Origin: Clostridium sp. Marseille-Q2269
GTDB taxonomy: Bacteria > Bacillota > Clostridia > Clostridiales > Clostridiaceae
Reading direction: 5' to 3'
Assembly: GCF_943736985.1 (NCBI RefSeq)
Contig: NZ_CALSFS010000005.1
Span: 1 to 64,000, forward strand
DNA length: 64,000 nt
Positions 1 through 64,000 of this stretch are shown in pieces. Each line of letters starts with the position of its first letter. The stretch's first letter is position 1. A program made the position numbers and the translations under genes. The notes under the pieces were generated by a model that saw nothing but the letters and a program-made list of their open reading frames with translations, did not search any database and was not told the DNA's origin.

Positions 1-63
1 GTTTACTTAGGCTTAGTTGCCACAGGACGTGGCATTAGGTCGTTAGCTTAAATCCCAGGATAC
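1..63. ncRNA. possible end of a structured RNA (6S RNA candidate)
   Basis: Non-coding sequence downstream of aspS, more GC-rich than the surrounding spacer. It contains a clean hairpin, GCCAC-AGGAC-GTGGC, at about 19-33. Read on minus it holds short blocks (CAACTAAG, CCTAAGT) that recall the 5' half of 6S RNA as I remember it. In B. subtilis a 6S RNA gene (bsrA) also sits next to aspS. The element would run off the window edge, so neither its length nor its strand can be settled. The 6S label is inference from synteny and weak motif memory; the hairpin is directly visible. Confidence 0.25.
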
Positions 64-65
64 AA

Positions 66-112
66 ATATTAGTATTCTTTATTTTTATAGCTATCTATTG
101 ACTAAAAGTATT
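66..112. repeat. imperfect ~47-bp repeat, copy 1 (copy 2 at 19747-19793)
   Basis: The core ATTAGTATTCTTTATTTTTA is shared exactly with the spacer at about 19751-19772, and similarity extends roughly 20 bases further on one side. Both copies lie in non-coding DNA just beyond the 3' end of a minus-strand gene (aspS here, yebC there). It could be a promoter-like or mobile-element remnant; function unknown. Confidence 0.45.
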
Positions 113-164
113 CCTTGTTTTAATTTTAATCCTTTAAAGTCTGTTACGTCGGAATTTTATTGGG

Positions 165-190
165 AAATAAAAATATTGTTATTTTTATTT
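165..190 (-). terminator. AT-only hairpin overlapping aspS stop
   Basis: A nearly perfect inverted repeat (AAATAAAAATA / TATTTTTATTT, 4-nt loop) spans the aspS stop codon. It is made only of A/T pairs, so it is a weak terminator at best. It is the only candidate at the end of the hemZ-hisS-aspS group. Confidence 0.35.
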
Positions 191-1966
191 ATCTTCTTCT
201 ATTTTTCTTATACCTAATTCTTCTAATTGATTTTCATCAACTACATTTGGTGCCTCTGTTAATGGACAGAACGCATTTTGATTCTTAGGGAATGTTATTA
301 CATCTTTAATATTTTCTGTTCCTGCTAAAAACATTACCATTCTATCAAGTCCATAAGCTAATCCACCATGTGGTGGTGGTCCAAATTTAAAGGCTTCAAG
401 TAAGAATCCAAATCTTTCCCAAGCTTTTTCCCTTGTAAATCCTAATACATTGAACATTTTCTCTTGAAGTTTACTGTCATGTATTCTTATACTTCCTCCA
501 CCCAGTTCTTCTCCATTTAATACTATGTCATAAGCCTTTGCTCTTACTTTTCCTGGGTCTTTATCTAATAAGTCTATATCTTCATCCATTATAGCTGTAA
601 ATGGATGATGCTCTGCTTGATATCGTCCCTCTTCTTCATTATAAGCTAATAGTGGGAATTCAGTTATCCATACAAATCTAAACTGATCCTTATTTATAAT
701 ATCAAGTTCTTTTGCTAAATGTAATCTCAAAGCACCTAAGCTTTCAAATACTACATTATTTTTATCTGCTACTATTAATATTAAATCTCCTACTTTTGCA
801 TCCATTTTTTCTAATATAGCTTTCATTTCTTCTTCTTTTAAAAATTTAGCTATTGGAGATTTTATTTCATCTTCCTTATAAGCTATCCAAGCTAATCCTT
901 TTGCTTTATAAGTTTTGACAAAATCTTGCAATTTATCTATTTGTTTTCTTCCCATAGTAGCACAATTTTCTGCTTTTATTGCTCTTACAGAACCGCCGGC
1001 TTCTATGGCTCCTTTAAACACTTTAAAATCTGAATTTTTAACAGAATCTGTTAAATCATTGATTTCCATTCCAAATCTTAGATCTGGCTTATCTGAACCG
1101 TATTTTTCCATGGCTGTTTTATATGGCATTCTTTCTATTGGAAGTTTAACATCTATTCCTCCAACTTCCTTAAACACTTTAGCTAATAATTTTTCGTTTA
1201 ATTGTATTACATCATCTTGTTCTACAAATGATAGTTCCATATCTATTTGGGTAAATTCTGGCTGTCTATTAGCCCTTAAATCTTCATCTCTAAAACATTT
1301 TGTAATTTGAAAATATTTATCATATCCTGATACCATTAAAAGCTGCTTAAATATCTGTGGTGATTGTGGTAATGCATAGAACATACCTTTATAGTTTCTA
1401 CTCGGAACTAGATAATCACGTGCTCCTTCTGGTGTACTTTTTGTAAGCATTGGTGTTTCCATTTCTAAGAATCCATTTTCATCTAAGAAATCTCTAACAG
1501 CTTTACATGTTTTATGTCTTATCATAAATATTTTTTGCATATCTGGTCTTCTTAGGTCAAGATATCTATATTTTAATCTTATATTTTCAGATGCATCTAA
1601 ATCTTCCTTTATGTATATAGGAGGTGTTTCTGATTCAGATAATATTTTTATCTCTTCCCCTTTTAATTCTACAGAACCCGTTTCCATATCATTATTTACT
1701 GATTGTCTTTTAACTATTTCACCAGTTACTGCTATACAATATTCTGATTTTACGTTATCTGATTTTTCGAAGGCTTCTTTATTTATTTCCTCACCAAAAA
1801 CTATTTGCATAATTCCGGTTCTATCTCTTAAATCTACAAATATTAGCCCTCCTAGATTTCTCTTTCTTTGAACCCATCCCATAACAGTGGCTTTTTCACC
1901 TACATTATTTTCTCTAGGCTCACCACACATTATTGTTCTCTTAAGTCCTTTTAATGCTTCTCCCAT
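185..1966 (-). CDS. aspS: aspartyl-tRNA synthetase
   Basis: Charges tRNA-Asp with aspartate in the cytoplasm. The 593-residue protein has the bacterial-type layout: an N-terminal OB-fold anticodon-binding domain (about 1-110), the class II catalytic core, and a GAD-type insertion (about 290-420). Visible motifs are YRYLDLRR (133-140), class II motif 2 FRDEDLRANRQPEFTQ (225-240) and motif 3 GGLAYGLDR (534-541). A GGAGG site lies just before the ATG. It is last in hemZ-hisS-aspS, 41 bp after hisS; the hisS-aspS pair is a common Firmicutes arrangement. Whether it also mischarges tRNA-Asn cannot be judged from this window. Confidence 0.97.
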   Translation of the reverse strand: MGEALKGLKRTIMCGEPRENNVGEKATVMGWVQRKRNLGGLIFVDLRDRTGIMQIVFGEEINKEAFEKSDNVKSEYCIAVTGEIVKRQSVNNDMETGSVELKGEEIKILSESETPPIYIKEDLDASENIRLKYRYLDLRRPDMQKIFMIRHKTCKAVRDFLDENGFLEMETPMLTKSTPEGARDYLVPSRNYKGMFYALPQSPQIFKQLLMVSGYDKYFQITKCFRDEDLRANRQPEFTQIDMELSFVEQDDVIQLNEKLLAKVFKEVGGIDVKLPIERMPYKTAMEKYGSDKPDLRFGMEINDLTDSVKNSDFKVFKGAIEAGGSVRAIKAENCATMGRKQIDKLQDFVKTYKAKGLAWIAYKEDEIKSPIAKFLKEEEMKAILEKMDAKVGDLILIVADKNNVVFESLGALRLHLAKELDIINKDQFRFVWITEFPLLAYNEEEGRYQAEHHPFTAIMDEDIDLLDKDPGKVRAKAYDIVLNGEELGGGSIRIHDSKLQEKMFNVLGFTREKAWERFGFLLEAFKFGPPPHGGLAYGLDRMVMFLAGTENIKDVITFPKNQNAFCPLTEAPNVVDENQLEELGIRKIEEDK

Positions 1967-2007
1967 TTTTATTCCTCCAAATATAGATTTATTGTTTTAA
2001 TTTTTAT

Positions 2008-3255
2008 CTATTTAAATACTTTAATTAATGTATCTATATCTTTTATATCAACTTCTATTTTTTCTCCATCTTCCATTCTCTTAATAGTAGCTTTTCCAGT
2101 ATTTAATTCTTCTTCTCCTAGTACCATAGAATATTTTGCACCTATTCTATTTGCATACTTCATTTGAGCTTTAACACTTTTACTCATGTGATCTATTTCA
2201 CATTTTATATTTTTGTCTCTTAATTTTTTAGCTAATTTTAGAACTTCTAATTTTGCTTTATCTCCCATATTACCTAAATATAAATCTATATATGCCTGTT
2301 CAGGAATTTCTATACTTTTTTCTTGTAGAGTTAAAAGTAATCTTTCCATGCCCATACCAAATCCTACTGCCGGCATAGAAGGGCCTCCTATTTCTTCTAT
2401 AAGATAATCATATCTTCCTCCAGCACATATAGTTATATCATCTGTAATAAACTCAAATACAGTTTTACTATAATAATCTAATCCTCTAACTATAAATGGA
2501 TCAACTTTATACTTTATATCTAGTGCATCTAAATAACTTTTTAGTGATTGAAAATGCTCATTACATTCATCACATATATAATCCAATATAAGCGGCGCAT
2601 CTTTTACTATTTCTTTACAAGTATCAACTTTACAATCTAATATCCTAAGAGGATTTTTATCAAATCTAGTTTTACAAGTTGAACATAGTTTATCATAATT
2701 TTTAGATAAGTATTTTTTTAATGCTTCATTATAATTTTTTCTACATTTTGGACAACCTATGCTGTTTATATTTAATTCTACACCTGTTACTCCTAATTCT
2801 TTATATATTCTAATAGGGATACTTATAACTTCTGCATCTATAGATGCATCTTTTGCTCCAAAAATCTCTATTCCAAACTGATGATGTTGTCTAAGTCTTC
2901 CCTTTTGGACATTTTCATATCTCATAACAGGAGTAAAATAATACATTTTTGTAGGTTGAGCTTCATTAAACAATCTTCCTTCTACAAAAGCTCTTACTGC
3001 TGGTGATGTTCCTTCTGGTTTTAAAGTTATACTTCTACCAGCTTTGTCTTCAAAAGTGTACATTTCCTTTTGAACTACATCTGTAGTTTCTCCTACCCCT
3101 CTTTGAAATAGTTCTGTATATTCAAATACTGGAGTTCTTATCTCTCTACATCCAAAATCTGCTGCTATATTTCTAAATTTATTTTCTAAATATTTCCATT
3201 TATAAGATTCTGTAGGCAATAAATCTTTTGTACCTTTTGGTGCTTGCAATGACAT
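2008..3255 (-). CDS. hisS: histidyl-tRNA synthetase
   Basis: Charges tRNA-His. The 415 residues are the usual bacterial length. Class II motif 2 is at 112-130 ([15 protein letters not shown]), the HisRS-specific RGLDYY at 257-262, and a C-terminal anticodon-binding domain covers about 325-415. The insertion domain (about 165-235) carries four cysteine pairs or near-pairs (C168/C171, C191/C194, C208/C213, C228/C231), suggesting one or two metal sites; B. subtilis HisRS, as I remember it, keeps fewer of these. Start ATG with AGGAGG about 6 nt upstream. No T-box leader is possible upstream because hemZ ends only 18 bp away. Confidence 0.97.
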
Positions 3256-3273
3256 CTATATTCCTCCTAAACA

Positions 3274-4704
3274 TTATAAATATAAAGTATCTAATATTTT
3301 TTTCTTTCTATCTACCATTTCTTCTACTCTTTTTGTGTATTCTATTACATCTTTAACATTAGCCGCTCTCTCTATTCTATTTTCATTCATGAATATTATT
3401 TTAGATACAGCATCTGCTCCTAAGGCTATTATAGTTTGTCTTTCCTCTATCATTTGTATGTTGTATATACCCATTTTATCTTCCTTTGAGTATCCCACAT
3501 TTTCCATATTACCTAACATATTTTTTTGCCTATACATATAGTAAGGCTTCATATTTAATTCTTTGGCTAAATTTTCTGTTTCTTCATACATTTTATTTAA
3601 CTCTTCTTGTTTAGGAATGTTAAATTCCATTTTATTAACTAATTTTTCATGAAGTATAGATCCTCTTTTTATTGACATACCATGAACTGTTAGGTTATCA
3701 GGCCTTAATTTTTTAATTCTCTCGCATGTATTTTTTACTTCTCTTATACCTTCACCTGGAAGGCCTACTATTAGATCCATATTTATATTTTTAAATCCTA
3801 TTTTTTTCGCTAATGAATAAATCTTTTCTATATCTTCTACTGAGTGAGTTCTTCCTATATTCTTTAAAGTACTATTATTCATAGTTTGAGGATTTATACT
3901 TATTCTATCTACATTGTATTTTTTCATTGACAATAATTTTTCTTCTGTTATACTATCTGGTCTTCCGCATTCTACTGTGAATTCTTTCACTTGCTTATTA
4001 TGTATAAAATTATGATATATCTTATTTAATGTTTTTTCAAACTGCTCATTACTAATAGAAGTTGGTGTTCCCCCTCCAAAATATACGCATTGTATTTTTA
4101 GTCTCTTACTTTCTATATAACTTGCAATCATATCTATTTCATAATAAAGAGCCTTTAAATAAGGCTCTACCAAATTTTTACACTTTCCTATTGGATTTGA
4201 TGTGAAAGAACAGTATAAACATCTAGTTGGGCAAAATGGCATATCTATATATACACTTATAGTATTTTGATCTTTATTTACAATAGATTTCTCCATATTA
4301 GCAACATCTATACATAATTTAGTCTTATCTGTTCTAGTATTTCTATGCTTAGTAAACCAATCTATTATTTCTTCCTCTGTCATTCCTTGATTCATTAGTT
4401 CTAAGGCTATCTTGCTTGGTCTTATTCCTACTAAAGTCCCCCAAGGCATATTTTTATTAGTTATTGATTTCAGATATAAAAAAAGAAATTTCTTTACCCA
4501 TTCTTTTTTAGCTAAATTATCATCTTTGTCATATTTCACTTCATTTTGTTCTTTTTTTATATACATTCCTTCATCAGTTATTTGTATCTCTATATCATAA
4601 TCTTCATAATCAAAAATAATATCGTAAAAATTATAATATATATTTAGTATCTGATATACATCATATCTGTATTTCATATGGTTTAAACTTACTTTCAACT
4701 TCAT
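3274..4704 (-). CDS. hemZ: HemZ-type radical SAM coproporphyrinogen dehydrogenase-like protein
   Basis: Oxygen-independent coproporphyrinogen III oxidase family (HemN/HemZ), assigned to anaerobic heme synthesis by family. The radical SAM cluster motif CPTRCLYC lies at about residue 158-165, followed by YFGGGTPT, the SAM-binding glycine-rich element. An N-terminal ~150-residue region is typical of HemZ rather than HemN/HemW. The open frame extends 3 codons further, but that GTG is part of the ribosome-binding site GGAGTG; the ATG at 4704 (476 aa) is the likely start. Sits in hemZ-hisS-aspS, directly after the MBL hydrolase. True substrate is inferred, since many HemN relatives have other functions. 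Confidence 0.88.
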   Translation of the reverse strand: MKLKVSLNHMKYRYDVYQILNIYYNFYDIIFDYEDYDIEIQITDEGMYIKKEQNEVKYDKDDNLAKKEWVKKFLFLYLKSITNKNMPWGTLVGIRPSKIALELMNQGMTEEEIIDWFTKHRNTRTDKTKLCIDVANMEKSIVNKDQNTISVYIDMPFCPTRCLYCSFTSNPIGKCKNLVEPYLKALYYEIDMIASYIESKRLKIQCVYFGGGTPTSISNEQFEKTLNKIYHNFIHNKQVKEFTVECGRPDSITEEKLLSMKKYNVDRISINPQTMNNSTLKNIGRTHSVEDIEKIYSLAKKIGFKNINMDLIVGLPGEGIREVKNTCERIKKLRPDNLTVHGMSIKRGSILHEKLVNKMEFNIPKQEELNKMYEETENLAKELNMKPYYMYRQKNMLGNMENVGYSKEDKMGIYNIQMIEERQTIIALGADAVSKIIFMNENRIERAANVKDVIEYTKRVEEMVDRKKKILDTLYL

Positions 4705-4741
4705 ATTATGCACTCCAATACTTTTAAAGAGATATATCTAT

Positions 4742-5341
4742 CTAAAAAAATGGATTATTCTCTTTTTCATAGCCTATAGTGGATTGAGGACCATGACCTG
4801 GTAATACATATACATTTGGATCTAATACAATTAACTTATTTTGAATGCTATTTATTAGAGTGTTATGACTTCCTCCAACAAAATCACTTCTTCCAATTGA
4901 ATCTCTAAACAATGTGTCTCCTGTAAATATAACATTATTCACCAAGAAACTCATTCCCCCTGGACTGTGCCCTGGAGTTTCTATGCATTTTATTTCTAAA
5001 CTACCTAATTGGAATGTTTTGCCTTCAGTTAAATATCCATCTACCTTTTGGTATTTACCAAAACCCCCAAATATATAGCCTGCCTTTTTAATTAGATCTT
5101 CATCCTTTTCATTTATATAAAAAGGTATATTGTACTTATCTTTTAGCGCTTCTACAGCTCCTACATGATCTACATGACCATGAGTTAATAATATGAATTG
5201 CGGCATTAAATTATTATCTTGTATTGTTTGTATTATATCTTCTGCATCTCCACCAGGATCTATGATAGCACACTTATTTTGGTCTATTAATAAATAACAA
5301 TTAGCATTATATATACCTACAGGTATTGTTTTTATATCCAT
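4742..5341 (-). CDS. metallo-beta-lactamase-fold hydrolase (glyoxalase II-like)
   Basis: A 199-residue single-domain MBL-fold protein with the metal motif THGHVDH (H54, H56, D58, H59), a second-shell GHSPGG histidine, FTGDTLF with the bridging aspartate, and a C-terminal PGHGP histidine. These are the ligands of a dinuclear metal site. The family (YcbL/GloB-like) hydrolyses thioesters, but the substrate is unknown. The longest frame starts at a GTG that overlaps the Shine-Dalgarno GAGGTG, so the ATG at 5341 is preferred. Lies between dtd and hemZ in a tight minus-strand run. Confidence 0.9.
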   Translation of the reverse strand: MDIKTIPVGIYNANCYLLIDQNKCAIIDPGGDAEDIIQTIQDNNLMPQFILLTHGHVDHVGAVEALKDKYNIPFYINEKDEDLIKKAGYIFGGFGKYQKVDGYLTEGKTFQLGSLEIKCIETPGHSPGGMSFLVNNVIFTGDTLFRDSIGRSDFVGGSHNTLINSIQNKLIVLDPNVYVLPGHGPQSTIGYEKENNPFF

Positions 5342-5399
5342 TAAATACACCTCTTTAAAATTTAAAATTTTCCACTCTTTTTAGTATATAACTAAATCT

Positions 5400-5849
5400 T
5401 TAAAATGTCTTTTTACTATCCAAAAGTATGGTAACTGGCCCATCATTTTCTATAGAAACCTTCATATCTGCTCCAAATTCTCCAGTTGCTACATTTTTTA
5501 TTTCTTTTTTTATTGATTCTACAAATCTATTATACAATGTGTACGCTTCTTCTCCCCCTAAAGCTTCCACAAAACTTGGTCTTCTTCCTTTTCTACAATC
5601 CCCATATAAAGTGAATTGAGAGACAATTATTATATCTCCACCTACATCTAACAAAGATTTATTTAATTTTTCATTTTCATCTTCAAATATTCTTAAATTT
5701 ATTATTTTTTCTTTTAAATATTTTATATCTTCTTCTGTATCGTCTTTTGATATTCCTAAAAGAACATTTAAGCCTTTACCTATACTGCCTATAACTTTTT
5801 TATCTACTTCTACTTTTGAAGATATAACTCTTTGAACCACTGCTCTCAA
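5400..5849 (-). CDS. dtd: D-aminoacyl-tRNA deacylase
   Basis: Hydrolyses D-amino acids (and Gly-tRNA-Ala) from tRNA, a translation quality-control step. The 149 residues match the family length. Both signature cross-subunit motifs are present: SQFT (77-80) and GPVT (137-140). The start codon is TTG, with AGGTGG 7 nt upstream; no in-frame ATG exists nearby. It follows relA by about 60 bp, the relA-dtd order being common in Firmicutes. Confidence 0.95.
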
Positions 5850-5908
5850 ACATATCCCACCTTTGTTTTTTATTTTTATACTTAATTTAATATTGTGTAA
5901 ATGATTAT

Positions 5909-8080
5909 TTATTTTTTTGTCCTATATACTTCTAATACGCCTTTTAATTTTCTTATGTTTTTCATTACTGTCTTTAAGTCTTCTATATTACTTATTTTTA
6001 ATTTTATATTTACCACTACTGAATCATTTTTAATAGGCTTTGCATTTACAGCATAAAGATTTGTTTTACTGCCATTTATAGTCAGCATAATATCTGCTAA
6101 TAATCCATCTGTATTTTCCGCTATAACTTCTAGCTCTGAAATATACTCTCCACCTTTTGGTTTTCCCCAACTAACTTCTACTATCTTGGTAGGATCTTCT
6201 TCTACTAATTGTTCCATATTTTTGCAGTCAGTTCTATGTATTGATACACCTCTACCTTTTGTTATATATCCTATTATATTGTCTCCTGGTACAGGATTGC
6301 AACATTTAGCAAATCTAACCAATAAATTATCCTCACCTTTTACTATTATTCCTGGTGAAGTACTCTTTTTCTTTTTAATTTTGTTTGTTTTATCTATTTG
6401 GTCTCTAACTTCATTCCAATTAAGCTCTGGCTTATTCTTTTTTAAATACTGCTCTCTAAATCTTAATACAACTGCTGAAGCCGATAAGCTACCTATACCA
6501 ACAGCAGCAAACATATCTTCTATGTTGCTCATGTTGTATCTTTTTAGTACAGTTTCTAAAATCTCGCCCTTTGCAAGTTCTCCAAAGTTATACCCTTGTT
6601 TTTTAGTTTCTTTTTCTAATATATCTTTACCCTTATTTATATTTTCTTCTTTATCTTCCTTTTTAAACCACGCTCTTATTTTACTTTTAGCTTGATTACT
6701 CTTTACCATACTTAACCAATCTAAATTAGGTCCTTTTGGTGTGGTAGAAGTTAAAATATCTATTATTTCTCCAGTTTTAAGCTCATAATCTAAAGGAACC
6801 ATTTTTCCATTAACCTTAGCACCTATACATCTATGGCCTATATCTGTATGTATCTTATAAGCAAAATCCACTGGGGTAGCTTTATTAGGTAGACTTATAA
6901 CTTTACCCTTTGGAGTAAATACAAATACCTCGTCAGAAAACAAGTCTATTTTAAATCCTTGCATAAATTCTTCTGGGTCTGTAGTTTCTTTTTGCCAGTC
7001 TAACATTTCTCTAAGCCATGTTAACTTTAATTCTATATTATTGTGAGAATTTGCGCCTTCTTTATATTTCCAATGAGCTGCTATACCATATTCTGCAGTT
7101 TTATGCATTTCATAAGTTCTTATCTGAATTTCAAAAGGTCTGCCCCCTACTCCCATTACAGTAGAGTGTAATGATTGATACATATTAGGCTTAGGCATCG
7201 CTATATAATCTTTAAACCTACCTGGTATAGGCTTATATACTGTATGGGCTATGCCTAAAGCAGCATAGCAATCCTTAACTGTATCTACTAATATTCTAAC
7301 TGCTGTCAAATCAAATATTTGATCTAAATTTTTGTTTTTGTTTTGCATTTTTTTATATATACTGTAAAAATGCTTTGGTCTTCCATCTATTTCTGATTTG
7401 ATACCTGCCCTTTCTAAGCTTTGTTCTAATTCTGAAACTATCTCTTTTATATGCTCTTCTCTTTCAACTCTTTTTTCTGCAATTTTTCGTACTAGAAAAT
7501 AATACTCATTGGGATTTAAATATCTAAAAGATAAATCTTCTAGTTCCCACTTGATTTTAGATATTCCTAGCCTATGAGCTAATGGTGCATATATATCTAA
7601 AGTTTCTTGAGATTTCTCCTTTTGCTTTTCTACAGACATAAATCTTAAGGTTCTCATATTATGTAGTCTATCCGCTAATTTAATAAGTATAACTCTTATA
7701 TCCTTTGTCATTGCCAATAACATTTTTCTTACATTATCAGCTTGCTGTTCTTCTTTGGTTTTATATTCAATTTTCCCTAATTTAGTAACCCCATCCACTA
7801 GATCAGCTACTTCACTTCCAAATTCTCTAGAAACATCCTCATATGTATATTGAGTATCTTCAACAACATCATGCATAAGCCCTGCTATCATGGTGTTAAC
7901 ATCCATACCCATTTGAAATAATATTATAGCTACCTCTTCTGGATGGACTATATAAGGTTCACCAGATATTCTTTTTTGTTTTTTGTGGGCATTGCAAGCA
8001 AAATTATATGCTTTTTTAATAAACTCTATTTCTTTTTCACTGAAACTATCTTTTATTTTTACCACTAAATCTTCTAGCAT
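5909..8080 (-). CDS. relA: bifunctional (p)ppGpp synthetase/hydrolase
   Basis: Makes and degrades the stringent-response alarmone. The 723 residues contain, in order, an HD hydrolase domain with an intact HD pair (HDVVEDT, about 70-76), a RelA/SpoT synthetase domain (about 225-345, including YQSLHSTV), a TGS domain (about 385-450) and a C-terminal ACT domain (about 645-723). The intact HD motif argues for a bifunctional Rel enzyme. ATG preceded by GAGGAG. A GC-rich hairpin lies just upstream (8106-8126). Downstream is dtd, upstream apt, so purine salvage, alarmone metabolism and tRNA editing share a neighbourhood. Confidence 0.96.
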
Positions 8081-8105
8081 ACCCTAATTACTCCTCAAAA
8101 TCAAA

Positions 8106-8126
8106 GGCTGGTTTACAAAACCAGCC
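8106..8126. terminator. GC-rich hairpin between apt and relA
   Basis: Stem GGCTGGTT / AACCAGCC with a short loop. On minus (apt to relA) the U-run after the stem is short and broken; on plus the tail is a good T-run. It may end apt transcripts partially, stabilise the relA 5' end, or stop antisense transcription entering from relA. The structure is clear, the direction is not. Confidence 0.5.
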
Positions 8127-8196
8127 AATATTTTTTATTTCTATTATATTATATTTTTTTTAAAGTTTCAAACTTTTAAGAAGGTAATGTGTTATA

Positions 8197-8715
8197 TTAT
8201 ACATTATATTTTACTAAAGAGCTAACATCATAACCCTGTAATTTATCTTTTCCATTTAGATCAGTAAGTTCTATTACAAAGCTTACATTGACAACTTCTC
8301 CACCTAATTCTTCTATTAAATTTACTACTGATGCAATAGTTCCCCCTGTGGCAAGAAGATCATCTACTATAGCAACTTTTTCCCCTTTTTTTATGGAATC
8401 TTTATGTATTTGAAGTTCATCTTGACCATATTCCAAGTCATATTTACAGCTAATAGTTTCATAAGGTAGCTTTCCTTTTTTTCTTACTGGCACAAAACCA
8501 ACGCCTAATTTATAGGCTAAAGGGGTTCCAAATAAAAATCCTCTGGCTTCTGGTCCTACTATTTTATCCACTTTTTTATCTTTTAAATGTTCTGCTAGTT
8601 TATCAACGGTGTAATTTAATACTTCTCCATCTTGAAGTATTGTAGTTACATCTTTAAAACTTATACCCTCTTTCGGGAAATCTTCTATTACCCTTATATG
8701 TTCTTTTAAATTCAC
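8197..8715 (-). CDS. apt: adenine phosphoribosyltransferase
   Basis: Converts adenine and PRPP to AMP (purine salvage, cytoplasm). The type I phosphoribosyltransferase signature VAIVDDLLATGGT is present, as is the family N-terminal pattern IEDFPKEGI followed by FKDVT. The open frame allows an ATG at 8736, but the sequence between it and the GTG at 8715 is a strong ribosome-binding site (AGGGGG, 7 nt before GTG). The GTG start gives 172 aa, the normal Apt length. Followed by a hairpin and relA. Confidence 0.95.
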   Translation of the reverse strand: MNLKEHIRVIEDFPKEGISFKDVTTILQDGEVLNYTVDKLAEHLKDKKVDKIVGPEARGFLFGTPLAYKLGVGFVPVRKKGKLPYETISCKYDLEYGQDELQIHKDSIKKGEKVAIVDDLLATGGTIASVVNLIEELGGEVVNVSFVIELTDLNGKDKLQGYDVSSLVKYNV

Positions 8716-8823
8716 TTCTCTTCCCCCTAAATTCATGCGAAAAATTTATTTTTATTTTTCAATTTTGAACACAGATTATTATATATTAAACTACACTCCC
8801 TATTAAAGTAATTATATGAGCTT

Positions 8824-9702
8824 TTATTCCTTATTATGTATACTAAAATGTATTTCATTTTTTAAATATTTTGCTATTTGATTAGACCTATCCTCATTAG
8901 ATGTAGTAAATAACTCTACTAATATTCTTGCATTGTTAATTTTATTAGTAGGTTGTGTAATTTTAGATATTTTTTTCGTTATTTTTTTAAGGTCATATAA
9001 ATTAATTTCATCTTTTGAAATTTTTTCAATATGTAAAAGAGCTTTTAATCCATAATTATTAGTATTTTTTAAAGCTTCTAGTCCTTCTTTAACTATATAT
9101 AAATTTTCTCCTTTTATAGAGTTGGTATTAGATATGGTTCCAAGCATTACTAAATCTAAGTATTTATATGTAAATTTCATTTTATAATATATAGAAAGCG
9201 CCTCAACCAATTTATAGGCTATACCTGAAGCTGATAAATATTTAAACGGATATGAACATGAATTTTCATTTGGACATATCACTATTGATTTAGGTTTTTC
9301 TTTTGCACAGGAATGCCAATCCGTAATAATTATATCCATACCAAGTTTTTTACATAATTCTACTTGAGAAATAGAGTTTATACCACATCCTACTGTTATA
9401 ATCAAATCTGCCCCCAAAAATTTTATATGATTTTCTATATATGTAGAATTTATATTATGTTTTTCATCTAAACAATCTGGTATAAAATATTCCACGTCCG
9501 CATTTAAAAATTTTAAAACTAACAGCAACATTGATACTGCTGCTATACCATCAAAATCGTAATATCCATATAGCACTATTTTTTCTCTATGATTAACGGC
9601 CTTTACTATTCTTTTTAAAGCCCTATCCATTTTACTTATTAAAAAGGGATTATTAATTTTGGGTTTTTTATACCACTGTACATTATCAACTATTTTCTCC
9701 AT
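8824..9702 (-). CDS. RecJ/DHH-family protein with degenerate active site
   Basis: A 292-residue protein resembling the N-terminal DHH phosphoesterase half of RecJ single-strand exonuclease. Full RecJ is about 550-790 aa; the DHHA1/OB part is missing. Metal-binding motifs are altered: motif I reads GYYDFDG instead of GDYDxDG, motif II has VGCG (105-107) in place of VDCG, and motif III has DWH (128-130) in place of DHH. The motif IV aspartate (DLVMLGT, D183) remains. The frame is intact with GGAGG before ATG, so it looks maintained, not decayed. In many Firmicutes a full recJ sits beside secF and apt, so this appears to be the syntenic remnant or a repurposed homologue. Nuclease activity is doubtful. 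Confidence 0.75.
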   Translation of the reverse strand: MEKIVDNVQWYKKPKINNPFLISKMDRALKRIVKAVNHREKIVLYGYYDFDGIAAVSMLLLVLKFLNADVEYFIPDCLDEKHNINSTYIENHIKFLGADLIITVGCGINSISQVELCKKLGMDIIITDWHSCAKEKPKSIVICPNENSCSYPFKYLSASGIAYKLVEALSIYYKMKFTYKYLDLVMLGTISNTNSIKGENLYIVKEGLEALKNTNNYGLKALLHIEKISKDEINLYDLKKITKKISKITQPTNKINNARILVELFTTSNEDRSNQIAKYLKNEIHFSIHNKE

Positions 9703-9876
9703 CTATATATCCTCCAATTTTATAGAAAACATATATATTATAATTTATATTATCATTTTTGACAAACATTTTAGCAGTTTATTCAATATTATTATTTAAA
9801 TATGAGTATATATTAATATAATAACATTGATTTTGCTCTCATTTACAATATATCTTAAGTTTATACATTAAAAATT

Positions 9877-9907
9877 AAAAATCCAAGCCTATAGCTTGGA
9901 TTTTTAA
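9877..9907 (-). terminator. terminator of secDF
   Basis: Perfect 8-bp stem ATCCAAGC / GCTTGGAT with a 5-nt loop and T-runs on both sides, just after the secF stop codon. The rest of the 219-bp spacer down to the RecJ-like gene shows only AT-rich sequence, presumably holding that gene's promoter. Confidence 0.85.
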
Positions 9908-9921
9908 TTCAAATATATTTA

Positions 9922-10785
9922 TTATGCTGATTTAGATCCTAACTTTGAATGTTTAAATAAAACCCAAAGAGGACTAGATATAAATATAGAAGAATAACAT
10001 CCTGTTATTATACCAACTGTTAGAGGGAACGCAAAATCTCTAATAGATGGAACGAATACATAAACTGCAACTATTGTAAATAGTGTAGTCAAAACTGTAT
10101 TTATAGATCTTGACATAGTTTGAGTTATAGATATATTAGCTATTTCTCCGATATCTTTTCTTCTCATTTTCTTTTGATTCTCTCTTATTCTATCAAATAT
10201 TACAATTGTATCATTTATAGAATAACCCACTATTGTAAGTACTGCTGCTATAAAACTTGAACTTACGGGTACTCCAAATATAGAATATATTGATATAGTT
10301 ACTAATATATCGTGTACTAAACCCAATATAGCCGCAAGAGCAAATTTAAATTCAAATCTTATTCCAACGTATATAAGCATAGCTATATTAGCCATTACAA
10401 GTGCTAATAAGGCTTTTCTTTTCAACTCTTTTCCTACAGAAGGCCCTATTCTTTGTTGAGAAACTAAATCATTATCTTTCAAATTATATTTAGATTTCAC
10501 ATCACTAAATAGTTTATTAATTTCATCATCTGATAAAGAGTTACTTCTTATCTCTATTTGAGTATTATTTACTTTATTAGTTACAGAATCTGAAGTATGC
10601 TTTTTAATTATTTGATCTATATCTTCTTTATTGAAATCTTTTCCTATATTTATCTGTACAACTGTACCACCTTTAAAATCTATTCCATAATTTAATCCGT
10701 CTTTTATAAGAAAAAACATTCCTGTAAGTATAATTATTAAGGAAATGGAAAACCAAATCTTTGTTTTTTCTATTATCTTTAGCAT
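9922..10785 (-). CDS. secF: protein translocase subunit SecF
   Basis: Membrane partner of SecD; uses proton-motive force to help Sec export. The 287 residues begin with a transmembrane helix and the family GIDFKGGT segment, followed by an extracytoplasmic domain and five C-terminal transmembrane helices, including GYSINDTIVIFDRIREN, the SecF signature. It lies 1 bp after secD, indicating translational coupling. Together with yajC nearby this is the accessory Sec set. Confidence 0.96.
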   Translation of the reverse strand: MLKIIEKTKIWFSISLIIILTGMFFLIKDGLNYGIDFKGGTVVQINIGKDFNKEDIDQIIKKHTSDSVTNKVNNTQIEIRSNSLSDDEINKLFSDVKSKYNLKDNDLVSQQRIGPSVGKELKRKALLALVMANIAMLIYVGIRFEFKFALAAILGLVHDILVTISIYSIFGVPVSSSFIAAVLTIVGYSINDTIVIFDRIRENQKKMRRKDIGEIANISITQTMSRSINTVLTTLFTIVAVYVFVPSIRDFAFPLTVGIITGCYSSIFISSPLWVLFKHSKLGSKSA

Positions 10786-10786
10786 A

Positions 10787-12055
10787 CTATTCTTCCCCCC
10801 TTTTAACCCTAAAACAAGATAGGGTATTAAGAATACCTATATCATAACCTAGATGTAATAGAACTCTAGTGACTACTATAGCTGTGAACATACTTAGAAT
10901 TATACCTATCATAAGGGTTAAAGCAAATCCTTTAACGGCTCCTGACCCTAAGTTATATAAAACTATGCCTGCTATTATTGTGGTTATATTAGAGTCTAAA
11001 ATAGAAGAAAGTGCTCTATGATATCCTGAATCTAAAGCAGATTTAATTGATTTTCCAGTTTTAAGTTCTTCTCTAATTCTTTCAAATATAAGTACATTTG
11101 CATCTACCGCCATACCTATTGTTAACAAGAATCCCGCTATACCTGATAAAGTCAATGTGGCTTTTATTGTTGCGAATGTAACTAAAACTAATGATATATA
11201 TAAAACCAAAGCTATATCTGCTAGTAATCCTGGCACTCTATAGTATAAAAGCATGAATAAAAATACAAATCCTACACCCACTATTCCAGCTTTTACACTT
11301 AAGTCTAATGCATTGGTTCCTAATGTAGCCCCTACTGTTCTAACCTCTACAGGTTTAACAGCTACAGGTAACGCTCCTGATTTTATTATATTAGCTTGTC
11401 TTTTAGCTTCTTCTATACTTTTACTTCCTGTTATTACAGCCTTTCCATTAGTTATATGTGCTTGAACTACTGGCTTTGTTAATTCTTCTTCATCCATATA
11501 TATAGCTATAGGTTGACCTATGAATTTTTTAGTAGCATCCGCAAACTTCTTAGCTCCTGCCTCGTTTAAGTCTAATCCAACAGTAGGTGAATTATTTTCC
11601 TGATTTATATATGCAGTTGCATCTTTTACATCTTTACCTGTAAGTATAACACTCTTATCCGGTCCTACAAATTTTAACTCTCCTGTTTTACCTACACTAT
11701 CTATAACTTCTTTAGCATTAAATTTGCCTGGTATTTCTATCCTTATTCTTTTTTTACCTTCTCTTGTTACTGTAGTTTCACTAACACCCATTTTATTAAC
11801 TCTCATAGATATAAGTTCTATAGTTCTATCTATAGTCTTTTCATCTATTTTATCTGCCTGAATTTCTTCCAGCATTGATACTCCACCTTGAAGATCTAGC
11901 CCTTTGTTAATAGTTTCTCCAAATGATTTGAATCTGTAGTTTCCTAAGTTCAAACCATAAGCTCCTGCATACGCAAAAATAGCTATTAATATAACTAATA
12001 ATGCAAATATTATTCCGCTTTTTCCTTTGTTACTTTTACGCCTATTGTAACTCAT
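10787..12055 (-). CDS. secD: protein translocase subunit SecD
   Basis: RND-type partner of SecF. The 422 residues have an N-terminal transmembrane anchor, the GLDLQGG motif, an extracytoplasmic P1-like domain (about 60-235) and six transmembrane helices with DANVLIFERIREE, the SecD signature. SecD and SecF are separate genes here, unlike the fused SecDF of B. subtilis. Start ATG after AAGGGGG. Confidence 0.96.
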   Translation of the reverse strand: MSYNRRKSNKGKSGIIFALLVILIAIFAYAGAYGLNLGNYRFKSFGETINKGLDLQGGVSMLEEIQADKIDEKTIDRTIELISMRVNKMGVSETTVTREGKKRIRIEIPGKFNAKEVIDSVGKTGELKFVGPDKSVILTGKDVKDATAYINQENNSPTVGLDLNEAGAKKFADATKKFIGQPIAIYMDEEELTKPVVQAHITNGKAVITGSKSIEEAKRQANIIKSGALPVAVKPVEVRTVGATLGTNALDLSVKAGIVGVGFVFLFMLLYYRVPGLLADIALVLYISLVLVTFATIKATLTLSGIAGFLLTIGMAVDANVLIFERIREELKTGKSIKSALDSGYHRALSSILDSNITTIIAGIVLYNLGSGAVKGFALTLMIGIILSMFTAIVVTRVLLHLGYDIGILNTLSCFRVKRGEE

Positions 12056-12097
12056 ACTTATCCCCCTTTTATATGTACTTTATTATATAAACAAGAA

Positions 12098-12132
12098 CAT
12101 AATTTATTATGTGGTCCTCATAATAAATTATG
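12098..12132. repeat. perfect 14-bp inverted repeat between scfB and secD
   Basis: CATAATTTATTATG, 7-nt spacer TGGTCCT, then the exact reverse complement CATAATAAATTATG. It fills the short scfB-secD spacer. There is no convincing U-tract after it on minus, so it could be an operator or an RNA stem-loop controlling secD as well as a weak terminator. Confidence 0.6.
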
Positions 12133-12148
12133 AACAATACTCCTTTTA

Positions 12149-13516
12149 TTAATCGTTCATTATATTAGATTTTAAAGCTATTGCACATTCTATTCTCTTT
12201 TTTTGCATAGTACATCCTAGGCTATATGGTACATTCATATCTTTGTTAAAGTTATAATTATTTGCTTGGCATCCTCCACTGCAGTAAAATCTTGCCCAAC
12301 ATTTTTTACATTCTGGTTTATTATATATATGAGCTTTCTTAAACTCTTTTGCTATATCTTCTTTTACTTCAAAGCCCTTCATTATGTTACCCATTTTAAA
12401 GTCTTCATTTCCTACAAATTGATGACAAGGGTAAATATCTCCTGATGGAGCTATAGCCACGTATTCATGTCCTGCTCCACAACCAGATATTCTTTTATAA
12501 ACACACGGTCCACCTTGAAGATCTATGTTAAAGTGATAAAATTTAAATTCTTTACCTTCCTTATGCCTTTTTATCATTTCTTCTATTAATTTATCATATT
12601 GATTAAATATTATTGGTAAATCTTCTTCTCTTAATGATAAAGGATGTTGCTGTGGAAGCACTACTGGCTCTATAGATATTTCATCAAAATCATTATTAGC
12701 CATATGCATTACATCTTCAAAGAAATCTAAATTTTCTCTTGTAAATGTTCCTCTAGCATAATACTGTTTTGTTTTGTCTCTCATCTCTACCATCTTTTTT
12801 ATCTTAGGCAATATAGCATCATAAGATCCACTTCCATCTACTCTAACTCTTACATTGTCATTTACTTTTTTTCTTCCATCTATACTTAACACTATATTTC
12901 CCATGTTTTTATCCAAGTACTCCATTATTTCTTTATTCAATAAAGTACCATTGGTTGTCATAGTAAATCTTATAGTTTTATTATATTTCTTTTCTTGCTT
13001 TTTAGCATATTCTACTATTTCTTTTATAGTGGAAAAAGCCATTAAAGGTTCTCCACCAAATAAATCTACCTCTATGTTTTTTCTTGGTCCAGACTTTTCT
13101 ATAACAAAATCTATAGATCTTTTACCAATTTCAGGAGACATTAATTCTCTTTTACCTTTATATTCTCCCTCATCTGCAAAACAATATTTACATCTTAAAT
13201 TACAATCATGGGCTATATTTAGACACAATGCCTTTATAAAATTTTCACTATTCTCATGAGCGTAAGCTATATTTTCATATTTATCTTTAGAGTATAGCAT
13301 GTCCTCTTTTACAAGACTTTTAATTTCTTCATAAACTTCTTCTATTTCTTCTTTAGTATACTTATCTTTATATACATTAATAAGCTCTTCTTTACTTTTT
13401 AACCCTTCATCATCTAATAAATCATATACTATATCATCTACTATATGTACTGCTCCTGAATTTACGTCTATAATGTACTTTTGTCCACTTTGAATGAACT
13501 TATGAATATCAGCCAA
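12149..13516 (-). CDS. scfB: SCIFF peptide radical SAM maturase
   Basis: Installs thioether cross-links in the SCIFF ribosomal peptide encoded just upstream. The 455-residue protein has an N-terminal peptide-recognition-like region (about 1-90), a radical SAM core with CNLRCKYC (C105, C109, C112), DLFGGEPL, and a C-terminal SPASM/twitch region rich in cysteines (including CGAG, YPCHQF, CKKCWARFYCSGGC) for auxiliary Fe-S clusters. It is separated from scfA by a hairpin. ScfA/ScfB pairs are nearly universal in Clostridia. The mature product's role is not known to me. Confidence 0.93.
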   Translation of the reverse strand: MADIHKFIQSGQKYIIDVNSGAVHIVDDIVYDLLDDEGLKSKEELINVYKDKYTKEEIEEVYEEIKSLVKEDMLYSKDKYENIAYAHENSENFIKALCLNIAHDCNLRCKYCFADEGEYKGKRELMSPEIGKRSIDFVIEKSGPRKNIEVDLFGGEPLMAFSTIKEIVEYAKKQEKKYNKTIRFTMTTNGTLLNKEIMEYLDKNMGNIVLSIDGRKKVNDNVRVRVDGSGSYDAILPKIKKMVEMRDKTKQYYARGTFTRENLDFFEDVMHMANNDFDEISIEPVVLPQQHPLSLREEDLPIIFNQYDKLIEEMIKRHKEGKEFKFYHFNIDLQGGPCVYKRISGCGAGHEYVAIAPSGDIYPCHQFVGNEDFKMGNIMKGFEVKEDIAKEFKKAHIYNKPECKKCWARFYCSGGCQANNYNFNKDMNVPYSLGCTMQKKRIECAIALKSNIMND

Positions 13517-13635
13517 TTAAATTTCCTCCTTGTTAACCTATATACTTTGCTTTTTAATTTCTACAAATATTTTCAAAATATAGGACTTATTATTTATCAA
13601 AACATTTATATTATACATTTATTTTCAGTAAATAT

Positions 13636-13663
13636 AAAGCAGTAACTTTAAAGTTACTGCTTT
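13636..13663 (-). terminator. 28-bp perfect palindrome between scfA and scfB
   Basis: AAAGCAGTAACTTT joined directly to its reverse complement, just after the scfA stop. On minus it is followed by a weak T-rich tract. It fits an attenuating terminator that would make peptide mRNA in excess over maturase mRNA, as is usual in RiPP operons. Confidence 0.7.
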
Positions 13664-13672
13664 TAGCTTATA

Positions 13673-13810
13673 CTAGTTTTCACAAGCTAAGTTCGCTACT
13701 GTGCAAGAAGTTTTGCATGCTGATTGGCAAGAATTTGCACATTCTTTACATCCTGGCTTTTGTAAGCTATTTTTTATATTTGCTTTGTTTATAGTTTTTA
13801 TATGTTTCAT
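13673..13810 (-). CDS. scfA: SCIFF (six cysteines in forty-five residues) peptide precursor
   Basis: A 45-codon gene. The product has exactly six cysteines (21, 24, 28, 32, 36, 43), ends in ACEN, and contains CQSACKTSC, the hallmark of the SCIFF family. The N-terminal ~20 residues (MKHIKTINKAN...) act as leader. A strong ribosome-binding site (GGAGG, 7 nt before ATG) precedes it, and an extended -10 promoter lies about 40 bp upstream. The maturase scfB follows after a hairpin. Substrate-enzyme pairing is established for the family. Confidence 0.95.
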   Translation of the reverse strand: MKHIKTINKANIKNSLQKPGCKECANSCQSACKTSCTVANLACEN

Positions 13811-13848
13811 TAAGTATTCCTCCAATCTACCTACTTACTTTCCGTTTG

Positions 13849-13857
13849 ATTATATCA
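13849..13857 (-). promoter_or_regulatory. extended -10 promoter for scfA
   Basis: On minus the sequence reads TGATATAAT, a consensus extended -10 (TGn-TATAAT), about 40 bp before the scfA ATG. The -35 position has only a weak TTTATT. Confidence 0.5.
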
Positions 13858-13899
13858 TAATTTATGGATAAAATAAAGTTTCCATTAACCAAGTACCTT

Positions 13900-14265
13900 C
13901 TAAATATTGACCCCAAGCATTCCTGATAACATACCCAACATTAGTGCTAAAAATATTCTTATAAATCTGTCAGATCCAAAAGTCAGCGTATTTCCAGAAA
14001 TTATAGATATAATATATATAATAGCCATATATATTATAGATATTACTAATCCTACTACCCATCCTCTTTTATTTATTTTCCTAACAGCATATATAGTTCC
14101 ATACATTATACTTAAGATTGTAATTAAAAGATATATAATTGAAGTTATTTTTTCACCTACATCTTTAAATGTTAATACTACTGCAAACATTAAAAGCATA
14201 ATCACAGTAATTATAACAGCTCTTAGTATTCCTTGTGCAATGAATTCAGTATTTTTTTTGTTCAA
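13900..14265 (-). CDS. TIGR04086-type integral membrane protein
   Basis: A 121-residue protein with four predicted transmembrane helices (about 15-36, 45-65, 73-95, 100-120), resembling the small clostridial family found next to yajC/secDF and scfA. No catalytic motif is visible. The longest frame starts with ATG at 14283, but that ATG precedes AGGGGGTG, a Shine-Dalgarno, and the TTG at 14265 is correctly spaced from it. The ribosome-binding site is inside the 3' arm of a hairpin. Function unknown; context suggests membrane protein export. Confidence 0.75.
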   Translation of the reverse strand: MNKKNTEFIAQGILRAVIITVIMLLMFAVVLTFKDVGEKITSIIYLLITILSIMYGTIYAVRKINKRGWVVGLVISIIYMAIIYIISIISGNTLTFGSDRFIRIFLALMLGMLSGMLGVNI

Positions 14266-14268
14266 TAT

Positions 14269-14314
14269 AAAACACCCCCTCATATTTACTATTTATGTAT
14301 TAAGGGAGTGTTTT
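14269..14314 (-). promoter_or_regulatory. hairpin covering the ribosome-binding site of the TIGR04086-type gene
   Basis: On minus AAAACACTCCCT pairs with AGGGGGTGTTTT (one G-U pair) across a 22-nt loop. The 3' arm contains the AGGGGG Shine-Dalgarno of the next gene. It starts shortly after the yajC stop and could act both as a weak terminator and as a translational gate. Confidence 0.55.
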
Positions 14315-14322
14315 ATGATAAT

Positions 14323-14643
14323 TTATTTGTCGTCTTTTTCTGTCTTTTCTTCTTTTTTATCTGCTGCATCTTCTCTTTTTTTAGTTATGTCTAATATTCC
14401 ACTTTTGCCTATTTGTAGTTTAGCTCTATCTGGACCTGTTTGTATAATTATAGTATCTTCTTTTATATTAACTATTTTCCCTACTATTCCACCTCTTGTT
14501 ATTATTTCGTCATTAACAGAGATAGCATTTAACATTTCACTGTACTTTTTCTTTCTCTTTTTTTCTGGAACGAATATCATTACGTAGAATAAGCCCAGCA
14601 TTACTATTAAGAATATACCATTTAACCCTAAACCTTTTTGCAT
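14323..14643 (-). CDS. yajC: preprotein translocase subunit YajC
   Basis: Small single-pass membrane subunit of the SecDF-YajC complex. The 106 residues consist of one N-terminal transmembrane helix (about 6-25), a basic stretch (EKKRKKKY), then a small soluble domain with the family pattern DEIITRGGIVGKI, and an acidic/lysine-rich tail. ATG follows AGGAGG. Synteny queA-tgt-yajC is conserved from Bacillus to Clostridium. Confidence 0.94.
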   Translation of the reverse strand: MQKGLGLNGIFLIVMLGLFYVMIFVPEKKRKKKYSEMLNAISVNDEIITRGGIVGKIVNIKEDTIIIQTGPDRAKLQIGKSGILDITKKREDAADKKEEKTEKDDK

Positions 14644-14793
14644 ATATATACCTCCTAAATTTTTATAAACTATAATTTATTTTACTACTTTTATAATAAA
14701 ATTTGGATGTTTTTTTAATTATTAATTGATAATTTACAATTAATAGTTATATTGTAACATTTTATACTCAAAATATGAAATTTATTTTAATTT

Positions 14794-15924
14794 CTATGCT
14801 TTTCCTCCCCATTCCTGAAGCTTTCTTTCTTTATACTCTTTAAAGTAATCTCCCTCAATGGCATCTCTTATTTCTTTCATTAAATTATTATAAAAATATA
14901 AGTTATGTAATACACATAATCTCATAGCTAACATTTCCTTAGCCTTAAATAAATGTCTTATATATGATCTAGTATAATGTTTACAAGCTGGACACTGGCA
15001 GCCTTCATCAATAGGTCTGTCATCTAATTCAAATTTTGCATTTAATAAGTTTATTTTACCTTCTTTTGTAAACACATGTGCATGCCTTCCGTTTCTTGCT
15101 GGAAGAACACAATCAAAGAAATCTACACCTCTATCTACTGCCTCTAATATATTACTTGGCGTTCCAACCCCCATAAGATATATAGGTTTATCCTCTGGAA
15201 GATGTGGAACTACTGCATCTATTATTCTATACATATCTTCGTGGCTTTCACCTACAGCTAATCCCCCTATAGCATAACCATCTAAGTCCATCTTGGTTAT
15301 AGTTTTGGCATGTTCTATTCTTATATCTTCATAAGTTCCACCTTGATTTATACCAAATAACATTTGCTTATTATTTATAGTATTTGGAAGTGAATTTAAT
15401 CTATCCATTTCATTTTTACATCTATGTAACCATCTAGTTGTTCTTTCTACTGATTTTTCTACATATTCTCTTGGAGCTGGATTTTCCACACATTCATCAA
15501 AAGCCATAGCTATAGTAGAAGCTAAGTTACTTTGTATTCCCATGCTTTCTTCTGGGCCCATAAATATTTTCCTACCATCTATGTGAGAATTAAAGAAAAC
15601 TCCTTCTTCTTGTATTTTTCTTATTTTGGACAATGAAAACACTTGAAATCCACCTGAATCTGTAAGTATTGGTCTATCCCAATTCATAAATTTATGTAAT
15701 CCGCCCATTTTTCTTACAACTTCATCACTAGGTCTTAAATGAAGATGATATGTATTAGATAACTCAACTTGACATCCTATTTCTTTTAAATCCATAGATG
15801 AAACTGCACCTTTTATAGCTGCAAGAGTTCCTACATTCATAAATACAGGAGTCTGTATTATGCCATGAGGAGTAGTAAATTCTCCTCTCCTTGCCTTTCC
15901 TGATTTCTTTAATAATTTGTACAT
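14794..15924 (-). CDS. tgt: queuine/preQ1 tRNA-guanine transglycosylase
   Basis: Exchanges guanine-34 for preQ1 in GUN-anticodon tRNAs. The 376 residues match the bacterial enzyme. DSGGFQVFS contains the substrate-binding aspartate, the second catalytic region DFFDCVLPARNGRHAHVFT is present in outline, and the zinc site is CQCPACKHYTRSYIRHL (three Cys plus His). Start ATG with GAGGTG. Lies downstream of queA, the next pathway enzyme. A 150-bp spacer to yajC has an AT palindrome but no good terminator. Confidence 0.96.
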   Translation of the reverse strand: MYKLLKKSGKARRGEFTTPHGIIQTPVFMNVGTLAAIKGAVSSMDLKEIGCQVELSNTYHLHLRPSDEVVRKMGGLHKFMNWDRPILTDSGGFQVFSLSKIRKIQEEGVFFNSHIDGRKIFMGPEESMGIQSNLASTIAMAFDECVENPAPREYVEKSVERTTRWLHRCKNEMDRLNSLPNTINNKQMLFGINQGGTYEDIRIEHAKTITKMDLDGYAIGGLAVGESHEDMYRIIDAVVPHLPEDKPIYLMGVGTPSNILEAVDRGVDFFDCVLPARNGRHAHVFTKEGKINLLNAKFELDDRPIDEGCQCPACKHYTRSYIRHLFKAKEMLAMRLCVLHNLYFYNNLMKEIRDAIEGDYFKEYKERKLQEWGGKA

Positions 15925-16004
15925 ATCTACACCTCTTTTTGCTCATAAATTAAACTGCCGTTAAAATTCTTAATTATTCATTTTAATCTTGAAAATATAA
16001 ATAA

Positions 16005-17030
16005 TTATTTAATAAACATAGCATCTCCAAAAGAAAAGAATCTATATTCTTTTTCTACTGCAGTATTATATGCATTCATAATATTATCTCTTCCTGCTAA
16101 TGCAGATACTAACATTAACAATGTAGATTGTGGAAGATGAAAGTTAGTAATTAAAGCATCTACTACCTTATATTTATATCCTGGATAAATAAATATATCT
16201 GTCCATCCTGATTGTTCTCTTACATTTCCTTCTTTATCCCCTATAGTTTCTAGTGTTCTACAAGAAGTAGTACCCACGGCTATAACTCTTCCACCATTTT
16301 CTCTTGTATTATTTATTATTTCAGCTGTTTCTTTATCCATTTTGTAATACTCTGAATGCATAACATGTTCTTGAATATTTTCTACTTTAACAGGTCTAAA
16401 AGTTCCTAACCCTACATGTAATGTTAAAAAAGCTAACTTTACACCTTTTTCTTTTATTTTTTCTAAAAGATCCTCTGTAAAATGTAATCCTGCTGTAGGC
16501 GCTGCTGCAGATCCTTCTTCTTTCGAATAAACTGTTTGATACATTTCTTTATCATCTAGCTTTTCCTTTATATATGGCGGAAGAGGCATTTGTCCTAATT
16601 TATCTAATATTTCCTCAAAAATACCTTCATAATAAAATTTTACTATTCTGCTTCCTTCTTGTCCAATTCCTATAACTTCTGCTTTAAGTTCTCCATTACC
16701 AAATATAAATGTTGTTCCGATCTGAGCTCTCTTTCCTGGTTTAACTAAAGTTTCCCATACATCTTTTTCTTCTCTTTTTAAAAGTAAAAATTCCATTTTC
16801 CCACCGGTTCCTTCTTTTGAACCTATAAGTCTTGCTGGTAAAACCCTAGTATTGTTCAAAACTAGACAATCATTAGAACTTAAACAATCTAATATATTTT
16901 TAAATATTTTATGTTCTATTTTTCCCATTTCTTTATCCAATACAAGTAATCTAGCTTCATCTCTTTTTTCCATAGGATGTTGTGCTATTAATTCCTCTGG
17001 TAAATAAAAATCAAAATCTTTTACTTTCAC
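16005..17030 (-). CDS. queA: S-adenosylmethionine:tRNA ribosyltransferase-isomerase
   Basis: Makes epoxyqueuosine from preQ1-tRNA by transferring the ribosyl part of SAM. The N-terminal [14 protein letters not shown] and the central APTAGLHFT signature are diagnostic. The open frame begins at a GTG that is really the GTG of the Shine-Dalgarno GAGGTG; the second GTG at 17030, 6 nt further, gives 341 aa, the expected length. Sits in ruvA-ruvB-queA-tgt, 38 bp after ruvB. Confidence 0.95.
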
Positions 17031-17068
17031 GTTTTCCACCTCTTAATATAATGTAAAATTAAAATTTA

Positions 17069-18097
17069 CTATTTTTTAAATATAGATACTTGACCTGATT
17101 TTTCATCTTTTTTTGTTACTCCAAAATGTTTATATGCTTTTTCTGATGCTACTCTTCCTCTTGGGGTTCTCATTATAAATCCTTTTTGTATGAGATAAGG
17201 TTCATAAACATCCTCTATTGTATCTAATTCTTCACCTATAAAATAAGCTAACGTTTCTAATCCTACGGGTCCTCCTTTAAAATTAAAAATTATAGCTTCT
17301 AAAATTTTATTATCTATTTTGTCTAATCCTTCTTTATCTACTTCTAATAAATCTAGTGCATTCTTTGCTCCCTGTAGGTCTATATCTCCATCGTATTTAA
17401 CATCACAATAGTCTCTAACTCTTTTCAAAAGTCTATTGGCAATTCTTGGTGTACCTCTTGATCTCTTTCCTATTTCAAAAGCAGCTTCTCTACTAATACT
17501 TACATTCAATATAGCTGCTGACCTTATTACTATTTCCATAAGTTCTTCATCAGTATAAAATTCCATAGCACATAACATACCAAATCTATCTCTTAAAGGT
17601 GATGTAAGTAATCCCACTCTAGTTGTAGCTCCTATTAAAGTAAATTTTGGAAGGTCTAATCTTATGGACTTTGCTGCTGCACCTTTACCTATAACTATAT
17701 CTAATGCATAATCTTCCATAGCTGGATATAGTATTTCTTCTATAGATCTATTTAACCTATGAATTTCATCTATAAATAAAACATCATGATCTGTCAAACT
17801 AGTTAGTATAGCTGCTAAATCTCCTGCCTTTTCTATGGCTGGTCCTGAAGTTACTTTTAAATTACCAACCATTTCATTAGCTATAATATTAGCAAGGGTA
17901 GTCTTACCTAATCCAGGTGGTCCGTAAAAAAGTACATGGTCTAAAGACTCTCCTCTTTTTTTTGCGGCTCTTATAAATATATCCAAATTAGCTTTTACTT
18001 TTATTTGACCTATGTATTCTTTTAATGTAGATGGCCTTAAACTATATTGCTCTTTATCCTCTTCTACATCTAAAGGAGTTACCATTCTATTCTCCAC
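17069..18097 (-). CDS. ruvB: Holliday junction branch migration ATPase RuvB
   Basis: AAA+ motor that drives Holliday junction migration with RuvA. The 342 residues include Walker [10 protein letters not shown], Walker B DEIHRL, sensor 1 GATTR, the arginine finger region LRDRFG, and the C-terminal winged helix ending TPRGR. Two starts are possible: the GTG at 18097 with GGGGGG 8 nt upstream, or an ATG four codons later; the first is kept because it matches the family N-terminus. Follows ruvA by 21 bp. Confidence 0.97.
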
Positions 18098-18118
18098 TTA
18101 AGCATCCCCCCTTCTAAT

Positions 18119-18712
18119 TTATTTCATTAAATATTTTAAGGATTCTTTTATAATTTGTTCCAAAGAATTATTTTTATCGCATGACTCAATAACTTTATTG
18201 GCTTCCTTTTCAGAATAACCAAGTGTTACTAAAGCAGCTGTTGCTTCTAATACTTTTTTATTATCCGTAACCTTGTTTATTATTTCTTCATCTTCACTTT
18301 CTAAAACATCTATATCTATTTTATCTTTAAGCTCTAATATAATCCTTTGAGCTGTTTTCTTCCCAATACCTGGAGCTCTTACTATAGTCTTTTCATCCCC
18401 AGTTTTTATAGCATATTTCAAAGTAGAAACATTACTTATAGATAATAAAGATAAAGAGGCCTTAGCTCCTACTCCATTTATAGTTAAAAGTAATTTAAAC
18501 ATATTTAATTCATCTTTTGTCAAAAATCCATAAATACCTATAAAATCTTGTCTTACTATCTGCTCTGTATATAACATTATATTTTCACCTATGGAAGGTA
18601 AATTTGCCATAGTACTTCCTGATGTGTATACTCTATAACCTATATTGTTATTTTCTATAACTATATAGTCTTTGTACATATCAATATATTTCCCTTTTAT
18701 ATATTCGTACAT
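18119..18712 (-). CDS. ruvA: Holliday junction DNA-binding protein RuvA
   Basis: Tetrameric junction-binding partner of RuvB. The 197 residues have the N-terminal OB fold (MYEYIKGK..., 1-62), tandem helix-hairpin-helix motifs (GVGAKASLSLLS and APGIGKKTAQRI), and the C-terminal RuvB-binding domain (about 150-197, VTLGYSEKEA). ATG after GGGAGG. Confidence 0.96.
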   Translation of the reverse strand: MYEYIKGKYIDMYKDYIVIENNNIGYRVYTSGSTMANLPSIGENIMLYTEQIVRQDFIGIYGFLTKDELNMFKLLLTINGVGAKASLSLLSISNVSTLKYAIKTGDEKTIVRAPGIGKKTAQRIILELKDKIDIDVLESEDEEIINKVTDNKKVLEATAALVTLGYSEKEANKVIESCDKNNSLEQIIKESLKYLMK

Positions 18713-18786
18713 AACTTAAACCTCCCAATTACATATTCATAGACATATATTACTTTATCATTTTAAGAGTTTTTATTCAACTAAAA

Positions 18787-18826
18787 AAATATAGCTCGCA
18801 CATTGCTATAGATGCAAGCTATATTT
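18787..18826 (-). terminator. terminator-like hairpin after the bofC-like gene
   Basis: AAATATAGCT pairs perfectly with AGCTATATTT around a 20-nt loop containing a further GCA/TGC pairing. It is followed on minus by a T-run, so the bofC-like gene is probably transcribed apart from ruvA. Confidence 0.7.
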
Positions 18827-18890
18827 CTAATATCAATTTTCACTTATATTAATAGTATAATAAGTTTCAGCATAATTTGTTTATATAATT

Positions 18891-19502
18891 TTATTCATAA
18901 TCTTCAAGACGTGCCTCTGCTTCTTCTCTTGTATTGCATTGAAAATACTTATCTCCACTGGTTAACATGTGAATATCTTGTTCTTTTAATTTATTAGTTT
19001 TTATATCTGTTATATCTTTATTTTCATCCTCTATGTACATATTTCCACTTTCATCTGTTCTATATATGGCTATATTATCTCCTTTTATACCTACTACATA
19101 TCTATTAGGCATATATTTGTCTTCTTCCTTAACAAGAGACAATACATGATCTTTAAATTCTTCAACCTTATATCCTTCTTTAGAATATATGTTTTCAATT
19201 TCATTTTTACCTTTTCCAACTAATTCTACATTATCTGTTGCTTTTGCTTCTCTTACCTTTATAGTATCTCCGCTCTTTTTATACTTTATTTTAAATATTA
19301 TTTTAGAATTTTTATCTAAAATTTCATTTCCTGTACTACCTACAGCTAAAGAATCCGCATTCATATCTTCTTGTTTAACTTGTCTTTTACTACTATCTAT
19401 TTCATTATCTCTCAATTTTATTGAAGCTACATAATAAACAGACACAAATAAAACGAACAATGAAAGTATTATAATTATTATATTTCTTCTTTTTATATCC
19501 AT
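18891..19502 (-). CDS. BofC-like sporulation protein
   Basis: A 203-residue protein with an N-terminal transmembrane/signal segment (about 8-28) and an extracytoplasmic remainder. The C-terminal part (about 130-203, with VGIKGDNIAIYR) resembles the BofC C-terminal domain. In B. subtilis bofC sits directly before ruvA-ruvB-queA-tgt-yrbF, the same order as here, which is the main support. BofC in Bacillus restrains SpoIVB signalling to pro-sigma-K; whether the clostridial protein does so is inference. ATG with AGGAGG. Confidence 0.65.
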   Translation of the reverse strand: MDIKRRNIIIIILSLFVLFVSVYYVASIKLRDNEIDSSKRQVKQEDMNADSLAVGSTGNEILDKNSKIIFKIKYKKSGDTIKVREAKATDNVELVGKGKNEIENIYSKEGYKVEEFKDHVLSLVKEEDKYMPNRYVVGIKGDNIAIYRTDESGNMYIEDENKDITDIKTNKLKEQDIHMLTSGDKYFQCNTREEAEARLEDYE

Positions 19503-19835
19503 AATATCCCTCCTAGGAATATTATGGACAAATATATAAGCTTTTATTCATTACAAATAATAAAATTATGACTTAAAAGTATGCTTATTTACAATTTATT
19601 TTTAAATACCTTAACCCAAGAAATAATTTTGAAATAAATATATAAAAATTAAAGAATACTTTATTTGGAGCTAATATTTAAACAGAAAGATTATTAAAAA
19701 CTACTACAAAATATTATATAGCAGCATTAACATAAATATTAAATCACAAAATTAGTATTCTTTATTTTTATAACTATATACTTATTAAAAATATTTATTA
19801 TTTCAGCTATAATTATTAAAAAATAATGTTAATAA
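19503..19835. other. 333-bp AT-rich spacer
   Basis: No gene visible on either strand. It holds the second copy of the ~47-bp repeat (19747-19793). A related inverted stretch at about 19640-19661 (TATAAAAATTAAAGAATAC on plus) could make the two ends of a small inverted-repeat element of about 130 bp. It presumably also carries the promoter of the bofC-like gene. Confidence 0.5.
19747..19793. repeat. imperfect ~47-bp repeat, copy 2 (copy 1 at 66-112)
   Basis: Shares ATTAGTATTCTTTATTTTTA with copy 1. An inverted relative about 90 bp to the left suggests terminal inverted repeats of a tiny non-autonomous element, but no target duplication could be recognised. Confidence 0.45.
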
Positions 19836-20576
19836 TTATTCTTCCCATCCTTCAGGGAATTCTGCATTATGATAAATATTTTGTACATCATCATCGTCTT
19901 CTAGTACATCTAACATCTTTTGGAATTTAGTTGCTGTTTCTTCATCTATTGCTGTATATGTATCTGGTACCATTTTAACTTCTGCTTCTAAGAATTCTAA
20001 CTCTTCTGATTCTAAAGTTTCTCTAACTGATCCAAAATCTTCTGGAGAAGTAGTTATAACATATACTTGGTCTTCTGATTCAAAGTCTTCTGCTCCTGCA
20101 TCTAAAGCCATCATCATAAGTTCATCTTCATCTAATCCATCTTTTTTCTCTATAACAATTTGGCCCTTAGACTGGAACATAAATGATACGCAACCTGTTG
20201 ATCCCATATTTCCGCCTTGTTTTGTAAATGCATATCTTACATTACCTGCACTTCTATTTTTATTATCTGTTAATACTTCTACTAAAACAGCTATACCTTC
20301 TGGACCATATCCTTCATAAGTTATAGTCTCATAATCTACTGCATTAAGTTCTCCTGATGCCTTTTTTATAGATCTTTCTATTGTGTCATTAGACATATTA
20401 TTAGCCTTTGCTTTTGCAATAATGTCTCTAAGTCTTGGGTTTGTTTCTGGGCTTGGACCTCCTTGTTTAACTGCTACAACAATTTCCTTACCTATTTTAG
20501 TAAAAATCTTTCCTCTTTTAGCATCTACCTTACTCTTCTTAGCTTGTATGTTATGCCATTTTGAATGTCCTGACAT
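19836..20576 (-). CDS. yebC: YebC/PmpR family protein
   Basis: Conserved protein of the YebC family. Members act as DNA-binding regulators, and recent work on the family links some to relieving ribosome stalling. The 246 residues start [11 protein letters not shown] and contain [14 protein letters not shown] and GYGPEGIA, all diagnostic. An upstream ATG at 20591 is in frame, but the sequence between the two is the ribosome-binding site GGGAGGAAATAAT, so 20576 is the start. Confidence 0.95.
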
Positions 20577-20819
20577 ATTATTTCCTCCCAACCTTATTAG
20601 TTAAAAATTTATATTAATTCTATTTATAAAACTATTTTAAATCAATATATTAAATTAACTTAACATATTAAAAATGAAATAAATATATGAAAGCGGAAGT
20701 ACTTTCACATACCTATTGATATTTATTGTTTGTTTAAGTATATTGATAATTTAGAATACAACTATCAAAATACAAATTCACTAAATCATTATAGCACAGT
20801 GAAAGTTAAAAATTCAAAT

Positions 20820-21470
20820 TTATTGATTCTCTGAATATAATCTGTTATCCATTTTAAAATATAGAACTTCATCTTCTTTTATTATTTTACAATTCCCATT
20901 AGTTATTTCTAATACCTTTTTTTCTATTGTTGATATGATATTATTCTCACAAAATATGGTTAAACTAACTTTTTCTGCATAATCTATATTTTCTATATAC
21001 CAAAGATTCTGATCAAATAGATATTGTATTTTCCCTAAAGTATCATATTCTACTATAAAAGTTAATGATCTACCTTTAACCTTCTCAACTATGCCTGCAT
21101 TTTTTATAGCTATAGAAGCTCCTTTAGAATAGGCCCTTACTAATCCACCTTTGCCTAAGAGTATGCCTCCAAAATATCTTGTAACCACTATAGCTATATC
21201 CGTAATTTCATTTTTTTTTATAACATCTAGTACCGGCATTCCACCTGTGCCTTGTGGTTCACCGTCATCACTATATCTTTGTATACCCATATTCTCACCA
21301 ATAACATATGCATAAACATTATGTCTTGCTTCTTTTTCTTCACTTCTAATTTGATTTATAAAATCTTTGGCTTCTTCTTCTGTTTGAACCCTTTTAGCTC
21401 TTCCTATAAAGATAGACTTTTTTTCTTCAAATTCATCTTTTCCAAAATTTTTTATAGTAAAATAGGACAT
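20820..21470 (-). CDS. YigZ/IMPACT family protein
   Basis: A 216-residue UPF0029 protein. The N-terminal IMPACT domain (about 1-125) shows the conserved KKSIFIG, ARHNVYAYV, DDGEPQGTGG and VVTRYFGGILLG. The C-terminal ferredoxin-like domain (about 140-205) is DUF1949-like. Related proteins bind nucleic acids or ribosomes; the bacterial role is unclear. It ends 16 bp from the HEAT-repeat gene, suggesting cotranscription. Confidence 0.92.
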   Translation of the reverse strand: MSYFTIKNFGKDEFEEKKSIFIGRAKRVQTEEEAKDFINQIRSEEKEARHNVYAYVIGENMGIQRYSDDGEPQGTGGMPVLDVIKKNEITDIAIVVTRYFGGILLGKGGLVRAYSKGASIAIKNAGIVEKVKGRSLTFIVEYDTLGKIQYLFDQNLWYIENIDYAEKVSLTIFCENNIISTIEKKVLEITNGNCKIIKEDEVLYFKMDNRLYSENQ

Positions 21471-21485
21471 TTATATACCTCTTTT

Positions 21486-22148
21486 CTATACCAAGTCTTT
21501 TATTTCCTGCAAATATTCATCTATGGCTTTTAATATATACTGCTTATCAGTTTTATTCTTTATATACATAATTTTTTCCTTTGCTTTTGTGCTTTTTATT
21601 CTATTCAAAGCTTTTATAGCATATGTCACCACTTGAGAATTTTCATCTTCCAAAGCTCTTATTAAAATTCCCTCTCCTTTAATGCTTCCTATTTTGCCCA
21701 AGGCTGAAACTGCTAATCTTCTTATATTTACAAATTTATGTACTGAAGCTTTTAAAAGTATATCAATCCCATCTTCATTTTTTAATTCTCCTAGAATCCA
21801 AACTGCTGCTTGCTTATCTTTAGGGTACATATCACCATAATTATTCTTTATAAAATAAATCAAATCATTTTTTATTTTATCCTCTAACCCATTTATAACA
21901 TCTATCTTATCTTGCTTTCCTGAATTAGATAACTGCTTGAATAATTCTTCCACATTAGAACTCTTTGCTAATATTCCATACTTTATCTTTCCATCTAGTA
22001 TATGTTTTTTTATAGTGGCTTTATCTAAATTTCTAATTTTAATTAAAGCTTCTATATTTTTACCCTCTAAATATAAAAAATATGTTATTTGTTCTTGGGA
22101 GTACTTATTTATATTATTCCAATCTATGTCTACTAAATTTTTATTCAT
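21486..22148 (-). CDS. HEAT-repeat protein
   Basis: About 220 residues. The C-terminal half (about 120-215) contains two to three HEAT-like helical pairs, recognisable from AVWILGELKNEDGIDILLKA, RRLAVSALGKIGS and VVTYAIKALNRIKS. The N-terminal half is charged and not recognised. The open frame extends to 22208, but the ATG at 22148 has the best ribosome-binding site (AGGAAGGGTGAGG). Probably a protein-interaction scaffold; partner unknown. Confidence 0.75.
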   Translation of the reverse strand: MNKNLVDIDWNNINKYSQEQITYFLYLEGKNIEALIKIRNLDKATIKKHILDGKIKYGILAKSSNVEELFKQLSNSGKQDKIDVINGLEDKIKNDLIYFIKNNYGDMYPKDKQAAVWILGELKNEDGIDILLKASVHKFVNIRRLAVSALGKIGSIKGEGILIRALEDENSQVVTYAIKALNRIKSTKAKEKIMYIKNKTDKQYILKAIDEYLQEIKDLV

Positions 22149-22215
22149 ACTCCTCACCCTTCCTAACATACATTCTTTATATAGTTTTTTATTATATAAA
22201 GAACTCATAAAAAAT

Positions 22216-23634
22216 TTATTTTAGCTTATGTTTCAATATGTCATTTATTTTATTTATACCTAGCTCTATTTCATCTATACTGTTTTCTGAAAATCCTAAT
22301 CTAAAATATCTTAGACCTTCTTTAGGATTTTTATAAAAAAGCACTCCTGGTGTAATTAAAACTTTATTCTTCACACATTTATGAAAAAGCTCCATGGAAT
22401 TTATATTAATATTTTCATTTATTTTTATATAAAAATGAAGTCCTCCTCCTGGATCTTGTAATTGAGCTTTATGTTGTAGTACATTTTTTATAACCTTTTT
22501 AGTAAATTCATATTTGGGTACATAAAATTCATGAACATAATCTATATATTCTTTCCACAATCCTTTTATTAAATATAAATCTAAGGCTCTTTGCATTAAA
22601 CTTGATGTGGATATGTCTGTATTTATCTTACAATTTTGAATTTGCTCTCTTAAATCTTTAGGAGCTATTACATACCCTATTCTTATTCCCGGCAAAAATA
22701 TTTTTGAAAAACTCTTTATATATATAACCCTATCATTTTTATCTAAACTTTTAAAGGTTGTATATTCTATATCTTTATCATATATTAGTTCAGACAAATA
22801 ATCATCTTCTATTATATAAAAATCATATATAGTTGCTAAATTTAATATAGCTTTCTTTTTCTCTAAACTACAGCTTATACCTGTTGGATTTTGAAAATAA
22901 CTCATAGTATAAAAACACTTAATATTATTTTTTTTAACTATTTTTTCTAATTCCTTTATATTAACTCCATCTTCTTCCATGGGTACCTCATATATGTTTG
23001 CTCTTCTCCACTTAAATACAGAAAGTGCCCCACTATATGTTGGTTTTTCTATTAAAACATTATCATTAACATTTATTATGGATTTTGATATTATATCAAT
23101 TCCTTGTTGAGCTCCTGAAACTATAAGTATATGATTTTTTTCTATTTTATTATTCCAAAATACTTCTGATATATGTTCTCTAAGCCCTTCAAATCCCAGT
23201 GTTTCTTGATACACTAAAGCATCCTTTCCATCCCTATCTAGAACTTCATTTAATATAGATTTAAAAGATTGCACAGGAAATAAATCTGCACAAGCACTTT
23301 CCCCTATAAAATTTATATATGATTTTATATCATATTTCCCTATAGATTTTATTACATCAGAATATTCTTTTCTTAAATTCCTACTAACTTCTTTTTTCTT
23401 TGCATAGGTTCCGCTACCTATTTTTTGTATAGCATATCCATCATTTTCTAATTTTTTATATGCATTTACTACAGTTACCGAATTTACATTTAGTAATTTT
23501 GACATTTTTCTTATAGACGGTAATTTTTCGTTATCCTTAACTTTATTTTTATCTATCATATACTTTATATGATTATGTAATTGGACATATTTAGGTATAG
23601 AGTTGTCCTGAAAAATCAATGTGTATTTTTCCAT
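22216..23634 (-). CDS. MocR/PdxR-family GntR-aminotransferase regulator
   Basis: A 472-residue fusion of an N-terminal GntR winged helix (about 8-75: LPSIRKMSKLLNVNSVTVVNAYKKL) and a fold-type I PLP aminotransferase domain (about 110-470). The PLP lysine lies in IKSFSKIFLPGIRIGY and the phosphate-binding arginine region follows. MocR proteins use PLP as a ligand to regulate vitamin B6, GABA or amino-acid genes; which target applies here is unknown. ATG with GAGGGGG. The 268-bp upstream spacer contains short inverted motifs (AACC-CTAT-GGTT) that might form an operator. Confidence 0.88.
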   Translation of the reverse strand: MEKYTLIFQDNSIPKYVQLHNHIKYMIDKNKVKDNEKLPSIRKMSKLLNVNSVTVVNAYKKLENDGYAIQKIGSGTYAKKKEVSRNLRKEYSDVIKSIGKYDIKSYINFIGESACADLFPVQSFKSILNEVLDRDGKDALVYQETLGFEGLREHISEVFWNNKIEKNHILIVSGAQQGIDIISKSIINVNDNVLIEKPTYSGALSVFKWRRANIYEVPMEEDGVNIKELEKIVKKNNIKCFYTMSYFQNPTGISCSLEKKKAILNLATIYDFYIIEDDYLSELIYDKDIEYTTFKSLDKNDRVIYIKSFSKIFLPGIRIGYVIAPKDLREQIQNCKINTDISTSSLMQRALDLYLIKGLWKEYIDYVHEFYVPKYEFTKKVIKNVLQHKAQLQDPGGGLHFYIKINENININSMELFHKCVKNKVLITPGVLFYKNPKEGLRYFRLGFSENSIDEIELGINKINDILKHKLK

Positions 23635-23902
23635 TAAACTTCCCCCTCATATATATTAAAATAAAATGAAAACCCATTGAATTATTAATCCCCCATAAAA
23701 CTTAGAGAAATTTAACTTATAACCATAGGGTTCTCCATTTAATATTGTATTAATTATCAATATACGCCAATTATAATTAACAAAATAGCTCTACATGATT
23801 ACATACTAGTAAATTAAATTTTTATTAGTTAAATAAATTATAATGTTTAGTTATTTTTAAATACTAATTATTTTAAATTATATTATTTTTAAGAATTAAA
23901 CA

Positions 23903-24796
23903 TTAAATATAATAAACATTTTCTTCTAAAAATAACTCATCATTTTTATTTTTTAATTTTCTACTTTGTCTTTTTATTATATTTTTATAATATAAATATT
24001 CTAAAATATCTTCCATACTTATTGAATAAGATTTAAATAATCCATCTTTTGAAATATCTTCAGAGCTTAAGAATGTATCCCTTTCTTTCATATAATTAAG
24101 CAACAACGATGTAATATTTCTTATATTTTCATTCAAATACAAATTAATGTATTCTATTAATTTATTTATTGATTCTTCAACATTATCTTTACTAAAAAAT
24201 AAATTATCCACTATAATTTTAAAATTATCATCCAAACTAGTAGCCATTTTTATGACATCCTTACTAATCATGTATCCTGAAAAGTTAACATATAATTTTG
24301 AAAAGGCCTCTATAAGTTGTACCGCATCACTATAAGCAGTATATATACCTTTGTTCTTTAGATATTTTTTGCATACTCCTATATACTTATAAATGTCACC
24401 TAAATAAACTAAATTCCATCTTTCCCTATCAACATCTGGATAGTATCTTCCTCTATCATACCAAGAACTTATAAATCTATCCTTTGAAAATACTAATCTT
24501 GAAGAAGCAAATATTCTATGAGCTTTTCCACCTCTTAAATCAAATTCATATACTTTATTTAAATTTTTTTTGTCAATTATCTTAATATGAATAGGTACAT
24601 CATCTTCTTGTGTATATATTTTTTCTACCTTAATATCTTCATCTACTACTACAAATAAATCTATATCCGATTCTTCCCATAAATCCCCTGTAACCATACT
24701 ACCAAATACCATTACAGCCAAAACAGATTCGTTGCTTTTTAATCTATGTATAACATTGTTAAAGGCTGCTTGATATCTAATTATATTATCATTCAA
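23903..24796 (-). CDS. nucleotidyltransferase-domain protein
   Basis: A 297-residue protein with an N-terminal minimal nucleotidyltransferase domain: FGSMVTGDLWEESDIDLFVV gives the GS...DxD pattern (G32, S33, D44, D46). The rest is alpha-helical and contains RGGKAHRIFASSRLVF and a C-terminal basic stretch, without a clear second domain. It may transfer nucleotides to a small molecule or macromolecule; the target is unknown. Starts with TTG behind a strong GGAGGGGG. Its orientation toward the MocR gene leaves a 268-bp gap, so cotranscription is uncertain. Confidence 0.75.
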   Translation of the reverse strand: MNDNIIRYQAAFNNVIHRLKSNESVLAVMVFGSMVTGDLWEESDIDLFVVVDEDIKVEKIYTQEDDVPIHIKIIDKKNLNKVYEFDLRGGKAHRIFASSRLVFSKDRFISSWYDRGRYYPDVDRERWNLVYLGDIYKYIGVCKKYLKNKGIYTAYSDAVQLIEAFSKLYVNFSGYMISKDVIKMATSLDDNFKIIVDNLFFSKDNVEESINKLIEYINLYLNENIRNITSLLLNYMKERDTFLSSEDISKDGLFKSYSISMEDILEYLYYKNIIKRQSRKLKNKNDELFLEENVYYI

Positions 24797-24943
24797 GATA
24801 ATCCCCCTCCCTTTTAAAAATAACTTAATTTTTAAAATAATCCCACATTATAATTTTCTTAATTCTTTATATTATATAATACTTATTGGAGTTATTACAA
24901 CCAATAAACATCATATGTAAGATTCTTTGTTAATTTATAATAT

Positions 24944-25165
24944 TTACACTATAATTTTATGTATATATTCTCTTTTTTCATTACAGCAATTATTACAACT
25001 AAAAATATGCAGACAATAATCTTCATAGTCTTGTATGGGTAATGTTCCACTATAAGGATCCATATATTCTTGGACTCTTCCTTTATCTACTAATTTCCCT
25101 CCACATTTATCACAACAATATTTTACTGTATTTAATTTATTACACACAGGACAAACCTTCTCCAT
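24944..25165 (-). CDS. small zinc-ribbon protein
   Basis: A 73-residue protein with CPVC (5-8), CCDKCGG (about 17-23) and a C-terminal CNNCC (about 57-61), so six to eight cysteines can make two zinc or Fe-S knuckles. The middle (MDPYSGTLP) is not recognised. GAGAGGAAG precedes the ATG. Unknown function; its neighbour rubredoxin is another small metal-knuckle protein but is separately terminated. Confidence 0.75.
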   Translation of the reverse strand: MEKVCPVCNKLNTVKYCCDKCGGKLVDKGRVQEYMDPYSGTLPIQDYEDYCLHIFSCNNCCNEKREYIHKIIV

Positions 25166-25294
25166 GTTTTATCTTCCTCTCCATATTTTTAATATTATTC
25201 TCATATTTTTTATTTCAAGTAAAATTTTATGTTTTTAAAATGAACTCTTTATATTTATTTGCATTGCTACTTATTTATTATTATTTCCTTTTTT

Positions 25295-25338
25295 AAAAAA
25301 ATAAGCTATAAATCAAAAAGATTTATAGCTTATTTTTT
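25295..25338. terminator. strong bidirectional terminator after rubredoxin
   Basis: A 19-bp nearly perfect stem (…ATAAGCTATAAATC / GATTTATAGCTTAT…) with an A-run before and T-run after on both strands, 20 bp past the rubredoxin stop. Confidence 0.9.
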
Positions 25339-25357
25339 GTATTTGTATTTTTTATGC

Positions 25358-25516
25358 TTACGCTTCTACAAATTCTGATTTAGGAACTCCACATAAAGGG
25401 CATACCCAATCTTCTGGAATATCTTTAAAATCTGTTCCTGGTGCTACTCCATTATCTGGATCTCCTTGTTCTGGGTCATATATATATCCACATGCCTCAC
25501 ATAAATATTTTTTCAT
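25358..25516 (-). CDS. rubredoxin
   Basis: A 52-residue protein too short for many gene finders. CEACGY (6-11) and CPLCGVP (39-45) form the four-cysteine Fe site, with the family YDPEQGDP and the WVCP tryptophan. It is a one-electron carrier used by clostridia in oxygen and superoxide detoxification and other redox reactions. ATG follows AGGAGG. Monocistronic, with its own terminator. Confidence 0.97.
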
Positions 25517-25645
25517 AATAAACTCCTCCTTATAATCATATCTAACTAATAATTATTATCTTATAATTATTATATTCTATGCATTGTTAATAATTCCTTC
25601 TTAAACTTGTTACTTTTTTATGAACAGTTTGAAATTATATAATCA

Positions 25646-27430
25646 TTAGTGTTTATTAATTAAAAACTGTTGACACTTATTATAAACCTCAGTATCTACT
25701 CTGGTTTCTATATAAGTTCCATTGTCTCTATATTCTTCTTCTATTATCTTACTATTTCTATGCAAAAATGCTACTATTTCTTGTTTATCATAAGGGATTA
25801 TATACTTTACTTGTGATAATCTATAAGGCAATGTTTTCTCTATTAGCTTTATCAAATCATCAAAATTTATTCCTAACTTTGCAGATATTTCTATAATTTT
25901 TTCATTTTTAAATTTATTTTTAAAATAATCTAATCTTTCCACTGAAACCTTATCCATCTTATTAAGCACTAATATTATTGGCTTATTTTCCATACCTAAT
26001 TCCTCTAACACATTATTAACTGCATCTATTTGTTTTTCTGCTGTTTCAGAGGAAATATCTATTACATGCAAAAGTAAATAAGAATAAATAACTTCTTCTA
26101 GTGTGGATTTAAAAGCTTCTACTAGTTCATGAGGAAGTTTTCTTACAAATCCAACTGTATCTGTTAATGTTATTACCTCATTATTAAATAATGATATTGC
26201 TCTAGTTGTTGTATCTAACGTAGCAAATAACATATCTGCTTCAAAAACTTTTTCCTTGTTTTGTGTACTAGCCATTCTAGTTTCACATAACTTATTTCTT
26301 AAAGTAGATTTTCCTGCATTAGTATATCCAACTAATGAAACATTAGGTATATCATTTCTTTTGCTTCTTTGAGTTTCTCTAACTTTCTTGATTTTATATA
26401 ATTCTTTCTTCAAATCGTAAATTCTTTCTTTAATATGCCTCTTATCTGTTTCTAGCTTTTTTTCTCCAGGTCCTCTTGTGCCTATTCCTCCACCAGTTCT
26501 CGATAAAACTAATCCTAATCCTGTTAATCTTGGTAGTCTATATTTTAATTGTGCAAGTTCTACCTGTATTTTACTTTCTTTACTCTTTGCTCTTCTAGCA
26601 AATATATCTAATATTAGTGTATTTCTATCTATTACTTTAGTTCCTATAGCTTCTTCTAAATTCCTTGTTTGAGATGCAGAAAGTTCATCATCAAATATTA
26701 CTACATCTGCATTTAGAGTCTGTCTTATTAAAGATATTTCTTCCACTTTACCTGTTCCTATATAATAAGCTGAATCTATTTTGCTTTTGTGTTGTAAAAC
26801 CTTTTCTACCACTTTTAAATTGCATGCTTTAGCTAATTCTTCTAGCTCATCTATACTTTCTTCATCATCTATACTAACAAGTATAGCTTTTTCATCATCG
26901 TCTCCTTCTATATCTTCACTTTTAAAATTCTGTTCTATATGATTTATTTCATCTAATAAATTAAATTCTAATAAAGTATTTATGTTTTTAAAATATTTTT
27001 CTTCTATATTTAACTTACTATCATTCATATTACAAAAGGCCACACCAAATCCTGTTACTTTTTCATCCTGCACTCCTATAGCAACCATACAATCTAGTCT
27101 TAATTTTAATAATGCTGATAAATCTACAGAAGATAACCCAGGATTTCCATTAGGATGGGTATGCACAATTCTTATACCGGAAAGTTTATTACTCTTAACT
27201 TCAACCTCTGGCATTTCTACAGTGGTACTATCTCCTACTGAAACTGCTATTATAGATCCTTTTCTAGATATTCCAACGCTTATTTCTCTATTTAACTGCT
27301 CTGTTAATTTACACATCACATCCATCAATTCTTCATTAAGAATATCGTTTTTTTCTATTTTCATTTCATATATTTTTTCTAATTCTTTTAAAACGGTTTT
27401 TTTTATTCCATCAATATTACCATATATCAT
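25646..27430 (-). CDS. hflX: GTPase HflX with N-terminal JAMM-like domain
   Basis: Ribosome-associated GTPase of the HflX family. The C-terminal ~400 residues have the HflX N-domain (SGSTGTG-like core IGTGKVEE, GIGTRGPGEKKLE) and G-domain (P-loop GYTNAGKST, DTVGF, NKMD). Unusually, the first ~180 residues include a perfect JAMM/MPN+ metal motif: H90-T-H92, seven residues, S100, two residues, D103 (RIVHTHPNGNPGLSSVDL). HflX is normally about 400-430 aa; this one is 594. It may combine ribosome rescue with a zinc isopeptidase-like or RadC-like activity. ATG with AAAGG. Upstream is a 256-bp divergent region to ymaF. Confidence 0.93.
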   Translation of the reverse strand: MIYGNIDGIKKTVLKELEKIYEMKIEKNDILNEELMDVMCKLTEQLNREISVGISRKGSIIAVSVGDSTTVEMPEVEVKSNKLSGIRIVHTHPNGNPGLSSVDLSALLKLRLDCMVAIGVQDEKVTGFGVAFCNMNDSKLNIEEKYFKNINTLLEFNLLDEINHIEQNFKSEDIEGDDDEKAILVSIDDEESIDELEELAKACNLKVVEKVLQHKSKIDSAYYIGTGKVEEISLIRQTLNADVVIFDDELSASQTRNLEEAIGTKVIDRNTLILDIFARRAKSKESKIQVELAQLKYRLPRLTGLGLVLSRTGGGIGTRGPGEKKLETDKRHIKERIYDLKKELYKIKKVRETQRSKRNDIPNVSLVGYTNAGKSTLRNKLCETRMASTQNKEKVFEADMLFATLDTTTRAISLFNNEVITLTDTVGFVRKLPHELVEAFKSTLEEVIYSYLLLHVIDISSETAEKQIDAVNNVLEELGMENKPIILVLNKMDKVSVERLDYFKNKFKNEKIIEISAKLGINFDDLIKLIEKTLPYRLSQVKYIIPYDKQEIVAFLHRNSKIIEEEYRDNGTYIETRVDTEVYNKCQQFLINKH

Positions 27431-27631
27431 TTATTTATCTACCTTTCTACATAAATTATAATAAAGATACCTATTACGCTTTATCTATACTTTAACAACT
27501 TTCATATAATTCTATACTATAAAAACAATGTTGTAAATAGTATGGAAAATCAGATAAAACATTCCTTAATATTTAAAAAACTTACACTTTCTATAATATT
27601 ACTGTTACTTTTATAGCCCAGTAATTTGTAT

Positions 27632-27658
27632 CACTCGTTTATACTGCGGCATATTATA
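27632..27658 (+). promoter_or_regulatory. possible sigma-K/sigma-E promoter of ymaF
   Basis: CATATTATA fits the mother-cell -10 pattern CATAnnnTA, with CAC 15 bp upstream as a minimal sigma-K-like -35. It sits about 28 bp before the ymaF ATG. If real, ymaF is sporulation-expressed. AT-rich background makes chance matches common. Confidence 0.3.
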
Positions 27659-27686
27659 TACTACCAGAGAATAAGGAGGTGAGTAT

Positions 27687-28022
27687 ATGTCTTACTGCAA
27701 AGAAAAACAAACTCACGTTCACGAATTCTTAGGTAGTACTCGATTAGCTGAAATTGATGATCCCGAAGATGTTCATAATCATCGTTTTACCGGCGTTAGT
27801 GGCGAAGCTATAAGGAGAGGTAATAGTCATGTGCATAAGATAAATACAAATACAGATTTTTTTAATCACTTTCACATGATAAAAGTTACTACTGGTCCTG
27901 CAATACCTGTAGGTAATGGTAGACATGTCCATTTTGTATATGGCGTTACTACTTGTAATGATGGTCATATGCATAAATTTATTTTTGCAACACTAATTGA
28001 CTCTCCTATATTAAAAAGATAA
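27687..28022 (+). CDS. ymaF: YmaF family histidine-rich protein
   Basis: A 111-residue protein of the YmaF family. Six HxH motifs are spread regularly (HVHEF, HNHRF, HVHKI, HFHMI, HVHFV, HMHKF), suggesting a repeated fold binding several metal ions. No signal peptide. AAGGAGGTG precedes the ATG. It has its own terminator. Function is unknown to me; the histidine pattern argues for metal storage or sensing, or a coat/spore role as in several histidine-rich small proteins. Confidence 0.85.
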   Translation: MSYCKEKQTHVHEFLGSTRLAEIDDPEDVHNHRFTGVSGEAIRRGNSHVHKINTNTDFFNHFHMIKVTTGPAIPVGNGRHVHFVYGVTTCNDGHMHKFIFATLIDSPILKR

Positions 28023-28036
28023 TTTTGTATAGTCAT

Positions 28037-28072
28037 GGCAGTTTCGTATTATATTAATATGGAACTGCCTTT
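28037..28072 (+). terminator. ymaF terminator
   Basis: GGCAGTTTCGTAT pairs with ATATGGAACTGCC (two G-U pairs), followed by a short T-run, 15 bp after the ymaF stop. Confidence 0.75.
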
Positions 28073-28361
28073 AAAATATATATTTAAATACATACTTTAA
28101 ATAAACAGCATATATAATAGCCATAATCATCAATATATAATATAAATCACTGTCTTTACAATATATTTCAAAATTAAAATAAAATTTTCCTATTTTGTAC
28201 TGTATATTAAATGAATTGAAAAAATATAAAAATGTTGTTAATATTAATAATAGAATTTTCAACTTTAAAATAATGTCTATAAACATATGTATAAATGCTT
28301 TGTTTAAAAGGAAGGGGTATGATATAAATATACATATTGGTATAAAATGAACCAGTAACAT
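28071..28361 (-). CDS. doubtful small membrane protein ORF
   Basis: A 96-codon frame with three hydrophobic stretches and a basic loop. It has no recognisable ribosome-binding site, overlaps the ymaF terminator at its 3' end, and is dominated by codons expected in any AT-rich frame (I, F, Y, L). I do not recognise it. The rest of the 509-bp spacer to hpt holds only AT-rich sequence and the hpt promoter. Confidence 0.25.
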   Translation of the reverse strand: MLLVHFIPICIFISYPFLLNKAFIHMFIDIILKLKILLLILTTFLYFFNSFNIQYKIGKFYFNFEIYCKDSDLYYILMIMAIIYAVYLKYVFKYIF

Positions 28362-28515
28362 ATAGAAAATACTTTAAATGTAATATGACAGTGCTTTGTT
28401 ATAGTGTATACTAAAATATTACTACTTATGATTGTGTTAATTATTGCATTATTAAAAGCCAGTGATTTAATTTAGAATATTTTCTAGCTCTATTTTAATA
28501 TTGTCAATTGAGCTC

Positions 28516-28544
28516 TTGTAAAACAACTAATTTTAACGTATATT
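28516..28544 (+). promoter_or_regulatory. candidate sigma-A promoter of hpt
   Basis: TTGTAA, 17-bp spacer, TATATT: four or five of six consensus bases at each box with ideal spacing, 55 bp upstream of the hpt start. Confidence 0.45.
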
Positions 28545-28598
28545 TACTATATAAATTTTTATTTTAAATATACACAATCTATGTATTGGAGGATTATA

Positions 28599-29123
28599 AT
28601 GGAAGAAAAGAAAAGAAAAATATTAATAAGCAAAGAAGAAATAGAAGAAAAAATTATAGAAGTAGGTAAAAGAATTTCTAAAGATTATGAAGACAAAAAC
28701 TTATACATATTATCTCTCTTAAGAGGGAGCTTTATATTCGCTGCAGATATTGTAAGAAAAATAGATGTACCTACAAAAATAGGGTTTATGACAACTTCTA
28801 GCTATGGTCATTCAGAACAATCTTCTGGAAAAGTTAAAATAGTAAATGATATTCCTGATGATATTAAAGGATATGATGTTATTGTAGTAGATGATATAGT
28901 TGATACAGGAATAACTATGGACTTCGTAATAAATCATATAAAATCTCTTGGAGCTAATTCTGTAAAATCATGTGTTCTTCTTGATAAACCAGAAAGAAGA
29001 AAAGTAGATTTAGCCCCTAACTATTCATGCTTCACTATACCAGATGTTTTTGTAGTGGGTTATGGATTAAACTATGGTGATTATTATAGAAATGTGCCTT
29101 ATGTTTTTAACTGGGAAAAATAA
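28599..29123 (+). CDS. hpt: hypoxanthine phosphoribosyltransferase
   Basis: Salvages hypoxanthine (and guanine) with PRPP to IMP/GMP. The 174 residues contain the early GSFIFAADI loop, SSYG, and the PRPP signature VIVVDDIVDTGIT. The longest frame starts six codons earlier, but the interval is the ribosome-binding site TTGGAGG, so ATG 28599 is used. Single gene with its own promoter and terminator; a second purine-salvage gene besides apt in this window. Confidence 0.95.
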   Translation: MEEKKRKILISKEEIEEKIIEVGKRISKDYEDKNLYILSLLRGSFIFAADIVRKIDVPTKIGFMTTSSYGHSEQSSGKVKIVNDIPDDIKGYDVIVVDDIVDTGITMDFVINHIKSLGANSVKSCVLLDKPERRKVDLAPNYSCFTIPDVFVVGYGLNYGDYYRNVPYVFNWEK

Positions 29124-29151
29124 AATGTAAAGCCCTACGGCTTTACATTTT
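29122..29151. terminator. bidirectional terminator between hpt and yunB
   Basis: AAAATGTAAAGCC / GGCTTTACATTTT, 13-bp perfect stem with a 4-nt loop. It begins inside the hpt stop codon and ends 3 bp before the yunB stop, serving both convergent genes. Confidence 0.9.
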
Positions 29152-29153
29152 AT

Positions 29154-29810
29154 TTAATTTCCACTATTTAATTTAAAACCTGCATCCTCTAGTTTCATAT
29201 CTATAGCTGTATTCGGTGTATTTCCTACTATTATAGTTTCACAAATTGGAACTTGATTTTGAACTTCTATTTCTTTAGTTTTCATAGGCATAATAATTTT
29301 AACTTTACTCTTAACTTGTACAGAAACACTATGCCTTGTTTGATTTATTCCTGCACTAGTAAAGTTTGATAAATACTTAGTTTCTATATATCCTATAGGT
29401 TCTATCTTTACTACCATATTAGGCCCATAATAAGCTAATAAATTATTTTTCAGTAAGTATCCAAGGGGAAATGTTATACCCATACTTTGTAATTCCTTAA
29501 GTTCTCTTTGTGCACCTAAAGATACATCACAGGCAATCTTGTTCATCTTTAAAGTATCTGCTATTAATAGAGTTATATCTCCATTAACATCCTTTTGTAT
29601 ATTTATTATGTCATCATAATGAAAATTTTTAGAGTATTCTTTTATTATAGTCTTATTTATTATTTCCGTTATTTTTATCCTAATTTGTCCTTCTGCCATA
29701 TCTATCATACTAGGCGTAACCATTCTGTCTAAAACATATAAAGAAACATTCAAAAATAATATACACAGTATCAATATTATTATAATACTAATCTTTTTAT
29801 TTTTTATAAT
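29154..29810 (-). CDS. yunB: sporulation protein YunB
   Basis: Secreted or membrane-anchored sporulation protein (in B. subtilis a sigma-E-controlled protein needed for full spore formation). The YunB domain covers most of the chain, including a pattern of GMTIP-like GITFPLGY and VSVQVKSKVKIIMP. The shortest credible frame starts with a TTG at 29774, which lacks a ribosome-binding site and lies inside the membrane helix. A good site, GGGAGG, lies upstream, 5 nt before an in-frame ATT at 29810; starting there gives a typical Lys-rich N-terminus (IKNKK) before the helix and 218 aa. I therefore propose an ATT start. Confidence 0.8.
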   Translation of the reverse strand: MIKNKKISIIIILILCILFLNVSLYVLDRMVTPSMIDMAEGQIRIKITEIINKTIIKEYSKNFHYDDIINIQKDVNGDITLLIADTLKMNKIACDVSLGAQRELKELQSMGITFPLGYLLKNNLLAYYGPNMVVKIEPIGYIETKYLSNFTSAGINQTRHSVSVQVKSKVKIIMPMKTKEIEVQNQVPICETIIVGNTPNTAIDMKLEDAGFKLNSGN

Positions 29811-29902
29811 CTTATCCTCCCTATCCCTTATATATTATATTTTTACTTTCCATAATAATAATTTATTCATTCTTAAATAATAATTAGGATTTTTTGTGTT
29901 TA

Positions 29903-29931
29903 TTCATAAGTAATTGAATATGTGTTATAAT
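29903..29931 (+). promoter_or_regulatory. candidate sigma-A promoter of the class A PBP gene
   Basis: Extended -10 TGTTATAAT with a 17-bp spacer to TTCATA; 49 bp before the ATG. Confidence 0.5.
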
Positions 29932-29979
29932 ATTAAAAATAATGTTTTATTTTACCCTATCTAAGGAGGATAAATATAT

Positions 29980-32481
29980 ATGGGAAAAAAGAAGAAAAAG
30001 CGCAAATCTAGTGTATTTAAAAAGGTACTTACTGTTTTATTAAGTATTTTTTTAGTAGCTGGAGTAGCTTTTGGTGGAATTGCCTTTGCTATGATAAAGA
30101 CAGCACCCCCACTAAATGTAAAACAAGTTCTCACTTTTGATGAACCATCTGTGCTTTATGATGATAAAGGTCAATATATGGATAAAGTTATAACCAATGA
30201 TGAAAGAATTGTAGTTGATTACAAAAAAATGCCTGAAAATTTAAAAAATGCCTTTGTAAGTATAGAGGATGAAAGATTTTATAAGCACAATGGTATAGAT
30301 ATAAAGAGAATTACTGGTACAATATTTATTAATATAGTTAATAAAATAAAAAGAAACCACAAACTTCAAGGAGCATCAACCTTAACTCAACAATTGATAA
30401 AAAATACGGTTCTATCTTCTGAAGTTTCTATTAAAAGAAAAGTTCAAGAAATGTATTTAGCTATAAAATTAGAAAATGAATTGCCAAAAGATCAAATATT
30501 AGGTGCCTATATGAACAGTATATTTTTAGGTGGAAATGCTCTTGGTGTAGAAGCTGCAGCAAAACAATATTTCAATAAAAGCATAAAGGACTTATCTTTA
30601 CTAGAATCTGCTTTTATTGCTGGAGTACCTCAAAGTCCATCAGTTTACTATCCATTTTCACCTACAGCTAGGAAAAATCCTTCTGTTTATTTAAATAGAA
30701 CAAAAAATGTTTTATATAAAATGTTAGAAAATGGATATATTACTGAAACTGATTATAATAAAGCTTTAAAAGATATAGATAATAAAAAGCTAACTTTTGT
30801 AAAACCATCTGCCCCTAATAATAGATTGGCCTACGAATGGTTTTCACTGCCAGCTATTGAACAAGTAAAAAAAGATTTAAAAACTAAGTACAAATACGAT
30901 GATAAACAAATTCATAACCTATTAATAAATGGTGGTCTAAAGATATATACTACTATGAATAAAAATTTACAAGATAAGACTCAGAATATGATAAACAATG
31001 CATCTTATTTAAATTCTTACACTAATAATGGATTAACTTATCCTCAGGCTTCCGCAGTAATAATGGATTATCATACTGGTCAAGTAAAAACTATAATTGG
31101 TGGTAGAGGTAATCAACCTGCTCGATCATATAACAGAGCAGCTTCTTCTAATTACCTAAGACCTGCAGGTTCTAGTATTAAACCTCTTACAGTATATAGT
31201 TCCGCTATAGACAGTAAGAAGGCCACTGCTGCAACTGGCTTTGAAGATTCTCCAATTCCAGAGAACATAGGACGTAAATACAATTCTGGAGCACCTTATA
31301 ATCCTAAGAATAGTCCTGACTTTTATTCTGGATATGTAAATGTTCGTGATGCATTAATGCATTCTATAAATACAGTAGCTATAAAGATTGTAGATAGAAT
31401 AGGTCTAAATACTAGCATACAATATGCTGAAAAGTTTGGAATTCCTATAGATCAGCACGATAAAACTAGTATAGCTTCTATGGCTTTAGGTGAGTTACAT
31501 AGAGGTACTAATCCTTTAATAATGGCTCAAGCATTTGGTGTGTTTGGTAACAAGGGAAATTATACAGATGCCAATTTATATACAAAGGTATTAGATAGAA
31601 CCGGTAAAGTTATTTTAGAGTCCAAAACTAGTTCAAGAAAAGTTCTTTCACCAGAATCGGCTTTTATAACTTATGATATGCTTCAAGGTCCTGTAAGTGA
31701 AAATGGAACTGGACCTCAAGCTAATTTTGGTAACATGGAAGTTAGAGGTAAGACAGGTACATCTAGTGATGGTAAAAATCTATGGTTCTGTGGGCTGACA
31801 CCTTACTATTCTGCAGCAGTTTGGATAGGTAATGATAATTCTACTCCAGTAGATGGTATATATAGTAGTACTGCCGCTAGACTCTGGGGAGATATAATGA
31901 AAGAATTTCATACTAATCTTCCATATAAGCAAGTTCAAAAACCAGCTACCGTAATAACAGCTAATGTGGATAGAATATCTGGTAAAATTCCAACTGAACT
32001 TTCTTATAGAGATCCTAGAGGAAGTACAGTATATAATGAATTTTTTATAAATGGAACAGTTCCAACAGATTATGATGATATACATGTTGAAGCTAAAATA
32101 AATAAATTCACTGGTAAATTAGCAAGTAAATTTACGCCTTCATTCTTAGTGGAATCTAAAGTATTTTTGAAAAGAGATTATAGTCCTAGCGTAGAACTTT
32201 CTGATCAAAAATGGGTTCTTCCTTATTCTATAGATGAAGGAGGTAGTGAACCACCTGCTGAAGAAAAAAATAATAATAACAATAAAGAAAATAATACAAA
32301 CAAAAGCAACACTAATACAAATAAACCTGTAAAAGATAACCCTAATATAGATAATAATAAAAATAATAACACTAATAGTAATACAAATAACAGTAATGGT
32401 ACTAATAAGGATAACAATAAACCACCTGAAAGTAATCCAAGTGAAAAGCATGAAGAAAAAAACACACAAAATAAACAATAA
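29980..32481 (+). CDS. class A penicillin-binding protein (PBP1A type)
   Basis: Bifunctional peptidoglycan synthase in the cytoplasmic membrane. An N-terminal basic segment and one transmembrane helix (about 14-37) precede a GT51 glycosyltransferase domain (catalytic E96 in [19 protein letters not shown]) and a transpeptidase domain with S398-S-I-K401, S462-I-N464 and K591-T-G-T. The C-terminal ~80 residues are a low-complexity, Asn/Lys-rich tail, probably a disordered extracellular extension. 833 residues in total. It is adjacent to sporulation genes but carries a vegetative-type promoter. Ends in a terminator shared with spoVAE. Confidence 0.95.
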
Positions 32482-32519
32482 AAGAATAAAAACTCCTTAA
32501 TTGGAGTTTTTATTCTTTT
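32480..32519. terminator. bidirectional terminator overlapping both stop codons
   Basis: A 17-bp perfect stem (AAAAGAATAAAAACTCC / reverse complement) with a 6-nt loop. The left arm begins within the PBP stop codon and the right arm contains the spoVAE stop, so two convergent genes share one hairpin with no spare bases. Confidence 0.92.
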
Positions 32520-32866
32520 GTTTTAGGATTAAATAGCAAAGACATCATATATCCAAATACAATAGCTGCTGCTATTCCTCCTGCTCCACCTTTTGTACCT
32601 CCAGTAAAAGCACCAATAAGTCCTTTAGCTTGAACTTCTTTTATTGTAGCCTTAGCTAATGTATAACCAAATCCAGGAAGTGGTATTGTTGCTCCTGCTC
32701 CTCCTATATCTATAACATACCCATATATACCCAAAGCTCCTAATATAACACCTAATGTTACGAAACTAACTAAAATTCTTGCTGGTGTTAATTGTGTAGT
32801 ATCCATTAATATTTGGGCTATAACACATATTGCTCCACCTACTATAAAAGCACTCAAATAATCCAT
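32510..32866 (-). CDS. spoVAE: stage V sporulation protein AE
   Basis: Integral membrane subunit of the SpoVA channel that moves Ca-dipicolinate into the developing spore and out on germination. The 118 residues have three to four hydrophobic segments and the family patterns FIVGGAICVIAQ and PGFGYTLAKAT. Paralogous to spoVAC. Last in spoVAC-D-E; ATG with GGGAGG. Confidence 0.95.
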   Translation of the reverse strand: MDYLSAFIVGGAICVIAQILMDTTQLTPARILVSFVTLGVILGALGIYGYVIDIGGAGATIPLPGFGYTLAKATIKEVQAKGLIGAFTGGTKGGAGGIAAAIVFGYMMSLLFNPKTKE

Positions 32867-32880
32867 AAAAATTCCTCCCT

Positions 32881-33888
32881 TTATCTTTCTATAGCAACTG
32901 CGTGGGCAATGCCTGGTATACTTTCTCCCTGCTGTGATGATGTAGTACTCATTAATGCACCTGTGGATATCAATAAAGCTCTTTTAAACTTACCACTCAA
33001 TAAATTTTTATATATGTATCCACATCCAACTACTGCTGAGCATCCACATCCGCTTCCACCAGCTTCAGTATTTTGTTTTTCATTATCAAATATTATTTCT
33101 CCACAATCTACATATACGTCTTTCATGTTATACCCATGCTTTAGTAGAAGCTTTTCTGCTAGTTCTCTACCAACTTTACCTAAATCACCTGTTGCAATAA
33201 TATCATAATCTTTAGGAGTCCTTCCAGTATCTTTAAAATGTTGATATATAGTAGATACCGCAGCTGGAACCATAGATGCTCCCATATTATCTGCGTTGGT
33301 GACACCATAATCCTTTACTTTTCCTATAGTAACATAGGTTATATGAGGATAATTTCCTTCTTTTCCTAAAACTATAGCACCTGATCCAGTAACTGTCCAC
33401 TGGGAAGTTGGAGCTCTTTGTGCTCCATATTCTAGCGGAAATCTAAACTGTCTTTCTGCAGCAGAAAAATGTGAAGAAGTAGCTGCAATAGCATACTTTG
33501 CAAATCCTCCATCCATTAACATGGATGCCACACTTAATGATTCAGTCATAGTAGAACAAGCTCCATATAATCCTATAAAAGGTATATCTAAATCTCTTGC
33601 TGCAAAGCTTGAAGATATAGTCTGATTTAACAAATCTCCAGCACATAATATATCTATATCTTTATCTTCTAAATTACATTTTTTTATAACATCTGAAATA
33701 GCAGTAGATAATATAGCGCTTTCTGCCTTTTCAAAACTTTCTTGATTAAATAAATCATCTTTTAATATTATGTCAAAATAATCTTTTAGCGGCCCTTCGC
33801 CTTCTTTAGGTCCAACTATGCTAGTAGTACCTATTATTTTAGGTTTGCTATCTAATTTTAAGGTCTGCTTACCAATTCTTTTATTCAA
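32881..33888 (-). CDS. spoVAD: stage V sporulation protein AD
   Basis: Soluble, thiolase-like SpoVA subunit that binds dipicolinic acid. The 335 residues begin NKRIGKQT and contain GLYGACSTMTES, AATSSHFSAAERQFRFP and GAQRAPTSQWTVTGSGA, all typical. The open frame extends five codons further to a TTG, but those codons are the Shine-Dalgarno GGAGGAG; the TTG at 33888 is correctly spaced (8 nt). Lies between spoVAC and spoVAE with gaps under 25 bp. Confidence 0.95.
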   Translation of the reverse strand: MNKRIGKQTLKLDSKPKIIGTTSIVGPKEGEGPLKDYFDIILKDDLFNQESFEKAESAILSTAISDVIKKCNLEDKDIDILCAGDLLNQTISSSFAARDLDIPFIGLYGACSTMTESLSVASMLMDGGFAKYAIAATSSHFSAAERQFRFPLEYGAQRAPTSQWTVTGSGAIVLGKEGNYPHITYVTIGKVKDYGVTNADNMGASMVPAAVSTIYQHFKDTGRTPKDYDIIATGDLGKVGRELAEKLLLKHGYNMKDVYVDCGEIIFDNEKQNTEAGGSGCGCSAVVGCGYIYKNLLSGKFKRALLISTGALMSTTSSQQGESIPGIAHAVAIER

Positions 33889-33910
33889 TGTAAACTCCTC
33901 CAATTCTAAA

Positions 33911-34366
33911 TTAAAGTTTACTCATTATAAAGTATATTATTCCTACTATAACTGAAGAGCTTATACCATAAACTAAAACTGGACCAGCTATAACAAACAT
34001 TTTAGCTCCTACACCAAAAATATATCCCTCTTTTTTAAATTCCATAGCTGGAGATACAATAGAGTTTGAGAATCCAGTTATAGGTACTACAGTTCCTGCT
34101 CCTGCAAACTTAGCTATTTTATCATATACTCCTATTCCAGTTAAAAATGCTCCTATAAATACCATTACTATAGATACATAAGTACCTACTTCATCCTTAG
34201 GAACTCCCATACTTAAAAAGAAATTATTAAAAAACTGTCCTACATCACAAATAAGACCTCCTACTATAAAAGCACTAACACAATGTTTAAAAATTTGTGG
34301 TTTTGGCTCTACTTTAGGAGATAAATTATCAAAATCTTTTCTTAGTTTCTTTTCATTTAACGCCAT
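33911..34366 (-). CDS. spoVAC: stage V sporulation protein AC
   Basis: Membrane subunit of the SpoVA channel; in Bacillus SpoVAC has mechanosensitive-channel behaviour. The 151 residues have a soluble N-terminus (about 1-25), then several transmembrane segments with FIVGGLICDVGQ and VPITGFSNSIVSPAMEFK. First gene of spoVACDE and separated from sigF by a terminator. Confidence 0.95.
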   Translation of the reverse strand: MALNEKKLRKDFDNLSPKVEPKPQIFKHCVSAFIVGGLICDVGQFFNNFFLSMGVPKDEVGTYVSIVMVFIGAFLTGIGVYDKIAKFAGAGTVVPITGFSNSIVSPAMEFKKEGYIFGVGAKMFVIAGPVLVYGISSSVIVGIIYFIMSKL

Positions 34367-34394
34367 AGTTCCACTCTCCTACACAATATTTTAT

Positions 34395-34425
34395 TAATTA
34401 TAGTGTTTACAATATATAAATTTTT
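34395..34425 (-). promoter_or_regulatory. possible forespore (sigma-G/F) promoter of spoVACDE
   Basis: On minus GAGTA is followed 19 bp later by CACTATA, near the forespore consensus (GHATR, then CATnHTA). It begins at the T-run of the sigF terminator and ends about 40 bp before spoVAC. SpoVA operons are sigma-G-controlled in Bacillus, which supports the guess; the -35 is imperfect. Confidence 0.35.
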
Positions 34426-34439
34426 ACTCAAAAAAATAA

Positions 34440-34467
34440 AAACCATATGAAAATATACATATGGTTT
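34440..34467 (-). terminator. terminator of spoIIA operon between sigF and spoVAC
   Basis: AAACCATATG / CATATGGTTT, perfect 10-bp stem and 8-nt loop directly abutting the sigF stop, then a long T-run on minus. It separates early (sigma-H-driven) from late (forespore) transcription. Confidence 0.9.
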
Positions 34468-35223
34468 CTATACGGTAAGTTTTTCCTTCATTAATTTTAG
34501 TACCTTTTTCTCTATCCTAGATACTTGCACTTGACTTATTCCTAATTGCTTAGCCACTTCTATTTGAGTTTTATCTTTAAAGTATCTTAATACTATTATT
34601 TGCCTTGATTTAACATCTAAATTTTTCAGTGCCTCTTTTAGCGCTATATTATCTATAATTTTATTATCTTCATCTGTAGTTTGACTTATTTTATCAATAA
34701 GTAAAACTGGCGCTCCATCGTCTTGATGTATAACATCATATAAATATTGAGGAGAACTTGATGATTCTGTAGCCATTAATATTTCATCTACAGTGTATCC
34801 TGAAAACTGTGACAATTCTTCTATAGTAGGTTCTCTATTCAATTCCTTGGAAAGCTTTTCTTTATCGTAATGCAACTTCTTTGCTGCGGTTTTTATGCTC
34901 CTACTTACTTTTATTATGCCATCGTCCCTTAAGAATCTTTTTATTTCTCCCATTATCATAGGAACTGCATAGGTAGAAAACTTCACATTATACTTTGTTT
35001 CAAAATTATTTATAGCTTTTACTAACCCAATACATCCTATTTGGAATATGTCATCATACTCATATCCTCTGTTTAAAAATTTTTTACTTATGGCTGAAAC
35101 TAATGGTAAGTTTACTTCTACTAATTTGTCTAAAGCTTGTTTATTTCCATCTCTGGCTTCTCTCATAAGTTCCATGTTGTCTTCAAAACTTTTAGTTTCC
35201 ATGATTACTTTTCCACTATTCAT
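34468..35223 (-). CDS. sigF: RNA polymerase sigma factor SigF
   Basis: First forespore-specific sigma factor. The 251 residues have sigma region 2 (YEYDDIFQIGCIGLVKAI, FSTYAVPMIMGEIKRFLRDD), region 3 and region 4 with the helix-turn-helix TQIEVAKQLGISQVQVSR. The open frame has a GTG three codons upstream that is part of the ribosome-binding site (AGGTGA); the ATG at 35223 is used. Held inactive by SpoIIAB and released by SpoIIAA, both encoded just upstream. Gap to spoIIAB is about 20 bp. Confidence 0.96.
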   Translation of the reverse strand: MNSGKVIMETKSFEDNMELMREARDGNKQALDKLVEVNLPLVSAISKKFLNRGYEYDDIFQIGCIGLVKAINNFETKYNVKFSTYAVPMIMGEIKRFLRDDGIIKVSRSIKTAAKKLHYDKEKLSKELNREPTIEELSQFSGYTVDEILMATESSSSPQYLYDVIHQDDGAPVLLIDKISQTTDEDNKIIDNIALKEALKNLDVKSRQIIVLRYFKDKTQIEVAKQLGISQVQVSRIEKKVLKLMKEKLTV

Positions 35224-35241
35224 ATTCTTCACCTAACTTAA

Positions 35242-35664
35242 TTATTTAAAAACCTTTTTCATAATTATTTTGGTTCCCTTTCCCTTTTCTGAATTAACTT
35301 GAAGACTATCCATGAATGTTTCCATTACTGTAAATCCCATACCAGATCTCTCTAAATCAGGTCTTGATGTATACAATGGTTGTCTAGCTAGTTCTATATT
35401 ATCTATACCATCGCCATTATCTGAAACTATTACTGTAACTTCTCTTCCTCTTATTTCACTTTCAATACATACTAATCCTTTTTTACTATTTTCATATCCA
35501 TGTATTATTGAATTAGTAACTGCTTCTGATACAGCTGTTTTAACATCTGTTATTTCATCTATTGTAGGATCTAATTGTGATATAAAAGCCGCTACTGATA
35601 CTCTAGCAAAACTTTCATTTTCTGACTTACTTAAAAATTCTATTTTCATTTTGTTTTCATACAT
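35242..35664 (-). CDS. spoIIAB: anti-sigma F factor / kinase SpoIIAB
   Basis: GHKL-fold serine kinase that binds sigma-F and phosphorylates SpoIIAA. The 140 residues show the N box ([11 protein letters not shown]), G1 box (SDNGDGI), and G2 box ([15 protein letters not shown]). Starts with ATG with GGGGGG nine bases upstream. Middle gene of spoIIAA-AB-sigF. Confidence 0.96.
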
Positions 35665-35680
35665 CTCATAAATCCCCCCA

Positions 35681-36016
35681 TTATAAGTTCTTTACGGCTT
35701 CATCCACACTGTCATAAAGATCTACTATTTTAAACATACCAGAAAGCTCAAATACTCTTCTTACTGCTTCTTGTACATTAGTTAGACATACCTTTCCATC
35801 CCTTAATGATAACTTTTTATATCTTCCTATAACTACTCCTATACCTGAACTATCCATAAAATTAACTTTACTGAAATCTAATATTAATTTATTTAAATTT
35901 TCTCTATCTAATCTATCATCAATAATATTTCTAACTTCTTCAGCACTATGATGATCTAGTTCTCCTGTCATAGTTACTATAAGTTTGTCTTCTTTTTTAT
36001 CAAATTTTAAGTACAT
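35681..36016 (-). CDS. spoIIAA: anti-anti-sigma factor SpoIIAA
   Basis: STAS-domain protein that frees sigma-F when unphosphorylated. The 111 residues contain the phosphorylation site FMDSSGIG (S56/S57). ATG follows GGGGGG. First gene of the operon, 44 bp downstream of an excellent sigma-H promoter. Confidence 0.96.
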
Positions 36017-36059
36017 ACTATTCCCCCCAATTTCGTATTTTTATAGAGCATCAATGTTA

Positions 36060-36088
36060 CTATTCTACACATGGAATAATTTTCCTTC
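36060..36088 (-). promoter_or_regulatory. sigma-H promoter of spoIIA operon
   Basis: On minus GAAGGAAAA, 11 bp, GTAGAATAG: both boxes fit the sigma-H consensus (RnAGGAwww and RnnGAATw). It is 44 bp before spoIIAA, as expected for this operon. The minus-strand GTGGACAATA at about 36111-36120 faintly resembles a Spo0A box. No CAAAAA or TTTTTG site is seen in the spacer 36017-36204. Confidence 0.8.
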
Positions 36089-36204
36089 TTTTATACCTCT
36101 TTTTATTATTGTCCACATTGAATTAATCTATTCATTTCTTATGTAAATTTGTATGCACTTTAGTGAGGAATATCTGCTTTAAATATATTTTAAGTTTATA
36201 TTTT

Positions 36205-37938
36205 TTATTCAATTAACAATTTATTTTGTATAAATCTAATTTCTTTATCACTTAAATTAAAATATTTATATAAATCTTCTTCTTTATCTATATTAATTAT
36301 TGGTATCTTTAATTTCATTAACGTATTGGGATAGTATTCATATAAATTTGCCCCTAATTTCTTAGCAAAGGTCTTAAAATAAAATTCGTATATACGACTG
36401 TTTAAAATAAAAAGTAAACTTCTATAATCTATTATTTCCTCTTTATTGATAGTTAAAGCATATATATCTGCACTAAAATATATACCTTCCTTGTCTAAGT
36501 AAAATTTATTCTTACTAGATTTATATGGGAATATAACTTTTTGTTCTTCAAATATATTAGATTTTCTTCCCCATTGTAGTTCATACCACTTTCTAACATT
36601 TTTTTTGCATTCCCTTCTGTTTTCTAATTTTTCTTTATATTTTTCAATATGATTTATTATATTAGGATATTTTTTAATATCATCTATTAAGTTAGAATAT
36701 ATTATGAAATTATCTCTAAAATTAATTCTTTCTCTATTTATATGGCTACTTTTTATCCAAGGTTTTATAATATCCTTCTCCAAACATTCTTTTTCTATAG
36801 TTTCTTTATCGACTATGAAAGCTTTATCACATCCTGTAATAATACCTTGATAACTTGTGCATACTTCCCCTAAAGTTTTATATACCTTGATTTGTATTTT
36901 ATTTATTATATTCTTACTTTTTTCATCTATTAGAATCCATCCATCTTCATTTAGTGAAGAACTATTGACATAAAAATTATCATATTCATCTTGATTTTCA
37001 AAAAACAAATCTATTTTTTCTTTTTTATATGTATTAGGTTTTATGATTTCTACTTTATCTTTAATATTTTTATCTATAAATATTATAGCTGGATCTATAC
37101 CTGCACCGTTAAAAGGTCTTATGCCATAAAAATCTAATATTTTATATACATTACATTCATCTTTTAAGTATTTTCTTAAATCATATCCACTCTTAGACTC
37201 CATAAAATATCTTGATGTTATAAAAGTAATTTTACTATTTTTGTTAGAATAATTTAATGCATTAATAAAGAAACAATAAGATACATCTCCCTTATCTTTA
37301 TATATGTGTTCATATTTTCTCTTTAATAATATTGAGTATTCCTTATTTACAGCTTTATGTCCAACATAAGGTGGATTTCCTATATATATATCAAAATTGT
37401 CATTTATATTTTCTATTAAAAAATCCTTTTCTTTAAAATTGTTTATATTATAATAGCCTGTCAAATAAAATAAATCTATTATTAATATTTTTATAGCTAT
37501 TGGATCAATATCAAATCCGTATAAATTATTATCTAATATATGCTTATCTATATATTGTTTTTTTAAATTCATATTATTTTTTTTATTTATCTGTTCTAAA
37601 TTTTCTTCAAATATATTCTTTAAATAAAAAAAGCATGGAATCAAAATATTTCCACATCCACAAGCAGGATCCAATATTTTAATGAATGGATTATTTAATA
37701 CTTCTATGTTATTTATAGTGTTTTCTATCATATAGTCACAAATTCCTTTTGGTGTATATATAACTCCTGTTTCTTTTTTACCCTTTATTAACTCATAATA
37801 TTTTAAGGATATATTCTCATCTTTACCAATAGATAACTTATTTTTAAACTTATTAATAACTTCATATTTGTAAATACTATTTATATGAGATATTACTATA
37901 TTAAATATTTTTTCTATATTATCTTTAAATTCATCCAT
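36205..37938 (-). CDS. CamA-like orphan N6-adenine DNA methyltransferase
   Basis: Transfers methyl from SAM to adenine in DNA. The 577-residue protein (start corrected to ATG 37938, preceded by GGTGAG) has SAM motif I DPACGCGN (about 90-97), catalytic NPPY (188-191), and a long C-terminal target-recognition region. Segments SYQGIITGCDKAFIV, KLENRRECKK, RKWYELQWGRK, and FPYKSSKNKF followed by FSADIYA match, from memory, Clostridioides difficile CamA, a 577-aa methyltransferase of the sequence CAAAAA that influences sporulation. No restriction nuclease gene is nearby; neighbours are spoIIAA and pdaA. Orthology, and hence the target site, is inference from motif similarity, equal length and context. 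Confidence 0.85.
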   Translation of the reverse strand: MDEFKDNIEKIFNIVISHINSIYKYEVINKFKNKLSIGKDENISLKYYELIKGKKETGVIYTPKGICDYMIENTINNIEVLNNPFIKILDPACGCGNILIPCFFYLKNIFEENLEQINKKNNMNLKKQYIDKHILDNNLYGFDIDPIAIKILIIDLFYLTGYYNINNFKEKDFLIENINDNFDIYIGNPPYVGHKAVNKEYSILLKRKYEHIYKDKGDVSYCFFINALNYSNKNSKITFITSRYFMESKSGYDLRKYLKDECNVYKILDFYGIRPFNGAGIDPAIIFIDKNIKDKVEIIKPNTYKKEKIDLFFENQDEYDNFYVNSSSLNEDGWILIDEKSKNIINKIQIKVYKTLGEVCTSYQGIITGCDKAFIVDKETIEKECLEKDIIKPWIKSSHINRERINFRDNFIIYSNLIDDIKKYPNIINHIEKYKEKLENRRECKKNVRKWYELQWGRKSNIFEEQKVIFPYKSSKNKFYLDKEGIYFSADIYALTINKEEIIDYRSLLFILNSRIYEFYFKTFAKKLGANLYEYYPNTLMKLKIPIINIDKEEDLYKYFNLSDKEIRFIQNKLLIE

Positions 37939-38004
37939 ATTACTCACCACAATCTTTATTATTCTATAAAAAGTATAACATAGAAAGGGATAGGTGATTT
38001 ACTT

Positions 38005-38979
38005 ATGAACAAAAAAGTTATTTCTTGCATTTTGGCTTCTTGTTTCTTATTATGTTCTTGTAATTTAAGAGCATCTAATCAAAATCCTAATTCAACTTTA
38101 GATGAAAATAATATAAAAACAGAAGAAAATGATATAAAAAACAAATCTGATAATACCAAAGAAAGTTCTAAAAATCATATTGATAATAAAAATAATGGGG
38201 AGAATAATAAAGATGAAGACAAAGATACAATTACTAGTAGTAATATAAATAAATTTAAGGATGAATCTAATATATCTCCTAAGGAAAAAGATTGGTTTTT
38301 TAAACCTAGTAAAAATAATGAACCCGCTACTATACCAGATGATATGGAAAATAACCTTAATAAATATTCTGGATATTTCATTGGAGACACTTCTAAGAAA
38401 CATTTATATCTTACATTTGACGAAGGTTATGAAAACGGGTATACAGGCAAAATATTAGATGTATTAAAAGAAAATAATGTTAAGGCAGCTTTTTTTGTAA
38501 CAGCTCCTTACATAAAGCAAAACAAAGATTTAATCAAAAGAATGGCTGATGAAGGTCATTTAGTTTGTAATCATTCTGACACCCATCCTTCAATGGCTTC
38601 TGCAGCCTTAAAAGGGAAAGAAAATTTCCAAAAGGAATTTACTGTTGTAGAAGATTTGTATAAAGACATCACAAAAAAAGATATGCCAAAATTCTTTAGA
38701 CCACCTATGGGAAAATACAGTGAGTTGTCTTTAAAATATACACAAGATATAAATTATAAGAGTATATTTTGGAGCTTTGCATATTATGATTGGGATAGAA
38801 ATAAACAGCCTTCTCCTGAGAAAGGTAAAGAAAAAATATTAAATGGAGTCCATAATGGAAGTATTATTCTTTTACATGCAGTTTCTAAAACAAATACTGA
38901 AATATTAGATTCTGTATTAAAAGAATTGAAAAATAGTGGATATGAGTTTAAAACATTAGAAGATTTGCCTAAAAAATAA
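38005..38979 (+). CDS. PdaA-type polysaccharide deacetylase lipoprotein
   Basis: Deacetylase of the NodB fold, most like spore-cortex PdaA (muramic-delta-lactam formation). The 324 residues begin with a lipoprotein-like signal ending CSCN (Cys about 19), then a ~100-residue Asn/Lys/Asp-rich linker, then NodB motifs TFDEGYENG (about 138-146), HSDTHPSM (metal His pair) and RPPMGKYSE. The catalytic-base position reads TFDEG, as in the PdaA subfamily. Divergently oriented from the CamA-like gene with a 66-bp spacer, so both may share regulation. Confidence 0.88.
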   Translation: MNKKVISCILASCFLLCSCNLRASNQNPNSTLDENNIKTEENDIKNKSDNTKESSKNHIDNKNNGENNKDEDKDTITSSNINKFKDESNISPKEKDWFFKPSKNNEPATIPDDMENNLNKYSGYFIGDTSKKHLYLTFDEGYENGYTGKILDVLKENNVKAAFFVTAPYIKQNKDLIKRMADEGHLVCNHSDTHPSMASAALKGKENFQKEFTVVEDLYKDITKKDMPKFFRPPMGKYSELSLKYTQDINYKSIFWSFAYYDWDRNKQPSPEKGKEKILNGVHNGSIILLHAVSKTNTEILDSVLKELKNSGYEFKTLEDLPKK

Positions 38980-39103
38980 AATCTACTAAAACATATTAAT
39001 TAAATAGTCATGCTATGATGATATATCTAAAATCATATTGAAATTATGATTTAAATTAGTAGTTATCAATTAAATATTGAACTTCTAATAAGAATTCTAC
39101 TAT

Positions 39104-39207
39104 AAAAGGGCTGTGTAACTAAGAATACATTCTACAATATATTGTATTAACTTTAAACTGTAAAACAATATATTGTGCTTAAATTCTTTAATGCGACAGC
39201 CCCTTTT
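39104..39207. mobile_element. MITE-like inverted-repeat element
   Basis: A ~104-bp non-coding element with terminal inverted repeats AAAAGGGCTGT / ACAGCCCCTTTT. The similarity continues inward (CGCATTAAAGAAT on one end, GTAACTAAGAAT on the other). Inside are two copies of the 12-bp palindrome ACAATATATTGT (39134-39145, 39165-39176). The GGGGCTGTCGCATT end recalls IS1182-type ends known in Firmicutes. No transposase in the window. It lies in the 294-bp spacer between pdaA and the WecG-like gene, and could also terminate both. A second small hairpin lies at 39030-39052. Confidence 0.55.
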
Positions 39208-39273
39208 AATCACAATAACATTTTTAGAATTTAAAAATTATGTATTAACATGAACTTTTCTTAATAGTTTATT

Positions 39274-39990
39274 CTATTTTTTTCTTTTGTTTAATACTAC
39301 TTTCACCAAGAACTTAGGTATAGAAGCTAATCGTGTTATTCTATAAGGCTCTTTTGCAACCCTATATAACCACTCTAAGCTGCAATTTATCATCCATTTT
39401 GGCGCTCTCTTCACTTTTCCAGCAAATACATCAAAACTTCCTCCAACCCCCATATATACTTTACAAGGAAGTTGATCCATATACTTAGTTATGAATTTTT
39501 CTTGTCTTGGACATCCCATAGCTACAAATAAAGCATATGGTTTTACAATCTTTATCTGCTCTAATATATCATCACAACAATCTAAATCAAAAAATCCATT
39601 ATGTTTACCTACAATATTTAAATCCTTATATTTTGTTAGTATATTTTTTTCACATTTATTTAATACATCTTCAGTACTACCCAGTAAATATACACCTTTT
39701 CCGTTCTCATTGCACTTCTCCAATATAGAATCCATCAACTCTATTCCCGCAATTTTCTCTTTTACAGGATTTTTTATAATTCTTGAAGCTACTACCACCC
39801 CTACACCATCTGGTATAATTATAGAATGCTCATCTGTAAAATTTTGAAACAATTGCTTATTATTTAATCCATTATATAATACCTCTGGATTTCCGGAAAT
39901 TATATTTATTTTTTCATATTTATCTATTACATTTAGTAGTTCCTCTTTACTACCATTAAATATGCTATATCCTAATATCTCTGTTTTCAT
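39274..39990 (-). CDS. WecG/TagA/CpsF family glycosyltransferase
   Basis: GT26-family transferase acting on a lipid-linked sugar, as in wall teichoic acid (TagA) or enterobacterial common antigen (WecG). The 238 residues contain IPDGVGVV (catalytic Asp), GCPRQEKF, GVGGSFDVFAGKVKRAPKW, and the basic C-terminus with WLYRVAKEPYRITR that attaches to the membrane. Last gene of the polysaccharide locus, 17 bp after the initiating sugar-phosphate transferase; the pair probably makes the first disaccharide-lipid. Confidence 0.93.
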   Translation of the reverse strand: MKTEILGYSIFNGSKEELLNVIDKYEKINIISGNPEVLYNGLNNKQLFQNFTDEHSIIIPDGVGVVVASRIIKNPVKEKIAGIELMDSILEKCNENGKGVYLLGSTEDVLNKCEKNILTKYKDLNIVGKHNGFFDLDCCDDILEQIKIVKPYALFVAMGCPRQEKFITKYMDQLPCKVYMGVGGSFDVFAGKVKRAPKWMINCSLEWLYRVAKEPYRITRLASIPKFLVKVVLNKRKK

Positions 39991-40006
39991 TTATTCACCT
40001 CTAAAA

Positions 40007-40660
40007 TTAAAAAGCTCCTTCGTTCTTAAAAACTTTAAATACTGTTTGGAACAATATTTTTATATCATACCACACTGAAAAATTTTTTATATAAGTAATA
40101 TCATAATAAACAGTTTTCCCAAGTTCTATTTCTCCACGTCCACTAACTTGTGCTAATCCTGTTATTCCTGGAGTTACTAATAACCTTTGAGCATACTCTT
40201 TGGGATAATGTTTAACTACATCTGGAATTTCCGGTCTTGGGCCTACTAAAGTCATATTTCCTTTCAAAACATTAAATAATTGAGGTATTTCATCTAAACT
40301 CGTTTTTCTTAAAAATTTTCCTGCCTTTGTAATTCTATTATCACTCCTGCTTTGGAAAACAAAATTAGATATATCTTCTATTTCTAAGTCTATCTTTTTC
40401 TTTTTTTCTGCATCCACTACCATTGTTCTAAACTTATATATTATAAAATCTTTGTTATCTTTTCCTACCCTAACTTGTTTAAATAGGGCTGGTCCCCTTG
40501 AATCTAATCTTATCCATAAAAATAAAAGAAAATATATTGGAGCTAATACGATTATTCCTACTAAAGATAATATTATGTCTAAAAATCTTTTTATAGCAAA
40601 TTGTATTTTTTTACTTTTTATATCTTTTTCTACATCTATAATTGGCATTTCAAACTCCAT
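40007..40660 (-). CDS. initiating sugar-phosphate transferase
   Basis: Transfers a sugar-1-phosphate onto undecaprenyl phosphate (WcaJ/PglC-type). The 217 residues have one N-terminal membrane segment (about 28-52) and the catalytic core FKQVRVG, IYKFRTM, LDEIPQLFNVLKG and VGPRPEIP. It is the short (PglC-like) form lacking the multi-helix N-terminus. The frame continues upstream into the flippase gene, but the AGGAGG at 40660+8 fixes the start. It is at the 3' end of the locus although its reaction is first. Confidence 0.94.
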   Translation of the reverse strand: MEFEMPIIDVEKDIKSKKIQFAIKRFLDIILSLVGIIVLAPIYFLLFLWIRLDSRGPALFKQVRVGKDNKDFIIYKFRTMVVDAEKKKKIDLEIEDISNFVFQSRSDNRITKAGKFLRKTSLDEIPQLFNVLKGNMTLVGPRPEIPDVVKHYPKEYAQRLLVTPGITGLAQVSGRGEIELGKTVYYDITYIKNFSVWYDIKILFQTVFKVFKNEGAF

Positions 40661-40679
40661 TTTTAACCTCCTAATGACA

Positions 40680-42104
40680 TTAAGCAACAGCTTTATTTTT
40701 TCTATCTTTTAAAAATGTATTAATATAAGATAGAATAGATTTAACTTCTTTTCTATTTATATATACAATAAATAAAGATATAGCAATATCCATATAAACA
40801 TTATTATACAATACATCTAATGATGCCAACAATAGCATAGCTCCTGTATTTAATATATAAAAGTCTAATTCGAATCTAAACCATAATTTTCTTGATATAA
40901 GTGTTCTTGACCAAAAGAATACTGTGTAAGATATTCCTGTAGCTATAGAAGCTCCTAAAGCTCCATATTTTGGAACTAACAAATAATTTAAAACATAATT
41001 AACCACCGCTGCTATTAATGATACTATTATATTATAAGATGTCTTTCTTGAAAAGGATATTCCTAAGCAAGTAGATTCCGATACAGTATACATTATAGGT
41101 AATAACAACAAAAATGGTACTATAATAGCTGAACTAGCATAGCTTGTAGCTAATAGTTTTATTATTAAGTCTTTAAATAAAACTATGCCTACAAACATAA
41201 AATTCATAAAACACATTAGCATATTGCTTACTTTTATAAATTTTTCCCCTTCTACTTTTTCTTCATACCATCTAAAGGCAGTGGGTGTCCAAAATGTATA
41301 AAATGCACTTTGAATTATACTAACTACAGTAACTATTTTAAATGCAGCAGAATACAATCCTATTTCTTCAAAAGATGACCATTGCCTCATAGCTATCTTA
41401 TCCATAGAATTTAAAAACCAAACAATTACAGATGCCGGTATTAAAGGCAGACCAAATTTAAACATTTTATTTATTAAAGCTTTATTTATCTTAAATTTAG
41501 TAAACCAATAATCTCTTGTAAAAAAACATTCTACTATACACATAAAAGCTAATGACGCGAAACCTGCATTTATTATTCCTTTAAAACTTTTATCTATATA
41601 TAAAAGGTAAGGTACTAAAATTACTATATTTATAACTTTACTAATTACATTAAAAAGAGAATACAATCTAGCCTTCTCTTGCATTCTTATCAATAGTAAA
41701 TTAAACCTATCTATAACTGCAAAAGGTAATGATAATGCCAAAACAACTACTATATACCTATCCACAGTATCAATCATTAGTATAGATAATGGTTTATAAA
41801 AAATTATATAAAAAACCCCTAGTACTAATGAAAATATTAAAGGTACAATTAAGGAGTTCCAAAATAATGATTTTTTATCCTCCTCTGCATTAAACTCTCT
41901 GGCAAAAGATTGATCCATACCTAAAAATATAAACATTGAACTAATACTCAAGGCCATGGTATACATAGAAGCTTTTCCAAATTCTGTTGGGACTACAAAA
42001 TATGTAGTTATAGGAACAATAAAAAAGCTAATAATAGCTGATAATATTGGGCCCACAGAAAAACCAATAAATCTTTTTATAAACTGCTTGGGACTATCAC
42101 TCAT
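40680..42104 (-). CDS. Wzx-like polysaccharide flippase
   Basis: A 474-residue polytopic protein (about 12-14 hydrophobic segments) of the MATE/MOP polysaccharide-transport group, expected to flip undecaprenyl-linked repeat units. N-terminal KQFIKRFIGFSVG and MDQSFAREF are typical. Start moved two codons to the ATG at 42104 because the first ATG lies 2 nt from AGGAGG. Preceded by a 227-bp spacer in which I see no gene. Confidence 0.88.
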   Translation of the reverse strand: MSDSPKQFIKRFIGFSVGPILSAIISFFIVPITTYFVVPTEFGKASMYTMALSISSMFIFLGMDQSFAREFNAEEDKKSLFWNSLIVPLIFSLVLGVFYIIFYKPLSILMIDTVDRYIVVVLALSLPFAVIDRFNLLLIRMQEKARLYSLFNVISKVINIVILVPYLLYIDKSFKGIINAGFASLAFMCIVECFFTRDYWFTKFKINKALINKMFKFGLPLIPASVIVWFLNSMDKIAMRQWSSFEEIGLYSAAFKIVTVVSIIQSAFYTFWTPTAFRWYEEKVEGEKFIKVSNMLMCFMNFMFVGIVLFKDLIIKLLATSYASSAIIVPFLLLLPIMYTVSESTCLGISFSRKTSYNIIVSLIAAVVNYVLNYLLVPKYGALGASIATGISYTVFFWSRTLISRKLWFRFELDFYILNTGAMLLLASLDVLYNNVYMDIAISLFIVYINRKEVKSILSYINTFLKDRKNKAVA

Positions 42105-42337
42105 ATCCATTTCCTCCTAATAATTTACAACAATATATTTATTATAAATGAATTGTTCAAATATCATTTATATCATTACTAACACTCTTAATATTTCCAT
42201 TTCTAAAATAGTAAATAAAGATAACTATGATCTTTAATAGCTAATTTTTAACATTTAACTAGATAAGTCCTCCTAAAACTAAGAATGCTGTTTATACTAT
42301 ATCAAAATTAATTTTTATTTACAATATAATTAACTAT

Positions 42338-43894
42338 TTATTTTTTAAGTTTTAATATTTTTAATAAAGGTTCTACTATATCCTGTATTTCTTTAATCTT
42401 TAATAAATATATAGCTAAAGTATAACAAATTGCACCAATAAACATACAAATTAAAATTGATATACTACTTCCTCTAGCTCCATTTCCTAAACTTAATAAA
42501 GTAAATTTATTTACAATAGTAACTATTACCCCCATAAACAAAGCAGATAAAATTATTTTTATAAATGATATAATTATATTTTTAATATCTATACCCTTTA
42601 TTTTTTTGTTTAAATCTAATAACATGATTACAGTTATAATAATTGCGGATATAGTAGTTGCTAATGTAAGCCCACTAACTCCTAAATATTTTATTAATAT
42701 AATATTTATAACTATATTTATTATTATACCTACAAAACTGTTAATCATAGGGGTTTTAGTATCCTTTATAGCATAAAAAGCTTTGTTTAGTATATCCCTT
42801 ACTCCATAAGCTATCATGGCTGGAGTATATAAAAGCAATGCTTGTGATGTTAAAGAGGCTGCATTTTCACTAAAGGCTCCCCTTTTAAAAATTACATTTA
42901 TAAGTGGTTCTCTAAGTACTGCAATTCCAACTGCTGCTGGTACCATTATTATAAGTATTATATTTATAGCTCTTCCTAATGCTACTTTATATTGTTTTTT
43001 ATCATCTTTAGTTGCTAATTGGGATAGTGTTGGATAAACTATCATAGCTATACCTATAGCAAATACTTCATAAGCCAATGTATTTATCTTATTTGCATTG
43101 TCCAATATAGTAGCTGCTCCACCAAAAATAGTAGTAGCAAAAGCCCTATTTATAACAGAACTTAACTGAATAACAGAAGTACTTATTATAACTGGAACTG
43201 TAAGTTTAAACATTTGTCTAGTTTTACTATCTTCAAAATTAATATATGTACTATATTTATAACCTAATTTTTTATACTTAGGTACATTTATTATAAACTG
43301 CGTAAAAAAACCTAACACTATGGCTACTGCAAAACCTACCATTCCGTATTTATTAGTTAAAAAAACTAAATATATTACATAAACTATATTTGATACCATT
43401 GCCATAGCTGCAGGTTGAAAAAATTGTTTATGTGATTGAAGCACTCCTGTAATAACACTTTGTAAACTTATAAAAATCAAAGATAATAACATTATTCTAA
43501 CTATCTTTAATGATGTATTAAAAATAATTATGTTCTTTTGAAAACCAGGACCAAAAATATAGATTATATATTTTGCAAATATTATCATTAATATGGTTAG
43601 AATAATAGTTCCAATAGAGAAAATATTAAGCACATTATTTACAAATTTATTACTTTCTTTTTTATTTCCATTCTCTAAATTTTCCGTATGTATTGGTATA
43701 AAAGTAGTAGTTACACCATAACTTATTGTGGTTAAAAGATAAACTATACCCAATGAAAAATTATATATATCTGTTATATCCGTAGCCCCAAACTTTGCTG
43801 CTATTAAAGAATCTCTAATTAAAGCAAAAACTTTCCCTAATATTATTAATAACATAACAAAAACAGAACTCTTTAAAGTTTTGTTCTCCTTCAT
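42338..43894 (-). CDS. MurJ/MviN-like lipid II flippase
   Basis: A 518-residue protein with about 14 hydrophobic segments, the early family pattern GKVFALIRDSLIAAKFGAT, and VNRAFATTIFGGAATILDNANKI. MurJ flips lipid II; copies in polysaccharide loci may serve other undecaprenyl-linked substrates. A second flippase (Wzx-like) is next to it, so the two probably have different cargo. ATG with GGAG. Confidence 0.85.
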   Translation of the reverse strand: MKENKTLKSSVFVMLLIILGKVFALIRDSLIAAKFGATDITDIYNFSLGIVYLLTTISYGVTTTFIPIHTENLENGNKKESNKFVNNVLNIFSIGTIILTILMIIFAKYIIYIFGPGFQKNIIIFNTSLKIVRIMLLSLIFISLQSVITGVLQSHKQFFQPAAMAMVSNIVYVIYLVFLTNKYGMVGFAVAIVLGFFTQFIINVPKYKKLGYKYSTYINFEDSKTRQMFKLTVPVIISTSVIQLSSVINRAFATTIFGGAATILDNANKINTLAYEVFAIGIAMIVYPTLSQLATKDDKKQYKVALGRAINIILIIMVPAAVGIAVLREPLINVIFKRGAFSENAASLTSQALLLYTPAMIAYGVRDILNKAFYAIKDTKTPMINSFVGIIINIVINIILIKYLGVSGLTLATTISAIIITVIMLLDLNKKIKGIDIKNIIISFIKIILSALFMGVIVTIVNKFTLLSLGNGARGSSISILICMFIGAICYTLAIYLLKIKEIQDIVEPLLKILKLKK

Positions 43895-43912
43895 TTAATC
43901 AACTCCAAAGTA

Positions 43913-45016
43913 TTAAATTAGATTTTTATAACATTTATAATAGGATTTACAAAAACTCTCCATAGAATATTTATTAATTACAGTATTATATAGATTTTCA
44001 CCTAAAATATGTAATTCATTTTTATTATTATAAGCTTCCTTCATTTTATCATATATATCATGAACAGAAGTAGGATCTATTAAAAAACCATTATATTTAT
44101 TTATAGTATAAGGTATATCTCCTACATTGGATGCTATTACTGGTACCTTTTTTATACCACTTTCTAATATAACTAAAGGTGGTGCTCCTCCTTCATTTAA
44201 AGATGTTAATATACTTATATCTGCTACTTCTATATAATCCTCTATATTTTCTTTAAACCCTAAAAATATAATATTATAATTTAAGTTTAGTTTGTCTACC
44301 TTTTCTTTTAAATACCTCTCCTCTACTCCATCTCCAAGTAAAAGTAATTTTATATTTTTATATTCCTGTTTTAATTTATAAAAAGCTTCAATTAATAAAT
44401 TATGATTTTTAATAGGATGCATTCTAGCTATCATTATATACACAAAATCTTCTTTTTTAATGTTTAATTTCTCTCTTATATTACTATTGACTCTTTTCTC
44501 TTTATAATAATTTAAATCTATTCCATTATTAACCACAAACTTTTTACTTTCTATATTATCTTTACTTAAAATATCCTTTATATAGCTTGATACACATATA
44601 TGGTTATTAAAACTCTTTATTCCCTTAACGCTCAAAGGAGTAAATAAATAATATTTTAATTTATTATTTAAAAAATCTTCTTTATAATTGCTATGCACAG
44701 TAGCTACTGTAGGTATATTTAGCTTTTTCTTAACAAAATAATAAGTAAAAAAAGCCTTGGCTCCATGAAAATTAGTTATGTCTATATTATTATTTTTTAT
44801 ATATTCTTCTATTTCTCTATTCATAAAACATCTATTACTAAATAATGTTGTTTTTATTCCTAATTCTCTCGCTTTATCATATAAAGGACCTTTCCCTATA
44901 CATCCTAATACAGTGTCAAACATATCTTTAGAATAATAACATAAATTTAAAACATGCTTTCCTCCCCCCCCTATATCATTACCCGTTATAATTTGAAGTA
45001 CTTTTATTTCAATCAT
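43913..45016 (-). CDS. GT4-family glycosyltransferase
   Basis: A retaining GT-B glycosyltransferase, 367 aa. N-terminal VLQIITGNDIGGGGKHVLNL is the acceptor-side glycine loop; the C-terminal domain has the IARMHPIKNH donor site and EGGAPPLVILESG (E-x7-E). Start is uncertain: the only ATG lies directly against AGGAG, while an ATA nine bases further would give the usual KVLQI N-terminus. 19 bp after murJ. Confidence 0.88.
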   Translation of the reverse strand: MIEIKVLQIITGNDIGGGGKHVLNLCYYSKDMFDTVLGCIGKGPLYDKARELGIKTTLFSNRCFMNREIEEYIKNNNIDITNFHGAKAFFTYYFVKKKLNIPTVATVHSNYKEDFLNNKLKYYLFTPLSVKGIKSFNNHICVSSYIKDILSKDNIESKKFVVNNGIDLNYYKEKRVNSNIREKLNIKKEDFVYIMIARMHPIKNHNLLIEAFYKLKQEYKNIKLLLLGDGVEERYLKEKVDKLNLNYNIIFLGFKENIEDYIEVADISILTSLNEGGAPPLVILESGIKKVPVIASNVGDIPYTINKYNGFLIDPTSVHDIYDKMKEAYNNKNELHILGENLYNTVINKYSMESFCKSYYKCYKNLI

Positions 45017-45056
45017 CTCCTAAAATTTCATATTTTACAAATTTAATGATATTTAA

Positions 45057-45082
45057 AAAAGGAGTTTTAAACAACTCCTTTT
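45057..45082 (-). terminator. terminator after first Wzy-like gene
   Basis: AAAAGGAGTT / AACTCCTTTT with a 6-nt loop and A/T runs on both sides; the right arm overlaps the stop codon region of the upstream gene. It splits the polysaccharide locus or attenuates it. Confidence 0.8.
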
Positions 45083-46325
45083 ACAAACTTTTATTTTGAA
45101 TATTGTATGAATAAGAATCACTTATAGCTAAGAATATAAAAAAGAAAGCTACTACTTTAGGTGCTGAGAAAAAATTATCTATGAAATTCATAAACACAAA
45201 GGCCACTATAGAAGCTGTAAATCCTTTATAAAAATATTTATAAAAATCATTATCTACACTATTAGAAAATTTATTAGTTTTTATAAGGGATGATACTAAA
45301 AATCCTATTAATGATATAGAACCTACTATCCCTAATTCACATTGAGCTTTTAGATAAGCATTATGTGGATGAAAGTTTTCATGAGCTTTATAATCTCCTA
45401 AATGTTTTACTTTATTATAATACTTGTTATATAAGGTTCTATAATTGCCATTCCCAACACCTAATATAGGATGTTCCTTTATCATTTTTACAGCAATTGT
45501 CCATAAGCTTACTCTTGATAAGTTTTGAGAAATATCTCCTATCTCTCTTAATCTGTTAGATATTTTAGGTATACAAAACGCTATTCCTGAACCTAATATA
45601 CCTCCATATACTAATCTAAGATTATATACAAAAATTAAAGCTATATACCCTATTATAAGTCCTAGCCAAGCATTTCTTGAAAAAGATACTATTATGTTAA
45701 ATAATGCTAATAAAGAACAGGATAAAAGTAAAACTTTTCTTTTCCTATTACTTTCCTTTAAAGTTAAAACTATAAAAGGAAATATAATTAAAAGAAAAAA
45801 AGCACCTAGATTATTTGAATTTTCAATTGTAGAACTTACTCTAATAATAGATCCAAATTCTCCACTTTGTTGTAGTCCTAAGCCATTAAAATATTCATAG
45901 ATTCCTATTATTCCTATGATTAATGATACGGATATACTAGAATAAATTATTTTGTCTATCATTTCTTTTTTATACATATCATATTTAATTATAAAAAACA
46001 AAATTACATATGTACTAATTCTTATTCCTTCCTGTAAGGCTAATTTTTTATCAGTAGCATAAATTATTGATATAAACATCATGACTACCCATAAAAACAT
46101 AAATATTGAATTGCACCTTGAAAAAAAATCTTTTATACCTCTTATAAATCTTTTTCTACTTTCCTTAATTATAATTATATTTATTAAATATAAAATAATT
46201 ATAATTCCTAAAATAATATCTCCATTTATAGGTATATTATTATATTTAAACTTGCTCGGTAAAATAGGAAGTAAAAAAACATATAGAGATATAAAGTAAG
46301 CCATAAAATTAGTTAATTTATTCAT
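45081..46325 (-). CDS. O-antigen ligase/Wzy-like polymerase
   Basis: A 414-residue polytopic membrane protein with about ten hydrophobic segments and the Wzy_C (O-antigen ligase) hallmark: FSRNAWLG in the middle and the large extracellular loop containing HPILGVGNGN and ENFHPHNAYL. Joins or ligates polysaccharide repeat units outside the membrane. ATG with GGGAG. Confidence 0.88.
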   Translation of the reverse strand: MNKLTNFMAYFISLYVFLLPILPSKFKYNNIPINGDIILGIIIILYLINIIIIKESRKRFIRGIKDFFSRCNSIFMFLWVVMMFISIIYATDKKLALQEGIRISTYVILFFIIKYDMYKKEMIDKIIYSSISVSLIIGIIGIYEYFNGLGLQQSGEFGSIIRVSSTIENSNNLGAFFLLIIFPFIVLTLKESNRKRKVLLLSCSLLALFNIIVSFSRNAWLGLIIGYIALIFVYNLRLVYGGILGSGIAFCIPKISNRLREIGDISQNLSRVSLWTIAVKMIKEHPILGVGNGNYRTLYNKYYNKVKHLGDYKAHENFHPHNAYLKAQCELGIVGSISLIGFLVSSLIKTNKFSNSVDNDFYKYFYKGFTASIVAFVFMNFIDNFFSAPKVVAFFFIFLAISDSYSYNIQNKSL

Positions 46326-46415
46326 ATCACTATCTCCCTAAATAGAAAATTTATAAAATTAATATTTACCATCTGAGTTCTATTTAAGTTAATTTTATAT
46401 ATTGTCTACAAGAAT

Positions 46416-47438
46416 TTATCTTGTTATTTCAGAATTTTTCTTCACATTATTTTTAGATTTAAATATACAAAACGAAAATATTCCTTCTATAAAACCTATA
46501 CCATAAGCTATATGTAGTATAGGAAATATTAATAAAATATATTTAAATAATGACCATTTTCTACTACTTAACTTAAATGATAATATAAGGTCTAAAATAA
46601 AATACAATCCGATCTCTAAAATCCATAAATATAGTATTGGCTTTATAAATATACCTAATATAGGACCTAATGTATTAGCTAATACAAATAACATTGGAAC
46701 AAGATGTCTTATAGATGGTGTCTTACCTAACTTTTGTATCACCCTTACTTTCCAAAAACCATATTGAAAATATTGTCTCCATAATTTTTTTAAAGATGAT
46801 CTACTATAATACCAAGACCTTATCTTGGGAGATAATAATATTTTAAATCCATTTTGAGTCAATCTATAGTTCAGTTCATCATCTTGATTTCTTGTCATTT
46901 CTTCATCAAAATAACCTATTTTATCTAAAATTCTTTTTTCATAAGCTCCAAAAGCTACAGTATCTACATACATTTCTTCTTTAGCATATCTGAATAGCGC
47001 ATTTCCAACCCCAAACGGTGAACTCATAGCTAAAGATATAGCTTTTCCTTTATCGCTATCATTTATTGTTTCTATAGGGCCTCCTGTACAAGAAGCTTTC
47101 GTATTATTTAAAAGTTTAACATTTTCTTCTATAAAATTTTCTTTAGCATAAGCATGAGCACCAAAAATTATAATTATATCTGAATTACTATTTCTTATAC
47201 CTAAGTTCATTCCTTTAGGGGCTGAAATTCCTAAATTGTCTAGTAATTTTATATTATCATATTTTTCATTATATTTTTTTATTATCTCTCTAGTTCCATC
47301 ATCTGACATACCATCACACACTAAGACTTCATATAAATTCTTTGGATATGTTTGATTTATAAATGAATCTAAACATCTTTTTATATATTTTTCTTCATTT
47401 TTGCATGGAATAACTATCGATACTTTTTTATTACACAA
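46416..47438 (-). CDS. GT2-family glycosyltransferase with C-terminal membrane segments
   Basis: Inverting GT-A glycosyltransferase, 340 aa. VSIVIPCKNEEKYI and CDGMSDDGT carry the nucleotide-binding and metal aspartates; NQDDELNYRL fits the acceptor/catalytic ED-like motif. The last ~90 residues hold two or three transmembrane helices. Frame extends eight codons to a TTG, but GAGGTG within that stretch is the Shine-Dalgarno, so TTG 47438 is the likely start. Similar to exosporium/succinoglycan-type GTs. Confidence 0.86.
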   Translation of the reverse strand: MCNKKVSIVIPCKNEEKYIKRCLDSFINQTYPKNLYEVLVCDGMSDDGTREIIKKYNEKYDNIKLLDNLGISAPKGMNLGIRNSNSDIIIIFGAHAYAKENFIEENVKLLNNTKASCTGGPIETINDSDKGKAISLAMSSPFGVGNALFRYAKEEMYVDTVAFGAYEKRILDKIGYFDEEMTRNQDDELNYRLTQNGFKILLSPKIRSWYYSRSSLKKLWRQYFQYGFWKVRVIQKLGKTPSIRHLVPMLFVLANTLGPILGIFIKPILYLWILEIGLYFILDLILSFKLSSRKWSLFKYILLIFPILHIAYGIGFIEGIFSFCIFKSKNNVKKNSEITR

Positions 47439-47496
47439 AACTAACACCTCAAAATTATTCAATTAAATTTTACAATTAATCATCTAACAAGCAAAA

Positions 47497-48570
47497 TCAA
47501 ATTCCAATAAATTTTTTATTATTTAATTTAATTATTTCGTTATATAAATTTTCTACAATTTTAGAATTATCCTTCCAAAGAGCATGTTTTTTTATTATGT
47601 CTCTATTCATAGATAAGGCATTATTTACAACTTCTAAATTATTTACACACCAAAGTATAGAGTTACATACTTCTTCACTATTTATATTTTTTACAATTAT
47701 ACCATTCTCCTCATTTTTGATCCACTCTTTATTTGCAGGTAAATCTGAAACTATCGGAAATAAACCACAATACATAGCTTCAAGTAAACTTACAGATGTT
47801 GAATCTGAGCTTGGTATGGATATAAATATATCATTTTTTTCTAACAATTTCCCTACTTCATCCCCTTTATATCTACCTATAAACTTAACATTATTATCTA
47901 TGTTTAAATTTCTGACCATATCTTTCAAATTATTAAATTCACTACCATCAGCAGCTATAATAAGTTGTAAATTCCAATTTTTCATTAAGGCTTTGTAAAA
48001 ACCTTTTATTAAAACATCTATATTATAAATACTTTCTAACCTTCTTGTACTAATTATTTTTATATATTCATTATGTTTAATCTTTCGTTTATATGGAAGA
48101 ATACTATCCTCTAGTCCCATAGGGAATGTGTATATTCTATCCTTATTTCCTCCAAGTTCTATTATTTTACTTGACATAAATTTTGAATCAGATGTAATAA
48201 AATATGCATTTTTAATTATATATTTTACCATTTTCTTTAAAACAACTGATTTATTAGGATTAACTAGTATATCTGATCCCCAAGCTGACAGTATTACTTT
48301 ATATTTCTTTTGAGTAGTGGCATAAAACCCACACGTATTAGCTTGATGAGCATGAACTACATCTGGATCAATTATATTTATTAAATTATGAACTTTTCTT
48401 TTCATAAATATAAAGTTTCTTAAATTATAATTTATATAATGAACTTTAACTCCAGAAATTTTATTAGGACAGTGAGATATTATATGTACATCATGACCTA
48501 AATCTGAAAAATATTTAGCCCATTTTTCAGTATGTACGCTAGCTGAGTTAGCAACATAACATATTCTCAT
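47497..48570 (-). CDS. GT4-family glycosyltransferase
   Basis: A 357-residue GT-B enzyme. N-terminus MRICYVANSASVHTEKWAKYF is the typical nucleotide-independent acceptor loop; HAHQANTCGF, STRRLESIYNID (donor site) and PSSDSTSVSLLEAMYCG (E-x7-E region) follow. The longer frame starts at a TTG inside GGAGGTG, so ATG 48570, which has that site 10 nt upstream, is used. Adjacent to an acetyltransferase (18-bp gap). Confidence 0.9.
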   Translation of the reverse strand: MRICYVANSASVHTEKWAKYFSDLGHDVHIISHCPNKISGVKVHYINYNLRNFIFMKRKVHNLINIIDPDVVHAHQANTCGFYATTQKKYKVILSAWGSDILVNPNKSVVLKKMVKYIIKNAYFITSDSKFMSSKIIELGGNKDRIYTFPMGLEDSILPYKRKIKHNEYIKIISTRRLESIYNIDVLIKGFYKALMKNWNLQLIIAADGSEFNNLKDMVRNLNIDNNVKFIGRYKGDEVGKLLEKNDIFISIPSSDSTSVSLLEAMYCGLFPIVSDLPANKEWIKNEENGIIVKNINSEEVCNSILWCVNNLEVVNNALSMNRDIIKKHALWKDNSKIVENLYNEIIKLNNKKFIGI

Positions 48571-48588
48571 TAAATCAATCACCTCCAA

Positions 48589-49170
48589 TTAATTTTTATT
48601 ATTAATTGTTTTTATTATTTTAGCAGGTACCCCCCCTACTATTGTGTAATCTGGAACATCTTTAGTAACAACCGCTCCTGCAGCAACAATGGAACATTTT
48701 CCAATAGTCACTCCACATAATATAGTAGAATTTTCTCCAAGCCAACATCCCTCTTGTAAAATTACAGGTTCTTGCTTTCTTTTATAGTAACTAGAAAGCA
48801 TTCTTTCTCCTACATCTTGATGCGTTAATATAGTAACTCCTCCAGATATAACACAGTCATTATTTATATATATTTTATCCGCTAAGTCAAGAAAAACTTT
48901 TCTACCAATATAGCATCTGTTGCCAATATTTAAATTTTGATAATTAAAATATGTATTTTCTAATATTAGTCCTGGTCTAATATTAGCATTATCAGAAACT
49001 TTTACTCCTATCTTTTTTAATCCATTCCTTAATGCTCTTTCACTACATCTTTCTATATATTGATTAATTACATACTCACCAATAACTCTACTTTTTATTT
49101 TTATATAATATATTTTTATATTTATAAAAAAATACATTATATTTCTAAATATATTTTTAATTTTAGACAC
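48589..49170 (-). CDS. left-handed beta-helix acetyltransferase
   Basis: A 193-residue hexapeptide-repeat O/N-acetyltransferase (maltose/galactoside type). Repeats run from about 60 to 185, with catalytic-type histidine in ILTHQDVG and the closing VGGVPAKII. Starts with GTG overlapping the last 8 bases of the upstream Wzy-like gene, so translation is coupled. Probably decorates the polysaccharide. Confidence 0.88.
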
Positions 49171-50572
49171 CTTCCCTTGAATTTATCTCAATTATAGAAA
49201 ATATAATCCATATTATCAATGTAGCAGTTATTATTCCCTTATGATTATACTCAACACCTGTTAGCACAGAAAAAATTAAGTAACTAATAATAGTAGCAAA
49301 AGTTCCTCTATTATCATTATAGTTTACAAATAATTTTATAATTCTATTAATAATTATAGCAAAGAATACAATCATACATACTATGCCAAATTCAACTCCA
49401 ATATATAGCCATAAATTATGTGCACTTTCAAGAGAGTAATTTGCTGTAACTATACTATATCTAAATGGTTCTGGCATAGATAAATATCCTTTAGTAGCAT
49501 ATATTTTGTACATTTTAGCAAAATTTCCTCCACCAACTCCCAATGGAAAGCAAGAAAGTATTTGTTTTGATGTAAAAAATGATTGAATTCTTGCTATAGA
49601 TGATTCATTTTTTAAAAAAGAAATATTTGTTCCTCTAGACATTATAAAAGGAATTAATTTAGTTGAAAATGCTGCAAATACTAATATAGTACCATATAGA
49701 ATCTTTTTATATTTTTTACTTGTGACTAATATAATCCATACTATTATAAATGATATCCACGCGCCTCTAGTAAATGTAATTAATAATGCTATTATATTTA
49801 TAGTTATTGAGAAATATAAAAATATTTTTTCTTTTTTAGAATTATTGCCATAAAGTATTAATTGAATTACAAAAGGTACAACAAGCATTAATATGCCTGC
49901 AAAAATATTAATATTATGATATCCAAAAGTTATAATCCCCCTGTTAGAACTTATACTTTTTAGAGGTATCCTAGTAAATATTATTTGAGAAAATCCATAT
50001 AAACAACTAAAATCAATAGCTAATATATTACAATAATATATATTTTTTATATCTTTTTTTTCAAAGGTAATAATAATAAAAAACATAAGTACTATTGGCA
50101 TTAAAATAGATAAATATACTTCTGATAAACTATATGATATATCAGTTGAAAAAACACTGCTATTAATAGAAAAAATAATAAACAAAATCGTTAAAATAAT
50201 AAAATGTTTAGAAATTCCTTTAGTTTTTATTGAATAATTTATAATCTTTGAAAAAAACTCTTTTATATTTAACAACAATAAAGTAGATATATATATAGAT
50301 TCATATGTAATTTTTATACATGAAAAGTTAAAATAACATATTTTCCTACCAAACACTAAAATAGGTAATGATATCATAAATAGTAATATTGATTTTTTTC
50401 TATTTATTTTTATGAGATACATTTCCGAGCATAAAAGAAATGTTGCTATAGCAATCATTATTGTATCTTTAATTCCAAGCTTTCTAAAAAACATACATCC
50501 AATAAATAATGAAATTAAAGTAAACAATATAATAATTTTATAATTTTTTTTAATAAATTCTTTGTAATTCAT
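49163..50572 (-). CDS. second O-antigen ligase/Wzy-like membrane protein
   Basis: A 469-residue polytopic protein with about 11-12 hydrophobic segments, FTRGAWISF in the middle and the extracellular loop [10 protein letters not shown] plus [15 protein letters not shown], the Wzy_C signature. Unlike the other Wzy-like protein it has an N-terminal pair of extra helices. Two such proteins in one locus suggest a polymerase plus a ligase, or two polymers. Overlaps the acetyltransferase gene downstream. Confidence 0.86.
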
Positions 50573-50607
50573 ACAAATTCTCCTACTATATAATATTGAT
50601 ATTTAGT

Positions 50608-51966
50608 TTATTTTTCTATAAAATTATTTAAATCTAATATATTTTTTTCAGTAATAACTTTACAATTCAAATCATAAATTTTATTTAACTCTTTAATTCC
50701 GCTTTCAATACTCCTAGTGCCTTTTATAACATCACTAAGTATTTTATAATCACTTCCAAAACTATGATTTATAAACTCTGTTGGATCATATTGTTGATTT
50801 TTAAAATTAGCATTATTATTATATTCTTTATATATATCTTTTTCTAAATTTTTATTTTCTAAAATTATTGGTAATGCTTTTCTAGTTTTTAATATTTCTT
50901 TATTTATATCTTCTGATATAATCCATTGATAAAATTGTTTTACTGCATAAGATTTATTTTTATTTTTTAATACATCGTTATTCACAAAAAAACATTCTGA
51001 GTTATTTACATAATAATAATTTTCTTTATCATGTAAATTCACCTTTGGCAAATTTGATATTCCTATTTCAAAATTTAAGGGAATTATATTTGAAAAATAA
51101 TTTTTATCATCAAAAGTACTTAACATCATTCCCACTTTATTAGAATAAAAATCTAATCTAATACTATTTCTAGTTGTACTTTCAAAATCATAATTTATAA
51201 GTTTATTTTTATACATATAATTATATATTTTTAAAATTTCTTTAGCATCTTGAAAGTTATATTTTCCTTCTTTGGGATTCCAAAACGTGGTATATATATC
51301 TTTTCCTGATACACTTGGAGATCCTATGTACACTCTTAAATCTTCATAAGCAGAACGATTTAACGAAATCTTTAATGGAGTAATATCTTTATCTTTTTCT
51401 TTAATTTTTTCACTAAATTCAATAAGTTCTTTCCATGTTTTAGGTGGCCTATCTGGATCTAAACCTGCCTTTTTAAAAAGTTCTTTATTCCATATTAATT
51501 TAACATTATTCCCCATTATATTTACACCATATGGAATTCCTTCATATTTAAATAAATAATTTTGATTTATTTTATTAGTATCTATATTTAAATCTTGTAA
51601 ATTTGCAAGATTATTATTTTCAAATAATTCTCTATCACCTGAATACTCAAATATGTCTGGACCATTATTATTTACTAAAGAGGTTCTTATCATATTATAA
51701 TAATCCTTATCATAAGAACTTATAACCACTCTTATGTTATCTTTGTTCTCAGAATTAAACCTATTAACTTGATATTTTCTTGTTTCTAGCAACTCATTTT
51801 GTTTAACCCACATCTTTATTATAGTTTTATCTTTTTCATTATTATTTTTTAAATGTTGAGCCATATAAATTTGATTATTAAGTTTTTTCCCATAAATAAC
51901 AGAACCACTAATTAATAAAACTATAAAAAAAACATATATGCAAATTTTAATTGGTTTGTTTTTCAT
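50608..51966 (-). CDS. membrane-anchored extracellular solute-binding protein
   Basis: A 452-residue family 1 ABC solute-binding protein fold: GPDIFEYSGDRELF, YGVNIMGNNVKLIWNKELFKKAGLDP, and PPKTWKELIEFSEKI are typical of sugar-binding proteins. The N-terminus has a single hydrophobic helix (about 7-24) with no lipobox cysteine, so it is likely an uncleaved anchor. No permease or ATPase is nearby. In a polysaccharide locus it may bind the glycan or help sense or export it. ATG with GGGAG. Confidence 0.85.
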   Translation of the reverse strand: MKNKPIKICIYVFFIVLLISGSVIYGKKLNNQIYMAQHLKNNNEKDKTIIKMWVKQNELLETRKYQVNRFNSENKDNIRVVISSYDKDYYNMIRTSLVNNNGPDIFEYSGDRELFENNNLANLQDLNIDTNKINQNYLFKYEGIPYGVNIMGNNVKLIWNKELFKKAGLDPDRPPKTWKELIEFSEKIKEKDKDITPLKISLNRSAYEDLRVYIGSPSVSGKDIYTTFWNPKEGKYNFQDAKEILKIYNYMYKNKLINYDFESTTRNSIRLDFYSNKVGMMLSTFDDKNYFSNIIPLNFEIGISNLPKVNLHDKENYYYVNNSECFFVNNDVLKNKNKSYAVKQFYQWIISEDINKEILKTRKALPIILENKNLEKDIYKEYNNNANFKNQQYDPTEFINHSFGSDYKILSDVIKGTRSIESGIKELNKIYDLNCKVITEKNILDLNNFIEK

Positions 51967-52060
51967 ATGTATGCTCCCTTCATATTCATTACAAAAATTA
52001 TAATAACAATTTAAAAGTACTTTTCCATAAATATTTTCCCAAAGCTATCTTTTAAATTTA

Positions 52061-53176
52061 TTATAGTTGTTTAATTAATTTTATATATATATTTAATAAT
52101 CTCTTTTGACATACCAACCAATTATACTGTTCTTTTACCTTTAGATATCCTTTTTCCCCCATAATTTTTGTATTCTCTAAATTATTTGATATTCTTTCTA
52201 TAGCCTTGGCAATATCTTTAGGTGATGTAGGTTCTACTAAAAGTCCACTTTCTGACTCTTCTACTATATTTCTTACCATAGGGAAATCGCTTCCTATAAT
52301 AGCTGTTTTGCTACTCATATATTCAAATAGTTTTATAGGTTCTGCATTTACATATCTCCAATTATCTGGTTGCAATATAACAAAACCTGCATTAGCTTTT
52401 TTTAAATAGTCAAAAACTTCCACATGAGATATTTTGCCTGTAAAAACTATATCTTCACTTTTTAAATATTTTTCTTTAAATTTACAGCATCTTGATTCAA
52501 ATTCTTTAGTTTCAAAAGGACCCACAAAGATATATTTACACTTTTGCTTTTCAACTAACTGGATAGCTTCTAATATTTTTAATATACCCCTATCTTGCCT
52601 TAATCCACCTACATATATAAATGTTGGCTTATCTACTTTTTCTTTCATGAATTCTTTATCTTTTAAAACAGGATAGTTAGGAATTAATTCTACATTTAAA
52701 TTGTATTTTTTAAATTTATTTACTAATAATTTATTAACTGTAATAATGTAATCCGCTTTTTTTCCTAGACTCTTCTCATATAAATATATTAATTTCTTCA
52801 TAGGTGATTTTATGAATCCAAAATGTTCTGCAAACGCTTCTGGGTGATATTCATGAGAATCATATATTATTTTACAATTTAAATTTTTTTTAAGCTTTGT
52901 AGCAACCTGAAAAGAATCTGGTTCATGAGCATGATATACATCTGCTTGTAAACTTTTTGCTATATTAAACATGTCTTTCATAGGTCTTATTCTATCTCTC
53001 CAATTTTTCCTAGGAGGAAAACATTTCACAACGATTCCATCATTCGTAATAAAATCCTTGTATCCTGGAGCTATTAAATATATATCTTTATATAATTTTT
53101 TCAAAGATAATATTTCTTTATAATAAATTCTGTTATCAAATACATCATGTCCTGATGTAAGCATACATATTTTCAC
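52061..53176 (-). CDS. GT4-family glycosyltransferase
   Basis: A 371-residue GT-B enzyme with MLTSGHDVFDNRIYYKE, VYHAHEPDSF, YVGGLRQDRG (donor loop) and VNAEPIKLFEYMSS (C-terminal nucleotide site), similar to WcaI/rhamnosyl-type transferases. GTG start with GGAGGG 6 nt before. 37 bp after the acyltransferase gene. Confidence 0.89.
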   Translation of the reverse strand: MKICMLTSGHDVFDNRIYYKEILSLKKLYKDIYLIAPGYKDFITNDGIVVKCFPPRKNWRDRIRPMKDMFNIAKSLQADVYHAHEPDSFQVATKLKKNLNCKIIYDSHEYHPEAFAEHFGFIKSPMKKLIYLYEKSLGKKADYIITVNKLLVNKFKKYNLNVELIPNYPVLKDKEFMKEKVDKPTFIYVGGLRQDRGILKILEAIQLVEKQKCKYIFVGPFETKEFESRCCKFKEKYLKSEDIVFTGKISHVEVFDYLKKANAGFVILQPDNWRYVNAEPIKLFEYMSSKTAIIGSDFPMVRNIVEESESGLLVEPTSPKDIAKAIERISNNLENTKIMGEKGYLKVKEQYNWLVCQKRLLNIYIKLIKQL

Positions 53177-53212
53177 CTATTTCCCTCCTGAAAATAATTA
53201 TTTAATGAATTG

Positions 53213-53959
53213 TTATTGATTTTCTAACAACTGTTTTTCTGGAACATCTTTAAAGATCTTAGCCGGAGCCCCTGCAACTATTTTTGCTTTTTCTACATCT
53301 CTAGTTACTAAGCTTCCTGCTGCCGCAAAACCATCTTCATATATTGTTTTTCCTGGCAATATAACTGCACCTGCCCCTATTCTTCCACCTTTTTTAACTG
53401 TAACACCTTTAAACTTTCCGAATCTTTCCTTGGAACGGGCGGCATAGTTATCGTTAGATGTTATTACACAAGGAGCTATGAAAACATAATCTTCTACCTC
53501 TGAGTATGCTGTTAAATATACATTAGTTTGAATTTTGCAATTTGAACCTACTTTACAAAAGTTTTCTATAGTTGCACCTTTCCCTATTATTGTTCTTTCT
53601 CCTATGGTTACATCCTCTCTTATAACAGCTAAATCAGCTACTAAAGTTTTATTATCTATTTTAGAACCTATATATACTATCACTCCTGCGCCTATTAAAC
53701 ATTCATCATTAATTTTACATGGTTGAAATTTTTTATCATCTTTAAATATACTATTTACTGATCTCATAGGTTCTTTCCCTATTACAGAATTATCATCTAT
53801 TCTTACGTTATTACCTATAACTGTTCCTTTATGTATAACTACATTATGTCCTATAATACAATTTTCTCCTATAAATACATCATCTTCTACAACAGCAAAT
53901 CTTCCTACTTGAACGTTATTACCTAATTTAGCTTTAGGTGATATGTAATTCATTTCCAT
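53213..53959 (-). CDS. WbpD-like sugar N-acetyltransferase
   Basis: A 248-residue left-handed beta-helix acyltransferase with at least eight hexapeptide turns (about 5-215) and the end VAGAPAKIF. Its neighbours (WbpA- and WbpB-like genes) and the segment ITSNDNYAARSKERFGKF suggest an N-acetyltransferase acting on a UDP-3-amino-uronic acid, as in WbpD/WlbB, although those are nearer 190 aa. ATG with AGGAG. Preceded by a hairpin. Confidence 0.82.
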   Translation of the reverse strand: MEMNYISPKAKLGNNVQVGRFAVVEDDVFIGENCIIGHNVVIHKGTVIGNNVRIDDNSVIGKEPMRSVNSIFKDDKKFQPCKINDECLIGAGVIVYIGSKIDNKTLVADLAVIREDVTIGERTIIGKGATIENFCKVGSNCKIQTNVYLTAYSEVEDYVFIAPCVITSNDNYAARSKERFGKFKGVTVKKGGRIGAGAVILPGKTIYEDGFAAAGSLVTRDVEKAKIVAGAPAKIFKDVPEKQLLENQ

Positions 53960-53988
53960 ATTTTCACTCCTATATAAAATAAAACTTT

Positions 53989-54033
53989 AAAATTACCACC
54001 ATAATATAATATCATACTTTGATGGTAATTTTT
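53989..54033 (-). terminator. hairpin between the WbpB- and WbpD-like genes
   Basis: AAAATTACCACC pairs with GATGGTAATTTT around a 20-nt loop, then T-rich sequence on minus. Acts as an internal terminator or attenuator. Confidence 0.6.
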
Positions 54034-54057
54034 AAAAATTAATTTTTAATTAATAAA

Positions 54058-55167
54058 TTATTTATTTATCTTTTCTACATTTACCATATCCATTGTTGAA
54101 AAATTATTAAATGGAAATTTAACTGGCATACCTGTAAGTCTTGATTTATAAGCGGCCAATATTATTGCCATACCTTTTTTACCTTCTTCCCCACTTACTA
54201 GAGGTGTTCTATCTTCTTTTATAGAATCTATTGTATCTTTAAACAATGGAGTGTGTCCAAAACCATATACTGAATCTGGATCTCCTTCTTGAGCTTTTAA
54301 TATATCTTCTTCTTCATTTTCAGTTCCATCTTCAAATTTCCAAGTTTCTATTTTATTAACAGCAAGTCCACCTATGCAAGCTGTACCTTTTTCTCCAAAT
54401 ATACTTAATGTTTCTTCTAAGTTCTTAGGATATACACAAGCACTTCCTTCAACTATTCCTATAGCTCCATTTTTAAATCTTATTACTATAGCTCCAAAGT
54501 CCTCTGCGTCTATATCTCTTAAGAAAGTATCACATTGCGCATAAACTGTATCAATTTCTCCACCCATCATCCATTGAAGCAAATCTATATTGTGTATACA
54601 CTGGTTCATTAAAGTACCACCATCAAGTTCCCAAGTTCCTCTCCATGGTGCCTGCTTATAGTATCCCATATTTCTATTCCATAATATTCTTGCAGTACCA
54701 TTTACTAATCTTCCAAATCTATTTGATTCTACTGCTTTTCTTAATTGTTGTATTGGCTTATTAAATCTATTTTGATGACTTACACAAAGTTTAACATTAT
54801 TTTTCTTTGCTGACTGTATCATCTTATCTGCATCATCTACAGATAAAGCCATAGGTTTTTCGCATATTATATGCTTCTTATTATCCATACAATTTATAGC
54901 TATTTCAGGATGATATCCACTTTCTGTAGCTATAGTAACTACGTCTACATCTTCTTTCTTCAACATTTCTTTGTAATCTGTATATACTTTTACATTAGCT
55001 TCTTCATTTAATTTTGATATATAATCATTTTTCTTTTCTATGGCTTTCTCTTCAATAATATCACAAACTGCTACTAGTTCTGCTTCTTCCTTATTATTTA
55101 TTATAGCTTCCACATGTTTATAAGAAATTCTTCCACAACCAACAATAGCAAATTTTAATTTTTTCAT
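54058..55167 (-). CDS. WbpB/WlbA-like NAD-dependent sugar oxidoreductase (Gfo/Idh/MocA)
   Basis: A 369-residue protein with N-terminal Rossmann motif VGCGRISYKH, the family CEKPMA lysine, and WRGTWELDGGTLMNQCIHNIDLL, typical of 3-oxidases acting on UDP-GlcNAc-uronic acid. It would oxidise the C3 hydroxyl before transamination. An ATG two codons earlier is too near GGAGG. Neighbouring nucleotide-sugar dehydrogenase and acetyltransferase give the pathway; the aminotransferase step is not encoded here. Confidence 0.86.
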   Translation of the reverse strand: MKKLKFAIVGCGRISYKHVEAIINNKEEAELVAVCDIIEEKAIEKKNDYISKLNEEANVKVYTDYKEMLKKEDVDVVTIATESGYHPEIAINCMDNKKHIICEKPMALSVDDADKMIQSAKKNNVKLCVSHQNRFNKPIQQLRKAVESNRFGRLVNGTARILWNRNMGYYKQAPWRGTWELDGGTLMNQCIHNIDLLQWMMGGEIDTVYAQCDTFLRDIDAEDFGAIVIRFKNGAIGIVEGSACVYPKNLEETLSIFGEKGTACIGGLAVNKIETWKFEDGTENEEEDILKAQEGDPDSVYGFGHTPLFKDTIDSIKEDRTPLVSGEEGKKGMAIILAAYKSRLTGMPVKFPFNNFSTMDMVNVEKINK

Positions 55168-55192
55168 GACCATACCTCCAAATTTTAATAAT

Positions 55193-55220
55193 TAGGATAA
55201 GTCCAAAAGAACTTATCCTA
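55193..55220 (-). terminator. hairpin between the dehydrogenase and WbpB-like genes
   Basis: TAGGATAAGT / ACTTATCCTA, perfect 10-bp stem with 8-nt loop, weak T-tail. Candidate attenuator. Confidence 0.55.
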
Positions 55221-55229
55221 TTATTTATA

Positions 55230-56546
55230 TTATAGTTTGTGTATTTTTTCTCTATTATTCTTTACATACTTTGTAGCATTTCTTGTGTCATATAAGATTT
55301 TAGCTTTTTCTACTATGTGCTCATAATCATAACAACTATGATTTGTAGTTATAATTACTATATCAGCTTCTTCTAACCCTTTTTCTAGATCTACTGATTT
55401 ATATAATTTACCTTTATGTTTAAACTCAGGTATATATGGATCATTAACTTGAACATTAGCTCCATTTTTCTCTAGATGTTCTATTACTTTTAATGTTGGA
55501 GATTCTCTCATATCATCTATATCATTTTTATAAGCAGCTCCAAGTAATAAAACTTTTGATCCATTCATAGGTTTTTTATCTTCATTTAATAATTTCATAG
55601 CATTTTCAACTACAAATTCAGGCATACGGTCGTTTATTTCTCCTGATACTTCTATTAATTTAGTATGGAAATCATATTCTTTAGCTTTCCATTCTAAATA
55701 GAAAGGATCTAATGGTATGCAATGACCACCAAGTCCCGGACCTGGATAAAATGCCATAAATCCATATGGTTTTGTTTTTGCTGCATCTATAACCTCAAAT
55801 ACATCTATATTCATCTTTTTACATAATATAGCCATTTCATTAGCTAAACCTATGTTTATATTTCTAAAAGTATTTTCTAATATTTTTTCCATTTCTGCAA
55901 CTGCTGGTGAAGATACTACATATACTTCTCCTTCTAATACACTTCTATAAAGCATAGCAGCTACTTCTGTACATTCTTCTGTACAGCCCCCTACAACTTT
56001 AGGTGTATTTTTAGTTTTGAATTGTTTATTGCCTGGATCAACTCTTTCAGGTGAAAATCCTAAGAAGAAATCTTCTCCACATTTTAATCCTGTTTCTTCA
56101 AGTATTGGTTTTAAAACTTCTTCTGTTGTTCCTGGATATGTAGTACTTTCAAGAACTACTAATATACCCCTATGAAGATATTTTGCAATACTTTTAGTTG
56201 AATTAACAACATAAGATATATCTGGTTGTTTATACAAATCTAATGGTGTTGGCACACAGATAGCTACTGCATCAACTTCACTAACAAAAGAAAAATCTGT
56301 AGTTGCTTTTAATTTCCCTTCTTTAACCAAGTCTGATAATTCATTATCAACTATATCTCCTATATAGTTTTTACCTTCATTAACTAATTGCACTTTTTCA
56401 TCTTGAACATCAAAGCCTATAACTTCAAATCCAGCTTTAGCTTTTTCTACAGCTAATGGAAGACCCACATAACCTAATCCTACTACTCCTAGTTTAGCTG
56501 TTTTATTTTCTAATTTAGTCATTAAATCCTTTTTTAATTGTGACAT
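55230..56546 (-). CDS. UDP-N-acetylhexosamine 6-dehydrogenase (WbpA/WecC type)
   Basis: Oxidises UDP-GlcNAc or UDP-ManNAc to the uronic acid using two NAD. The 438-residue protein has the Rossmann motif GLGYVGLPLA, VDPGN, EMEKILENTFRN, the catalytic cysteine in GGHCIPLDPFYL, and the C-terminal UDP-binding domain (about 310-430). Frame continues nine codons upstream, but AGGAGG 8 nt before ATG 56546 decides the start. First of the three sugar-nucleotide genes. Confidence 0.93.
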   Translation of the reverse strand: MSQLKKDLMTKLENKTAKLGVVGLGYVGLPLAVEKAKAGFEVIGFDVQDEKVQLVNEGKNYIGDIVDNELSDLVKEGKLKATTDFSFVSEVDAVAICVPTPLDLYKQPDISYVVNSTKSIAKYLHRGILVVLESTTYPGTTEEVLKPILEETGLKCGEDFFLGFSPERVDPGNKQFKTKNTPKVVGGCTEECTEVAAMLYRSVLEGEVYVVSSPAVAEMEKILENTFRNINIGLANEMAILCKKMNIDVFEVIDAAKTKPYGFMAFYPGPGLGGHCIPLDPFYLEWKAKEYDFHTKLIEVSGEINDRMPEFVVENAMKLLNEDKKPMNGSKVLLLGAAYKNDIDDMRESPTLKVIEHLEKNGANVQVNDPYIPEFKHKGKLYKSVDLEKGLEEADIVIITTNHSCYDYEHIVEKAKILYDTRNATKYVKNNREKIHKL

Positions 56547-56676
56547 TTTTATACCTCCTAGTACAACGCACAAATGCTTAATTTATATATTTTTATTTTT
56601 TGTTGATATATTTATAATTTATAGTATCCACACGTTTTTGATTGTATAGCTAAAGTTGCTTGTTATTTTTTTAACA

Positions 56677-58533
56677 TTATTTTCTCCTTATATATGTCGG
56701 TACTTTCTTTTCCATCAACGTAAATATTTCTTCTTTATTATTATAAACAACTTTCTTAAATTCTTCTATGGATTTTTCTACGAAATCTATATTATTTTCC
56801 ATAGGCTTTTCTACAAATATCTTATTGTGTCCTGTAGATGTCAACGCTATTTCATCCATTAATAGTTCTTCATATAATTTTTCCCCAGGTCTTAATCCTG
56901 TATACTCAATTTTAATATCTTCTTCTGGCTTGTAACCAGATAAAGTTATTAAATCTTTAGCTAAATCTACAATTTTAACTGGCTTTCCCATATCCAAAAC
57001 AAATATTTCTCCGCCTTTTGCCATAGCTCCTGCTTGTATAACTAATTGAGCTGCTTCAGGTATAGTCATAAAATACCTGTTTATCTCTGGATGAGTTACA
57101 GTAACAGGTCCTCCATGGGATATTTGTTTTTTAAATAATGGAATAACAGATCCATTACTCCCTAAAACATTTCCAAATCTAACTGCTACAAACTCTGTTT
57201 TACTTATTTCATTAAAGGCTTGAATCATTATTTCACAAAATCTTTTTGTAGCTCCCATTATATTAGTTGGATTAACAGCTTTATCTGTACTTATTTGTAC
57301 GAAACGCTCAACTCCAAATTCATGAGCACATTTTATTAAGTTGTAAGTACCTACTACATTATTTTTAATTGCTTCTGCTGGGTTTTCTTCCATTAATGGA
57401 ACATGTTTGTGAGCTGCTGCATGAAATACTACATTAGGCTTATATAATGAAAATACATCCTTCAATCTCTCTTTATCCCTTATAGAAGCTATTATAACAG
57501 TTTTATCTAGCTCTGGGTACTCGTAATTTAATTCCATTTGAACATCATAAGCATTATTTTCATATATGTCTAATATCAATAGTTTTTTAGGTGAAAATTT
57601 AACTACCTGCCTACAAATTTCTGATCCAATAGATCCCCCTCCACCTGTAACTAAAACTACTTTATCCTTTATATATTTATTTATTCCACTATTGTCTAGT
57701 TTAACTTCCTCTCTTCCAAGCAAATCCTCAATGCTTACATCTCTTAATTTACTCATATTAAATTTACCTTGTATTATTTTATCCATACTTGGTAAAGTTT
57801 TTAATTTGCAACTAGTTTCTTTACAGATAGATACTATATCACTTTTAATTGGAGGTGATGCAGACGGAATAGCTAATATTATTTCATCTATTTTCTTATT
57901 ATTAACAATACTTATAATACTTTCTCTTCCACCTAAAACGGGTATACCATTTATTCTTTTGCCCATTTTTTCCATATCATCATCTATAAGTCCCATAACA
58001 TTATAATTTAATTCTTTATTTCTCTTTATTTCTTTTATAATAAGAGCTGCCGCATCTCCTGCCCCTATTATGAGCAGTTTCTTCTCTTTAGAGTCACAAT
58101 TATACTTACCTTTATTGCCTTCTTTATCCTCTATAACCCTATATATAAATCTTGTGCCACCTAAACATACTATGGATAATATCCAAAATATTATATGTAC
58201 AGTAAATGGGAATCTATAATAATTACTTTCAAAAATTTTATAATTTACAAAAAAGCTATAAATTACAAATATAATATTAGATATAGAAACTGAATAGACT
58301 ATAGACATAAGCTCCTCTACAGAAGCATACTTCCATATGCTACTATACAGATTAAATATTTTATTAAAAAATAACGTTATTATTATAACTGGGATTACTG
58401 ATAATTTAAAAAACACCATATATTTTTTAAATTCTGAAGCCATACCAAAATCAAATCTAAGTAAAATTGCTAAATATAATGATAAAATTATTAATAATAT
58501 ATCATAAAAAATCATCTTTTTATCCTTTTTCAC
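56677..58533 (-). CDS. membrane UDP-GlcNAc 4,6-dehydratase-like protein (WbpM/CapD type)
   Basis: A 618-residue enzyme with four N-terminal transmembrane helices (about 8-120), a CoA-binding/Rossmann region (IIGAGDAAALIIKE), and a C-terminal SDR domain (TGGGGSIGSEICRQ; catalytic M-x3-K in NIMGATKR instead of the usual Y-x3-K, as in the WbpM group). It makes a 4-keto-6-deoxy sugar, probably the first-sugar precursor. GTG start with AAGGAAG. Upstream is a 194-bp spacer with a terminator. Confidence 0.9.
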   Translation of the reverse strand: MKKDKKMIFYDILLIILSLYLAILLRFDFGMASEFKKYMVFFKLSVIPVIIITLFFNKIFNLYSSIWKYASVEELMSIVYSVSISNIIFVIYSFFVNYKIFESNYYRFPFTVHIIFWILSIVCLGGTRFIYRVIEDKEGNKGKYNCDSKEKKLLIIGAGDAAALIIKEIKRNKELNYNVMGLIDDDMEKMGKRINGIPVLGGRESIISIVNNKKIDEIILAIPSASPPIKSDIVSICKETSCKLKTLPSMDKIIQGKFNMSKLRDVSIEDLLGREEVKLDNSGINKYIKDKVVLVTGGGGSIGSEICRQVVKFSPKKLLILDIYENNAYDVQMELNYEYPELDKTVIIASIRDKERLKDVFSLYKPNVVFHAAAHKHVPLMEENPAEAIKNNVVGTYNLIKCAHEFGVERFVQISTDKAVNPTNIMGATKRFCEIMIQAFNEISKTEFVAVRFGNVLGSNGSVIPLFKKQISHGGPVTVTHPEINRYFMTIPEAAQLVIQAGAMAKGGEIFVLDMGKPVKIVDLAKDLITLSGYKPEEDIKIEYTGLRPGEKLYEELLMDEIALTSTGHNKIFVEKPMENNIDFVEKSIEEFKKVVYNNKEEIFTLMEKKVPTYIRRK

Positions 58534-58678
58534 ACAATCACTTCCTTACTAAACATAAACTCTACTTATTAATTTTACATCATTGATAAAATTATTCAAC
58601 AATTTTTTGCAATATCTTTATTTTATCACATATACAATAAATAAAAAATATAGCTTTAATTTTATAAATAATACAGAT

Positions 58679-58714
58679 AAAAACCGTTAATACAATATTA
58701 TATCAACGGTTTTC
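58679..58714 (-). terminator. terminator after modular amidase gene
   Basis: AAAACCGTT / AACGGTTTT, 9-bp stem, 16-nt loop, T-run on minus. Confidence 0.8.
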
Positions 58715-58727
58715 ATTAATTTTTATA

Positions 58728-61700
58728 TTACATACTAAACAATTTTGTTACTGCATTGTAAAGTTTTTGAGCTATTTGATTTTGATAAGAATCACTATTC
58801 AATTTTCTAACCTCTGCATCATTAGATACAAATCCACATTCTACAAGTACAGAAGGCATCTTGGTGTTTTTTGTAACATATAGATTATGATCCTTTATTC
58901 CTCTATTTGTTGACCCTAAAGAAGATAATTCATTGACTATAAGTTGTGATAATACTTTACTCTTTAATGCTGCATCACAAGGAGTTCTATCATAATATGT
59001 ATAGCCATATTCGCTTTGTTCTTCGTATACTCCTGAATTATCTAACCCTGGTCTATAACTACTATAGTGTCCTCCATGACCTTGAGCCGATGGTGACGCT
59101 GAATCAGCATGTATACTTAAGAATAAATCTGCATTTATTGAATTAGCTACATTCACCCTATCCTCTAAATTCTGTGCTACTGATGGATAATTATAAAGAT
59201 CTATTTTATCTCTAGTATATATAACATTATATCCTTGAGCCTTAAGCATATTACCAAGCTTTAAAGTAATCTTTTGAACTATATCTGCTTCATGTATATT
59301 TCCAGTTGCTCTAGAAGATACTGCTCCTGAATCTTTACCGCCATGACCTGCATCTAAAACTATAGTTTTTATTAACTCATCCACACATTTAAAATTAATA
59401 GTTTTATAATCATCATATTTTCCTAACCCTTGCTGATTAGCTATTTTACCTTCTGTTCCATATCTTTTAACCCAAACAGATACTCTATATTCACCTGGTT
59501 TATATTTAAAATTTGGAGTTACATTATGTACTATATCTCCTTTTATGGGTTCGCCATAATTCTGAATCACCTCCCATTTATTGGTACCAACATAGTTAAT
59601 TAATACCTTATATTGAACTAAAGATCCATCACTTGCAGAAATAAAATAATTTTGCATATTAGAAGTATTTAGTATTGATTTTTGTAGATTCAAGGATGAT
59701 ATCTTCAAAGGCTGATAAACATTAAAACTAATTGTAGCATAATTATCATACTTTCCCAATCCTTCTGCGTTAGTTATCTTACCTTCTGTACCAGCTTTCT
59801 TTATCCATACAGATATTCTATAAGTACCTTTTGAATAATTAATATTGGGATTTATTATATATTCTTCATTTCCATTAATAACTTGTCCATAATCTTTTAT
59901 CACTTTCCATTGTGTTGATCTTGGTTCTTGCATAAGCACCTTGTATTGAACTTTATTGGTTGTATTACTTATAGCCCTTATTTCTTGTTTCTGTGAAGTT
60001 TCAATAAAATCATTTTTTTTCTTAATACAAGTTATTTTTAAATCTTTTACATTAACATAAGTAGTTGAATATGCATCATAACTTCCTAAATCTGTTTTTA
60101 TATTCCCTTCTGTTCCTTTCTTTCTTACCCATACAGATATTCTATATTTACCTTCTGGATACTTTTTATTTAAGATTATTGTTTTTTCACTATCTCCTCT
60201 ACACACATTTTGTGAATAATCTGCAGCTACTTCCCATATTCCTTTATCTTCTAGATATATATATGCCTTATATTCAACATCTCCATTATAATTACTTTTT
60301 ACTTTTAAACTTATATTTTCTCCATCTAATATAGTATTATTAACTGGATTTAAGTAAGTTATTTTTATTTTTTCTGTATTTATATCTACATTAACATAAG
60401 TAGTCGAATATGCATCATAACTTCCTAAATCTGTTTTTATATTCCCTTCTGTTCCTTTCTTTCTTACCCATACAGATATTCTATATTTACCTTCTGGATA
60501 CTTTTTATTTAAGATTATTGTTTTCTCACTATCTCCTCTACACACATTTTGTGAATAATCTGCAGCTACTTCCCATATTCCTTTATCTTCTAGATATATA
60601 TATGCCTTATATTCAACATCTCCATTATAATTACTTTTTACTTTTAAACTTATATTTTCTCCATCTAATATAGTATTATTAACTGGATTTAAGTAAGTTA
60701 TTTTTATTTTTTCTGTATTTTTTTCTACATTAACATAAGTAGTCGAATATGCATCATAACTTCCTAAATCTGTTTTTATATTCCCTTCTGTTCCTTTCTT
60801 TCTTACCCATACAGATATTCTATATTTACCTTCTGGATACTTTTTATTTAAGATTATTGTTTTCTCACTATCTCCTCTACACACATTTTGTGAATAATCT
60901 GCAGCTACTTCCCATATTCCTTTATCTTCTAGATATATATATGCCTTATATTCAACATCTCCATTATAATTACTTTTTACTTTTAAACTTATATTTTCTC
61001 CATCTAATATAGTATCATTAACTGGATTTAAGTAAGTTATTTTAGGATTTGTAATATCTCCTGACGTTTCTGGATAATCAACTATTTTTTTTGCCACTTC
61101 CATCATAGCAATTATACTTTTACCATAGTTTCTATCTGCAGCCCAACCTTTGTCTGGATGTTGAGGATTTTCTCCAATACCTAACCACTCAACATAAGGA
61201 CTTATGCCTCTTTCAACATATGTAAATCTAGGATCTACGCATGGGTTCTTTAACGCTTCAGTACTACAATATGCTTTTAAATGTTGTATAACCGCTCTTA
61301 CTCCAGTTCTTACATCGTTAAAATGAGCTCCTTGTACTCCTCCGCCTGTGGCACCAATACCTGCAAAATTATTTTGTTTTTCCTTTACATCTCCTGTAAA
61401 TTTTAAAAAGTTTGTTTCCTTCATCATTTGTATAAAAGCCACATCTGCCCTTATTCCTTCTGTAGCGGCTTCCTGCCAGACTATAGAAATAAAATCTTTT
61501 ACAGATTGATCACTTTTTAGGCTATTTTTAGTCTTAAAATAATTAAATGCCTGTTGTTGTGTTAATTTAGCTTGTCCCATTATTTTTGTAGTTCCACTTG
61601 CTTGTACTTTAATTGGTAATAAAGTTGCACCAATAAAAAATAACATGATAAAATTTATAATTATTTTTTTTACCCCACTATATGCCATATTATTCCTCCT

Positions 61701-61733
61701 TTCCTTATAATAGAATTTTTGACTTTTATTCAT
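58728..61733 (-). CDS. modular secreted peptidoglycan hydrolase (glucosaminidase-like + amidase_3)
   Basis: A 1001-residue exported wall enzyme. Signal peptide about 20-46 (cut near VQASG); a glucosaminidase-like domain at about 50-210 (AFIQMMKETNFLKF, NNFAGIGATGGG); five Y_Y_Y/triple-tyrosine-like beta modules of about 113 residues, three nearly identical and two diverged; C-terminal N-acetylmuramoyl-L-alanine amidase with LDAGHGGKDSGA, IHEADIV, SIHADSAS and VLVECGF as zinc/catalytic residues. Two starts each have a near-ideal ribosome-binding site: ATG 61733 (AGGAGGTG) and in-frame ATG 61688 (AGGAGG; 986 aa). Confidence 0.92.
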   Translation of the reverse strand: MNKSQKFYYKERRNNMAYSGVKKIIINFIMLFFIGATLLPIKVQASGTTKIMGQAKLTQQQAFNYFKTKNSLKSDQSVKDFISIVWQEAATEGIRADVAFIQMMKETNFLKFTGDVKEKQNNFAGIGATGGGVQGAHFNDVRTGVRAVIQHLKAYCSTEALKNPCVDPRFTYVERGISPYVEWLGIGENPQHPDKGWAADRNYGKSIIAMMEVAKKIVDYPETSGDITNPKITYLNPVNDTILDGENISLKVKSNYNGDVEYKAYIYLEDKGIWEVAADYSQNVCRGDSEKTIILNKKYPEGKYRISVWVRKKGTEGNIKTDLGSYDAYSTTYVNVEKNTEKIKITYLNPVNNTILDGENISLKVKSNYNGDVEYKAYIYLEDKGIWEVAADYSQNVCRGDSEKTIILNKKYPEGKYRISVWVRKKGTEGNIKTDLGSYDAYSTTYVNVDINTEKIKITYLNPVNNTILDGENISLKVKSNYNGDVEYKAYIYLEDKGIWEVAADYSQNVCRGDSEKTIILNKKYPEGKYRISVWVRKKGTEGNIKTDLGSYDAYSTTYVNVKDLKITCIKKKNDFIETSQKQEIRAISNTTNKVQYKVLMQEPRSTQWKVIKDYGQVINGNEEYIINPNINYSKGTYRISVWIKKAGTEGKITNAEGLGKYDNYATISFNVYQPLKISSLNLQKSILNTSNMQNYFISASDGSLVQYKVLINYVGTNKWEVIQNYGEPIKGDIVHNVTPNFKYKPGEYRVSVWVKRYGTEGKIANQQGLGKYDDYKTINFKCVDELIKTIVLDAGHGGKDSGAVSSRATGNIHEADIVQKITLKLGNMLKAQGYNVIYTRDKIDLYNYPSVAQNLEDRVNVANSINADLFLSIHADSASPSAQGHGGHYSSYRPGLDNSGVYEEQSEYGYTYYDRTPCDAALKSKVLSQLIVNELSSLGSTNRGIKDHNLYVTKNTKMPSVLVECGFVSNDAEVRKLNSDSYQNQIAQKLYNAVTKLFSM
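60049..61041 (-). repeat. three tandem 339-bp near-identical repeats inside the amidase gene
   Basis: Unit boundaries at 60049, 60388 and 60727 (each starting ACATTAACATAAGTAGT on plus), exactly 339 bp apart, so 113 codons and in frame. Copies differ by only a handful of bases, most near the 3' ends (YVNVEKN versus YVNVDIN). Two further diverged modules lie beyond. Recent duplication or gene conversion; copy number may vary between strains. Confidence 0.95.
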
Positions 61734-61734
61734 A

Positions 61735-61755
61735 AATTCACCTCCTTTGTGAATT
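61735..61755 (-). promoter_or_regulatory. Shine-Dalgarno in a hairpin loop before the amidase gene
   Basis: On minus AATTCAC-AAAGGAG-GTGAATT: a perfect 7-bp stem whose loop presents AAAGGAG, just before ATG 61733. An extended -10 TGATATAAT lies at about 61756-61764, so the hairpin would sit at the mRNA 5' end. Confidence 0.6.
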
Positions 61756-61902
61756 ATTATATCATAGCTTTCAATATTATAGTCTTTTCAACATAAAAAG
61801 TTTATTAATTAGATACAATTATTGATTTATTATATTGTTTAAAACAAATATAACATTAAATTTATTATCGTACTATGTAGAATATATTTTATATAGTAAA
61901 TA

Positions 61903-61930
61903 AAGAAGATGGCTTTTAGCCACCTTCTTA
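61903..61930 (-). terminator. galU terminator
   Basis: AAGAAGATGGCT / AGCCACCTTCTT (one G-U), 4-nt loop; the arm overlaps the galU stop codon. The rest of 61756-61902 is AT-rich and holds the amidase promoter. Confidence 0.75.
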
Positions 61931-62824
61931 TATTTCTTTAAATAATTCATTAAATTCCTTATTATTTTTTAATTTCTGTAAATACTCAACAAAATTTGTA
62001 TTTAGCCCTTCTCTCCTTAGTGCATATTCTACAGTTGCTTCTAAAAATCCCAATTTATCACCAACATCATATCTTCTACCTTGAAAATTATAAGCATACA
62101 TTGCTTCTTTATTAATTAAGGTTTTTAATGCATCTGTAAGCTGTATTTCTCCACCTTTCCCTGGTTTTGTATTCTCTAATATATTAAATATAGCAGGACT
62201 TATAATATATCTTCCTAATATAGCCATATTAGATGGTGCTTCTTCTTTAGGTGGTTTTTCTACTAAATCTTTTATTTTGTATACTCTATCTTCTATAAAC
62301 ATTCCTTTTACAATACCATATTTATCTACATCTTGTTCCGGTACTTCTTGGACACCAACTATTGTTGTTTGATATTCATTATAGCATTTTATAAGTTGTT
62401 TTAAACATGGTTCTTTACTATAAACCACATCGTCTCCAAGCATTACTGCAAAGGGTTCATTCCCAACAAAAGTTTTGGCACAACTTATGGCATGCCCTAA
62501 TCCTTTAGGTTCCTTTTGTCTTATATAATATATTTCAGCCATATTAGATATATCCTTAACCATAGAAAGCATTTCAGATCTATCTTTTTCTTCTAATTCT
62601 TTTTCTAATTCTACAGACTTATCAAAATGATCCTCTATAGCTCTTTTATTTCTGCCTGTTATTATTAATATTTGCTCTATACCTGATTTTACAGCTTCCT
62701 CTATTATATATTGTATAGTTGGTTTATCAACTATTGGTAGCATTTCTTTTGGTTGAGCTTTAGTTGCAGGTAAAAATCTTGTTCCCAACCCTGCTGCAGG
62801 AATTATAGCCTTTTTAACTTTCAT
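61928..62824 (-). CDS. galU: UTP-glucose-1-phosphate uridylyltransferase
   Basis: Makes UDP-glucose for glycan synthesis. 298 residues, with nucleotidyl motif AAGLGTRFLPATKAQPKE, the VLGDD-like VMLGDDVVY, and VEKPP (sugar site). ATG follows AAAGGGG. Lies 39 bp after the TPR-protein gene and ends in its own terminator before the amidase gene, so it may be a separate unit feeding the polysaccharide locus. Confidence 0.95.
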   Translation of the reverse strand: MKVKKAIIPAAGLGTRFLPATKAQPKEMLPIVDKPTIQYIIEEAVKSGIEQILIITGRNKRAIEDHFDKSVELEKELEEKDRSEMLSMVKDISNMAEIYYIRQKEPKGLGHAISCAKTFVGNEPFAVMLGDDVVYSKEPCLKQLIKCYNEYQTTIVGVQEVPEQDVDKYGIVKGMFIEDRVYKIKDLVEKPPKEEAPSNMAILGRYIISPAIFNILENTKPGKGGEIQLTDALKTLINKEAMYAYNFQGRRYDVGDKLGFLEATVEYALRREGLNTNFVEYLQKLKNNKEFNELFKEI

Positions 62825-62863
62825 ATGTATTCCCCTTTCTTTAAATAAATATAGTATTAAAAC

Positions 62864-63940
62864 TTATTCATGTTTTGATAAATATTTTTCGATATCTTTT
62901 AGTATTTCATCTTCTGGATCAATCTTCTTAGCAATATCTATATGATTTTGAGCTTGCTTTAGATCTCCTTTATTTAAATAACACATTATAAGATTAGTAC
63001 ATATTTCTATAGATTTTTCCACCTCAAAAGCTTTTCTTAAATATTTTATAGCAACATCATAATTTTCTAAAGCCGCATAATTTATTGCCAATTCATTTAC
63101 TGCATCAATTAACCCATTATCTATTTCTAATGCCTTATTTAAATAGTATATAGCCTTATCATAATTTTCCATCATCCTATAAGCTACAGCTATATAGTAA
63201 TATATTGTAGGATTATCCTCTAGCTTATTCATAATTGGTATTAATTTTTTTAAGGCTTCCTTAGGATCTTTACCTACTAATTCTTTTCCTTCTTCAAAAT
63301 CTAATATATCCTTTAATGAATTTTTATACTCTATAACATCTGTAGTTTGCTCTCCACCCATTGATATATATTTATCTAATGCATTCCATGCTAGTTTAAA
63401 ATCATTATCTTCTTTTCTTATTATAGACTCATATAAATATGGCTTTTCATAATTTTTTATTTTTTTAGCTTTTTCTATGATATTAAGTTCTTCTTCTTTA
63501 TACATTTTATCTTTTTGTCTTAAATTTTCTAATATTAATATTAACTTATTATAGATATCTTTACTTTCTTCTAATAATAATAAACCTTTTAATAATATAT
63601 AAGCATCCTCATAATTTTCTCTCTTTACTTCTTCAAATATTCTCCCCTTAATATATTCCTGACTTTTGGGTATATTATCCAACATATCTTTATATTCACT
63701 ATTAAATCTGAAGTTTTTATCTGACCCTAATACATAAAACATTCCCTCTACAAAAAATATAATAGGTATATTATCAAGATTATCACCTTGTTTTATTTCT
63801 TCTATTAAATTTTTAGATTTCAAAGGTACATATATATTTTGATCCACATGTACTTTAAATACTTCTAATATCTTTTCTTTTTTTATTTCTAAAAACAACA
63901 TTTTAGATAGCTTTTCAGCAAAATATGATTTTATTTCCAT
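62864..63940 (-). CDS. tetratricopeptide-repeat protein
   Basis: A 358-residue cytoplasmic protein with at least three C-terminal TPR units (about 245-345: YYYIAVAYRMMENYDKAIYYLNKALEID, then AINYAALENYDVAIKYLRKAF and CYLNKGDLKQAQNHIDIAKKIDP). The N-terminal ~230 residues are charged and helical with no family I recognise. Likely a scaffold. AGGTGATATAG before the ATG. Cotranscribed with galU by proximity. Confidence 0.8.
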   Translation of the reverse strand: MEIKSYFAEKLSKMLFLEIKKEKILEVFKVHVDQNIYVPLKSKNLIEEIKQGDNLDNIPIIFFVEGMFYVLGSDKNFRFNSEYKDMLDNIPKSQEYIKGRIFEEVKRENYEDAYILLKGLLLLEESKDIYNKLILILENLRQKDKMYKEEELNIIEKAKKIKNYEKPYLYESIIRKEDNDFKLAWNALDKYISMGGEQTTDVIEYKNSLKDILDFEEGKELVGKDPKEALKKLIPIMNKLEDNPTIYYYIAVAYRMMENYDKAIYYLNKALEIDNGLIDAVNELAINYAALENYDVAIKYLRKAFEVEKSIEICTNLIMCYLNKGDLKQAQNHIDIAKKIDPEDEILKDIEKYLSKHE

Positions 63941-64000
63941 CTATATCACCTACATCACATATATTATATTCATATTAATTCTATAATAATATACATAATT

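Follow-up and report, generated by a model that had tools for sequence, protein, structure and literature searches.

The gene on the minus strand at 36205..37938 of the window, the 64,000-nucleotide stretch of Clostridium sp. Marseille-Q2269 DNA that was analyzed, is best explained as an ortholog of camA. Its product would be a stand-alone methyltransferase for CAAAAA (probably CAAAAAR), a housekeeping epigenetic enzyme whose gene has been inherited mostly vertically and is fixed upstream of spoIIA-sigF, and this reading is given a probability of roughly 0.78. In mechanistic terms, the Clostridiaceae camA ortholog would encode a gamma-type adenine-N6 methyltransferase without a nuclease, which would modify the last adenine of CAAAAA, probably as CAAAAAR, chromosome-wide. 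Passed on mostly vertically in its fixed place, the housekeeping enzyme might tune the onset of sporulation by way of promoter sites that vary from family to family. The basis for this explanation is homology, predicted fold, base contacts, the lack of a nuclease in the window, and conserved linkage; that the window protein is active, recognizes CAAAAAR and tunes sporulation entry is what we infer from these. No report of the spoIIA linkage or of a family-wide distribution of camA was found in the open-access literature, and a conserved sporulation locus that includes a methyltransferase is apparently unreported.

The methyltransferase and its locus

The features on which the argument depends are as follows.

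36205..37938, minus strand: CamA-family orphan adenine-N6 DNA methyltransferase, 577 aa (open reading frame, CamA homology, domains and fold)
37366..37377, minus strand: predicted catalytic NPPY motif, residues 188-191 (invariant in a 13-row alignment; present in 80 of 81 rows of a larger one)
36823..36849, minus strand: putative recognition segment QGIITGCDK, residues 364-372, with the equivalents of CamA Q346 and I349 (alignments; contacts from PMC8187626)
36565..36630, minus strand: putative recognition segment KLENRREC..RKWYELQWGR, residues 437-458, with the equivalents of CamA R425, Q438, W439 and R441 (alignments)
36062..36086, minus strand: candidate sigma-H-like promoter for spoIIA, lying between the methyltransferase gene and spoIIAA (pattern match)
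35681..36016, minus strand: spoIIAA, anti-sigma-F antagonist (TIGR02886, above cut-off)
35242..35664, minus strand: spoIIAB, anti-sigma-F factor (TIGR01925, above cut-off)
34468..35232, minus strand: sigF (TIGR02885, above cut-off)
33911..34366, minus strand: spoVAC (TIGR02838, above cut-off)
32881..33903, minus strand: spoVAD (TIGR02845, above cut-off)
32510..32866, minus strand: spoVAE (TIGR02839, above cut-off)
38005..38979, plus strand: pdaA, divergent cortex de-N-acetylase (TIGR02884, above cut-off)

The reading frame is unbroken and yields 577 aa from an ATG, and an alternative GTG start at 37950 would give 581 aa. Pfam places an Eco57I methylase domain and a TaqI-like specificity domain (TaqI_C) in the product, for which no NCBIfam family scores above cut-off. 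An earlier sequence-only reading had proposed a CamA-like enzyme from its length and from three sequence segments. The length is indeed that of CamA, and GIITGCDKAF, KLENRREC and RKWYELQWGR are all present and identical in CamA, which is also the top match in a phmmer search of the PDB (E 2.2e-104, query residues 51-564), with M.BseCI far behind (E 3.3e-26). Homology thus covers both domains, the aligned part starting at residue 51. Pairwise alignment gives 43% identity to CamA; an 81-row alignment gives 38% across 537 columns, with the recognition half better conserved (45%) than the catalytic half (37%). An overall identity of just 38-43% weighs against the best explanation. An AlphaFold2 model built with the 13-row alignment as input has a mean pLDDT of 87, and its first 33 Foldseek matches are CamA-DNA complexes (E 9e-51, TM-scores of about 0.73-0.83, rmsd 5-6), followed by M.BseCI as the next family (E 5e-30). 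Alignment and predicted fold together make a strong case that the product is an intact adenine methyltransferase and that, among enzymes of known structure, C. difficile CamA is the closest to it.

The protein carries the gamma-class catalytic motifs, NPPY and motif I. The single row of 81 without NPPY is missing that part of the protein, and the motif I residue S62 is an alanine in the window protein, as in 11 of the 39 Clostridiaceae-group rows, window included. Among the residues listed as touching CAAAAA bases in the CamA structure (PMC8187626), 13 of 15 are identical in the window protein, the differences being S514 to G and I517 to L. Q346 and I349 are invariant in the 81 rows, and R425, Q438, W439 and R441 are kept in every row but L031, a broken copy from C. 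ljungdahlii ERI-2. The minor-groove contact H171 varies across the same rows of the CamA-like family, which weighs against the best explanation. Because the rows came from a scan of genome contigs with the peptides KWYELQW and YTPK[GI]I[CV]D, which favors members with those segments and retained 80 of 102 confirmed loci, the contact check was repeated on regions from a whole-protein search. The six contact residues were kept in 22 of the 23 proteins scored there, the other being a broken copy; this set held 25 loci, in two of which the script found no frame of >300 aa with NPPY, and shared a few genomes with the peptide-scan set. Given that the base contacts are kept, CAAAAA or CAAAAAR is the expected motif, and the window enzyme's target is likely CAAAAA(R). 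CAAAAAR is found 42 times in the window against 58 expected, below chance.

On the minus strand the gene is followed, after 188 bp, by spoIIAA, spoIIAB, sigF, spoVAC, spoVAD and spoVAE, with pdaA divergent. The placement between spoIIA-sigF and pdaA that had been proposed from sequence alone is borne out, since these neighbors pass curated cut-offs, and can now be completed with the minus strand and the tandem position upstream of spoIIA, which had been omitted. The claim that no nuclease partner accompanies the gene also holds within the window, in that PADLOC matched no restriction enzyme among the 38 other proteins scanned (a scan covering all but 2 of the 40 ORFs of at least 220 aa and few shorter ones) and none is fused to the 577-aa product. 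PADLOC also gave weak hits to viperin-like and PDC-S33 models, at 12149-13516 and 5909-8080, which are probably ordinary fold relatives. No terminator-like site was found in window positions 35500-38400, and a terminator-like hairpin is absent from the first 110 bp past the methyltransferase gene in 40 of 47 loci. One CAAAAAA lies at 34429-34435, within the short sigF-spoVAC gap.

Conservation of the linkage and inheritance of the gene

Of 206 genomes of Clostridiaceae (the family to which C. akagii belongs), 98, about half, have a homolog of the methyltransferase (E 1e-20), and 194 have spoIIAB (E 1e-30). Among the matches listed, 67 carriers have both genes on one contig, and in 54 of them the two share a strand, with the methyltransferase gene no more than 10 kb upstream of spoIIAB; it is at 12-29 kb in 10 and elsewhere in 3. 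Nine of 20 further carriers without a listed spoIIAB match are also adjacent (G001, G005, G017, G157, G159 and G166-G169), which brings the count to 63 of the 76 carriers that can be placed on one contig, the rest being 11 whose two genes fall on separate contigs and 11 without readable placement. Linkage of the methyltransferase gene to spoIIA-sigF is therefore a conserved trait. Within the peptide-scan loci, spoIIAA is seen downstream on the same strand in 26 of 80, several others ending too near the gene to show it, and the same arrangement occurs in 20 of 20 fetched carrier regions, 14 of which were preselected knowing so. The divergent pdaA is the nearest neighbor in 23 of 81 loci, window included. 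The gap between the methyltransferase gene and spoIIA ranges from 77 bp to 5.8 kb with varying contents, and many loci have another gene there, frequently speE and frequently in the opposite orientation. Carriers with a syntenic ortholog include C. acetobutylicum ATCC 824 (L170) and C. ljungdahlii DSM 13528 (L161), from two species for which CAAAAAR methylation has been published; C. kluyveri DSM 555 and C. pasteurianum BC1 are others, the latter with the gene at spoIIA. An Rrf2-type regulator is encoded two genes upstream of the methyltransferase in seven Clostridium loci, next to pdaA in L002 (8469-8885), and directly upstream of camA in four C. difficile loci (for example L044:9599-9997).

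C. carboxidivorans P7 (G115, L141) has no methyltransferase match at E 1e-20, nor does the region before its spoIIA contain one. The gene is broken in C. ljungdahlii ERI-2, G118, G159 and G180, and 1 of 15 fetched non-carrier regions (L145) retains a 43-aa remnant between pdaA and spoIIAA, indicating loss from that very place. spoIIAB is present in 99 of the 108 Clostridiaceae genomes without a homolog, so sporulation genes persist without the methyltransferase, which counts against the best explanation. With kinship not controlled, the two genes are not significantly associated in this family (homologs in 95 of 194 genomes with spoIIAB versus 3 of the 12 lacking a match to it, p 0.14), and the three homologs in genomes of the latter kind also weigh against the best explanation. 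Excluding them would give p 0.0005, but this stricter count was rejected because the contacts are intact in both of the readable ones.

In a tree of 79 rows, some of whose deep branches are weak and in which two long rows join, the window protein belongs to a clade of 34 Clostridiaceae rows (support 96). The four C. difficile rows sit within a group of Peptostreptococcaceae that includes Romboutsia, Asaccharospora and Metaclostridioides. Across 42 loci, with kinship not controlled, methyltransferase distances correlate with those of SigF (Mantel r 0.68) and SpoIIAB (0.41), to be compared with 0.64 between SigF and SpoIIAB. Judging from this tree and these distances, inheritance appears largely vertical.

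The enzyme type is also common in the family of C. difficile, the Peptostreptococcaceae, where at E 1e-40 a match is found in 63 of 71 genomes. Once four weak matches (5e-45 to 2e-54) are discounted, 59 genomes have a strong homolog, which in one of them contains 20 stops. Outside eight C. difficile-type genomes the count is 51 of 63, with Romboutsia, Intestinibacter and Terrisporobacter among the named carriers; in the class as a whole, 54 of 391 sampled genomes reach 1e-40, the surveyed genomes coming without completeness figures. The sequence-only suggestion that such enzymes extend beyond C. difficile is thus well founded in both families. The 59 of 71 runs against the printed description of CamA as C. 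difficile-specific in PMC13395437 (2026), on which a drug-target argument is built, and a 2021 structure paper (PMC8187626) likewise calls CamA rare elsewhere. Such a wide distribution weakens selectivity arguments for CamA as a drug target, and it means that the effect of DNA methylation on a developmental sigma factor could be studied in safe, tractable species such as C. acetobutylicum.

In the Peptostreptococcaceae the gene occupies a second, equally stable place, unlike that in Clostridiaceae. By-eye naming of neighbors in L042-L078 gave a patatin-like gene downstream in 19 loci and a ptsI-like gene in 21. A strong homolog is present in 52 of 54 Peptostreptococcaceae genomes with spoIIE versus 7 of 17 without (Fisher p 2e-6, kinship not controlled). 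The exceptions are two genomes that have spoIIE but lack the methyltransferase gene and seven in which a strong homolog occurs without spoIIE (G611, G612 and G598 among them).

Promoter sites and alternative explanations

In C. difficile, one methylated site, Me3, beside a Spo0A box in the spoIIE promoter is reported to raise spoIIE expression and sigma-F activity (PMC13395437). Among 37 Peptostreptococcaceae carriers outside C. difficile with a readable promoter, CAAAAA occupies the Me3 position in 24 and a second, upstream position in 24, with at least one of the two in 33. Their 130-bp spoIIE promoters contain 62 sites in all, where shuffled sequences would give 23; a few of these carriers have 1-3 stops in the methyltransferase gene. 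These conserved sites extend the C. difficile observation to its family. The 37 were reached from 54 genomes with spoIIE, of which 50 promoters were aligned (L225 was dropped at a contig end and three were absent); eight C. difficile-type promoters (four named, four judged by near-identical promoters), two from camA-less genomes, one from the genome with the 20-stop copy, and L235 and L241, with apparently miscalled starts, were then set aside. Conservation of Me3 was rejected as proof of function, as the site is kept by both camA-less genomes and by the genome with the 20-stop copy, and the invariance of a GACAAA core in these promoters also counts against a methylation reading of it. The camA-less spoIIE promoters are site-rich as well (4 sites versus 1.2 expected). 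Two Tissierella carriers have no CAAAAA sites in the spoIIE promoter.

Clostridiaceae give a different picture. CAAAAA within 250 bp upstream of spoIIE was considered as a conserved target and rejected, being present in 13 of 29 carriers (a set that includes two Caloramator) versus 12 of 30 non-carriers, with start codons called by script and the non-carriers being the loci returned for 36 genomes hand-picked from 108. The window has no CAAAAA in the 250 bp upstream of spoIIAA. In a set of loci that is not independent, since it includes close relatives, broken copies and one Tissierella (L041), CAAAAA precedes spoIIAA in 24 of 47 carriers versus 18.5 expected (5 of 15 non-carriers versus 5.2), the methyltransferase gene in 27 of 46 versus 18.7, spoVAC in 21 of 29 carriers versus 14.4, and pdaA in 9 of 27 versus 9.9. 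Spo0A-box-like motifs upstream of spoIIAA are at expectation (3 of 47 versus 3.0). The sigma-H-like pattern, defined by what we take to be the consensus, stands before spoIIA in 27 of 47 loci versus 1.4 expected. Of the tie to sigma-F that had been proposed from sequence, the physical part stands, as conserved linkage; the idea that methylation acts on sigma-F here is not demonstrated, given the site-free region before the window's spoIIAA, the operon's own sigma-H-like promoter, and spoIIE sites that do not track the gene. A regulatory tie to sigma-F in Clostridiaceae is unproven.

The strongest competitor, with a chance not far short of even, is that the enzyme is a housekeeping orphan methyltransferase with no specific role in sporulation and that its adjacency to spoIIA is an inherited neighborhood in a slow-changing region. 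The sigma-H-like promoter of spoIIA, the CAAAAA counts before spoIIAA and spoIIE, the different and equally stable place of the gene in Peptostreptococcaceae, and the similar conservation of other neighbors (pdaA and speE) all suit this alternative, but it must contend with a linkage that survives turnover of the intervening genes, with the co-occurrence with spoIIE in Peptostreptococcaceae, and with the reported action of CamA on sigma-F in C. difficile (PMC13395437). A direct effect in cis, in which the enzyme marks spoIIA or transcription runs into it and sets the dose of sigma-F, is improbable. Although the tandem orientation and the scarcity of terminators would permit it, the window has no site before spoIIAA, in many loci another gene, often facing the other way, separates the two, and spoIIA has its own promoter. 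Least probable is a remnant of a restriction-modification system or a defense gene. Type II methylases and type IIG enzymes are indeed among the family's kin, and the similarly folded M.BseCI is a restriction-modification methylase, but no nuclease is present among the scanned window proteins or among the recurrent neighbor clusters that could be named by eye (80 loci plus the window), and inheritance is largely vertical.

The camA-ortholog explanation can be taken further, albeit tentatively. The linkage to spoIIA-sigF, the genes of the first forespore switch, hints at an old connection between DNA marking and spore formation. CAAAAA methylation might be ancestral in clostridial sporulation control and kept where sigma-F depends on it, wired either through spoIIE-promoter sites, as in the family of C. 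difficile, or by locking the gene beside spoIIA-sigF, as in Clostridiaceae, perhaps so that what counts is the dose of the gene, its timing, or the hemimethylated state that follows replication of the locus or its entry into the forespore; we regard this broader scheme as possible and rather doubtful.

Comparison with known systems

Several relatives have published methylomes with the expected motif. CAAAAAR carries N6-methyladenine in A. woodii, where cloning tied it to Awo_c14460 (PMC6700114), in C. ljungdahlii and C. autoethanogenum (PMC6507227, with 11% of sites detected as methylated in the former), in C. acetobutylicum (PMC10865971), and in E. limosum (PMC9503626). In C. pasteurianum it is methylated at 97% (PMC4690370) or 24% (PMC5027557) and is assigned to a lone M gene, CP6013_1459 (PMC5027557). 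One report raises the possibility that CAAAAAR has the same function as the C. difficile motif (PMC10745947).

C. difficile CamA (PDB 7lni, 8cxz) is alike in length, two-domain build, NPPY motif, 13 of 15 base contacts, and the lack of a nuclease partner. It differs in its 38-43% identity, in a printed motif of CAAAAA rather than the CAAAAAR of the relatives, and in the absence of spoIIA genes from the four camA loci examined (L044, L050, L064 and L065). Awo_c14460 and CP6013_1459 are likewise N6-adenine enzymes of Clostridia for the expected motif and probably belong to the CamA-like family. M.BseCI (7qw5) shares the fold and the TaqI-like recognition domain at 22-23% identity, and is the methylase of a restriction-modification system, unlike the orphan window enzyme. 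CcaP7ORF7120P of C. carboxidivorans resembles the window enzyme in methylating CRAAAAR, which includes CAAAAAR, but is a type IIG enzyme encoded by a fused restriction-modification gene of 3726 bp (PMC10745947). C. carboxidivorans P7, without a CamA-type gene, thus has the same motif covered by an enzyme of a different kind.
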